Assembly (NCBI GenBank): GCA_023150295.1
Contig: JAKLLE010000029.1
Coordinates: forward strand, 1 to 41,746
DNA length: 41,746 nt
From: Giesbergeria sp.
Lineage (GTDB): Bacteria > Pseudomonadota > Gammaproteobacteria > Burkholderiales > Burkholderiaceae_C
Reading direction: 5' to 3'
This document shows, piece by piece, positions 1 through 41,746 of this stretch. The translations under genes were made by a program, and so were the position numbers. Numbering within the stretch: the first letter of the stretch is position 1; every line of letters begins with the position of its first letter. The notes beneath the pieces were generated by a model, which did not search any database, was not told the DNA's origin, and worked only from the letters and a program-made list of their open reading frames with translations.

Positions 1-68
1 GCATACCTGCACTGATCAAATGCGCGATATCCACCTGTGTGGGCAATGCCTTGCGAGTTCTCGCCATC
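1..68 (-). CDS. N-terminal fragment of an unidentified protein running off the left edge
   Basis: An open frame begins with ATG at 68 on the minus strand and is still open at base 1. It reads MARTRKALPTQVDIAHLISA for its first 20 residues. A GGAGG-type ribosome binding site lies just upstream in the same strand, around 72-78. The frame begins inside sequence that interrupts the neighbouring HD-domain gene, so it may be the first gene of an inserted element such as a transposase or recombinase. I do not recognise the family from 22 residues, and the mobile-element reading is inference from context only. Confidence 0.3.
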
Positions 69-135
69 CCGGGCCTCCATCAAGTCCTTGATGGGGGCCG
101 ATTATCAACTAATACCGCCTACTATCTGAACAGTA
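69..135. mobile_element. Probable junction of an inserted element within the HD-domain gene
   Basis: Reading leftward, the HD-domain gene keeps its expected pattern up to about residue ENHASR (near 140) and then enters more AT-rich sequence that ends the frame at 105. A new leftward open frame with a good ribosome binding site begins at 68. The host gene family normally continues for at least another hundred residues. An insertion (insertion sequence or integrative element) is the simplest explanation. The terminal repeat and family are not identifiable because the element leaves the window. Confidence 0.35.
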
Positions 136-830
136 TTGCGGCTAGCGTGGTTCTCCACGGCGGCGATCTGGGTGGCCGTCAGGGGGTGCGCCTGTTGCAC
201 CAGCTGATCCTGCAGCTCGGTCATGGCCAGGTTCATGCTCAGGGCCGCGCGGCCCAGGGTCAGCACCTTGGCTTCGGGCCAGTTCAGCACCTCGCGCGCT
301 GTCAGCATGCACACGCAGGACACCAGCATGGCATGCGTGGCACTGTAGAGCTGGGTTTCCTGGGCCGACAGGTAGATCAGCGCCAGCACGGTGGCGTCCG
401 GGGTCTGGGTGGTGTGGCGCAGCAGCTCCTCGTGCAGCGCCTGAAAGCGCGACCCGAAGTCGCCCCCCTGGGGAAAGCGCAGCAGCTTGGTCGCGCGCTC
501 CTGGAGCTCGGGCCAGTCGGCCGGGCCGGTGTTCGGGCGGTTGCGCTCCACGGGCTCCGCCGCGCTGATCTTCATGCTGGCGATCTCGCCGATGTTGGTG
601 TCGGCGATCAGCATGCGCTGCAAGCCCGCGACATAGGCGCGGTGGCTCTCGCCGGATTCATCCGTGTCCACATACAACTGCACACCGCGTGCCAGCAGCA
701 GTTTCAGGTCGTCGCGGTTGCGGATGATGAAGCCCTTTTGCGCCAGCAGCGTTCCATCGGCGCCGCGCAGCACAAAGGGCAGCGGCTGGCCGAAGTGGAT
801 GGAGTCGATGCTGAGCGGTACAAGGTTCAT
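105..830 (-). CDS. HD-domain phosphohydrolase-like signalling protein, C-terminally truncated
   Basis: The 241-residue product starts MNLVPLSIDS and resembles Burkholderiales HD/HD-GYP-like proteins of about 350-400 residues. These have an N-terminal domain of about 75 residues followed by an HD helical domain. The HD part begins around residue 140 (SATHAMLV carries the first expected histidine). The position where a catalytic His-Asp pair is normally found reads GRAALSMNLAM, so the pair is missing and the domain was probably non-catalytic even when whole. The protein ends abruptly after ENHASR with about ten unrelated residues, consistent with interruption by an inserted element at the left edge. 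The role in second-messenger signalling is inferred from the family. The gene is probably non-functional as it stands. Confidence 0.6.
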   Translation of the reverse strand: MNLVPLSIDSIHFGQPLPFVLRGADGTLLAQKGFIIRNRDDLKLLLARGVQLYVDTDESGESHRAYVAGLQRMLIADTNIGEIASMKISAAEPVERNRPNTGPADWPELQERATKLLRFPQGGDFGSRFQALHEELLRHTTQTPDATVLALIYLSAQETQLYSATHAMLVSCVCMLTAREVLNWPEAKVLTLGRAALSMNLAMTELQDQLVQQAHPLTATQIAAVENHASRNTVQIVGGIS

Positions 831-939
831 GGTGTGGCCGCATTATCGGCCGCCCCCCTGGGGGGCAAAAGCACGCAAACCCCAGGTTTCAGGCGCCATT
901 TCCATGGACACCTGATTTACCGCAAGGTTCGCGTCGCCT

Positions 940-3900
940 TCAATGGCTTGCCGGGGGCGATCGGCGCAGCCTCCGTGCCATGCGGCCGAACCATTGGCCC
1001 AGGTCGTCCACACCGGTGAACACGGCCGGAATCACCAGCAGGCTCAGGAACGTGGACGTGATCAGACCGCCAATCACCGCCACCGCCATGGGCGAGCGGA
1101 ACGTGGGGTCTGCCGCACCAAAGCCAATGGCGATGGGCATCATGCCCGCGCCCATGGCCAGCGTGGTCATGATGATGGGGCGCGCGCGCTTGTGGCAGGC
1201 GTCCATCAGCGCGTCAAAGCGCGACAGGCCGTGTTCGCGCCGCGCCAGGATGGCGTATTCCACCAGCAGGATGGAGTTCTTGGTGGCAATGCCCATGAGC
1301 ATGATGAGCCCGATGAGCGAGGGCATGGAGAAGCTCTTCTGCGCGATCAGCAGCCCCACAAAGGCCCCGCCCAACGACAGCGGCAGCGCTGCCAGGATGG
1401 TGACCGGGTGCAGGAAGTCCTTGAACAGCAGCACCAGCACGATGTAGATGCACAGCACGCCCGTGAGCATGGCCAGGCCGAAGCTGGCGAACAGCTCGCC
1501 CATCACTTCGGCGTCGCCCACCGTCACCTGGCGCACGCCGGGCGGCAGGTTGCGCAGCGAGGGCAGCTGCTGCACTTCCTGCGTCACATCGCCGAGTGGG
1601 CGGCCCGAGAGCTCCACCTCCAGGTTGACGTTGCGCGCGCGGTCGTAGCGGTCCACCACGGCGGGGCCACCACTGAATTCGAGCTGCGCCACCTGGCCCA
1701 GCAGCACCGGGCTCTTGCTGCCCGGCACGGCCAGGCGTTCGAGCAGCGCGAGGTCCTGGCGTGCGCCGTCCTGCAGCTTGACCACGATGGGCACCTGGCG
1801 CGAGGCCAGGTTGAGCTTGGGCAGTGCCACGTCGTAGTCGCCCAGGGTGGCGATGCGCAGCGTCTCGCCGATCGCACTGCTGGTCACCCCCAGGTCGGCG
1901 GCGCGCGCAAAGTCGGGGCGCACGGCAATCTCGGTGCGCACCAGGCTGGCGGTGGAGGCAATGCTGCCCAGGCCGGGAATGGTGCGCAGGTCTTTCTCCA
2001 CGGCCAGCGCGGCGCTGTTGAGCGCCTGCGGATCGTCGCCCGTGAGCACCAGAATGAATTTCTCGCCCGAGCCGCCCAAGCCTACCTTGTAGCGCACGCC
2101 GGGCAGGCTTTCCAGCGCGGTGCGGATGCCCTGCTCAATGCCCTGCTTGCGCGGGCGCTCGCCACGGGGTGCAAGCTGGATGGTCAGCGTGGCCTTGCGC
2201 GTTTCGGCGTTGCCGCTGCCCATGAAGGGGTCGGCACCGGCCGAGCCGCCACCAATGGTGGTGTACACGCTCTTGACATGCGCCACGCCCATCACGCGCT
2301 GGCGAGCGTCCTCGGCCACCGCACGCGTCTGCGCCAGCGTGGCGCCGGGCGGCAACTCCAGGTACACCTGGGTCTGCGAGTTGTCGTCCGGCGGGATGAA
2401 GCCCGTGGGCAGCAGCGGGATGAGGGCCAGCGACCCGACGAAGAAGGCGATGGTGGCCGCAAACGTGGCCCAGCGGTGGCGCACGCACCAGGCGGCCCAG
2501 CGCAGGTATACGCCCATCCAGCGCGGCTCGTGGTGTGTGCCCACGATGGGCTTGAGGATGTAGGCCGCCATCATGGGCGTGAGCAGGCGCGCCACCACCA
2601 GGCTGGCGAACACCGCGAGCGAGGCCGTCCAGCCAAATTGCTTGAAGAACTTGCCCGCGATGCCGCTCATGAAGGCCGTGGGCAGGAACACCGCGATCAG
2701 CGTGAAGGTGGTGGCGATCACCGCCAGCCCGATTTCGTCTGCCGCCTCCATGGCCGCCTGGTACGGCGACTTGCCCATGCGCAGGTGGCGCACGATGTTT
2801 TCCACCTCCACGATGGCATCGTCCACCAAAATGCCCACCACCAGCGACAGCGCCAGCAGCGTGATCACGTTGATGGAAAAGCCCAGCAAATACATGCCGA
2901 TGAACGCCGGAATGACCGACAGCGGCAGCGCCACAGCCGAAACGAAGGTGGCACGCGCATCGCGCAGGAACAGCCACACCACCAGCACGGCCAGCAGCGC
3001 GCCTTCGTAGAGCAGGTGCATGGAGCCGTCGTATTCCTCCTGCACCGGCGCGACGAAGTTGAAGGCCTCGGTGATTTCCAGGCCGGGGTGCTGCGCGCGC
3101 AGCTCTGCCAGTGCGGCCTGCACGGCGGCGCCGACCTCGACCTCGCTCGCGCCCTTGCTGCGCGCTACTTCGAAGCCCACCACCGGCTGGCCGTCGAGCA
3201 GCGCCAGCGCGCGCGGCTCGGCGAAGGTGTCGCTCACCGTGGCGAGTTGGTTCAGGCGCACTGCGCGCCCGTCAGGCAGCGCCAGCGACAGGCTGGCCAG
3301 CTCCTGCGCCGTCTGCACCGTGGCCAGCGTACGCACGGGCTGCTCGCTGCCGCCCAGGTCGGTGCGGCCGCCCGCGCTCTCGGTTTGCACCAGGCGCAGC
3401 TGCCGCGAGATGTCAGCCGCCGTGGTGCCCAGGGCCTGCAGCTTGAGCGGGTCCAGCGCCACATGCACTTGGCGCTCCACGCCGCCCACGCGGGTGACGG
3501 CGCCCACGCCGCGCACGGTGAGCAGCTTCTTGGCCACGTCGTTGTCCACAAACCAGGACAGCGCCTCGTCGTCCATGCGGCTCGATGCAATGGTGAAGGC
3601 CAGCACGGGCTGCGCGGCCAGATCCATCTTGGTGACGATGGGGTCGCGCACGTCGCCGGGCAGGTCGCCGCGCACGCGCGCCACAGCCGAGCGCACGTCG
3701 TCCAGCGCCTCCTGCGTGGGCTTTTCCAGGCGGAACTCGGCCGTGATGGTGGCGCCACCGTCCTGGATCTTGGTGTAGATGTGCTTGAGGCCTTGCAGCG
3801 TGGCAATGCTGTTCTCGATCTTGCGCGCCACGTCGTTTTCGAGCTGCGCCGGTGCGGCGCCGGGCAGCGCCACGGTGACCGAGATGGTGGGCAGGTCGAT

Positions 3901-4017
3901 GTCGGGGAAATTCTGCACCTTCATGGCATTGAAGGACAGCAGGCCGCCAAAGCACAGCAGCACAAACAGCATCAGCGCCGGGATGGGGTTCTTGATCGAC
4001 CAGGTGGATACATTCAT
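940..4017 (-). CDS. RND multidrug efflux pump, inner-membrane permease (HAE1/AcrB type)
   Basis: The 1025-residue protein is the full size expected for an AcrB/MexB-type proton-driven drug exporter. It has the usual layout: an N-terminal membrane helix, a large periplasmic loop, a helix cluster, a second periplasmic loop and a second helix cluster. The proton-relay aspartate pair is visible in helix 4 (GILVDDAIVEVEN, residues 399-400), and the partner lysine lies in MGIATKNSILLVEYA. ATG at 4017 has AGGAGC just upstream and lies 12 bases after the adaptor stop. It is the last gene of a leftward operon with the TetR regulator, outer-membrane channel and adaptor. The substrate cannot be read from sequence; such pumps export hydrophobic drugs, biocides or solvents. 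Confidence 0.93.
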   Translation of the reverse strand: MNVSTWSIKNPIPALMLFVLLCFGGLLSFNAMKVQNFPDIDLPTISVTVALPGAAPAQLENDVARKIENSIATLQGLKHIYTKIQDGGATITAEFRLEKPTQEALDDVRSAVARVRGDLPGDVRDPIVTKMDLAAQPVLAFTIASSRMDDEALSWFVDNDVAKKLLTVRGVGAVTRVGGVERQVHVALDPLKLQALGTTAADISRQLRLVQTESAGGRTDLGGSEQPVRTLATVQTAQELASLSLALPDGRAVRLNQLATVSDTFAEPRALALLDGQPVVGFEVARSKGASEVEVGAAVQAALAELRAQHPGLEITEAFNFVAPVQEEYDGSMHLLYEGALLAVLVVWLFLRDARATFVSAVALPLSVIPAFIGMYLLGFSINVITLLALSLVVGILVDDAIVEVENIVRHLRMGKSPYQAAMEAADEIGLAVIATTFTLIAVFLPTAFMSGIAGKFFKQFGWTASLAVFASLVVARLLTPMMAAYILKPIVGTHHEPRWMGVYLRWAAWCVRHRWATFAATIAFFVGSLALIPLLPTGFIPPDDNSQTQVYLELPPGATLAQTRAVAEDARQRVMGVAHVKSVYTTIGGGSAGADPFMGSGNAETRKATLTIQLAPRGERPRKQGIEQGIRTALESLPGVRYKVGLGGSGEKFILVLTGDDPQALNSAALAVEKDLRTIPGLGSIASTASLVRTEIAVRPDFARAADLGVTSSAIGETLRIATLGDYDVALPKLNLASRQVPIVVKLQDGARQDLALLERLAVPGSKSPVLLGQVAQLEFSGGPAVVDRYDRARNVNLEVELSGRPLGDVTQEVQQLPSLRNLPPGVRQVTVGDAEVMGELFASFGLAMLTGVLCIYIVLVLLFKDFLHPVTILAALPLSLGGAFVGLLIAQKSFSMPSLIGLIMLMGIATKNSILLVEYAILARREHGLSRFDALMDACHKRARPIIMTTLAMGAGMMPIAIGFGAADPTFRSPMAVAVIGGLITSTFLSLLVIPAVFTGVDDLGQWFGRMARRLRRSPPASH

Positions 4018-4029
4018 GCTGAATGCTCC

Positions 4030-4082
4030 TTATTTGATAGCTGGTTGCGCTTGATTGGCGTGCGCTGCAGCCGATTTTTCTT
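4030..4082 (-). repeat. GATAGC/GCGCTT dispersed repeat, copy 1
   Basis: On the plus strand this copy contains TTGATAGCTGGTTGCGCTTG followed by a GC-rich segment ending GCAGCCGATTTTT. It matches copies at 16846-16907, 22451-22547 and, more diverged, 41017-41070. This copy supplies the stop codon and about 16 C-terminal codons of the adaptor gene. Confidence 0.65.
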
Positions 4083-5208
4083 CAGATCTCTCGGAGCCCG
4101 AGGCCACGCGCACCAGGTCCCCGTCGTTGAGGAAGCCCGCACCGCGCACCACCACCGGCGCCCCTGCGTCCAGGCCCGAAAGAATCTCTACCCGCTCGCC
4201 CGCACGCCGCCCAGGCTGCACCTTGAGCCGTTGCACGCGCTGGTCTGCGCCCAGCACGAACAGGTAGGTGAAGCCCTCACGCACCACCAGCGCTTCCTGC
4301 GGAACGGTCAGCGCGTCGCTCTGGCCGAGCAGGAATTCGCCGCGCGCAAACATGCCCGCGCGCAGGTCGGGGTGCGCGGGCAGGTCCACATAGACCAGGG
4401 CGTTGCGCGTTTGCGGGTCCACCGTGGGAGCCACCATGCGCAACTGGCCCTGCACGCTGGCGCCGCTGGCCGCCGTGACCTGGGCTGCCGTGCCGGGGCG
4501 CAGGCGGCCCAGCTCGGTGGCGGTGACTTCGGCGCGCCATTCCAGCCGCCCCTTGCGCACCATGCGGAACAGCTCGGTGCCTGCGCCCACCACGGCGCCC
4601 ACGGTGGCGCTGCGGGCGCTGATGACGCCGTGGTCAGGTGCGCGCACCTGGGTGTGCTGCAAGCGCAGCTGCTGCGCCTGCAGCAAGGCCTGGGCCGCCT
4701 CGACCCGGGCCTGCGCGGCCTGGGCGGCAGTGGTGTATTGCTCGATCTGCTGCGCGCTCAAGGCGCCGCTGGCCTGTAGCGTGCGTGCGCGCTCGGCGTT
4801 GGACGCCGCCTCGGCCGCATGGGCCTTGGCCTCCAGCAGGCTGGCGCGCGCCTGGGCGACGTCGGCCTGCACCATCTCGGCGGCAAAGGTGGCCAGCACC
4901 TGCCCGGCCTTGACGCTGTCGCCCACGTTCACGCGCACTTCGGTCAGGCGCAGGCCGTTGCTCTCGGCGCCGATGCTGGCTTCCTGCCACGCGGCCACAT
5001 TGCCGTTGGCGGCCAGGCGCTGGGTCATGGCGGTGCGCTGCGGCGGCGCGGTCTGCACGGTCAGGGCCGGGCGTGGAGCGTTGGCGCCGTCTTGCGCGTG
5101 GGTGGTGCTGGAGAACAGCAGCGCACCGCCAGTGGCCAGTATGCAGGCCGCGATCACGGCCATGGCGGTGGGGGCGAGTGCGGAGAAAGAGAGGTTTCGC
5201 ATTGGCAT
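4030..5208 (-). CDS. RND efflux periplasmic adaptor (HlyD/MFP family)
   Basis: This is a membrane-fusion protein linking the RND pump to its outer-membrane channel. It has an N-terminal signal/anchor (ALAPTAMAVIAACILATGG), a lipoyl-like half (RLTEVRVNVGDSVKAGQVLA), a long alanine-rich alpha-hairpin around residues 110-190, and the second lipoyl half followed by a beta-barrel (LRAGMFARGEFLLG). The frame is open from an ATG at 5226, but ATG at 5208 has AGGACAG directly upstream and is preferred, giving 392 residues. The last 16 or so residues (EKSAAAHANQAQPAIK) and the stop codon are encoded by a dispersed intergenic repeat at 4030-4082, so this tail was probably added when the repeat arrived and is unlikely to be functional. 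Confidence 0.9.
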   Translation of the reverse strand: MPMRNLSFSALAPTAMAVIAACILATGGALLFSSTTHAQDGANAPRPALTVQTAPPQRTAMTQRLAANGNVAAWQEASIGAESNGLRLTEVRVNVGDSVKAGQVLATFAAEMVQADVAQARASLLEAKAHAAEAASNAERARTLQASGALSAQQIEQYTTAAQAAQARVEAAQALLQAQQLRLQHTQVRAPDHGVISARSATVGAVVGAGTELFRMVRKGRLEWRAEVTATELGRLRPGTAAQVTAASGASVQGQLRMVAPTVDPQTRNALVYVDLPAHPDLRAGMFARGEFLLGQSDALTVPQEALVVREGFTYLFVLGADQRVQRLKVQPGRRAGERVEILSGLDAGAPVVVRGAGFLNDGDLVRVASGSERSEEKSAAAHANQAQPAIK

Positions 5209-5287
5209 CTGTCCTGAAAAGTTCATTCAATAGTCCATGGCGCTGCAAGTCACCAAGTCCCTGCTGCGTGAAGTGGGCGCGTTGTTC

Positions 5288-5396
5288 GCCAGGGCTCCCG
5301 CGCAAGGGCCGTCCCGCCGCGCTGGGAGCGTCCCCCTGCCCGCATCGCACAGCGATGCGAGAGCGGGGGGAAGGCGCGCAGCGCCACAGGGGGGTG
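5288..5396 (+). repeat. Dispersed hairpin repeat, copy A
   Basis: The copy begins GCCAGGGCTCCCGCGCAAGG and continues through a hairpin with arms GCATCGC/GCGATGC (about 5342-5358). It ends AAGGCGCGCAGCGCCACAGG then GGGGTG. The reverse complement of 15399-15520 matches it end to end. This copy lies in the 190-base gap between the outer-membrane and adaptor genes of the efflux operon, so it would form a hairpin inside the polycistronic message. That may affect mRNA processing or relative expression. Confidence 0.7.
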
Positions 5397-5398
5397 TT

Positions 5399-6790
5399 TC
5401 ATTCCTGCCATCCGCCGCCTGCGGCGCGGTACAGGGCGACCCAGGCGCCAGCGCGCTCGTGGGCCAGCAGTGCCAGGGACTGGTCGGCCGCCAGGGCGGT
5501 GCGGCGTGCGTCTTCCAGCTCCAGCTGGCTGGCCAGGCCGGCGCGCCAGCGCGCCTCGGTAGCGCGGAAGGCGGTGCGGTAGCCCTCGGCGGCGGCCTGT
5601 GCGCTGGCCGTGCGGCCCACGCTGGCTTCCAGCCGGACCAGGGCCTGCTCCACCTCGCTGACGGCCAGGCGCACGCGGGTGCGGTACAGGGCCACGGCTT
5701 CGTCGTAACGGGCGCGGGCGGCGTCTTCCTGCGCCGCGCGGCGGCCACCGTCGAGCAGCGGCAGGCTCAGGGCCAGCGGGCCGATGGACCAGGTGTTCAG
5801 GTCGGCCTGCAGCCCCTGGGTGCGCACCTGGGCCGCGCCGATGTTGCCGCTGAGCGCCAGGCGCGGGTAGCGCTGGGCCTGGGCCTGGCCCACGTCGGCA
5901 CTGGCGGCAGCAACTTCGCGCTCGGCGGCGAACACGTCGGGGCGCTGGGCAAGCACCTGGGCGGGCAGCGTGGCAATGCGCAGCAGTGCGCCGGACGGTG
6001 GCTGCAGCGGTGTGGGCGCCAGCCGGGTACGCAGCGTGGCTTCATCGCGGCCCGTGAGCGCCACCAGCGCCTTGAGTTCCAGCGCGCACTGCATGCGCTG
6101 CTGGGCGCTGCGCACCACGGCTTCGGCGGCGCTGGCCTGGGCCAGCGCGTGCGTGGCCGGGGCGGTGAAACCCGCGCGTTCGCTCTGTTGCGACAGGCGG
6201 GCCGTCTGCGCGCGCGAATGCTCGTCGTCCTCGGCAATGGCCTGCTGTTGCAGGCAGGTGCGCAGGCTGCTGTACTGCAGCGCCACCTCGGCCGCCACGC
6301 TCACGCGGGCGGCATGCCATTGCGCCTGTGCGCCCTGCAGCCGCTCGCTGGCGGCGCGCTCGGCGGCGGCATTGCCGCCCCACAGGTCGATCTCCCACTG
6401 CGCCTGCAGGCCTGCCTGGGCTGTGCTGGCCACGGCGCGGACGGACTCGTTGAAGCCCCGGCTGGCGCTGGCTTGCGCATCCACCGAGGGTGTCAGCGCG
6501 GCGCGGCTGCCCGTCAGTGCAGCACGCGCCTGCACGATGCGCGACTGCGCCTGCGCCAGATCCGGACTCAGCGCTTGTGCGTCCTGTACCAGCTCCACCA
6601 GCAGCGGGTCGCCCCACTGTGCCCACCAGTCGCCCAGGACCTGTACCGATCCCTGGTGCGGCAGCGGGGCCTGCCAGGCGGTGGGGGTGGGGGCATCCAC
6701 CTGCGGCGGCGGGGCCTGGGTGGCGCAGGCGGCCAGCACCAGGGGCAGGCAGATCGCCCACCACAGGCGGCGGGGGGTGTGGTCAGGCAT
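5399..6790 (-). CDS. Outer-membrane efflux lipoprotein (NodT/OprM family)
   Basis: The 463-residue channel component is of the TolC/NodT type. The N-terminus carries a lipoprotein signal with lipobox LAAC (LPLVLAACATQ), so the mature protein should be acylated and sit in the outer membrane. Two repeated alanine- and glutamine-rich coiled regions form the periplasmic barrel (for example DLAQAQSRIVQARAALTGSR and DVGQAQAQRYPRLALSGNIG). The start overlaps the last eight bases of the TetR gene, so the two are translationally coupled. Gene order is regulator, channel, adaptor, pump; a dispersed hairpin repeat separates this gene from the adaptor. Confidence 0.92.
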   Translation of the reverse strand: MPDHTPRRLWWAICLPLVLAACATQAPPPQVDAPTPTAWQAPLPHQGSVQVLGDWWAQWGDPLLVELVQDAQALSPDLAQAQSRIVQARAALTGSRAALTPSVDAQASASRGFNESVRAVASTAQAGLQAQWEIDLWGGNAAAERAASERLQGAQAQWHAARVSVAAEVALQYSSLRTCLQQQAIAEDDEHSRAQTARLSQQSERAGFTAPATHALAQASAAEAVVRSAQQRMQCALELKALVALTGRDEATLRTRLAPTPLQPPSGALLRIATLPAQVLAQRPDVFAAEREVAAASADVGQAQAQRYPRLALSGNIGAAQVRTQGLQADLNTWSIGPLALSLPLLDGGRRAAQEDAARARYDEAVALYRTRVRLAVSEVEQALVRLEASVGRTASAQAAAEGYRTAFRATEARWRAGLASQLELEDARRTALAADQSLALLAHERAGAWVALYRAAGGGWQE

Positions 6791-7499
6791 GGGGCGGGGC
6801 CTTTCGAGAGGAAGGTGCAGGGGATGCCAGGGCGCGGCGGCGTTCGGCCTCGCTGTGCACCATGGCCAGGGCGTAGCCGGTCAGGCGCTGCGCCCAGGCG
6901 GAAAGGGCCTGCGGCCGCGTCAGCCGGGGCGCCACGGCGTGCAGCACGTCGTGCTGGGTCCACATCTGCATCACCAGCGCGGCAATGGAAAAGGTCAGGC
7001 GGTGCATGTCGTCGTCCGCCCGGGCCACGCCCAGGTGCTGGCACAGCAGGCGCAGCAGGGCCATGTGCGGGGTGCGGCATTCGCGTTCGATCAGCTCGGG
7101 CCACACATGTGTGGGGTTCAGCAGCTCGCGCATGTGCAGCCGCAGCGACTGGCGCATCAGGTCGTCGTGGCGCAGCGGTTCCAGGTAGCTTTCAAAGTAG
7201 CGCCGCAGTGCCGTCTCCAGCGCTATGCCCGGTTCGCTGAAGTAGGCAATCGGCTCCTGGCTGCTGCCCAGGGGCTCGTAGAACGTGGCGGTGTAGAGCG
7301 CCGCCTTGTCGCCAAAGTGGTAGGCAATCGCGGCCACGTTGGCGCCGGCCTCCTGGGCAATGGCACGCACCGAGGTGCGGGCATAGCCCTGCTGCGAAAA
7401 CAGCCGCAGCGCTGCCAGCAACAGCCGCTCGCGCGTGGGCTCGCTGTCGCTGCGCGGATCGCGTGGTGTGGATGCTTGGATGGGTTCACGGACGGCCAT
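6783..7499 (-). CDS. TetR/AcrR-family repressor with CecR-type (DUF1956) ligand domain
   Basis: The 238-residue regulator has an N-terminal TetR helix-turn-helix (RLFSQQGYARTSVRAIAQEA through NVAAIAYHFGDKAALY, residues about 27-75). The C-terminal domain resembles the DUF1956 domain of CecR/YbiH-type regulators (HMRELLNPTHVWPELIE). It is the first gene of the efflux operon and overlaps the channel gene by eight bases, so it very probably autoregulates the operon. A perfect 18-bp palindrome 23 bases before its start codon is the likely operator. The ligand is unknown. Confidence 0.92.
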   Translation of the reverse strand: MAVREPIQASTPRDPRSDSEPTRERLLLAALRLFSQQGYARTSVRAIAQEAGANVAAIAYHFGDKAALYTATFYEPLGSSQEPIAYFSEPGIALETALRRYFESYLEPLRHDDLMRQSLRLHMRELLNPTHVWPELIERECRTPHMALLRLLCQHLGVARADDDMHRLTFSIAALVMQMWTQHDVLHAVAPRLTRPQALSAWAQRLTGYALAMVHSEAERRRALASPAPSSRKAPPHA

Positions 7500-7521
7500 G
7501 GGGCCGCATTAGAACACCAAA

Positions 7522-7539
7522 TTCAAACAATTGTTTGAA
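7522..7539. promoter_or_regulatory. Perfect 18-bp palindrome, likely TetR operator of the efflux operon
   Basis: TTCAAACAATTGTTTGAA is identical to its own reverse complement and lies in the short AT-rich gap just upstream of the TetR start at 7499. Length, symmetry and position fit a TetR-family dimer site overlapping the operon promoter. Binding by this particular regulator is inferred. Confidence 0.7.
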
Positions 7540-7599
7540 AGTGCGGTGACGCACGGAGGGCCATTGGGGCGAATGGCCATTGATCCGGTCCGCACACCG

Positions 7600-10353
7600 T
7601 CATGCCCCAAAGACCGCATCCCACAAGGCGAGCACGGCAGTCTGTTCCTTGTGCAGTTCTGCCAGCGGCCGCTGCGTAGGCACTTCATCCAGCCGCGCAC
7701 GGTGTTGTACGCGGCGCAGTTCGCGGTAGGCGCTGGCAGCCGCCTGGCCTACGCCGGGGGGCAGCAGGCCTGCGGCCTCGGCGCGTTGCAGCAGGGCGAT
7801 GTTGCCCACGTTGTCCACCAGCTCGGGGTGGGCGGCGGATTGCGACAGCACCAGGTACTGCACGGCGAATTCGGCGTCCACCATGCCGCCGGGGCTGTGC
7901 TTGACGTCGAACTGTCCCTCTGGTGCGGGGTGCGCTGCGCGAACGCGCTCGCGCATGGCGTGGATTTCCTGGCGCAGTGCTGCTGGATCGCGTTCTGCCG
8001 TGATCACTGCCTTGCGCACGGCGTCAAAGCGTTCGCGCAACGGGGGCTGGGTGGCTGCGGCGTCGCCGGGCAGGTCTTCGCTGCCCAGCACGAAGCGGGC
8101 GCGCGTCATGGCCTGGTGTTCCCAGGTCCAGGCGGTGTTGCTGCCGCGCTGTTGCTGGTACTTGGCATAGGCCTCGAAGCTGGTGACCAGCAGGCCGGAG
8201 TTGCCGTTGGGGCGGAGTTGGGTATCGATCTCGAACAGGTCTCCTTCGCCCGTCTTGACGGTGAGCCAGTTGATGAGCTTGCGCACGAAGGCGGCGTAGA
8301 TTTCGGGGGCGCGTTCGTCGTCGTCGTCGAAGACGAACACGATATCGAGGTCGCTGCCGTAGCCCAGCTCCTTGCCGCCGAGCTTGCCGTAGCCAATGAT
8401 GCCGAACTGTGGCGTGTCGCGGTGGCGTTGCTTGAGGCGGCTCCAGCACCATTGGGCGGTGATGCGCAGCACGCTGTCGGCCAGGAGCGAGAGGTCGTCG
8501 GCCACCTGCTCCACGGTGATGCGGCCTTCCACGTCGCGCGCCAGGGTGCGGAAGGTTTCCGCATGGTGCGCGCGGCGCAGCAGGTTGAGCAGGGCTTCGT
8601 CGTCGTCTTCCTGGGTGGAGCGCAGGGAGGCCAGGCGCAGTTGCAGGTCGCGCTCGAAGTCGGCGGCCACAAAGCGTTCCGACAGCAACTGGCTGCCCGC
8701 CAGCTCGTCGATGACGCCGGGGTGCTGAAGCAGGTAGCGCGCGGGCCAGCGCGCTGCGCCCAGCAGGTGCAGCAGTTGCTCGTGCACGGCGGGGCGCTCC
8801 AGCAGCAAGGCCAGGTAGCTTTCGCGGCGCATCAGCGGCTCCAGCCAGTTGACCAGGCGCACGGCGGCTTCTTCGCCGACGCGGCCTTCGCGCACCCATT
8901 GGGCCGTGCGTTGCACCAGGCGCAGCAATCGCCCCCGGGCCTCTTCGCGCAGTGCGGCCACGCGGGGGTGGTTGCGCCACTCGGCCACGCGTTCGTGCAG
9001 CAGGGGAGGGAGCTGTTCGAGCAGGCTTTCCAGCTCGGGTGTGCTGGCTGCACCGTTGGCGGAGCCGCCGTTGCAGCCATTGCACTTCTTGGGTTCTTCG
9101 GCGCCCAGCAGCGTGTCGAACTCCTGCGCCACCAGTTCGCGGTGCAGGTTCAGTTCGTGCAGGAATGCAGGGCAGTCGGGGTAACCCATGGTCTGGGCGA
9201 TCCAGGTCAGGTCGTCATCGCGCGTGGGCAGGACATGGGTCTGCTGGTCGTCCAGGTACTGGATGCGGTGCTCCACCTGGCGCAGGAAGGTGTAGGCGCG
9301 CGCCAGGGCCTGTGCAGACTGCGGTGGCATGAGGCCTGCGGTCGCCAGGCGTTGCAAGGCGTCCAGCGTGGGGCGGCGGCGCAGCTCTGGGAACTGGCCG
9401 CCGCGCACCACCTGCAACAGTTGCACGGTGAACTCGATTTCGCGGATGCCCCCGCGCGAGAGTTTGACGTCGTTGGCGCGCTCGGGGTGGCCTGCGCTGC
9501 GCTTGGTGGCGTGTTCGCGGATCTGGCGGTGCAGGCTGCGCAGGGACTCGAACACGTTGTAGTCCAGGTAGCGCCGGAACACAAAGGGCAGCACCACACC
9601 GCGCAAGGCCTGCACGGCCGTACCGGCAATGCTGTCGCTGGGCGCAACCACGCGGCTCTTGAGCCAGGCAAAGCGTTCCCATTCGCGGCCCTGCACCTGC
9701 AGGTATTCCTCCAGCGCTGCCAGCGATACGGCGGGCGGCCCCGAGTTGCCGTTGGGCCGCAGCGCCAGGTCCATGCGGAAGACGCAGCCATGCTCGGTGG
9801 TGTCGCCCACCGTGGTGTGGATGAGCCGGGCCACGCGGGCAAAGTATTCGGGGTTGGAGATGCGCCCGCGCCCGTCGGGGGTGCCGCTGGTTTCGCCGTC
9901 GTGCTCGTACACGTAGATCAGGTCGATGTCACTGGACACGTTGAGTTCGCGTGCGCCCAGCTTGCCCATGCCGATGATCCAGAACTCGACCGGCTGGCCT
10001 TCAGGACCGCAGGGGTGGCCGTGGCGGCTGTCCAGTTCGGCGCGGGCCTGGCGGCAGGCCTGGTCGAGCGCGATCTCTGCCAGCTCGGTCGTTGCCTGGG
10101 TGATGGTGGCCAGCGGCGCCTGGGCGCAGCAGTCCAGCTCGATGAGGCGCGCCATGACCAGTTGGCGCAGGATGCGCAGTGCTGCGGGCAGGGGCTGGCC
10201 GCGCTCCTGCAGCGCTGCCAATGTCTGCAGCATGTTGGCGCGCACCGGTGCGCCCGGCGGCAGCAGGGACCATTCATCGGCATAGCGGCGCTGCAGGCGT
10301 TGGTAAAAGCGCGAGTGCAGGGCCGGGTCGAGGGTGGGGGCGGCGGTGGTCAC
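7600..10353 (-). CDS. glnE: Bifunctional glutamine synthetase adenylyltransferase/adenylyl-removing enzyme
   Basis: GlnE adenylylates glutamine synthetase and removes the AMP by phosphorolysis, under control of PII proteins, thereby setting nitrogen assimilation. Both nucleotidyltransferase domains are seen: an N-terminal one with GMGKLGARELNVSSDIDLIY (DxD at about residues 142-144, de-adenylylation) and a C-terminal one with GYGKLGGKELGYGSDLDIVF (about residue 660, adenylylation). The frame is open to an ATG at 10452, but that would overlap the divergent yhdP gene and has no family similarity. GTG at 10353 (917 residues) or TTG at 10368 fits the family better. It stands alone, with the efflux regulator downstream in the same direction. 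Confidence 0.95.
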   Translation of the reverse strand: MTTAAPTLDPALHSRFYQRLQRRYADEWSLLPPGAPVRANMLQTLAALQERGQPLPAALRILRQLVMARLIELDCCAQAPLATITQATTELAEIALDQACRQARAELDSRHGHPCGPEGQPVEFWIIGMGKLGARELNVSSDIDLIYVYEHDGETSGTPDGRGRISNPEYFARVARLIHTTVGDTTEHGCVFRMDLALRPNGNSGPPAVSLAALEEYLQVQGREWERFAWLKSRVVAPSDSIAGTAVQALRGVVLPFVFRRYLDYNVFESLRSLHRQIREHATKRSAGHPERANDVKLSRGGIREIEFTVQLLQVVRGGQFPELRRRPTLDALQRLATAGLMPPQSAQALARAYTFLRQVEHRIQYLDDQQTHVLPTRDDDLTWIAQTMGYPDCPAFLHELNLHRELVAQEFDTLLGAEEPKKCNGCNGGSANGAASTPELESLLEQLPPLLHERVAEWRNHPRVAALREEARGRLLRLVQRTAQWVREGRVGEEAAVRLVNWLEPLMRRESYLALLLERPAVHEQLLHLLGAARWPARYLLQHPGVIDELAGSQLLSERFVAADFERDLQLRLASLRSTQEDDDEALLNLLRRAHHAETFRTLARDVEGRITVEQVADDLSLLADSVLRITAQWCWSRLKQRHRDTPQFGIIGYGKLGGKELGYGSDLDIVFVFDDDDERAPEIYAAFVRKLINWLTVKTGEGDLFEIDTQLRPNGNSGLLVTSFEAYAKYQQQRGSNTAWTWEHQAMTRARFVLGSEDLPGDAAATQPPLRERFDAVRKAVITAERDPAALRQEIHAMRERVRAAHPAPEGQFDVKHSPGGMVDAEFAVQYLVLSQSAAHPELVDNVGNIALLQRAEAAGLLPPGVGQAAASAYRELRRVQHRARLDEVPTQRPLAELHKEQTAVLALWDAVFGA

Positions 10354-10441
10354 AGTGGTGGGCGACAAGACGGCTGGAAAACAAGTGCCAGGGAGAAGGA
10401 ACCGGCACCGGGGGTGCGGGTCATAATCCCGGCCACATCCA

Positions 10442-13400
10442 ATGCCTGCCATGAACGTGCCTGTTGCCCATCCGACGCGCCTGCTCCGAACGATGGCATG
10501 GCTCGCCCGTTGGTCGCTGGGGCTGTTGCTGGGTGTGGCATTGCTGATGGCGGTGGCCTGGGGGGCGCTTCATGGCTGGATTGTGCCGCGTATCGGAAAT
10601 TACCGTGCGCAGTTGCAAGAGCAGGCCACGCAGGTGCTGGGGGTACCGGTGCGACTGGGCACGGTGACGGCGCGCACCGAAGGCTTGATCCCGACTGTGG
10701 AGCTCGGAGATGTGGCCTTGCTCGACCCCCAGGGGCGTGAGGCACTGCGCCTGCCGCGGGTGGTGCTGGCGGTCTCGCCCCGGTCGCTGTGGAAATTCGG
10801 TTTCGAGCAGCTGTACATCGACAGCCCCGAGCTGGACATCCGGCGCACGCCCGAAGGGCGCATCCTGCTGGCCGGGTTGGAGCTGCCCGACCAGGGGCCG
10901 AACGACGGGGCGGCCGCCGACTGGTTCTTCTCGCAACCGGAACTCGTCATCCGCGGAGGTACGCTGCGCTGGACCGATGAGCTGCGCGGCGCGCCGCCCT
11001 TGGCGCTGCGGGATGTGGACATCGTGGTGCGCAACGGCAACTGGCGCCACAGCCTGCGCATCGACGCTACGCCGCCGCCCGAATGGGGCGATCGATTCAC
11101 GCTGGTGGGGCGGTTCCGCCAGCCACTGCTGAGCACCCACAGCGGGCGCTGGCAGGACTGGAGTGGGCAGTTGTACGCCCAGTTTGCGCGGGTCGATGTC
11201 TCGCGCCTGCACCGCCATGCCGACCTGGGCATTGCCGTGGCACAGGGGCGCGGGGCGGTGCGTGCCTGGGTGGATGTCGAGCGCGGCCAGTGGATGGGCG
11301 GCACTGTGGACCTGGCGCTGGCCGATGTGAACACCACCCTGGCCGAGACTCTCCAGCCCCTGGTGCTGCCCTCGGTGCAGGGCCGCCTGGGGGCGCGGCG
11401 TCTGGCGGGGGGCATGGAGGTTTCGACCCAGGACCTGCAGTTCACCACCGACGACGGGCTGCGCTGGCCCGGTGGCAATGCCCGCATCAAGCACACCGAG
11501 GCGCGCAAGGGCAACCCCGAGCAGGGGGAGTTCCAGGCCGACCGGCTGGACCTGGCCCTGCTGGCGCGCATCGCCGACCGCCTGCCACTGGACGCCCAGG
11601 CACACCAGGCACTGCGCACCTACGTGCCCCAGGGCCTGGTGGAAACCATCGAAGCGCGCTGGCAGGGGCCGCTGACCGCACCACGCAGCTACCAGGCACG
11701 TGGGCGTGTGTCGGGCCTGTCGCTGGCGGGCAGGCCGCAGCCCACCGAGGTGAATGGCGCGCAGGCCCAGGCGATCGGGTTGCGTGGCGCGACCATGGAC
11801 TTCGACCTGACGCAGCAGGGCGGCTCGGCCACGGTGTCCATGGAGCAGGGTGCCCTGGTGTTGCCGGGGGTGTTTGAAGAGCCAGTGCTGCCGCTGGACC
11901 AGTTCCACGCCAGCGTGCAATGGCAGATCGATGGCGAGCGCATCGGCCTGCAGATCAGCGACGCACGCTTTGCCAATGCCGATGCCCAGGGCGTGGCCCG
12001 CGCCAGTTGGCAGACCAGCGATCCGGCGCGTTCGGGCAGCCGCTCTCGCTTTCCGGGGGTGTTGGACCTCAGCGGCACACTCGAACGCGCCGACGGCACG
12101 CGCGTGCACCGCTACCTGCCACTGTCCATCCCGCCCGATGCACGCCACTATGTGCGCGACGCGGTGCTGGCAGGCAATGCCAGCGATGTGCAGTTCCGCG
12201 TGCGCGGCGACCTGTACGACATGCCCTTCAACGACCCGCGCCAGGGCGAGTTTCGCATCGCGGCCAAGGTGCGCGATGTGACCTTTGGTTTCGTGCCGCC
12301 GCGCCTGCAGCCCGCAGGCGAGTCGCCCTGGCCCGTGCTGGTGCAGTTGGGCGGGGAGCTGATCTTTGAGCGCTCGTCCATGCGCGTGCGCGACGCCAGC
12401 GGGCGCTTTGAGGGCCGCCCCGGCCTGCAGGCCAGCAAGGTGCAGGCCGAGATTCCCGACCTGGCCCACACCGTGGTGGGCGTGAGCGCCGATGCGCGCG
12501 GCCCCCTGGGTGAACTGCTGGCGCTGATGAAGGCCTCACCCCTGTCGGCCATGACCGGCCACGCCCTGGACGATGCCCAGGGCAGCGGCACTGCCGACCT
12601 TCGGCTGAAGCTGGAGCTGCCGATCAGCGACATGCACAAGTCACGCGTGCAGGGAGCGCTCACCCTGGCAGGCAACGACCTGCGCATCACGCCCGACACC
12701 CCGGCGCTGGCGCGCACGCGTGGTACGGTGCAGTTCAGTGAGGCCGGCTTTGCCCTTGCGGGCGTGCAGGCCCGTGCGCTGGGGGGCGATGTGCGCCTGG
12801 AAGGCGGCATGCGCCCGCCCCCCGCAGGCCCTGCGGCGCTGGAGGCGCCCCTGCTGCAATTGCGCGCCCAGGGCACCGCCAGTGCCGAAGGGCTGCGCCA
12901 GGCACGCGAGCTCGGCGTACTGGCCCAACTGGCCCAAAAGGCGACGGGAACCACCCCCTACAGCGTTGTGTTTGCCGTGCGCAGGGGGGTGCCCGAGCTG
13001 CAGGTCAGCACCAGCCTGCAAGGCATGGCGCTGGCGCTGCCCGCACCGCTGGGCAAGGCGGCCGAGTCGGCCTTGCCGGTGCGCTTTGAGAACCAGGTCA
13101 CACGCGCGTCGCTGGCGCCTGCGCCCAACGGCGCGGCGGTGCCCTTGCAGGACCGGCTGGCGTTGCGTGTGGAAGGCGTGGGCGCGGTGGACTACCTGCG
13201 TGACTGGGTGGGCGGAACGTCCCAGGTGGTCAATGGCTCTGTCACGCTCGGCCTGGGTTCTCAGGAGGGAACCCCCACGCCGGAGCGCGGCGTGGCCGCC
13301 AACCTCCAGCTGGGCGATGTGGACGTGGATACCTGGCAGGCATTGCTGGCGGGCACCCCGGCGCAGGGCGGAAAGGACGCGGCCAGCACCCTTCAGGACT

Positions 13401-14578
13401 ACCTGCCCAACGTGTTGGCCCTGCGCGCGCGCTCCGTCACCGCGCAGGGGCGCACACTGAACGACGTGGTGGTGGGTGGATCGCGCCAGGGCCTGGTCTG
13501 GCGCGCCAACCTCGACGCACGTGAACTCGGCGGCTACGTGGAGTACCGCCAGGCGCAGGCGCCCGATGCAGGCAGTGCCCGCCTGCACGCCCGCCTGGCG
13601 CGCATGTCCATGCCGCAAAGCGCTGCCACGCAGGTGGAGGCCATGCTGGACGCGCAGCCGGCCAGCCTGCCCGCGCTGGACATCGTGGTGGACGACTTCG
13701 AGCTGCGCGGGCGCCGCCTGGGGCGCCTGGAAGTCGAGGCCCAGAACCGGGCACTTGATGGCGGCCAGCGCGAATGGCGGCTGGCCAAGTTCAACCTGAT
13801 CACTCCCGAGGCCCAGTTCCAGGCCAGCGGGAACTGGGCTTCGCTGCAGGCACCGGGGCTGGCAACGGGCGCGGCCGCCCCCCGGCGCACGGTGCTCAAT
13901 TTCCGGCTCGACATCCAGGACGCCGGGCAACTGCTGGAGCGCCTGGGTCAGAGCGGTGCGCTGCGCCGCGGCAAGGGCCGCATGGAAGGCATGGTGGCCT
14001 GGCGCGGCGCGCCCGTCAGCCCCGACTACGCGACCATGACCGGCCAGGTGCAGCTGGCCATTGAAGCAGGCCAGTTCCTCAAGGCCGACCCCGGTCTGGC
14101 CAAGCTCCTGGGCGTGCTCAGCCTGCAGGCGCTGCCTCGGCGGCTGACGCTGGACTTCCGCGACGTGTTCAGCGAGGGCTTCAGCTTTGACTTTGTGCGT
14201 GGTGACGTGCGCATCGACCAGGGGGTGGCCATGACCAACAACCTGCAAATGAAGGGCGTGAACGCCGCCGTGCTGATGGAGGGCCGCGCCGACATCGAAC
14301 GCGAAACCCAGGACCTGCACGTGGTGGTGGTGCCCGAGATCAACGCCATGACCGCCTCGCTCGTGGCCACGGCCATCAACCCCCTGATCGGGCTGGGCAG
14401 CTTTCTGGCGCAAATGGCCTTGCGTGGCCCGCTGATCGAGGCGGCCACGCAGGAATTCCGTATCGACGGCACCTGGACCGACCCGCGCGTCACGCGCCTG
14501 CCACGCCGCGCCCGAGGCGCAGCCACCGAGCCGGGGGCCACCACGCCGGCCTCGGACGCCTTACCCGGAGAACGCTGA
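10442..14578 (+). CDS. yhdP: YhdP-family AsmA-like lipid transport protein
   Basis: The protein has 1378 residues, typical of the YhdP family (TIGR02099, DUF3971 plus AsmA-like C-terminus). A single N-terminal membrane helix (WSLGLLLGVALLMAVAWGAL) is followed by a long periplasmic region of repeated beta-strand segments. In enterobacteria YhdP, with TamB and YdbH, carries phospholipids between inner and outer membranes. The C-terminal AsmA-like part includes VRGDVRIDQGVAMTNNLQMK. ATG at 10442 and ATG at 10451 are both possible starts and neither has a strong ribosome site. The stop overlaps the next start (TGATG), coupling it to the nitrilase-family gene. The gap to glnE (10354-10441) must hold both divergent promoters; CATAAT near 10422 is a possible -10. 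Confidence 0.9.
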   Translation: MPAMNVPVAHPTRLLRTMAWLARWSLGLLLGVALLMAVAWGALHGWIVPRIGNYRAQLQEQATQVLGVPVRLGTVTARTEGLIPTVELGDVALLDPQGREALRLPRVVLAVSPRSLWKFGFEQLYIDSPELDIRRTPEGRILLAGLELPDQGPNDGAAADWFFSQPELVIRGGTLRWTDELRGAPPLALRDVDIVVRNGNWRHSLRIDATPPPEWGDRFTLVGRFRQPLLSTHSGRWQDWSGQLYAQFARVDVSRLHRHADLGIAVAQGRGAVRAWVDVERGQWMGGTVDLALADVNTTLAETLQPLVLPSVQGRLGARRLAGGMEVSTQDLQFTTDDGLRWPGGNARIKHTEARKGNPEQGEFQADRLDLALLARIADRLPLDAQAHQALRTYVPQGLVETIEARWQGPLTAPRSYQARGRVSGLSLAGRPQPTEVNGAQAQAIGLRGATMDFDLTQQGGSATVSMEQGALVLPGVFEEPVLPLDQFHASVQWQIDGERIGLQISDARFANADAQGVARASWQTSDPARSGSRSRFPGVLDLSGTLERADGTRVHRYLPLSIPPDARHYVRDAVLAGNASDVQFRVRGDLYDMPFNDPRQGEFRIAAKVRDVTFGFVPPRLQPAGESPWPVLVQLGGELIFERSSMRVRDASGRFEGRPGLQASKVQAEIPDLAHTVVGVSADARGPLGELLALMKASPLSAMTGHALDDAQGSGTADLRLKLELPISDMHKSRVQGALTLAGNDLRITPDTPALARTRGTVQFSEAGFALAGVQARALGGDVRLEGGMRPPPAGPAALEAPLLQLRAQGTASAEGLRQARELGVLAQLAQKATGTTPYSVVFAVRRGVPELQVSTSLQGMALALPAPLGKAAESALPVRFENQVTRASLAPAPNGAAVPLQDRLALRVEGVGAVDYLRDWVGGTSQVVNGSVTLGLGSQEGTPTPERGVAANLQLGDVDVDTWQALLAGTPAQGGKDAASTLQDYLPNVLALRARSVTAQGRTLNDVVVGGSRQGLVWRANLDARELGGYVEYRQAQAPDAGSARLHARLARMSMPQSAATQVEAMLDAQPASLPALDIVVDDFELRGRRLGRLEVEAQNRALDGGQREWRLAKFNLITPEAQFQASGNWASLQAPGLATGAAAPRRTVLNFRLDIQDAGQLLERLGQSGALRRGKGRMEGMVAWRGAPVSPDYATMTGQVQLAIEAGQFLKADPGLAKLLGVLSLQALPRRLTLDFRDVFSEGFSFDFVRGDVRIDQGVAMTNNLQMKGVNAAVLMEGRADIERETQDLHVVVVPEINAMTASLVATAINPLIGLGSFLAQMALRGPLIEAATQEFRIDGTWTDPRVTRLPRRARGAATEPGATTPASDALPGER

Positions 14579-15396
14579 TGAAGATCGCTGCCGTGCAAAT
14601 GGTCTCCACCCCGCGCTGGGCCGACAACCAGGCCAGCGCCCGCGCCCTGCTGGAGCAGGCTGCCGCCCAGGGGGTGGAACTGGCGGTGCTGCCCGAGTAC
14701 TTTGGCGCCATCGGCGCGCGCGACACCGACAAGCTCGCCCTGCGCGAGGCGCCGGGCGAAGGCCCCATGCAGGCCTTCCTGGCCGACACTGCCCGTGCGC
14801 TGGGCCTGTGGATCGTGGGCGGCACCGTGCCGCTGGCCACGCCAGACCCGCACAAGGTGCGCAACACCGTGCTGGCGTATGCGCCGGACGGCGATTGCGT
14901 GGCACGCTACGACAAGATTCACCTGTTCCGCTTTGACAACGGCAGCGAGCGCTACGACGAAGGCAGCGTCATCGAGCCGGGCAGTGCACCCGTGCAGTTC
15001 AGCCTGCACAGCCGCGCGGGCCAGCGCTGGTGCGTGGGGCTGAGCGTGTGCTACGACCTGCGCTTTCCCGAGCTGTACCGCCAGCACGCCCAGGCAGGCG
15101 CCGACCTGCTGCTGGTGCCCAGCGCCTTCACCTACACCACCGGCCAGGCGCACTGGGAGGTGCTGCTGCGCGCCCGCGCCATCGAGAACCAGGCCTATGT
15201 GCTGGCCCCGGCCCAGGGCGGGCGGCACGAAACCGGGCGCCGCACCTGGGGACACAGCATGCTGGTCGATGCCTGGGGCAGCGTCCAGGCGCTGCAGGCG
15301 CAAGGCCCGGGACTGGTGGTGGGCACGCTGGATGCACAGCACCTGCAGCAGGTGCGCGCGCAACTGCCTGCGCTCACGCACCGGGTGTTGAAGTGA
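14578..15396 (+). CDS. Carbon-nitrogen hydrolase of the nitrilase superfamily (Nit1/deaminated glutathione amidase-like)
   Basis: The 272-residue cytoplasmic amidase shows the complete nitrilase-superfamily triad: Glu40 in AVLPEYFG, Lys113 in YDKIHLF and Cys158 in GLSVCYDLRFPELYR. The sequence around the cysteine and the length fit the Nit1/Nit2 group, which cleaves deaminated glutathione or alpha-ketoglutaramate as metabolite repair; the exact substrate cannot be fixed here. The start codon overlaps the yhdP stop by one base, so the pair is co-translated. A hairpin repeat (15399-15520) begins just after the stop codon. Confidence 0.88.
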   Translation: MKIAAVQMVSTPRWADNQASARALLEQAAAQGVELAVLPEYFGAIGARDTDKLALREAPGEGPMQAFLADTARALGLWIVGGTVPLATPDPHKVRNTVLAYAPDGDCVARYDKIHLFRFDNGSERYDEGSVIEPGSAPVQFSLHSRAGQRWCVGLSVCYDLRFPELYRQHAQAGADLLLVPSAFTYTTGQAHWEVLLRARAIENQAYVLAPAQGGRHETGRRTWGHSMLVDAWGSVQALQAQGPGLVVGTLDAQHLQQVRAQLPALTHRVLK

Positions 15397-15398
15397 AG

Positions 15399-15520
15399 CA
15401 TCCCCCTGAGGTGCTGCGCACCTTCCCCCCTCTCTCCAATCGCTGCGCGATTGGGGAGGGGGGACGCTGCCAGCGCCCGCATGTGGGAATACTGGCGGCC
15501 CTTGCGCGGGAGCCCTGGCC
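15399..15520 (-). repeat. Dispersed hairpin repeat, copy B
   Basis: This is the reverse complement of the element at 5288-5396. The outer conserved blocks are the same (minus strand GCCAGGGCTCCCGCGCAAGG at one end, GGGGGGAAGGTGCGCAGC at the other). The central stem is CCAATCGC/GCGATTGG here and GCATCGC/GCGATGC in copy A: several bases differ but pairing is kept. It lies immediately 3' of the nitrilase-family gene and may serve as its transcript end. Confidence 0.7.
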
Positions 15521-15579
15521 TGGGGCGTGCCAGTTTCATGCGTCGCGGGTGGTGCAAGCACCCTGAAAACTCTGATGGC

Positions 15580-15693
15580 CTACTGGTCTTCGTCCGGCGG
15601 CTCACCTCCGGGCCGCCCCGAAAACATGGTCCACCACACGATCAGCACCAGGATCAGCAGCGCTGCCAGGGCTTCAAGCAAAATCAGAACCAT
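15580..15693 (-). CDS. 37-residue membrane protein, divergent from mltA
   Basis: A short frame encodes one hydrophobic helix (LILLEALAALLILVLIVWWT) followed by a short polar, acidic tail (GRPGGEPPDEDQ). AGGAG lies about ten bases upstream of its ATG. Its start codon shares two bases with the mltA start: CATG at 15691-15694 reads as ATG on both strands. The clean helix-plus-tail composition and the ribosome site argue for a real small protein, and I recall similar short proteins from relatives, though that needs a search. Function is unknown. A single-pass partner of envelope machinery such as MltA is possible but is inference only. Confidence 0.55.
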   Translation of the reverse strand: MVLILLEALAALLILVLIVWWTMFSGRPGGEPPDEDQ

Positions 15694-16840
15694 GACATGG
15701 AATCTCCTGCGCCTTGGGGCGATGGCACTGATTGTAGGAACGCTGGCGGCCTGCTCTTCGGCACCCGATGTGGACACCGCGCCCGAACCACCGCTGTCCA
15801 CCCGAGCGCCCGTCGCACTGCCCGGTGATGCGGGGCCCCTGCCCCCGGCGCGCATGCAGCCCAAGAGCCGCTGGGTGCCGGTGCGCTGGGCCGAGCTGCC
15901 CGGCTTTTCCGACGATGCGCTGCACGAGGCCTGGAACGCCTGGGTGCGCAGTTGCGAGCGCCCCGCGCCCGCCTTCCAGGCGCTGTGTGGCGAGGTGCGC
16001 CAGCTCAGCATTGCGAGCAGCGACGAGCAACGCGCCTGGATGGTGGCGCGCCTGCAACCCTACCGCATTGAAACGCACGACGGCCAGGCCGAGGGCCTGC
16101 TCACCGCTTACTACGAACCCCTGCTGGACGCGGCCCGCACCAGCGGCAACGGCTACCAGGTGCCGCTGTACCGCCCTCCCGCCGCGCTGGGTCAGCGCAA
16201 GCCCTGGTACTCGCGCCAGGACATCGACACCCTGCCCGAGGCGCAGGCGCAACTGGCCGGGCGCGCCATTGCTTGGCTGCGCGACCCGGTGGACGCCATG
16301 GTGTTGCACATCCAGGGCTCGGGCCGCCTGCGCGTGCAAGAGCCCGACGGCAGCGTGCGCATGGTGCGCGTGGCCTACGCAGGCAGCAACGACCAGCCCT
16401 ACCAGAGCGTGGGCCGCTGGCTGCTGGACCAGGGCCTCACGCGCGACGCCACCTGGCCCGGCATCAAGGCCTGGATCGCCGCCAACCCGCAGCGCGTGAA
16501 CGAGCTGCTCTGGAGCAACCCGCGCTACGTGTTCTTCAAGGAGGAGCCGCTGGATGCGCTCGACGCCGGCTTCGGCCCGCGCGGTGCGCAGGGCGTGCCG
16601 CTGACGCCGGGCCGCTCCATCGCCGTGGACCGCCAGAGCATTCCCTACGGCACGCCCGTGTGGCTGGCCTCCAGCGGGCCGCAGGTGCAATTGGGCCGCC
16701 TGGTGCTGGCGCAGGACACGGGCAGCGCCATCCTGGGTGCGGTGCGGGCCGACTACTTCACCGGCTGGGGGCAGGAGGCCGGGGAGATCGCCGGGCGGCT
16801 CAAGCAGGGGCTGCGGCTGTGGGCGCTCTGGCCGCGCTGA
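15692..16840 (+). CDS. mltA: Membrane-bound lytic murein transglycosylase A
   Basis: MltA cleaves the glycan strand of peptidoglycan to give 1,6-anhydromuropeptides and is anchored to the outer membrane. The product has 382 residues with a lipoprotein signal ending in LAAC (Cys21). The central MltA barrel region includes GLLTAYYEPLLDAARTSGNG and VDAMVLHIQGSGRLRV. The C-terminal 3D domain contains AQDTGSAILGAVRADYF, whose Asp342 matches the catalytic aspartate of the family. ATG at 15692 is chosen because it gives a standard lipoprotein signal; upstream in-frame ATGs would add unrelated residues. It ends just before a convergent gene. Confidence 0.93.
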   Translation: MTWNLLRLGAMALIVGTLAACSSAPDVDTAPEPPLSTRAPVALPGDAGPLPPARMQPKSRWVPVRWAELPGFSDDALHEAWNAWVRSCERPAPAFQALCGEVRQLSIASSDEQRAWMVARLQPYRIETHDGQAEGLLTAYYEPLLDAARTSGNGYQVPLYRPPAALGQRKPWYSRQDIDTLPEAQAQLAGRAIAWLRDPVDAMVLHIQGSGRLRVQEPDGSVRMVRVAYAGSNDQPYQSVGRWLLDQGLTRDATWPGIKAWIAANPQRVNELLWSNPRYVFFKEEPLDALDAGFGPRGAQGVPLTPGRSIAVDRQSIPYGTPVWLASSGPQVQLGRLVLAQDTGSAILGAVRADYFTGWGQEAGEIAGRLKQGLRLWALWPR

Positions 16841-16845
16841 TTTTT

Positions 16846-16907
16846 ATGCCAAATTGGCCTCTGGCGCTTATTTTATAAGCGCTAACAGCTATCAAAATAA
16901 TAGCATT
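16846..16907 (-). repeat. GATAGC/GCGCTT dispersed repeat, copy 2
   Basis: On the minus strand this reads TTTTGATAGCTGTTAGCGCT then TATAAAATAAGCGCCAGAGG and CCAATTTGG. It fills the gap between the 3' ends of mltA and the convergent secreted-protein gene and directly abuts the latter's TAA. The inverted AGCGCT/AAGCGC halves could fold and act as a transcript end for either gene. Confidence 0.7.
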
Positions 16908-17295
16908 AATCGGTGCTTTCAGGCGCTTCTTTGACCACCGTCAGTTGCAGCGCCCCGCTCTCGATCCAGTAGGCAAAGGTGTAGCGGCCCGGCGCCAGCG
17001 CGGTGTGGCCGTGTGGGTAGGCCGTGTCGTTGACATGCAAGAGCTGGCGCGCGGCCAGTTGCACGCCGGTTTTGCGGTAGTGCGGCGCAGCGGCTGGAAA
17101 GGCGTGCCAGCGGCTGGTCTGGCCCGGTGCAACGGGGCCCAGGTCCACATCGGTGCCTTGGCGTGGCAGACCCATCCAGACATGGTCGAACGGTTCGGTG
17201 CTGTCGTTGCGGATGCGCAGCCACACCGCGTCGCGGGCGCGTGCGAAGGCTGGGGCCAGCAGTCCCGCCAGTTGCAGCAGTGTGCGGCGCATCAT
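16906..17295 (-). CDS. Small secreted protein of unknown function
   Basis: The 129-residue product has a short Sec signal (MMRRTLLQLAGLLAPAFARA). The mature domain of about 109 residues is beta-rich, with WLRIRNDSTEPFDHVWMGLP near the start and YTFAYWIESGALQLTVVKEA near the end. It resembles small periplasmic Ig- or C2-like domains, but I cannot name a family. Its ATG overlaps the stop of the LprI-like gene as ATGA, so it is translationally coupled as the last gene of the five-gene operon headed by a metalloprotease. Confidence 0.6.
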   Translation of the reverse strand: MMRRTLLQLAGLLAPAFARARDAVWLRIRNDSTEPFDHVWMGLPRQGTDVDLGPVAPGQTSRWHAFPAAAPHYRKTGVQLAARQLLHVNDTAYPHGHTALAPGRYTFAYWIESGALQLTVVKEAPESTD

Positions 17296-17729
17296 CGGGT
17301 GGCCTGTATGCCTTCCAGGTCGTTCAGCAGCTCGCACACGCGCGCACGGCGCCGCTCCAGCTCTGCGCCGCCCAGGTTCAGTGCTGCTGACGTGCCTTCG
17401 TCGGCATGCTGCACGGCCACCCAATGGCCCTGCGCCTTGTCGAACGCCAGCCACGCGCGCTGCGCCGCGCGCAGGGCCTCGCGCTGGGAGGGCTCGACGG
17501 CCTTGAGCAGTGCGGCGTATACGCGGTTCAGTTCCTTGTCCCAGGCGTCATAGGCCGCGCTCTGGGCGTCGCTCAGGTCCACCGTGACTCCGCCGCTGCG
17601 CTGAGCGGCAGCTGCCAGGGTCTTGTCGATGGGGTGGGCCGTGCTGCGACCGCAAAAGTGTTCGGCGGCCTGGGCGGGCAGGGCTGCCAGTGCCAGCAGG
17701 GCCGCGCAGGCCAGGGGGGTGTGGTTCAT
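17292..17729 (-). CDS. LprI/DUF1311-family periplasmic protein (possible lysozyme inhibitor)
   Basis: The 145-residue product has a clear Sec signal (ACAALLALAALPAQAAEH). The mature domain is of the LprI/DUF1311 type: an aromatic- and alanine-rich helical segment with AAYDAWDKELNRVYAALLK and REALRAAQRAWLAFDKAQ. Cysteines at CGRSTAH and RVCELLND could form a disulfide. LprI of Mycobacterium inhibits lysozyme, but many DUF1311 proteins have no known activity, so the inhibitor role is family-based inference. Start and stop both overlap neighbours by four bases (ATGA). Confidence 0.75.
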   Translation of the reverse strand: MNHTPLACAALLALAALPAQAAEHFCGRSTAHPIDKTLAAAAQRSGGVTVDLSDAQSAAYDAWDKELNRVYAALLKAVEPSQREALRAAQRAWLAFDKAQGHWVAVQHADEGTSAALNLGGAELERRRARVCELLNDLEGIQATR

Positions 17730-18127
17730 GAAGGCTCTCCAGGTGTGGGCCAGCGGACGATGTCGCCGCCATCGAAGACTTGTCCCGAGTGGGCGCAGCA
17801 ATGGTGGATGAAGACGTTGTTCCGCGCCGAGGGAACCTGTGCGGCCAGGCTGACGGCTACGGCCCGCAGCGATTGCTCTATGCGGCTTGGGGGCCAGAAG
17901 TCGGGCGCCAGCACGGTGACCAACAAGGGGTGCGAGTCGCTGGGCTGGCTCGGCGCTGTCCGGCCCGCCACGGCATAGTGGCCTGGCTGCAGGAACTGCC
18001 AGGTGGCGCTCACATGTTCCAGCGCCGTGCCTGTGGCCAGTGCGAAGTCCTGCGACAGGGCTTGCAGCACCTGCGGCACGTCGAGCGGTGTCTGAAAGGG
18101 CAGCGAGTGGATGTGAATGAAGGGCAT
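17726..18127 (-). CDS. Tautomerase-superfamily-like small protein
   Basis: The 133-residue protein begins MPFIHIHSLP. A proline exposed after Met removal, followed by a short beta-strand, is the hallmark of the 4-oxalocrotonate tautomerase/MIF superfamily, where Pro1 is the catalytic base. It is longer than the classic 62-residue enzymes and resembles two-repeat or DUF1904-like members. Sequence later in the chain (HPLLVTVLAPDF, NNVFIHHCCAHSGQVFDGG) is compatible with that fold but not diagnostic. No signal peptide is present, so unlike its neighbours it should be cytoplasmic. It starts six bases after the upstream gene and overlaps the next by four. Confidence 0.6.
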   Translation of the reverse strand: MPFIHIHSLPFQTPLDVPQVLQALSQDFALATGTALEHVSATWQFLQPGHYAVAGRTAPSQPSDSHPLLVTVLAPDFWPPSRIEQSLRAVAVSLAAQVPSARNNVFIHHCCAHSGQVFDGGDIVRWPTPGEPS

Positions 18128-18133
18128 GGCGAG

Positions 18134-18493
18134 TCAATCCTGAATGCACTGCATGAGGTGCAACCCGTGGCGTTGCAGTGCCTGGGCCTGTGGGGCGATG
18201 CCCCAGCCGCTCCAGGCGCCGTCGTCCATTGTGGGGTGGCGTTGCATCGATAGACCCAGGCGCGCCAGCAGCGGCTCGCTGGCGTGCCAAGGCCCGTTGC
18301 CGTGGCGCAGTTCGATGAAGACCTGGCCGCGCTCGCGCGTGATGCACAGCGCAAAGGGCGCGCGTTCATACCGTGCCACGAAGTTGTCGAAGGCCTGGGG
18401 CTGGTCGGTGAATTCGACCAGGGCAAAGCCCCAATCGGCTTCCACGAAACCGAAGTGGCGGCGCAGGTCTTGCAGGCCAGGGGGCGGGGTCAT
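18134..18493 (-). CDS. Small cytoplasmic protein of unknown function, immunity-protein-like in size and layout
   Basis: The 119-residue protein has no signal peptide. Visible segments are LRRHFGFVEADWGFALVEFT, FALCITRERGQVFIELRHG and a C-terminal region rich in His and Gln. The pattern of an N-terminal 'FGF...GF' segment followed by a strand with ERGQV and charged residues recalls small hypothetical and polymorphic-toxin immunity families, but I recognise no named family. The start overlaps the stop of the secreted metalloprotease-TPM gene as ATGA. Tight coupling to a secreted hydrolase would suit an immunity, chaperone or regulator role, which is speculation. Confidence 0.6.
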   Translation of the reverse strand: MTPPPGLQDLRRHFGFVEADWGFALVEFTDQPQAFDNFVARYERAPFALCITRERGQVFIELRHGNGPWHASEPLLARLGLSMQRHPTMDDGAWSGWGIAPQAQALQRHGLHLMQCIQD

Positions 18494-20184
18494 TCGGTCA
18501 CGCTGTAGCTCAGCAGGTCGAGCGACTGCGTGTCCTTGGGGTTCCACGACAGGCCCGATGCGCGCGCGATCACGGTGTAGGTCTTGCCTTGCTCCATCTT
18601 GCCGCCGGGCATCAGCGATTCGGTGCGCGGGTCGATGTAGAGCATGGCCGTCAGGCCTTCCCTGCTGCGCATCAGCACGGCCTTCTGGCCGTTCTTGACC
18701 TTCACATCGTTGACCCATGCCGCCTTGTTGCCGGGCGGCGGGTTCAGGCTCTCTACCGTGCCCGAGAGGCGCACGATCTTGCGCCACACCTTGCTTTGCT
18801 GGGGCGGCAGGTTCTTGCCGGTTTCGGCCGCGTCCATCTTGAGGATGTCGCCCAAGGTGTTGTAGGCGATGGCCCAGTCGGAGCGGCGGGTGTCGCGGCG
18901 GATGTGGTCGGCCGCGAGCATCAGGTTTTCCGTCCAGCCGCCGCAGGCGCTCTTCTTCTTGCACAGGGGCCAGGCGGTCTTGATCCAGCGCTCCAGTTGC
19001 GCGGCCTTGTCGTGGCTGCCCATCTCCAGCCGCACGCCCGCGCCCAGCACGGCAGCGGCCTGGTTCTGCTCGGGCGCCACCACCAGCACAGCGCCGTTGC
19101 CCACATCGAGCTTGCCTACGCGCAGCTGGCGCATCATGGCGTGGGCGTAGTCCTCGGCGCTCTTGCCGTCCAGGTCCTTGACCAGCAGGGTCACGATTTC
19201 CACGCCCGTGGCCTGCGCGTGCTCGTACATCTGCTTCTCAAACTGGGCACGGATGGCCGGGCCCAGGATGCCGAACTCGTCGTAGATGAACTGCCCGCCC
19301 TTGGCGGGCAAGGCCTCGGCGTCGGCCTTGGGCATGACCTGGGCGACGGCGGCCGTGGCCACAGGGGCTGGCGCGGCGATGGCGGGGGCTGCTGCCGGGC
19401 TGGGCGCAGGTTTGGTTGCCTGCGGAGACGCTGCGGTGGTGGTTGCAGTGGTGGGGGCTGCCGGGGCCTGGGCGGTGGTCACCGGCTTGCCGCCCTGGCA
19501 TTGCGCTCCGCCGCCCTGCAGCTCGCAGGCCTCCTTCCAGCCCGCCTCGATGGCGGCCAGGCGCTTTTTGCGGCCGGGGTGGGTTTCGCCGTCCTTTTCG
19601 GGGATCAGCGTGGCAATGGCGCGCTGGGCGTCGGCCAGCGGCGCGCCCATTTTGTAGAGCACAAAGCCGCTGAACTTGTCGGACTCCAGCTCAATGGGCG
19701 GCTGGCTGCCGCCGGGCACGATGGTGTGGCCCGAGAGGTGGTGCCCGATCTCGTGCGCCATGATGCTCACGGGCGCCCAGTTGTTGGACTTGGTGGCTTC
19801 GATCACCTGGCCCATGAAGGCCGGGTTGTAGGCAATCACGCGGCGCGGTACCTGGTCAGGGCCTTGCATGATCACGGCGGCCGCGTTGGGCACCTTGCCT
19901 TCCACCACCACAAAGTTGGCGGGCAGACCGGTGTATTTCATGATCTCGGCCACCACCTGCTTGCCCGTGCCGCCGCCCTTGGACAGGTCGGGCGGCGAAA
20001 ACGCCAGCGGGCTGCCGTCATACGAGCAGGCCTGCAGCGTGGCGGCCAGCTCGGCCGTGAGCTGGGCGCGGCTGGGCTTGGTGCCTGTGCCCGCCACTTT
20101 TTGCGCCAGGGCCAGGCCCGTGCCGGCAAGGCCGATCAGGGCAGCGCAGGCAAATGCCACGGGACGAAGGTTGGGGTGCTTCAT
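18490..20184 (-). CDS. Secreted zinc metalloprotease fused to a TPM domain
   Basis: The 564-residue protein has four parts. A signal peptide is present (ACAALIGLAGTGLALAQ). A gluzincin-type protease domain spans about residues 40-220, with HEIGHH at 144-149 and a downstream acidic motif ELESDKFSGF at 165-174 as in M48-like enzymes. A Pro/Ala/Thr-rich linker follows (about 236-287), then a TPM domain (about 298-400: FIYDEFGILGP, ATGVEIVTLLVKDL, GNGAVLVVAPEQN), as in YgcG-like proteins and plant Psb32. The last 95 residues are beta-rich. Export to the periplasm or surface is expected. It heads five tightly coupled genes, 107 bases after a LuxR-type regulator. The protease-TPM combination in one chain is unusual to me. 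Confidence 0.8.
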   Translation of the reverse strand: MKHPNLRPVAFACAALIGLAGTGLALAQKVAGTGTKPSRAQLTAELAATLQACSYDGSPLAFSPPDLSKGGGTGKQVVAEIMKYTGLPANFVVVEGKVPNAAAVIMQGPDQVPRRVIAYNPAFMGQVIEATKSNNWAPVSIMAHEIGHHLSGHTIVPGGSQPPIELESDKFSGFVLYKMGAPLADAQRAIATLIPEKDGETHPGRKKRLAAIEAGWKEACELQGGGAQCQGGKPVTTAQAPAAPTTATTTAASPQATKPAPSPAAAPAIAAPAPVATAAVAQVMPKADAEALPAKGGQFIYDEFGILGPAIRAQFEKQMYEHAQATGVEIVTLLVKDLDGKSAEDYAHAMMRQLRVGKLDVGNGAVLVVAPEQNQAAAVLGAGVRLEMGSHDKAAQLERWIKTAWPLCKKKSACGGWTENLMLAADHIRRDTRRSDWAIAYNTLGDILKMDAAETGKNLPPQQSKVWRKIVRLSGTVESLNPPPGNKAAWVNDVKVKNGQKAVLMRSREGLTAMLYIDPRTESLMPGGKMEQGKTYTVIARASGLSWNPKDTQSLDLLSYSVTE

Positions 20185-20291
20185 GGGTGCTGGTTCCTCA
20201 GGTTGGATCGGTGAATTCAGTGGGCCGTGGCGTCGATACGGGCGCGCTCCAGGCCAGGCGCCGAAGGCGACTCAGGGGGGGTGTCCCATCG

Positions 20292-21449
20292 TCAATCGAC
20301 CAGGGCCGCCACACGCAGTACGCGCTGGGCCAGCTCGGCCTGGCCCCGGGTGCCGGTCTTGGCGTACAGGCTGGCGAGTTGGGTGCGCACGGTGGGCAGC
20401 TTCACGCCCTGGGTGTCGGCCATTTCGCGCGGCGTCATGCCCTGCAGCAGCAGGGGCAGCAGGGCGGCCTCGGCGGGCGTCAGGCCGTAGAGCGCGCCGC
20501 ACACGGGCATGGCGGCCTGGGCTTGGGGCAGGGTTTCGGGCACCAGTACGAATTGGATCAGCGCTGCCGGGCCGCCACGCAGCGGCGTGGCCAGGGCCAC
20601 CAGGGCCAGGCCACGCGGTGTGTGCAGACGCGCCGACACCGGTGTGCGCGTGCCCTGGCTGGCCGCGAGCAGGGGTGGCAGCGCTCCGTGGATGTCCGCC
20701 AGCAGCACCGGCGGGCGGGCCTGCCAGCCCGTGGCGTGGCGCAGCAGGATGCGGCATTCGTCTTCCACACCGAGCCAGGTGCGCGCATGGTCGTTGAGGT
20801 AGCGCAGCGTGCCTTGCAGATCCACATGCAGCAGGCCCAGCGGCAGTTGGTTCAGCGCGCGCTCCAGCGCTTGGGTGTGGCGCTGGGCCTGCTGCAGGCG
20901 GCGCTGCGCGCGCATCAGGCTGCGCACCCAGGGTGTGGCGGCGCGCAGCTGGGCGAACTGCGCAGGCGTGAATTCGGGCTGGCCCAGTTCGTTGTACAGC
21001 GCCAGCACATGCACCCCGACCTCGGGCGAGGCCTCGACGATGCTGTTGACCATGGCGTCGATGCCCAGGGGGCGCAGGTAGTCGGCGAAAAAACCGCTCT
21101 TGCGCAGGTCGCCGGTGCCGATGAGCTGCTGGCTCAGCGAGCCGCCGCGCGCCAGGGCCTGGTCGTGTTGGCGTTCCAGCGCTTCGCTCCAGGCGTCCTG
21201 CCCCTGGATCAGCGCGGCGTAGCGCTCCAGAAAGTCCTCGGGCATGCCCCACTGGTGGGCCGCCAGCGGGTCGCCCTCGCCGGGCAGGGGGCAGAACAGC
21301 ACCACCTTGTGGCTGCCCAGCGCCTGGCCCAGGTGGCGCAGCAGGCGCGGCACCATGCCGGGCTCGCCCACGGCCTCCAGGCTCTCGGCGATGAGGGCCT
21401 CGAAACGGGGGATGGCCAGGTGTTGTGCGTGCCAGTCCTTGTTGCTCAC
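20292..21449 (-). CDS. LuxR-type transcriptional regulator with N-terminal sensory region
   Basis: The product has 385 residues from GTG at 21449 (AAGGGA just upstream). The C-terminal LuxR helix-turn-helix is clear (ALYGLTPAEAALLPLLLQGM then TPREMADTQGVKLPTVRTQL). The N-terminal 300 residues hold a GAF/PAS-like region (YLNDHARTWLGVEDECRILL), suggesting ligand or redox sensing. No receiver-domain aspartate pattern is seen, so it is probably not a response regulator. The frame extends to 21548, but that would place the dyad at 21512-21531 inside the gene. It lies upstream of the metalloprotease operon in the same direction and downstream of the DUF3667 gene, whose promoter carries the same motif. 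Confidence 0.85.
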   Translation of the reverse strand: MSNKDWHAQHLAIPRFEALIAESLEAVGEPGMVPRLLRHLGQALGSHKVVLFCPLPGEGDPLAAHQWGMPEDFLERYAALIQGQDAWSEALERQHDQALARGGSLSQQLIGTGDLRKSGFFADYLRPLGIDAMVNSIVEASPEVGVHVLALYNELGQPEFTPAQFAQLRAATPWVRSLMRAQRRLQQAQRHTQALERALNQLPLGLLHVDLQGTLRYLNDHARTWLGVEDECRILLRHATGWQARPPVLLADIHGALPPLLAASQGTRTPVSARLHTPRGLALVALATPLRGGPAALIQFVLVPETLPQAQAAMPVCGALYGLTPAEAALLPLLLQGMTPREMADTQGVKLPTVRTQLASLYAKTGTRGQAELAQRVLRVAALVD

Positions 21450-21485
21450 TGCGTCCCTTCGTGTCGGTTGCGTCGAATGGGCTGG

Positions 21486-21534
21486 ATGGTAGGGGGGCAC
21501 CGCAGAGGGGACATCATCCAGGTGGATGATGGGG
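21486..21534 (-). promoter_or_regulatory. Promoter of the LuxR-type gene with dyad operator
   Basis: On the plus strand CATCATCCAGGTGGATGATG (21512-21531) has two perfect eight-base arms around AGGT and is followed by GGG. On the minus strand a -10-like TACCAT lies at 21491-21486, 20 bases after the dyad, which places the dyad near -42 for a class II activator. The same motif and the same TACCAT with a 21-base gap recur at 22375-22424. Confidence 0.5.
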
Positions 21535-21563
21535 CGGACTTTTCGCACGCCTTTTGCGGTTTC

Positions 21564-22376
21564 TTACATCCCCATCTGCCAGAGAACCAGTTCCACCACG
21601 CCCCGGGCGTAGAGCGTGGTGGCCTGCCACTTGAGCGCCGCGAACAGGCCGCCCGCCAGCAGCAGCCGCAGGCCATCGCGCCGCGTGTCCAGCGCAAAGA
21701 ACTGCCGCAGCGCCAGCATGAACCACAGGGCCTGCAGCGCCGTCATGTACCAGGGCGACCAGGCCTTGTGCCATTGCAGCAGGCCGGGGGACGGCGCCAG
21801 CACCAGGGGCAATTGGTTGACTATTTGCAGGGCAATGAACACGGCCTGGCAGTACAGCGCCAGTGCGAGCAGCTCGGTCGCGTTGTAGCCCAGGCGGCGG
21901 CGATACAGCAGCCAGGCCGTGGCATAGGCCGCCACCGCGCCCAGGGAGAAAGACCATTTGGAATACGCCGCAACCAGCGCGTACATGCGCGCGGCGGCTT
22001 CGCTGGGGAAGGCGGGGCGCAGGTAGTCGGTGTGGCCCAGCACGATCAGCAGGCAGCCAATGGCCAGGCACAGCAGCGTGAGTGGGTGCGGGTGGTCCTT
22101 GCGCCGACCGCGCACGTACTCGCGCGCCACGGTGCCGGGCTGGGGCAGCACGCGCAACGCGTTGCGCACCATGTCCCACTCAAACCAGCGAAAGCGCGCC
22201 CAGGCCTCCTTGCGCACCGTGGCCGTGCCCATGCGCCCGGCCTTCTTCTGCCCGCACTGGGCACAGTAAGGGCCGGTGAGCGGGGCGGTGCAGTTCAGGC
22301 ACTGGGAGGTGTCGAACAGGGTGTCGATGGCGGGGGGGATCACAGGGCGGCGGTGCAGCAAACGGTGGCCGCGCAT
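21564..22376 (-). CDS. DUF3667-family membrane protein with N-terminal zinc ribbon
   Basis: The product has up to 270 residues. Near the N-terminus are two Cys-x2-Cys pairs (CLNCTAPLTGPYCAQCGQK), the zinc ribbon of DUF3667 proteins. About five hydrophobic helices follow, including PLTLLCLAIGCLLIVLGH, FSLGAVAAYATAWLLY and ELLALALYCQAVFIALQIV. Function in the family is unknown. ATG at 22376 is the longest start but overlaps a -10-like TACCAT; GTG at 22343 would leave a normal leader and keeps the zinc ribbon. The next gene downstream is the LuxR-type regulator. Confidence 0.8.
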   Translation of the reverse strand: MRGHRLLHRRPVIPPAIDTLFDTSQCLNCTAPLTGPYCAQCGQKKAGRMGTATVRKEAWARFRWFEWDMVRNALRVLPQPGTVAREYVRGRRKDHPHPLTLLCLAIGCLLIVLGHTDYLRPAFPSEAAARMYALVAAYSKWSFSLGAVAAYATAWLLYRRRLGYNATELLALALYCQAVFIALQIVNQLPLVLAPSPGLLQWHKAWSPWYMTALQALWFMLALRQFFALDTRRDGLRLLLAGGLFAALKWQATTLYARGVVELVLWQMGM

Positions 22377-22424
22377 GGTACGCCCGCAGGCCCGGGCCTG
22401 GCATCGTTCAGATGGATGACGGGG
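22375..22424 (-). promoter_or_regulatory. Promoter of the DUF3667 gene with the same dyad motif as the LuxR gene
   Basis: On the plus strand CATCGTTCAGATGGATGACG (22402-22421), followed by GGG, differs at only four of 20 positions from the dyad before the LuxR gene. The -10-like TACCAT on the minus strand lies at 22380-22375, with a gap of 21 bases against 20 at the other promoter. The likely reader is the adjacent LuxR-type protein, by inference. Confidence 0.5.
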
Positions 22425-22450
22425 ATGTGGGTTGGGGGGCTGAGTGCGCT

Positions 22451-22547
22451 ATTGATTTAATAGCTGCTTGCGCTTGCCAGACAATATTTTCAAAATCAAA
22501 TGATGCTGAATGTTCCTGCTGATAAGCGCCTCCAGCTATCAAATCAG
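22451..22547. repeat. GATAGC/GCGCTT dispersed repeat, copy 3: two half-elements in inverted orientation
   Basis: A left half (TGATTTAATAGCTGCTTGCG then CTT) and a right half (AAGCGCCTCCAGCTATCAAA then TCA) face each other across about 50 AT-rich bases. The arms are about 23 bases with a few mismatches and would form a long hairpin. The right half ends within a few bases of the Lrp-type gene's stop codon at 22553. Confidence 0.65.
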
Positions 22548-22552
22548 TAGTG

Positions 22553-23038
22553 TCAATGGCTCCCCTGCCGCAGATGGCTCAGCGGCAGCGCCCCGCTGGC
22601 CTTGACCTCGCCCAGCGAGAAGCTGGTGTGCATGTCCTTGACGTTGGGCAGGTGCAGCAGCACGTCGCGCGCGAACTGCGAGAAGCTGTCCAGGTCGCGC
22701 GCCACCACCTGCAGCTCAAAGGTGCCGGTGCCGCTGATGTAGTGGCACGACACCACTTCGGGGATCTTGCGGATCGCCTCTTCCATAGTCTGCGTGAGGC
22801 CGCCGGTGTTGCGGTCGGCGTCCAGGCGCACAAAGGCCAGCACGCCCAGGCCGATCTTGCGCCGGTCGATCTCGGCGCGGTAGCCCTTGATGAAGCCGGC
22901 CTCCTCCAGCGCACGCACACGGCGCCAGCAGGGCGCGGCCGAGAGGCCCACGCGCTGGGCCAGTTCAGCGTTGGTCAGGCGCGCGTCGGATTGCAGTTCC
23001 TGCAGGATGGCCAGGTCGAATTTGTCCAGATTGTTCAA
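22553..23038 (-). CDS. Lrp/AsnC-family transcriptional regulator
   Basis: The protein has about 161 residues. An N-terminal helix-turn-helix (LDKFDLAILQELQSDARLTN, then LAQRVGLSAAPCWRRVRALE) precedes the RAM/effector domain (GLGVLAFVRLDADRNTG, FELQVVARDLDSFSQF). No ATG start is available in frame. TTG at 23038 has GGCGGA just upstream and starts at the usual place for the family; TTG at 23071 would add 11 residues without a ribosome site. It is transcribed divergently from indolepyruvate ferredoxin oxidoreductase, an amino-acid catabolic enzyme, so it probably controls that gene in response to an amino acid. Confidence 0.9.
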   Translation of the reverse strand: MNNLDKFDLAILQELQSDARLTNAELAQRVGLSAAPCWRRVRALEEAGFIKGYRAEIDRRKIGLGVLAFVRLDADRNTGGLTQTMEEAIRKIPEVVSCHYISGTGTFELQVVARDLDSFSQFARDVLLHLPNVKDMHTSFSLGEVKASGALPLSHLRQGSH

Positions 23039-23223
23039 AATTTCCGCCAGTTGAGAAAGAACCTTTCGCAAGATAGCGTAAACACGGCATCAAAAGCAAA
23101 CACCTATCGGCGACAAGGGCATACACTCCTCTGCACACTGGAGCCGCCACCCTAAACGGCTGGCAGGCGCCCTGCACCGCCCCACAAGACGCGGCCCCAC
23201 GAACCCGCGAAGGAGACAACACG

Positions 23224-26200
23224 ATGAACGCACCCTTGCCCGAATCCATCCGCAAGGCCCTGGAAACCGTTACTTTGGAAGACAAGTACACCCTGGGCGA
23301 AGGCCGTGCCTTCATGAGCGGTGTACAGGCCCTGGTGCGCCTGCCCATGCTGCAGCGCCAGCGCGATGCGGCAGCAGGCCTGAACACTGCGGGCTTCATC
23401 AGCGGCTACCGCGGCAGCCCGCTGGGCACCTACGACCAGGCGCTGTGGGCTGCGAAGAAGCACCTGGCCGAGAACCACATCGTCTTTCAGCCCGGCGTGA
23501 ACGAGGAACTGGGCGCCACGGCCGTGTGGGGCACGCAGCAGCTCGACCTGTACCCCGACAAGAAAAAGTACGACGGTGTGTTCGGCATCTGGTATGGCAA
23601 GGGGCCAGGCGTGGACCGCTGCTCGGACGTGTTCAAGCACGCCAACATGGCGGGTACGGCCAAGCACGGCGGCGTGATCGCCATTGCGGGCGACGACCAC
23701 ATCAGCAAGAGCAGCACGGCCGCGCACCAGAGCGACCACATCTTCAAGGCCTGCGGCACGCCGGTGTTCTTCCCCAGCAGCGTGCAAGAGATTCTGGACA
23801 TGGGCTTGCACGCCTTTGCCATGAGCCGTTTTTCGGGCGTGTGGTCGGGCATGAAGACCATCCAGGAGGTGGTGGAGTCCTCCAGCAGCATCAGCATCGA
23901 CCCGGACCGCGTGAAGATCGTCCTGCCCGAGGACTTTGCCATGCCTCCCGGCGGCCTGCACATCCGCTGGCCCGACGCGCCGCTGGAGCAGGAGGCGCGC
24001 CTGATGGACTACAAGTGGTACGCCGCCCTGGCCTATGTGCGGGCCAACAGGCTCAACTACAACGTCATCGAAGGGCCGCACGACCGCTTCGGCATCATCG
24101 CCAGCGGCAAGGCCTACAACGATACGCGCCAGGCGCTCATCGACCTGGGGCTGGATGACGACACCTGCCGTCAGCTGGGCATTCGCGTGCACAAGGTCAA
24201 CGTGGTGTGGCCGCTGGAAGCCACCATCACGCGCGACTTTGCGCAGGGCCTGCAAGAGATTCTGGTGGTGGAAGAAAAGCGCCAGGTCATCGAATACCAG
24301 CTCAAGGAGGAGCTGTACAACTGGCGCGCCGACGTGCGCCCCAACGTGCTGGGCAAGTTCGACGAGCCCGAGGGCGACGCCACCGGCGGCGAGTGGAGCA
24401 TGCCCAACCCCAGCCAAAACTGGCTGCTGCGCGCCAAGGCCGACCTCACGCCCGCCCTCATTGCCAAGGCCATTGCCAAGCGCCTGAAAAAGCTGGGCGT
24501 GCCCAGTGACACCGTGGCCCGCATGGATGCGCGCCTGGCCATCATCGAAGCGCGCGAGCGTGCCATGGTGCAGGCCTCGAGCGACACCGGCGAGCGCACG
24601 CCCTGGTTCTGCAGCGGTTGCCCGCACAACACCAGCACGCGCGTGCCCGAGGGCTCGCGCGCCGTGGCCGGTATCGGCTGCCACTACATGACGGTGTGGA
24701 TGGACCGCAGCACCTCGACCTTCACGCAGATGGGCGGCGAGGGTGTGTCGTGGGTGGGGCAGTTCCCGTTCACCCAGGACAAGCATGTGTTCGCCAACCT
24801 GGGCGACGGCACCTACTTCCACAGTGGCCTGCTGGCCATCCGCCAGAGCATTGCTGCGGGCGTGAACATCACCTACAAGATCCTCTACAACGACGCCGTC
24901 GCCATGACCGGCGGACAGACGGTGGGCGAGCGGCCCGAGGGCCACAGCGTGCTGCAGATCATGAACAGCGTGCTGTCCGAGGGCGTGGTCAAGCTGGTCA
25001 TCGTGACCGACGAGCCCCAGAAGTACGACGGCGCGCCGCTGGCCGCTGGCGTGACCGTGCACCACCGCGATGAGCTCGACCGCATTCAACGCGAGCTGCG
25101 CGAAATCGCGGGCTGCACGGCGCTGATCTACGACCAGACCTGTGCCACCGAAAAGCGCCGCCGCCGCAAGCGCGGCAAGCTCGCCACGCCCGACAAGACC
25201 GTGGTCATCAACGAGCTGGTGTGCGAGGGCTGCGGCGACTGCTCGGTAAAGTCCAACTGCCTGAGCGTGGAGCCGGTGGAAACGCCCTTTGGCCGCAAGC
25301 GCCGCATCAACCAAAGCACCTGCAACAAAGACTACTCTTGCGTCAACGGCTTCTGCCCGAGCTTCGTCACCATCGAGGGCGGTCAACTGAAGAAGCCCAA
25401 GAAGGAGAAGAAGGGCGACCTCACTGCGCTGCCCTCCATTCCTGAGCCGGTGCTGCCTGCGGCCGAGCAGGCCTGGGGCATTGTGGTAGGCGGCGTGGGG
25501 GGCACGGGTGTCATCACCATTGGCTCGCTGCTGGGCATGGCCGCGCACCTGGACGGCAAGGGCGTGGTCACGCAGGACGCGGGTGGCCTGGCGCAAAAGG
25601 GCGGCGCCACCTGGAGCCACATCCAGATTGCCCAGCGGCCCGAGGCCATCTACACCACCAAGGTCGATACGGCCAAGGCCGACCTGGTGATTGGCTGCGA
25701 CTCCATCGTCGCCGCCAACAAGGCCACGCTGGCCGTGATGCAGCCGGGCCGCACCTTTGTGGCGCTCAACACGCATGGCACACCCACGGCGACCTTTGTG
25801 CGCAACCCCGATTGGCAGTTTCCCACCGGCCACTGCGAAAGCGCCATCGCCGCCGCTGTGGGCGCAGAGCTGGTGGGCAGCTTCGATGCCGAGCAGGTGG
25901 CCGTGCAACTGCTGGGCGACAGCATTTACACCAACCCCCTGATGCTGGGCTACGCCTGGCAAAAAGGCCGCGTTCCGCTCACCCACGCATCGCTGATGCG
26001 CGCCATGGAGTTGAACGGGGTGCAGGTCGAGAACAACAAGGCCGCGTTCGAGTGGGGCCGCCGCTGCGCACACGACCTGGCCGCGGTGCAGGCACTGTTC
26101 CAGGCGGCGCAGGTCATCCAGCTGGTGCGCAAGCCCACGCTGGCCGATATGGTCGCGCAGCGGGTGGAGTTCCTCACCGGCTACCAGAATGCCGCCTATG

Positions 26201-26790
26201 CGGCACAGTACCAGGCCTTCGTACACAAGGTGCAGGCCGCCGAGGCTCCGCTGGGCAGCAGCACGCGCCTGGCCGAGGCGGTGGCGCGCTACCTGTTCAA
26301 GCTCATGGCCTACAAGGACGAGTACGAAGTGGCACGCCTGCACACCGACAAGGCTTTCACCGACAAGATTGCGGCGCAGTTTGAGGGCGACTACAAGCTG
26401 GTGCACCACCTGGCCCCCCCGCTGCTGGCGCAGCGCAACAGCAAGGGCGAGCTGGTCAAACGCCCCTTCGGCCCCTGGGTGCGCAAGGCCTTCGGCCTGC
26501 TGGCCCGCATGAAGGGTCTGCGCGGCACGGCCTTCGACATCTTTGGCAAGACCGAAGAGCGGCGCACCGAGCGCGCCCTGATCCAGCAGTACCGTGCCTG
26601 CGTGGAGGAACTGCTCCAGGGCCTCACGCCCGAGCGCCTGGCCCTGGCGGTGCAGATTGCCAGCATTCCCGAGGACATCCGGGGCTACGGCCATGTGAAG
26701 GAACGCCACCTGGAGGCAGCCCGTGCCCGCTGGGATGCGCTCATGTCCCAGTGGCGCAGCGGTGCGCCGAAGCAGTACCAGGCGGCGTAA
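23224..26790 (+). CDS. Indolepyruvate ferredoxin oxidoreductase, fused alpha-beta-gamma form
   Basis: The 1188-residue cytoplasmic enzyme oxidatively decarboxylates aryl pyruvates from aromatic amino acids to acyl-CoA, passing electrons to ferredoxin. Order of domains: an N-terminal pyrimidine-binding region (FISGYRGSPLGTYDQALW), a thiamine-diphosphate region (QFPFTQDKHVFANLGDGTYF, about residue 520), an iron-sulfur stretch with CEGCGDCSVKSNC and CNKDYSCVNGFCPSF (about 666-720), a 2-oxoacid:acceptor oxidoreductase domain (GVGGTGVITIGSLLGMAAHL, about 757) and a C-terminal DUF6537-like tail. ATG at 23224 has GAAGGAGA upstream. Fusion into one chain is usual in proteobacteria. The divergent Lrp-type gene is its likely regulator. 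Confidence 0.93.
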   Translation: MNAPLPESIRKALETVTLEDKYTLGEGRAFMSGVQALVRLPMLQRQRDAAAGLNTAGFISGYRGSPLGTYDQALWAAKKHLAENHIVFQPGVNEELGATAVWGTQQLDLYPDKKKYDGVFGIWYGKGPGVDRCSDVFKHANMAGTAKHGGVIAIAGDDHISKSSTAAHQSDHIFKACGTPVFFPSSVQEILDMGLHAFAMSRFSGVWSGMKTIQEVVESSSSISIDPDRVKIVLPEDFAMPPGGLHIRWPDAPLEQEARLMDYKWYAALAYVRANRLNYNVIEGPHDRFGIIASGKAYNDTRQALIDLGLDDDTCRQLGIRVHKVNVVWPLEATITRDFAQGLQEILVVEEKRQVIEYQLKEELYNWRADVRPNVLGKFDEPEGDATGGEWSMPNPSQNWLLRAKADLTPALIAKAIAKRLKKLGVPSDTVARMDARLAIIEARERAMVQASSDTGERTPWFCSGCPHNTSTRVPEGSRAVAGIGCHYMTVWMDRSTSTFTQMGGEGVSWVGQFPFTQDKHVFANLGDGTYFHSGLLAIRQSIAAGVNITYKILYNDAVAMTGGQTVGERPEGHSVLQIMNSVLSEGVVKLVIVTDEPQKYDGAPLAAGVTVHHRDELDRIQRELREIAGCTALIYDQTCATEKRRRRKRGKLATPDKTVVINELVCEGCGDCSVKSNCLSVEPVETPFGRKRRINQSTCNKDYSCVNGFCPSFVTIEGGQLKKPKKEKKGDLTALPSIPEPVLPAAEQAWGIVVGGVGGTGVITIGSLLGMAAHLDGKGVVTQDAGGLAQKGGATWSHIQIAQRPEAIYTTKVDTAKADLVIGCDSIVAANKATLAVMQPGRTFVALNTHGTPTATFVRNPDWQFPTGHCESAIAAAVGAELVGSFDAEQVAVQLLGDSIYTNPLMLGYAWQKGRVPLTHASLMRAMELNGVQVENNKAAFEWGRRCAHDLAAVQALFQAAQVIQLVRKPTLADMVAQRVEFLTGYQNAAYAAQYQAFVHKVQAAEAPLGSSTRLAEAVARYLFKLMAYKDEYEVARLHTDKAFTDKIAAQFEGDYKLVHHLAPPLLAQRNSKGELVKRPFGPWVRKAFGLLARMKGLRGTAFDIFGKTEERRTERALIQQYRACVEELLQGLTPERLALAVQIASIPEDIRGYGHVKERHLEAARARWDALMSQWRSGAPKQYQAA

Positions 26791-26810
26791 CCTGAGGCGG
26801 ATGCAAAGCA

Positions 26811-26842
26811 GGGCCTGTGCTGTGGCGCAGGCCCTTTGTCTT
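26811..26842 (+). terminator. Likely intrinsic terminator of the indolepyruvate oxidoreductase gene
   Basis: GGGCCTG (26811-26817) pairs with CAGGCCC (26828-26834) and is followed by TTTGTCTT, 20 bases after the stop codon. The T run is short and interrupted, so termination may be partial. Confidence 0.55.
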
Positions 26843-26901
26843 GCTGTCGCAACAATGAGGGGCGCAGGCACGCCCGTCGACAGGGGTTTCGCAGCGCGGG
26901 T

Positions 26902-26940
26902 TTGATTATCATCAAATAACGTGGTTGATAATCAATCTCA
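26902..26940 (+). promoter_or_regulatory. Fur-box-like inverted repeats before the P19 iron operon
   Basis: TTGATTATC (26902-26910) and GATAATCAA (26927-26935) are perfect inverted repeats separated by 16 bases. Each is itself part of a smaller dyad (TTGAT-TATC-ATCAA and TTGAT-A-ATCAA). GATAATCAATCTCATT matches the Fur consensus GATAATGATAATCATTATC at most of its first half. The pair lies 50-85 bases before the P19 start, so Fur control is likely but inferred. Confidence 0.6.
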
Positions 26941-26986
26941 TTGGTACTACAGTTCTTGGTTTTATGACCAAAACGAGGAGGGATTT

Positions 26987-27553
26987 GTGAAACAACAATG
27001 GCTGAAGACCCTGGGTTCCTGCGTCCTGGCGCTGGCGTGTATGTCGGCATTGCCCGCGGCGGCGCTGGAGTTTCCGATTGGGACGCCCTACCAGCGCAAC
27101 GGCATGGAAGTGGCTGCGGTGTACCTGCAAGCCATCGATATGGAGCCCGATGGACACATGCGCAAGGCCTCAGAATCCGACATTCACTTGGAGGCCGATA
27201 TCCACGCCCTGGCGGGCAACGTGAATGGCTACCCGGAAGGCTTCTGGATCCCGTTTCTGCATATCACCTATGAGCTGACGAAGATCGGCTCCAACGACGC
27301 GCCCATCAGTGGGCACATGATGCCCATGGTGGCCAGCGATGGACCGCACTATGGCGACAACGTCAAGTTGCAGGGGCCTGGCAAATACAAGGTCAAGTAC
27401 ACCATCCATCCACCATCGGCCAAGGAAAATCCCATGGGCATGCACTTTGGCCGCCATACCGACCGGGCTACCGGCGTGCGCCCGTGGTTCAAGACCTTCG
27501 AGGTGGAGTGGGAGTTCACCTTTGCAGGTATCGGCAAGAAGGGCGGGTACTGA
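26987..27553 (+). CDS. P19/Tp34-type periplasmic metal-binding iron-uptake protein (FtrA-like)
   Basis: The 188-residue product has a signal peptide (LGSCVLALACMSALPAAA). The mature domain fits the P19/FetP/FtrA family, which binds Cu and Fe at the periplasmic side of ferrous-iron uptake. Family landmarks are present: GMEVAAVYLQAIDMEPDGHM, ESDIHLEADIHA, GHMMPMVASDGPHYGDNVKL and MGMHFGRHTD, supplying His, Glu and Met ligands. GTG at 26987 is chosen because GAGGAGGG lies six bases upstream and the signal peptide starts there; an earlier in-frame GTG at 26921 would lie in the Fur-like site. It heads four closely spaced genes. Confidence 0.88.
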   Translation: MKQQWLKTLGSCVLALACMSALPAAALEFPIGTPYQRNGMEVAAVYLQAIDMEPDGHMRKASESDIHLEADIHALAGNVNGYPEGFWIPFLHITYELTKIGSNDAPISGHMMPMVASDGPHYGDNVKLQGPGKYKVKYTIHPPSAKENPMGMHFGRHTDRATGVRPWFKTFEVEWEFTFAGIGKKGGY

Positions 27554-27555
27554 AC

Positions 27556-28980
27556 ATGGGCCGACGCCTGTTAGTGACGGCGGCCCTGGTGGCTGCCGCA
27601 GCGCAGCCTGCCCAGGCCAGCACCGATTTGGCACAGATGAAGGCGCTTCTGGAGCAGCTTGCGACGCGCGTGCAGGCCCTGGAGGCACGCAACTCCGAAC
27701 TGGAGAAAGCATTGGAGACCGAGCGCCTGAGCGAACGCGAACCGGAAATCGCTACCCGCCTCAAGGCCCTGGAAGCGCGTACCCAGGCCATGGATGCGCC
27801 CGTCAAGCGCATGGACGCACTGGAAGGCATCCAGGTCGAGGGTTCAATCACCGCCGTAGGCCAGGCCACGGGTGCTGGGGGCACGGCCTCTGGCCAGCGT
27901 GAGCGGCGAACCAACTACCGTGGGGATGTGGAGGTCACGCTCCCCGGGGGGACTTGGGGCGACATGACCGGCACTGCCTTCGCCCACGTGCGTCTTGGGC
28001 AGGGCGCTGGCATTGGCCTGCGACCCACCTATACCAGCACGACCAACTCCGTGGGGTTCGAGGTCGGCGGGGTGAGCAACCCCGATTCCTCCTTTGCCAT
28101 CCTGGCCCAGGGTTGGTACCAGTTGGATATTCCCTTGCCGCGCAGCCGCGCGACCCAGGCTGCTACGCAGCGTGCACGGGTGACGGTCGGTAAGATCGAC
28201 GTATTTGGTTTCTTCGACGGCAATGCCATCGCAGACGATGAAACCACGCGCTTCCAGAACAACGCCTTCGTTCACAACCCCTTGCTGGATTCCGGCGGCG
28301 GGATTGGTGCCGATGCCTACGGATTTGCCCCTGGCGCCATCGTGCAGTACGTGGACGAGGGAAACAAGGCCGCAGCGTGGACCTACTCGCTGGGCATTTT
28401 TGGTGCTGGGCAGGGCGCTAACTTTGCAGGCTCGCAGGGCAAGCCGCTGGCCATCGCGCAGGTCGAAACCACGCAGCGCCTGGGCTACCTGCCTGGAACC
28501 TACCGTCTCTATGCCTGGACCAATGGGCGGGCCACGGGCTTTGACGGCAGCCTACAGCGCCAGCAAGGGGTGGGTATCTCGGTGGATCAACAGGTGCTGG
28601 ACGACCTGACATTGTTTGCGCGCTGGGGGCGTCTCACCAAGGGCCAACCGCGCTTTGACACCGCGCTGACGCTGGGCGCCGAATGGAATGGCAACGATTG
28701 GGGCCGTGGTGGCGATGCCCTGGGCGTGGCTTGGGGGCGTTTGCGTACCGCCAAGGCGTTTGCCGCAGGCTCGGCCACCGTGGATGCCGATGGAGACGGC
28801 GTACCGGATTGGGGCTATACCGCCTCGGGCGCCGAGACGTTGGCAGAGCTTTACTACCGCTGGAACCTCGGAAACGGTCTGCAACTCACCCCCAGCCTGC
28901 AGTACATACGGCGTCCGGGCGGCAATGCGGCGGCTGCGGCCATCCGGGTGCTGGGCGTGCGTGCGCAATGGGCGTTCTGA
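27556..28980 (+). CDS. OprB-like outer-membrane porin with coiled-coil N-terminus
   Basis: The 474-residue product has a signal peptide (LLVTAALVAAAAQPAQA). A predicted coiled coil covers about residues 20-85 (LEQLATRVQALEARNSELEK), as in porins anchored to peptidoglycan. The rest is a long beta-barrel with alternating aromatic strands (VEVTLPGGTWGDMTGTAFAH, LAELYYRWNLGNGLQLTPSL) ending in the outer-membrane signature WAF. It resembles carbohydrate-selective OprB-type porins. It starts two bases after the P19 stop and overlaps the cupredoxin start (TGATG), so it belongs to the iron operon. A role in metal or siderophore-free iron entry is inferred from context. Confidence 0.82.
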   Translation: MGRRLLVTAALVAAAAQPAQASTDLAQMKALLEQLATRVQALEARNSELEKALETERLSEREPEIATRLKALEARTQAMDAPVKRMDALEGIQVEGSITAVGQATGAGGTASGQRERRTNYRGDVEVTLPGGTWGDMTGTAFAHVRLGQGAGIGLRPTYTSTTNSVGFEVGGVSNPDSSFAILAQGWYQLDIPLPRSRATQAATQRARVTVGKIDVFGFFDGNAIADDETTRFQNNAFVHNPLLDSGGGIGADAYGFAPGAIVQYVDEGNKAAAWTYSLGIFGAGQGANFAGSQGKPLAIAQVETTQRLGYLPGTYRLYAWTNGRATGFDGSLQRQQGVGISVDQQVLDDLTLFARWGRLTKGQPRFDTALTLGAEWNGNDWGRGGDALGVAWGRLRTAKAFAAGSATVDADGDGVPDWGYTASGAETLAELYYRWNLGNGLQLTPSLQYIRRPGGNAAAAAIRVLGVRAQWAF

Positions 28981-29405
28981 TGGTCTTGCGCAGATGCTTG
29001 CAGGCGGTTCTGCTGCTGGGCGCTGCGGCGCTGGGTGGCGGGCTGCATGCCCAGACGTTGGTGCAGCCAGAAGCGGTTGAGTCCAAACCAACGGATGCGC
29101 CTACTGCTCCAGTGGGCGCACGTGCCCAGCGCCAAGCCCCTTTGATGTCCTATGTGATCGAGGTGACCGATGGTGTTTTTGCGCCCAAGCGCCTAGACGT
29201 ACCGGCCCAGATGCGCTTCAAGATCGAACTGGTCAACCATGGCCCCGGCCCGCTGGAGTTTGAGAACGATGAAATGAACATCGAAAAGGTGCTGGGTGCC
29301 GGGGCGCGTTCTTTTCTGGTCTTGCCGCCGCTGGCGCCGGGCAAGCATGAGTTTGTGGATGAATTCAACCCCGTGACCGGGGTGCTGGAGATTCATGCCC
29401 GCTGA
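28980..29405 (+). CDS. Periplasmic cupredoxin-fold protein (FtrB-like)
   Basis: The 141-residue product has a signal peptide (LQAVLLLGAAALGGGLHAQ). Its single cupredoxin-like domain (about residues 58-141; SYVIEVTDGVFAPKRLDVPA, GPGPLEFENDEMNIEKVLGA, PLAPGKHEFVDEFNPVTGVL) fits PF13473/EfeO-N type proteins such as FtrB, which handle iron or copper redox next to a ferrous permease. The classic blue-copper Cys ligand is absent. Its start overlaps the porin stop by one base and its end overlaps the polyferredoxin start by 11 bases, so the genes are coupled. Confidence 0.82.
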   Translation: MVLRRCLQAVLLLGAAALGGGLHAQTLVQPEAVESKPTDAPTAPVGARAQRQAPLMSYVIEVTDGVFAPKRLDVPAQMRFKIELVNHGPGPLEFENDEMNIEKVLGAGARSFLVLPPLAPGKHEFVDEFNPVTGVLEIHAR

Positions 29406-30807
29406 ACCCGCAGCCGCCCCTGTCGAAATTCCACTGCGCTTTGTGCGCCGCACCGCCCGCCGAAGCGCATTGGCGCGGCTGGGCGATGCCATGGTGCGCC
29501 ATCGCAAGGTGATCGTGGCGTTGCAGTGGGTCGTCATCGTCGCGTACGCGGTGTTGGTGGCCCTGCCTGCGTTCCTGCCCCTGCCGCCTGCGGGGGCCAA
29601 CATGCTCAACAACCTGACGCTCGCCGCCCAGTTCGCCTTCTGGGGGCTGTGGTGGCCGGGCGTCATCTTGTCCACCATGTTGTTTGGGCGTGTGTGGTGT
29701 GGTGTGTTGTGCCCCGAAGGGGCGCTGGCGGAGTTCGCCAGCCGCCATGGACGTGGCGGCGCCATCCCGCGCTGGGTGCGTTGGCGCGGCTGGCCGTTGC
29801 TGGCCTTTGTGGCCACCACCGTGTATGGGCAATTGGTCAGCGTGTACGAATATCCTCAAGCCGCGTTGCTGGTTCTGGGGGGCTCCACGGTGGCTGCCGT
29901 GGCGGTGGGCCTGGCCTATGGCCGGGGCAAGCGCGTTTGGTGTCGCTACCTTTGCCCGGTGAGCGGGGTGTTCGCCTTGCTGGCGCGCGTGGCACCGGTG
30001 CATTTCCGGGTCGATCGGCAGGCCTGGGCAGCCTACCCGGAGCGTACGCCCGCTGTCGATTGCGCGCCGTTGTTGTCCGTGCAGCAGATGACGGGTGCGG
30101 CACAGTGCCATGCCTGCGGGCGGTGTTCCGGGCACCGCGATGCGGTCACGCTGTCCCTGCGTTCGCCTGCCGCCGAGATCGTGGCGACCACTCCCCGCGA
30201 CATGGGGCGGGTGGAGGCCTGGTTGCTGATCTGGGGATTGTGCGGCGTTGCTATCGGAGCATTTCGCTGGTCGTCTGATCCATGGTTCGTTCTGTGGCGC
30301 CAGCAATGGGCCGGATGGGTGGCCGAGCGAGAATGGTGGTGGGCGCTCGACACCAATGCGCCCTGGTGGCTGCTGACGCACCATCCCGAAGTGGGGGATG
30401 TGTTCTCGTGGATCGATGGCGCGGTAATTCTGTGCTACATCGCCGCAGTGGCGCTGGTGTTGGGCGGTACGCTGCAGTGTGCAGCCTGGGTGGCGGGGAA
30501 CTTGTCACGCCGCGCCTGGCATGTCCTGAGTGCGGCCTGGATACCGGCTGCGGGCGTGGGCGTGTTTGTCGGCCTGAGCATGCTGACGCAGACACAATTG
30601 CGCGCCGAGGGCGTGCTGCTGCCCTGGCTGGGCACGGCCAGGGCCGTGGTGCTGGGGCTGGGGTTTGCTGCATCCCTGGTGCTCAGCGGCACGCAACTGG
30701 CAACTGCCCCTGTGGGTGTGGTTCGCCGGGCGCTGGCCTGGTGTGTCATGGCTGTGCCGCTGGCCTTGCTGGGTGGTGCCTGGTGGCAGCAGTTCTGGCG
30801 TGTGTAA
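29395..30807 (+). CDS. Membrane polyferredoxin of the NapH/CcoG/FtrD type
   Basis: The 470-residue integral membrane protein has about six helices. Two Cys-x3-Cys-Pro motifs at helix ends (C102/C106 in WCGVLCPEGA, C183/C187 in WCRYLCPVSG) match the NapH/NosR/FtrD pattern. A ferredoxin-type group follows (C223, C238, C241, C244 in QCHACGRCSG). FtrD is thought to pass electrons to the periplasmic side during ferrous/ferric iron uptake. The gene overlaps the cupredoxin gene and ends the operon. No FTR1/FtrC permease, with its REGLE motif, is encoded anywhere in the operon or the rest of the window. Confidence 0.85.
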   Translation: MPAEPAAAPVEIPLRFVRRTARRSALARLGDAMVRHRKVIVALQWVVIVAYAVLVALPAFLPLPPAGANMLNNLTLAAQFAFWGLWWPGVILSTMLFGRVWCGVLCPEGALAEFASRHGRGGAIPRWVRWRGWPLLAFVATTVYGQLVSVYEYPQAALLVLGGSTVAAVAVGLAYGRGKRVWCRYLCPVSGVFALLARVAPVHFRVDRQAWAAYPERTPAVDCAPLLSVQQMTGAAQCHACGRCSGHRDAVTLSLRSPAAEIVATTPRDMGRVEAWLLIWGLCGVAIGAFRWSSDPWFVLWRQQWAGWVAEREWWWALDTNAPWWLLTHHPEVGDVFSWIDGAVILCYIAAVALVLGGTLQCAAWVAGNLSRRAWHVLSAAWIPAAGVGVFVGLSMLTQTQLRAEGVLLPWLGTARAVVLGLGFAASLVLSGTQLATAPVGVVRRALAWCVMAVPLALLGGAWWQQFWRV

Positions 30808-30941
30808 CGGGGTTTGCAGGCGCATTTCCCCCTGAATGAGGGTGCTGTAAACACCCGCATACAATGCTCTGTTGGCCGCCGCATTTGCAAGAGCAGTGCG
30901 CAGCGGTGTCCCGAGAAACCTCTCGCTTGGAGTTGATTCCT

Positions 30942-31274
30942 GTGTTTATTTCCTCTGCAATTGCCCAGACGGCACCCGCCCCCGCTGCCGGTGGTGACAT
31001 GATGAGTTCCCTGGCGGGCATGCTGCCGCTGGTGCTGATGTTCGTGGTGCTGTATTTCGTCATGATCCGCCCCCAGATGAAGCGCCAAAAGGAGCACCGC
31101 GCCATGATCGATGCGCTGGCCAAGGGTGACGAGGTCGTGATTGCCGGTGGCATGCTGGGCAAGGTCGCTCGTATGAGCGAACAGTACCTGGGGGTGGAAA
31201 TCGCCTCGGGTGTGGAGGTGCAGGTGCAGCGCTCCTCCGTCGTGCAAGTGCTCCCCAAGGGCACGATCAAATGA
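30942..31274 (+). CDS. yajC: Sec translocase accessory subunit YajC
   Basis: The 110-residue single-pass protein partners SecDF at the SecYEG translocon. One N-terminal helix (LAGMLPLVLMFVVLYFVMI) is followed by RPQMKRQKEHRAMIDALAKG and a basic-acidic cytoplasmic domain, as in all YajC proteins. GTG at 30942 is preferred because GGAG lies nine bases upstream and the family begins MFISSA; the longer frame from 30864 adds unrelated residues. TACAAT at 30860-30865 could be its -10. It precedes secD and secF as usual, but the queA-tgt genes often found upstream are replaced by the iron operon. Confidence 0.93.
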   Translation: MFISSAIAQTAPAPAAGGDMMSSLAGMLPLVLMFVVLYFVMIRPQMKRQKEHRAMIDALAKGDEVVIAGGMLGKVARMSEQYLGVEIASGVEVQVQRSSVVQVLPKGTIK

Positions 31275-31297
31275 CAGTGCAGACCCCGCTGGGGTCG

Positions 31298-31328
31298 GGC
31301 GGCGTGCCAGTGGCCTGCCGCCTTTGTT
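31298..31328 (+). terminator. Terminator-like hairpin between yajC and secD
   Basis: GGCGGC (31298-31303) pairs with GCCGCC (31317-31322), followed by TTTGTT. A second small hairpin (CCCC-GCT-GGGG, 31284-31294) precedes it. Within an operon this could attenuate secD relative to yajC or stabilise mRNA ends. The T run is weak. Confidence 0.3.
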
Positions 31329-31356
31329 CCGTTTGTCCCTGAGGTAAAGCGCGATC

Positions 31357-33243
31357 ATGAACCGTTATCCGGTCTGGAAGTACGCGATCCTGGTGGTCGC
31401 GCTGCTGGTGGGGGTGCTCTACACCCTGCCCAATTTCTTTGGCGAAGCGCCTGCGGTGCAGGTCTCGTCTGCCAAGGCCACCGTGAAGGTGGATGCTGCG
31501 GTCATGCAGCGGGTGGAAGAAGCCCTGCGCTCGGCAGGTCTGTCGCCCGATTACGTGAGCCTGGAGGGCACCTCGGTGCGTGCGCGCTTCGATACGCCCG
31601 ACAACCAGCTCAAGGCCAAGGACGCGATCCAGAGGGCGCTGGTGCCCGATGCGGCCGATCCCTCCTACATCGTCGCGCTCAACCTGGTGTCGCGCTCGCC
31701 CACCTGGCTCAATGCACTGCATGCCCAGCCAATGTACCTGGGCCTGGACTTGCGCGGCGGCGTGCATTTCATGCTCCAGGTGGACATGCAGGCCGCCTTG
31801 ACCAAAAAAACCGAGTCCTTGGCGGGAGACATCCGCACGGCCCTGCGCGACAAAAACATCCGCCACAGTGGCATAGCGCGCGACGGCCAGGCCATTGACG
31901 TGAAGGTTCGCGACGAAGCCACCCGGCAAGCGGTCGCCAATCTGTTGGCCGATCAGTTCCAGGATCTCCAGGTTGCGGTGACTCCCGAAGGCAGCGAATT
32001 CAAGCTGCGCGCCAGCATCAAGCCTGAAGCCACGCGCCAGGTGCAGGAGCAGGCGCTCAAGCAGAACATCACCACCCTGCACAACCGGATCAACGAACTG
32101 GGCGTGGCGGAACCGGTGATTCAGCAGCAAGGGCTCGATCGCATCGTGGTGCAACTGCCGGGGGTGCAAGACACGGCCAAGGCCAAGGACATCCTGGGCC
32201 GTACGGCCACGCTGGAGGTGCGCCTGGTGGATGAGAGCACAGAGGCGCGTGCTGCCGAGCGCGGTGAAGCTCCGGTGCCCTTTGGGGCCGAGCGCTACCT
32301 GGAACGCAATGGCCAGCCGGTGATCGTCAAGAAGCAGGTGATTTTGACCGGCGAGAACCTCACCGATGCCCAGCCCGGCTTTGACGGCCAGACGCAGGAA
32401 CCCACCGTGAACCTCACGCTGGACGCCAAGGGCGCGCGCATTTTCAAGGACGTCACGCGCGAGAACATCAACAAGCGCATGGCCATCATTCTGTTCGAGA
32501 AGGGCAAGGGAGAGGTCGTGACGGCGCCGGTCATCCGCTCGGAAATCGGCGGTGGCCGTGTGCAGATTTCCGGCCGCATGACCACCATGGAAGCCAACGA
32601 CACGGCGCTGCTGCTGCGCGCCGGTTCGCTGGCTGCGCCCATGGAAATCATCGAGGAATTCACCATTGGCCCGAGCCTGGGGGCCGACAACATTGCGCGC
32701 GGTTTCAACAGTGTGGTCTGGGGCATGCTGGCCATTGCGGCCTTCATGTGTGTGTACTACATGCTGTTCGGTGTGTTCTCCAGTGTGGCCTTGGGGGTGA
32801 ACGTGCTCATGCTGGTGGCCGTGCTGTCGATGTTGCAGGCCACGCTGACGCTGCCCGGTATTGCTGCCATGGCGCTGGCGCTGGGGGTGGCCATCGACTC
32901 GAACGTGCTCATCAATGAGCGCATCCGCGAGGAGTTGCGTGAGGGTGTGTCGCCCCAGATGGCCATCCATTCGGGCTACGAGCGCGCCTGGGCCACCATT
33001 CTGGACTCGAACGTCACTACGCTGATCGCGGGCCTGGCCTTGCTGGCCTTTGGTTCCGGCCCGGTGCGCGGCTTTGCTGTGGTGCACTGCATCGGCATCC
33101 TGACCAGCATGTTCTCGGCCGTGTTCTTCTCGCGCGGCCTGGTCAACCTCTGGTACGGCGGCAAGAAGAAGCTCAAGAGCCTGTCGATCGGACAGGTCTG
33201 GAAACCCGAAGCCAGCGGTATAGCCGCTGCCAAGCCGGAATAA
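31357..33243 (+). CDS. secD: Protein translocase subunit SecD
   Basis: The 628-residue inner-membrane protein works with SecF to drive late steps of protein export using proton motive force. It has an N-terminal helix (YAILVVALLVGVLYTLPNFF), a large periplasmic P1 region, and a C-terminal block of five helices with the family motifs DLRGGVHFMLQVD, LGVAIDSNVLINERIREEL and GSGPVRGFAVVHCIGILTSM. Length and order match proteobacterial SecD. secF follows after 12 bases with its own AGGAGG site. Confidence 0.97.
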   Translation: MNRYPVWKYAILVVALLVGVLYTLPNFFGEAPAVQVSSAKATVKVDAAVMQRVEEALRSAGLSPDYVSLEGTSVRARFDTPDNQLKAKDAIQRALVPDAADPSYIVALNLVSRSPTWLNALHAQPMYLGLDLRGGVHFMLQVDMQAALTKKTESLAGDIRTALRDKNIRHSGIARDGQAIDVKVRDEATRQAVANLLADQFQDLQVAVTPEGSEFKLRASIKPEATRQVQEQALKQNITTLHNRINELGVAEPVIQQQGLDRIVVQLPGVQDTAKAKDILGRTATLEVRLVDESTEARAAERGEAPVPFGAERYLERNGQPVIVKKQVILTGENLTDAQPGFDGQTQEPTVNLTLDAKGARIFKDVTRENINKRMAIILFEKGKGEVVTAPVIRSEIGGGRVQISGRMTTMEANDTALLLRAGSLAAPMEIIEEFTIGPSLGADNIARGFNSVVWGMLAIAAFMCVYYMLFGVFSSVALGVNVLMLVAVLSMLQATLTLPGIAAMALALGVAIDSNVLINERIREELREGVSPQMAIHSGYERAWATILDSNVTTLIAGLALLAFGSGPVRGFAVVHCIGILTSMFSAVFFSRGLVNLWYGGKKKLKSLSIGQVWKPEASGIAAAKPE

Positions 33244-33255
33244 AGGAGGAAGACC

Positions 33256-34206
33256 ATGGAGTTCTTCCGCATCAAAAAAGACATTCCCTTCATGAAGCAC
33301 GCGTTGGTGTTCAACGCGATTTCCTTCATCACCTTTGCCTTGGCCGTGTTCTTCCTGTTCTCGCGCGGGCTGCACCTGTCGGTGGAGTTCACCGGTGGTA
33401 CGGTCATGGAGGTGGCCTACAGCCAGCCGGCCGAACTGGGCAAGGTGCGGGACACGATTTCCGGCCTGGGTTACAGCGATGTGCAGGTGCAGAATTTTGG
33501 CACTGCGCGCGATGTGATGATCCGCCTGCCGGTGCAGAAGGGTGTCTCGTCTGCGCAGCAGAGCGAGCAAGTGATGGCAGCGCTCAAGGCCGGTGATCCG
33601 GGAGTGAGCCTGCGCCGCACCGAGTTCGTAGGCCCCCAGGTCGGTGAGGAACTGGTGCACGGTGGCCTGATGGCGTTGGCCATGGTGGTGGTGGGCATCG
33701 TGATCTATCTGGCCTTGCGCTTTGAATGGAAGTTCGGTGTGGCGGCCATCATTGCCAACCTGCACGATGTGGTCATCATCCTGGGCTTTTTTGCGTTCTT
33801 CCAGTGGGAGTTTTCGCTGTCGGTGCTGGCAGCGGTGCTGGCCGTGCTGGGGTACTCGGTCAATGAATCCGTGGTGATCTTCGACCGGATCCGGGAGGCG
33901 TTCCGCAAGTACCGCAAGATGAGCACGCCCGAGGTGATCGATCACGCCATCACCAGCACCATGAGCCGAACCATCATCACCCACGCTTCGACCGAGGCTA
34001 TGGTGCTGTCCATGTTGCTTTTTGGCGGCCCCAGCCTGCACTACTTTGCGATGGCATTGACCATCGGTATCCTGTTCGGTATCTACTCTTCGGTGTTCGT
34101 TGCGGCCGCCATCGCCATGTGGTTGGGGGTGAAGCGCGAAGATCTGGTGAAGACGCAGCGCAAGGAAGGCGACCCCAACGACCCGAATGCGGGCGCAGTG
34201 GTCTGA
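33256..34206 (+). CDS. secF: Protein translocase subunit SecF
   Basis: The 316-residue protein has six helices. The first is followed by LSVEFTGGTVMEVAY in the periplasmic domain. The conserved C-terminal motifs are GYSVNESVVIFDRIREAFRK and FGGPSLHYFAMALTIGILFG. It forms the SecDF complex with the upstream gene and ends 33 bases before the DUF1631 gene. Confidence 0.97.
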   Translation: MEFFRIKKDIPFMKHALVFNAISFITFALAVFFLFSRGLHLSVEFTGGTVMEVAYSQPAELGKVRDTISGLGYSDVQVQNFGTARDVMIRLPVQKGVSSAQQSEQVMAALKAGDPGVSLRRTEFVGPQVGEELVHGGLMALAMVVVGIVIYLALRFEWKFGVAAIIANLHDVVIILGFFAFFQWEFSLSVLAAVLAVLGYSVNESVVIFDRIREAFRKYRKMSTPEVIDHAITSTMSRTIITHASTEAMVLSMLLFGGPSLHYFAMALTIGILFGIYSSVFVAAAIAMWLGVKREDLVKTQRKEGDPNDPNAGAVV

Positions 34207-34239
34207 AAAAACACCGTGTTCCCGTAATAACATCACGCA

Positions 34240-36582
34240 ATGCACACAGCTCCATCCTCTCACCAGCCCCAGCGCAGGCTAGCGCGGCAGGTGCGTGAGC
34301 GGTTGGTGGACGGTCTGTGCCGTGGGCAGGTCGATATCGACAAGGTCTTGCTGGAGTTCTTCAGCAACCTGATGGCGCAGACAGGCACACAGCGCGAGAT
34401 GCAGCAGCGTCGCGATGCCTGGCAGTCGTTCCAGCAGCACGGCGGCGAGTGGATGCGCAACGTCGCTGCGGCCTGGCGTGCTGCGTTGACGGATGCGCCC
34501 ACTTCCCAGCGTGGCAGCAGTTTCAATGCCTCGGAGCTGAGCTTCGAGTTGGTGGACGACGATGTGGTGGAGAACAAGATCGTCGCGTCACGCATTGCGT
34601 TGACCGTGATGGAAGCCGTCAGCGCAGGCTTTGAGTCCTTGCGTTTGCGCGTGCAGTCATTGGAAGGGCAGGAGCTTCCCAAGGACGACCTTCTTCGCCC
34701 TGAAACGGTGGCGGTTCACCTGGTGGAGCAATGGGTGAAATCGGGCATGGCCCGTGATGACCTGCAAACCGTGCTCGATCCGCTGCAACGTGAGTTGGCG
34801 GCAGTTCTGCAAAAGGTATATCTAGCCTGCAACGACTTTCTCCACTCCCAAGGGGTGGTGGCGCAGCAGGATTTGCGGGTGCGCGTGAGCCGTTCTCCGA
34901 CGGGCTCTGGAGCGGCGCCCTTGCAGTCCAGTCCTGCCTCGCAGGCGCTGGCGCAAACCCAGCAGGCCATGGCAGCAGCGCGGGATATGGCGGCCCAGGC
35001 CAGCCGGTTTGGCGCTTCACGCATGGCGCCTGCAGGCATGCACCCCATGCATCAGGGCATGCCCTCCATGTATGCGGGGGTCACGCCGCTGGCCCGTGCA
35101 CGCCAGCGCGCGCAGGGAGTGATCGTGCAGCTCAAGCGCCTGTTGACCCAGCCGGCGACGGGGTATGACATGGTGAATGCACCCCCTGCCTCGGTGGCGC
35201 TGGCCCATGCGCTCGCGGCCCACCGAGTGCAGGCCGAAAGCTACTACGGCACCGTTGGGGCGCCCATCGAGGACTACAGCCCTGCCGCCGTGGTGCAGCT
35301 GACCAACGTGGTGCGCAATCGCTCGGCGGAGTTCAAGAAGAAAGCCGATACCGAGGGTGAAAAGGCCATCATCGAGGTGGTGGCGTTGATGTTCCAGAGC
35401 ATTCTGACCGAAGACCGGATACCTCCGGCGGTGCGGATCTGGTTTGCGCGCCTGCAGGTGCCGGTGCTGCGGGTGGCGTTGGCCGAACCCGAGTTTTTCA
35501 GCAACATGGAGCACCCCGCACGCAAGCTGATCGACCGCATGGGCTCGGTAGCGCTGGGCTTTGACTCCACGGCACTTTCGGGCAGTGCGCTGGAGGCCGA
35601 AATCAAGCGCATCGTGCAGGTGATCGAGCAATACCCCGAAACCGGCAGGCGCGTTTTTCAGCTGGTGTTTGACGAGTTCGAGGCCTTTCTGGCCAAGTTC
35701 CTCACCGCCAAGCAGTCCACGGCCAAGCTGGTCAGCGTGGCCCAGCAGGTCGAGCAGAAAGAGACGCTCACCATCCAGTACACGATCGAGCTGCGCACCA
35801 TGCTCAAGGACATGCCGGTGCGCGATGAGATCCGGGAATTTCTTTTCAAGAACTGGGCCGAGGTGCTGGCCTTGTCTGCGGTACGCAACGGGCCGCAACA
35901 CGCCGATACGGTGGCTTTCAAGCGTACCGCGGCCGACCTGGTGTGGGCGGCCAGCGCTAAGCCCAACCGCACAGAGCGTGCGCAGGTCATCCAGAGCCTG
36001 CCGGGGTTGTTGCAGCGCCTGCGCCAGGGCCTGGCCCTCATGGGCATGATCGGCCAGGCGCAGGATGCGCAGATCAAGGCACTCACCGACACCCTGGCCG
36101 AGGCCTTTTTGTCCAAGACGGCCGCCATTCCCGTGGAGCACATTGAAGCGTTGGCCAAGCGTTTGGCCAACCTGGAAGACTTCATCAGCGATGCCGACAT
36201 GGGTGACATGCCGCTGGACGCCGAAAGCATCGAGATGATGACCGGTATCGATGCCTCGGCCATCCATGTGATCGCCGACAACGGCGCGCCGGTGGAGGAG
36301 CCGATGGTGGGCTGGGCGTTGGAACTGCAAAAAGGCAACTGGTTCACGCTGGATCACAACGGAGCCAGTTTGCAGGTGCAGTACTCATGGCACAGCAAGC
36401 GCAAGCAACTGCATTTGTTTGCGGCCACGGATGGCACTTGCTACCTTATCCAGTTGCGCAGATTGGCGGCGTACCTGCAGGCGGGGCTGTTGGTGGCCCG
36501 CGAGGAAGAAGGGCTCACGGTGCGCGCGACGCGCGACGCGCTGGCCAAACTTCAGGCCAACCCGGAGCGCCTCCTGGGTTGA
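34240..36582 (+). CDS. DUF1631-family protein of unknown function
   Basis: The 780-residue, mostly alpha-helical cytoplasmic protein belongs to DUF1631, a Pfam family of large proteobacterial proteins with no settled role; some members are labelled thymidine phosphorylase in databases without support. The N-terminal part includes ELSFELVDDDVVENKIVASR. The middle repeats long helices, with FARLQVPVLRVALAEPEFFS and HPARKLIDRMGSVALGFDST as conserved landmarks. The C-terminal part (PMVGWALELQKGNWFTLDHN) looks PilZ-like, which would suit cyclic-di-GMP linked control, but that is inference. It follows secF and converges with dprA. Confidence 0.85.
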   Translation: MHTAPSSHQPQRRLARQVRERLVDGLCRGQVDIDKVLLEFFSNLMAQTGTQREMQQRRDAWQSFQQHGGEWMRNVAAAWRAALTDAPTSQRGSSFNASELSFELVDDDVVENKIVASRIALTVMEAVSAGFESLRLRVQSLEGQELPKDDLLRPETVAVHLVEQWVKSGMARDDLQTVLDPLQRELAAVLQKVYLACNDFLHSQGVVAQQDLRVRVSRSPTGSGAAPLQSSPASQALAQTQQAMAAARDMAAQASRFGASRMAPAGMHPMHQGMPSMYAGVTPLARARQRAQGVIVQLKRLLTQPATGYDMVNAPPASVALAHALAAHRVQAESYYGTVGAPIEDYSPAAVVQLTNVVRNRSAEFKKKADTEGEKAIIEVVALMFQSILTEDRIPPAVRIWFARLQVPVLRVALAEPEFFSNMEHPARKLIDRMGSVALGFDSTALSGSALEAEIKRIVQVIEQYPETGRRVFQLVFDEFEAFLAKFLTAKQSTAKLVSVAQQVEQKETLTIQYTIELRTMLKDMPVRDEIREFLFKNWAEVLALSAVRNGPQHADTVAFKRTAADLVWAASAKPNRTERAQVIQSLPGLLQRLRQGLALMGMIGQAQDAQIKALTDTLAEAFLSKTAAIPVEHIEALAKRLANLEDFISDADMGDMPLDAESIEMMTGIDASAIHVIADNGAPVEEPMVGWALELQKGNWFTLDHNGASLQVQYSWHSKRKQLHLFAATDGTCYLIQLRRLAAYLQAGLLVAREEEGLTVRATRDALAKLQANPERLLG

Positions 36583-36621
36583 TCCCCGTGGCCCTGCGGG
36601 TGTGTCAGACAGGTGTGCGCC

Positions 36622-37776
36622 CTATGCAAGGGCCAAGCGCTGGAAAAGCCCTCCGGGCAATCGCATGACCAGGCCTTCGATCTCCAGTTCCAGCAGCTGA
36701 ACCTGCAGCGTCGGGGTGTCCAGCCCTGTGCGGGCCTGTAGCGCGTCCAGCCCAGCAGGGTCAAAGCCCATCGCCTCCAGCACCGCAGCGTATTTGTGGG
36801 GCGCGGTGGGAGGTGCAGGAGCCGCACTGACAGCAGGGAGCGGGTGGCTGGTGGCAGGCAATTCTTCCAGGATGTCCTGGACTGTTTCCACGAGCTTGGC
36901 GCCTTGGCGGATCAAGGCATGGCAACCGCGCGACTGGACTGCGTGGATTGAGCCCGGGATGGCAAACACCTCACGTCCTTGCTCTGTCGCCATGCGTGCA
37001 GTGATGAGCGAGCCTGACGCTGGCGCCGCTTCCACCACCAGGGTGCCCATGGACAGGCCTGAGATGATGCGGTTGCGTTTGGGGAAGTTGGCCGCCAGGG
37101 GTGGGGTTCCCAGGGGGTATTCACTCAGCAGCAACCCGTGCTGTGCAATGTGGTGTGCCAGTTCGAGGTTGCGACGGGGATAGACGCGGTCCAGTCCTGT
37201 CCCGACCACGGCGATGGTTGCAGGCGTGCTGTGGTCGCAGTTTGACGCCGCCAGTGCGCCCTGATGGGCTGCGGCGTCCACGCCCAACGCCAGCCCCGAC
37301 ACTACCGTCCAACCCGCACTGCACAGTGCCGACGCGAAGGAGCGAGCGTTTTCGGCGCCCTGGGGTGTGGGGTTGCGGCTCCCCACCACGGCGAGGCACT
37401 GCGGGGCAGAAAAACGGGGAGGCACCAGAAAACGGGCCGGGCCCATGGCATACAGCAGCAGGGGCGGATCCTCGGTTTGCAACAGCGCTGGTGGGTAACG
37501 CGGATCGCCCAGTGTGATGATGCAGCGCTGCTCGCCGTGTGAACCGCTGGCCTCCAGCCACTGGGCGGTTGTGCGGTACTGGGCCTCCAGTGCTTCAGGT
37601 GCGCGGCTCAAGGCATGTGCCTGGGCCGCGTTGGCGTGTTCCTGCAAGACCTGGGCGCTTTGCAGGAACACCTGTTGCGGCAGACCGAAAGTCGCCAGCA
37701 GGCGCCGACCCGTCAAGGAGCCTACGCCCGGTGTCAGGCCAAGGCGCAGCCAAGCGCGGAGTTCCTCATAGTCCAT
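36622..37776 (-). CDS. dprA: DNA-processing protein DprA
   Basis: The 384-residue protein loads RecA on incoming single-stranded DNA during natural transformation. It has an N-terminal SAM-like region (LRAWLRLGLTPGVGSLTGRR) and the extended Rossmann core with VVGSRNPTPQGAENARSFA, GWTVVSGLALGVDAAAHQGA and FPKRNRIISGLSMGTLVVEA. A C-terminal winged-helix (DML1-like) domain follows (LQARTGLDTPTLQVQLLELE). It is downstream of, and probably co-transcribed with, the LysM gene (54-base gap). Confidence 0.95.
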   Translation of the reverse strand: MDYEELRAWLRLGLTPGVGSLTGRRLLATFGLPQQVFLQSAQVLQEHANAAQAHALSRAPEALEAQYRTTAQWLEASGSHGEQRCIITLGDPRYPPALLQTEDPPLLLYAMGPARFLVPPRFSAPQCLAVVGSRNPTPQGAENARSFASALCSAGWTVVSGLALGVDAAAHQGALAASNCDHSTPATIAVVGTGLDRVYPRRNLELAHHIAQHGLLLSEYPLGTPPLAANFPKRNRIISGLSMGTLVVEAAPASGSLITARMATEQGREVFAIPGSIHAVQSRGCHALIRQGAKLVETVQDILEELPATSHPLPAVSAAPAPPTAPHKYAAVLEAMGFDPAGLDALQARTGLDTPTLQVQLLELEIEGLVMRLPGGLFQRLALA

Positions 37777-37830
37777 GGGTGCTGCGGCGCAAGGGGGAGC
37801 GGCGAAACCCTTGCGCGGTGCCGGGGTGCA

Positions 37831-39057
37831 TCAATCCGGATTGATGAGCCGATCGCCCACGCTCACCGGCAGGCGGGCTTCCAGGATCAAGGCATACGAA
37901 ACCCGCTCAAACGTCCGGAACACCATGGCCATGCCATTGGATTCGCTGGGCAGTTTGATCGACTGCTTGCCGTTTTCGGTCTTGTCCTGGATGCGGCTGC
38001 CTTTGGTAAGCAGGTTCAACACCAGCCCGGGCTGCATGCCGTCTTCCGTGCCAAGGTTGATGGCCACCACATTGTTCTGCGCGGCGTTGGACATGCCAAA
38101 GCTGCCGTAAATAGACACCACGCGTGCGTCCACGGGCTGCTGGGGCGCGTGCGGCGCAAAGCTCACATAGGCGCGTGGCGGAGCAGGCAGCAAGCGGTCG
38201 CCGGCGCGCACTTCTTCCTTGCTGGAAGTCAGATCCAGCGTGGCGGGCACATACTCAGAGATGTAGCCGCCCTTGTCGTTGCTGCTTTCCTCGAAGCTCT
38301 CGCCGCGCACCAGATCGGCCTTGCCCAGGTAGTGGGCCTCGTAGCCGAGGATGGCGCCGCTGGCCGGATCCTTGAGCGCCACGGCATCGCGGAAGATGCG
38401 GTACTGGCGAGGCTCGCCGGGCTCTGCGCGCAGCGGGTTGGCGGCATCGCCCCGGGCGTAGATGCGGTCGGTGGGGCCCATCAGCACCCGGTCTTCCATG
38501 GTGGCCACCACGCGCGCAGCACGCTTGAGGGTTTGTTCGTCCACCACCAGCGGTTCGGCCAGGAAAGGCTCGATCAGGTGCTGCTTGAGGGTGGGCAGTG
38601 CCGTGGAGGACAGGCTATCGGTGCGGGTGCGAGGCGACACGCGCACCGTTTCGAGTTCACCGCTGCGGGCGGCACGGGTGCTCAGGCGCGCGTAGCCATC
38701 CTTCTTTTCAAGGTGCAGGGTCTGCCCGGGGAAAATCAGGTGGGGGTTGGCGATCGCCTGCATGTTCATGCCCCACAACTCGGGCCAGCGCCAGGGGCGC
38801 TTGAGGTACAGGCCCGAGATGCCCCACAGCGTGTCTCCACGCTTGACCACGTAGGTGTCCGGTGCATCGGCGGCAAGTTCGGACAGCGGAATACCTTGCT
38901 GGGCCACCTGTTCCGCGGTGGCGCGCTGTGCCGAGCTGACGGGCGTGGACTGCGCCACGGCGGACTGGCTGGCCAGCATGGCGCACACCAAGCCCACTGC
39001 ACCCAAGGCCATGCGCGGCATCCCGGCAATTGCTCCCATGTCGTTTCTGATCTGCAT
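37831..39057 (-). CDS. Secreted LysM-domain protein upstream of dprA
   Basis: The 408-residue protein has a signal peptide (MALGAVGLVCAMLASQSAVA). It carries one LysM peptidoglycan-binding domain at about residues 68-117 (TYVVKRGDTLWGISGLYLKR, then WELWGMN-like and PGQTLHLEK). The remaining 290 residues are of unknown function and are typical of the Burkholderiales LysM protein encoded next to dprA. ATG at 39057 is chosen because it begins the signal peptide and follows GAGGGG; the frame upstream is open but unrelated. A good promoter and a 5'-leader hairpin lie just upstream. Confidence 0.88.
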   Translation of the reverse strand: MQIRNDMGAIAGMPRMALGAVGLVCAMLASQSAVAQSTPVSSAQRATAEQVAQQGIPLSELAADAPDTYVVKRGDTLWGISGLYLKRPWRWPELWGMNMQAIANPHLIFPGQTLHLEKKDGYARLSTRAARSGELETVRVSPRTRTDSLSSTALPTLKQHLIEPFLAEPLVVDEQTLKRAARVVATMEDRVLMGPTDRIYARGDAANPLRAEPGEPRQYRIFRDAVALKDPASGAILGYEAHYLGKADLVRGESFEESSNDKGGYISEYVPATLDLTSSKEEVRAGDRLLPAPPRAYVSFAPHAPQQPVDARVVSIYGSFGMSNAAQNNVVAINLGTEDGMQPGLVLNLLTKGSRIQDKTENGKQSIKLPSESNGMAMVFRTFERVSYALILEARLPVSVGDRLINPD

Positions 39058-39078
39058 GTTCAAACGCCCCTCGCTGTG

Positions 39079-39112
39079 GCCATGGTTTGTTCCGCGGAGC
39101 GGTAGCCATGGC
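39079..39112 (-). promoter_or_regulatory. Hairpin at the predicted 5' end of the LysM-dprA transcript
   Basis: GCCATGG (39079-39085) pairs with CCATGGC (39106-39112) across a 20-base loop that contains CCGCGG. It would form right at the expected transcription start, which could protect the mRNA or affect initiation. The effect is inference. Confidence 0.3.
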
Positions 39113-39120
39113 AGAAATAC

Positions 39121-39150
39121 ATCATAAATCGTCTGAGATTCTCTGCTCAA
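39121..39150 (-). promoter_or_regulatory. Sigma70-type promoter of the LysM-dprA operon
   Basis: On the minus strand TTGAGC (39150-39145) and TATGAT (39126-39121) are separated by 18 bases, a good fit to -35 and -10 elements. The predicted start near 39113 leaves a leader of about 55 bases before the LysM ATG. Confidence 0.6.
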
Positions 39151-39238
39151 GCCCTTGATTCGGCAATGATTATTGTCCTTGGCGGGTGTGCAGACTGGAA
39201 AAAGTGGCGAAAATAACGACATTCTTCTGTGCGCAGCC

Positions 39239-39748
39239 ATGGCCATTCTTCCTATTCTTTGCTATCCCGATCCCCGGTTGCACACTGTGGCAAAGCCGGT
39301 GCGTGAGGTCGACGCGCGCATCCGCAGCCTGGTGGTCGACATGATTGAAACCATGTACGACGCCCACGGTATCGGCCTGGCAGCAACCCAGGTGGACGTC
39401 CATGAGCGCCTGGTGGTGATCGACGTCTCCGAAGAGCGCAACCAGCCGCTGGTGCTCATCAACCCGGAAATTGTTTGGTACAGCCCGGAAAAGCAGGTGG
39501 GCGATGAAGGTTGCCTCTCGGTACCCGGCATTTACGACGGCGTGGAGCGTTCTACCGCAGTGCGTGTGCGTGCGCTGGATGGCCAGGGCCAGGAACAGAC
39601 CCTGGAGGCTGAAGGCCTGCTTGCCATCTGCATCCAGCACGAGCTGGATCATCTCTTGGGCAAGGTGTTTGTCGAGTATCTTTCACCGCTCAAGCGCAAC
39701 CGAATCAAATCCAAGATGGTCAAACGGCAGCGAGAGGCACGCGCATGA
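39239..39748 (+). CDS. def: Peptide deformylase
   Basis: The 169-residue enzyme removes the formyl group from nascent protein N-termini. All three motifs are intact: GIGLAATQ (44-51), EGCLS with metal ligand Cys92, and QHELDH with His134, Glu135 and His138. ATG at 39239 gives the normal family length. It is followed by a small lipoprotein gene (ATGA overlap) and by fmt, the enzyme that adds the formyl group, a standard pairing. Confidence 0.96.
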
Positions 39749-40233
39749 GGGCCACCACACACGCAATAGCCTGGCTGCTGGCCTGCACCATGCTGGCAGC
39801 TTGTGCCAGCGGTGAACGGGGCGCCGCCGTGCGCCCTGGCGTTTTGCTGGACGATGTGCAGGCACAGTGGGGTGCGCCCAAGGCGGTGTACCAACATGCG
39901 CAAGGCCAGCGGGTGTTTTACAGCCCGCAGCCTTGGCAGGTGCAGCGCCTGGATTTCGACGCCCAGGGCAGGCTCCAGCAGATCCATGAGCAGGTGCTCT
40001 CCTCGGCGCAGTTTGCAGCCATTGAGACGGGAAAGTGGCGCACCACCGATGTGCAGCAGACCTTTGGCCCGCCTGCGCGCCGTGCTGCCGATGCGGACAA
40101 GGGCAGCGTCTGGAGCTATTTTTTCCTGGAGTACAGCGTGCACCGGCAGGCGCGCATCCATTTCGATGCCAATGGCACTGTGGCGCGCGTCGATCTGGCC
40201 CAGGACCCGGCGGCCGACGACCGCTATCGCTGA
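39745..40233 (+). CDS. SmpA/OmlA-like small lipoprotein between def and fmt
   Basis: The 162-residue product has a lipoprotein signal ([12 protein letters not shown], lipobox LAAC, Cys20). Two short repeats of the type found in SmpA/BamE-like proteins follow ([20 protein letters not shown] and [20 protein letters not shown]), each of the form 'x-x-x-Gly-x-Pro...Trp/Tyr'. BamE assists outer-membrane protein assembly, but this gene is not the standard bamE and its role is unknown. Its start overlaps the def stop by four bases. Confidence 0.75.
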
Positions 40234-40245
40234 CGAACAGCCTGC

Positions 40246-41241
40246 ATGGCCATGAGAGTCATTTTTGCCGGCACGCCGGAATTTGCGCGCGTTGCCTTGC
40301 AGGCACTGCTGGAAGCCGGCTTTTCGGTGCCGTTGGTGCTCACCCAGCCCGACCGCCCGGCCGGGCGCGGGATGAAGTTGCAGGCCTCGCCGGTCAAGCA
40401 GTTGGCACAGGCGCATGGCATCGCCGTCGCGCAGCCGCGCAGCCTGCGCATGGACGGCAAGTACCCGGAGGACGCTGCCGCTGCGCAAGCCGCCATCCTT
40501 GCGGCCCAGGCCGATGCGATGGTGGTGGCAGCCTATGGTTTGATCCTGCCGCAGTGGGTGCTGGAGGCGCCTCGTCTGGGGTGCCTGAACATCCATGCCA
40601 GCCTGCTGCCGCGTTGGCGCGGGGCTGCGCCCATCCACCGGGCGATCGAGGCGGGCGACACACAGACCGGCATCACCATCATGCAAATGGACGCAGGACT
40701 GGACACCGGCGACATGCTGCTGCGCGAGGCGATGGACATCCTGCCCCAGGACACGACGGCGAGCCTGCACGACCGGCTGGCAGCACAAGGTGGGCGGCTG
40801 ATCGTTCAGGCGCTGAAACAGCTGGCCGCAGGAGCCTTGCTGCCCGTTCCGCAGCCCGCCGAGGGTGTGACTTACGCGCACAAGATCGAAAAATCCGAGG
40901 GCACCGTGGATTGGGCGCTTTCGGCCGAGGCGATTGACCGTCGCATCCGTGCTTTCGACCCGTTTCCGGGGGGCGGCACCTCGGTACAGGGGGAAGTCAT
41001 CAAGTTATGGGCTTGCAAAATTGATAGCGCCTCACGCCCGGCTGATGTGCCCTGCGGCCAGATTTTGTCCATAAGTTCGGAGGCGGTGTCCGTGGCTTGT
41101 GGGCAGGGCGTGTTGGCCGTTACCGCCTTGCAGCGCGCAGGGGGCAAGCGCCTGGGCGCGGCTGACTTTGCGCGTGGATTTGGATTGCAGTCCGGCATGG
41201 TGTTGGGTGCGCGCGAAGCCTCCGGCGAGGCTGGCGCGTGA
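40246..41241 (+). CDS. fmt: Methionyl-tRNA formyltransferase
   Basis: The 331-residue enzyme formylates initiator Met-tRNA. The N-terminal catalytic domain has the signature [20 protein letters not shown] and [12 protein letters not shown], giving the Asn-His-Asp active site; the C-terminal OB-like domain starts near residue 215. Residues 258-275 ([18 protein letters not shown]) coincide with a stretch that matches the dispersed GATAGC repeat, so part of the C-terminal domain may derive from a repeat inserted in frame. The flanking motif ([20 protein letters not shown]) is normal, so the protein is probably functional. Confidence 0.95.
41017..41070 (+). repeat. GATAGC/GCGCTT dispersed repeat, copy 4, inside fmt
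   Basis: AAAATTGATAGCGCC, then CTGATGTGCCCTGCGGCCAG and ATTTTGTCC, follow the same order as copy 1 (TTGATAGC, GTGCGCTGCAGCC, GATTTTT). The copy is in frame with fmt and has diverged more than the intergenic copies. The match is shorter and less certain than the others. Confidence 0.4.
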
Positions 41242-41657
41242 GCGCAGCGGCGCGCCGCACGACCTGGCGCCATCCCCTGTTCCGCCAAGGGGTGGCAGAC
41301 ATGCTGGGCACCTCCCTGGGCATAGGCGCCTGGGGGTTGGTCACCGGGGTGGCCATGGTCAAGAGCGGCATGTCGGTGCCCGTGGCTGTGGTCATGTCAC
41401 TGCTGGTCTATGCAGGCAGCGCCCAGTTGGCGGTGATTCCGCTGCTGGCCGTGGGGGCGCCGCTGTGGGTGGTTTGGCTCACGGCGTTTTGTGTGAATCT
41501 GCGCTTTGTGATCTTCAGCAGTCTGTGGCGCTCCTATTTTCAGCATCTGCCATTGCGCCAACGCCTGGCCATCGGTTACTTCAGCGGAGATGTCATCTTC
41601 GTGGCCTTCGAGGGACTTGCAGAATTCCTCAACCCAGCCGAATTTGCCTCTGCGTGA
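41238..41657 (+). CDS. azlC: AzlC-family amino-acid exporter subunit, C-terminally truncated
   Basis: The first 120 or so residues match AzlC-like permeases that, with AzlD, export branched-chain amino acids ([60 protein letters not shown]). Family members are about 230-240 residues. Here the frame runs normally to [13 protein letters not shown] and then continues for about 15 unrelated residues to a stop. The break coincides with a change of sequence at about 41609, so the gene appears interrupted by an inserted element. GTG at 41238 overlaps the fmt stop (GTGA). The product is probably non-functional. Confidence 0.75.
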
Positions 41658-41746
41658 GGCGCAAAAAAAGTTGCGGGCACCGCCCAAAAGGCTGGAAGAT
41701 CAGGGTATCGAAGTCTGAACTTGGTGCCCGCCCATGAATACTACCC
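41610..41746. mobile_element. Probable end of an insertion sequence interrupting azlC
   Basis: Sequence similarity to AzlC stops at about 41609. What follows (GGGACTTGCAGAATTCCTC onward) is non-coding for about 120 bases. A rightward ATG at 41734 (MNTT, cut by the window edge) could begin a transposase. The terminal bases and the MNTT start loosely recall ISL3-family elements, but the fragment is too short to assign. Confidence 0.4.

Follow-up and report, generated by a model that had tools for sequence, protein, structure and literature searches.

The lux box of Vibrio fischeri LuxR is located at about -42.5, and it is here that class II LuxR activators have their lux box. VqmA and EL222 each combine a PAS-fold sensor with a LuxR HTH. 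According to one published account (PMC4338825), an autoinducer-binding domain is present in LuxR solos. LuxR1, the regulator analyzed in this work, resembles the solos in being an orphan LuxR-type regulator, and differs from them, as far as that account describes them, in that no autoinducer-binding domain was matched.

The gene luxR1 was identified in a 41,746-nucleotide stretch of Giesbergeria sp. DNA (GenBank assembly GCA_023150295.1, contig JAKLLE010000029.1), hereafter the window, beside a gene encoding a DUF3667 protein (Table 1). The locus shares with the V. fischeri LuxR system a 20-bp dyad at the same predicted position, a LuxR-type HTH and a neighbouring target gene. Unlike V. fischeri LuxR, LuxR1 matches PAS models and no autoinducer-binding domain, and activation is here only predicted; the dyad sequence of the V. 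fischeri lux box also differs from that of LuxR1. VqmA (of Vibrio cholerae and phage VP882) and EL222 were the top PDB matches in a Foldseek search with the LuxR1 structure model, which is poor (mean pLDDT of 60.3). In comparison with VqmA, LuxR1 has an extra N-terminal region (the TM-score on the query was only 0.22), and its predicted target is the DUF3667 gene and not a small RNA gene. With the EL222-type LOV-HTH regulators it would have in common a putative PAS-fold sensor combined with a LuxR HTH, the Foldseek match having been obtained with a low-confidence model. Within the literature searched (titles and the beginnings of abstracts, with most subscription journals outside), no description of a LuxR1/DUF3667 circuit and no paper joining DUF3667 and LuxR were found, and DUF3667 was seldom named.

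Table 1. Coordinates of the genes and predicted regulatory elements of the luxR1/DUF3667 locus in the window.
Feature	Position	Strand	Remarks
TPM-domain/M48-peptidase-like gene, downstream of luxR1	18490..20184	-	Pfam
luxR1, 385-aa PAS + LuxR/GerE-type one-component regulator	20292..21449	-	starts with GTG; AAGGGA lies before it
Predicted -10 hexamer TACCAT of luxR1	21486..21491	-	gap of 20 to the dyad; TACCAT/TACGAT at a gap of 20/21 in 17/17 loci
Putative operator dyad of luxR1, CATCATCCACCTGGATGATG	21512..21531	-	9/9 arm pairs; predicted at -52 to -33
DUF3667 gene, from the probable GTG start	21564..22343	-	Pfam DUF3667, 8.6e-7; first ATG of the ORF at 22376
Predicted -10 hexamer TACCAT of the DUF3667 gene	22375..22380	-	gap of 21; overlaps the first ATG of the ORF
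Putative operator dyad of the DUF3667 gene, CGTCATCCATCTGAACGATG	22402..22421	-	6/9 arm pairs; predicted at -53 to -34

The domain composition of LuxR1 was analyzed in the window protein and in its orthologues. In the window protein, the Pfam PAS_8 and GerE models both scored below their cut-offs, though GerE, marking the C-terminal LuxR-type HTH, was matched in 15/17 orthologues at E ≤ 0.01 and PAS_8 in 12/17 at the same threshold. Moreover, a profile built from the 17 LuxR1 orthologues matched the DevR/DosR HTH (E = 0.00094). For the LuxR1 protein of G303, Pfam gave no match at E ≤ 0.05, GerE included. None of the 17 members matched an autoinducer-binding domain at E ≤ 0.01 (Pfam), and LuxR1 is therefore not classified as a quorum-sensing LuxR. 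In all 17 loci, the gene next to luxR1 on its downstream side gives a match to the TPM/M48 gene (with partial query coverage in six of them), and this gene may be co-transcribed with luxR1.

When read on the forward strand, the two window dyads, CATCATCCAGGTGGATGATG (21512-21531) and CATCGTTCAGATGGATGACG (22402-22421), are identical at 16/20 positions and both continue with GGG. The sequence-only reading had reported these two sites, this identity, the GGG, and a TACCAT hexamer on the minus strand at a distance of 20 or 21 bases from each of them, and all of these details were verified; the GGG, present at both window sites, is not generally kept in relatives. In the further analyses, a dyad followed, after a gap of 20 or 21 bases, by a TANNNT hexamer was treated as one composite element.

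For the comparative analysis, 17 luxR1 loci were used, i.e., that of the window, 12 named loci and those of four further genomes, with duplicate copies of the same assemblies merged. The luxR1 gene is rare: it was found in 7/399 genomes of the family, in 12/47 of the genus of G235, in 1/29 and 1/5 of two further genera, and in 2/26 of the window's genus, the window's own genome included. The DUF3667 gene is located directly upstream of luxR1 in 16/17 loci; within the 4.1-kb locus of G303 no DUF3667 gene is present. The composite precedes luxR1 in all 17 loci (0-2 dyad mismatches, TACCAT or TACGAT) and the DUF3667 gene in 14 of the 15 loci that could be judged, and as the loci share ancestry and the patterns were built from them, these counts are neither independent nor blind. 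The hexamers of the DUF3667 promoters are TAC(C/G)AT in 12/14 cases, TACATT in soli and TAGCGT in G064. In G330, the 1.5 kb preceding the DUF3667 gene contain no composite other than that of luxR2, a second LuxR-type gene described below. The locus of PMG206 (L060) was left out of the DUF3667 count, its contig starting 52 bases before the homology; a dyad-like sequence, CATCGTTCAGGTGAACGACG, lies at about positions 35-55 of L060, just before the DUF3667 homology at the contig end.

Altogether, 39 promoters were picked by hand, the hexamer nearest to TACCAT being chosen at gaps of 19-22, and in all of them the gap was 20 or 21. The dyad carries 1.52 bits per column in this set, compared with 0.33 in the 15-base flank preceding it and 0.40 in the 15-base flank that follows. 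An operator-promoter predicted to be common to luxR1 and the DUF3667 gene is strongly supported, since the element is conserved in orthologues and the full composite is rare elsewhere.

If TANNNT is taken as the -10 element (placed at -12 to -7), the transcription starts would fall at 21479 for luxR1 and at 22368 for the DUF3667 gene, and the dyad centres at about -42.5 and -43.5, in agreement with the value near -42 given in the sequence-only reading. The -35 regions are weak: compared with TTGACA at spacers of 16-18, none of the 39 promoters reached 5/6 or more, while 16 matched at 4/6, 15 at 3/6 and 8 at 2/6. A scan of 20100-22600 for consensus promoters gave none, which is little informative, as only 0.1 would be expected by chance. 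A fixed distance between the operator and a -10-like element together with a weak -35 region, as expected of class II promoters, was thus found in the 39 promoters, and the predicted position and the weak -35 regions fit class II activation by a LuxR-type protein.

The mechanism suggested in the sequence-only reading, i.e., a LuxR-type protein activating its own gene and the DUF3667 gene, is plausible, and it could operate as follows. The PAS and N-terminal regions of LuxR1 would sense a signal and gate the dimer, which would occupy the 20-bp dyad beside the TANNNT -10 element and the weak -35 region. In the manner of a class II activator, the bound protein would then recruit the polymerase and drive both luxR1 (positive autoregulation) and the gene of the DUF3667 membrane protein. 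In relatives with luxR2, a like operator before that gene would place two regulators on one set of sites. We consider it rather probable that LuxR1 binds the dyads and acts as a class II activator of itself and of the DUF3667 gene. Among the points that count against LuxR1 as the activator are the exception of G330, the imperfect DUF3667 dyad of the window, the sub-cut-off GerE match and the poor structure model.

The same dyads could alternatively serve LuxR1 (or luxR2, where present) as a repressor, which would block the polymerase and result in negative autoregulation and co-repression of the DUF3667 gene. Autorepression is common among local regulators, the dyad overlaps the expected -35 region, and 16 of the 39 promoters have a 4/6 match to TTGACA there. 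Nevertheless, repression appears unlikely, and activation is favoured: the promoters look as if they needed help, because no -35 sequence is better than 4/6, and the gap of 20 or 21 bases throughout the 39 promoters suggests contact with the polymerase.

The predicted promoter bears also on the start codon of the DUF3667 gene. The first ATG of its ORF (22376-22374) overlaps the TACCAT hexamer, a point that the sequence-only reading does not mention, and lies upstream of the predicted transcription start. In all 14 DUF3667 promoters, an in-frame start codon is present 21-44 bases past the predicted transcription start, as expected of a true promoter; this codon is GTG in 12/14 and ATG (G064) or TTG (G458) in the remaining two, while the hexamer-overlapping ATG is in frame in only 4/14. 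In CCbin31, a stop codon precedes the GTG, which rules out an earlier start there. The homology between DUF3667 proteins begins at residues 11-18 in 14/15 relatives, with Acidovorax sp. 210-6 aligning from residue 1. It is therefore likely that GTG 22343, and not ATG 22376, is the start codon, given that the ATG overlaps the -10 hexamer and that 12/14 promoters are followed by an in-frame GTG. The GTG agrees also with the predicted transcription start.

The window protein is assigned to DUF3667 (PF12412) with a score of 28.8 bits (gathering cut-off of 27), and a fragment of its radicis orthologue reached 25.6 bits, just under this cut-off. The protein carries an N-terminal CxxC...CxxC motif, whose cysteines are conserved. 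In its structure model (mean pLDDT of 67.7), long helices are present, which come after this motif and are likely transmembrane; when the model was used in a fold search of the PDB, nothing was matched at E ≤ 0.001.

The sequence-only reading had proposed a two-gene regulatory unit. This describes well the window's own genome, where no third dyad occurs at ≤1 mismatch, and it has to be extended for nine relatives, in which a third such promoter precedes luxR2, a further gene of the LuxR type with 28-31% identity to luxR1. In 8/17 loci luxR2 points away from the DUF3667 gene, with the same build of the promoter, and in the ninth luxR2 genome, G471, it is located on another contig. A search of 47 genomes, i.e., 17 with luxR1 and 30 without it (22 of the 35 luxR1-negative genomes of G235's genus and 8 of the window's genus), revealed luxR2 (≥73% identity to the query) in nine, all of them with luxR1 (9/17), and in 0/30 of those without luxR1. 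The composite was present at all nine luxR2 promoters, with 0, 0, 1, 1, 1, 2, 3, 3 and 4 dyad mismatches, the weak dyads being those of kalamii and NB1 (3 mismatches each) and facilis (4). In the genome of the window and in Acidovorax sp. 210-6 (G023), luxR2 was not found and both operators are kept; because the operators persist in genomes without luxR2, luxR1 is likely the regulator where luxR2 is missing. The one LuxR2 protein tested with Pfam gave PAS matches only, with no GerE at E ≤ 0.05.

A further group, luxR3, is 59-64% identical to luxR2 and is present in G134, G477, G303 and, as a second copy, in G452; the one LuxR3 protein tested had no Pfam match at E ≤ 0.05. Upstream of luxR3 there is no dyad of the luxR1 type; instead, ATCGG(T/C)CACCTG(A/G)CCGAT was found in 4/4 cases, with no TANNNT at a gap of 20 or 21 on the luxR3 side (by eye). 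The recognition-helix region reads GVKLPTVRTQL in LuxR1 of the window (TVRSQL in several orthologues), ITTVRTQL or ISTVRTQM in two LuxR2 proteins, and IRTVRTQM in LuxR3 (IRTARTQM in G303; four genes). The helix core TVR(T/S)Q is common to luxR1 and luxR2, as is the operator, while the luxR3 clade has an Arg just before this core and a changed dyad. The changed residue and the changed dyad bases may correspond to each other, which, as a single evolutionary change, is only a lead.

The luxR3 dyad of L157, L158 and L162 (G134, G477 and G452, respectively) is flanked by luxR3 on one side and by a divergent gene on the other. The open frames of the latter are 981, 985 and 967 aa long; its product looks Kelch-like in L157 and L162 (by eye) and seems, by coordinates, to end in an IPTL-CTERM motif. 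On the side of this divergent gene, AAGAAT is placed about 21 bases from the dyad (by eye). In L162, a second palindrome-like sequence, TATTCCCAGAGGAATA, occurs about 50 bases beyond the luxR3 dyad, and related sequences are present in L157-L159.

A more elaborate model, which we put forward tentatively, would have two diverged PAS-LuxR paralogues acting on one operator (by cross-regulation or as mixed dimers) in a closed and private circuit with a single membrane-protein target, a one-regulator version of this circuit where luxR2 is missing, and luxR3 moved to a new dyad with one change of a helix residue.

Specificity of the element was further analyzed in the 399 genomes of the family. The strict composite (CATCNTYCANNTGRAYGATG-N20/21-TACNAT) was found at eight places in five genomes; all eight are luxR1 or DUF3667 promoters, all five genomes are among the seven luxR1 carriers, and a reversed-pattern control gave no match in the 399 genomes. 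The two carriers missed by the strict pattern were G064 (one dyad mismatch) and G303 (two). This result marks the predicted element as a private site and is not an independent association, because promoters travel with their genes. The dyad without the hexamer was rejected as a luxR1 marker: at ≤2 mismatches on the forward strand, it occurred 8-21 times per genome among 15 luxR1 carriers and 10-13 times among five non-carriers, which does not separate the two groups. A dyad-like site at L050:9081 was discounted, as it lies inside a coding frame, like its sic0104 counterpart. Twenty LuxR homologues that are only distantly related (22-42% identity) were scanned in their upstream regions, and none had the composite. 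Other palindromes were noted upstream of such homologues in L008, L014, L017 and L022; in L022, the perfect palindrome CATACCGCAATTGCGGTATG lies directly upstream of the homologue and is a possible operator of another paralogue.

These data bear on a second alternative, according to which an unlinked transcription factor would bind the dyads, luxR1 being merely one of its targets. Binding by LuxR1 is only predicted, and dyads at ≤2 mismatches are found also in genomes without luxR1; against this stand the confinement of the strict composite to luxR1 and DUF3667 promoters in the 399 genomes, the lack of a third close dyad in the window's genome, and the dyad of the luxR3 clade, which differs together with a helix residue. 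We therefore regard an unlinked factor as improbable.

In the window, a pattern derived from the two sites gave 11 matches at ≤3 mismatches (four of them being these two sites on both strands), in comparison with a mean of 1.0 match in 100 shuffles, a test that is partly circular, as the pattern was drawn from the sites themselves. The composite (dyad at ≤1 mismatch, gap of 20 or 21, TACSAT) occurred twice in the window, and 200 first-order Markov windows contained no copy of it, even with ≤3 dyad mismatches allowed. In the whole genome (forward strand), 76 places matched the relaxed dyad at ≤3 mismatches and, at ≤1 mismatch, only the two window sites; the composite was absent from 18 other loci of this genome obtained in the searches. 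Hence, although 16/20 matches between two copies are possible in GC-rich DNA, chance or a mobile repeat as the source of the similarity can be practically dismissed, given the empty simulated windows, the lack of a third close copy in the genome and the conservation of the dyad, but not of its flanks, across the 17 loci, and the same data bear out the opinion in the sequence-only reading that the similarity is unlikely by chance.

In five loci (L053, L054, L056, L059 and L044), an IPTL-CTERM protein is encoded between luxR2 and the DUF3667 gene; TIGR04174 matched the two proteins tested, and all five by coordinates. The radicis protein contains leucine-rich repeats (Pfam), and three others look alike by eye. 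A link between IPTL-CTERM proteins and luxR1 was rejected, as they are present in 10/17 genomes with luxR1 and in 18/30 without it, i.e., with no association. In the window, the region beside the locus (22553-26790) contains a divergent pair consisting of a gene for an Lrp/AsnC-type regulator and a 1188-aa ORF, which presumably encodes a protein resembling indolepyruvate ferredoxin oxidoreductase; in several relatives, luxR2 is located on this side instead.

Autoregulation by a LuxR-type protein together with control of a neighbouring target is a familiar arrangement, of which the circuit predicted here for Acidovorax-type bacteria is a new example and, as such, a fairly ordinary local one. 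What it comprises is a predicted operator-promoter that is conserved, private and common to luxR1, the DUF3667 gene and, in relatives, luxR2. The DUF3667 family thereby gains a candidate regulator and a candidate promoter, and a putative operator with its natural variants is supplied for a family of LuxR-type proteins. If the tentative model of diverged paralogues is true, the shift of the luxR3 dyad together with the helix residue would offer a readable code of protein-DNA specificity for this uncharacterised family.
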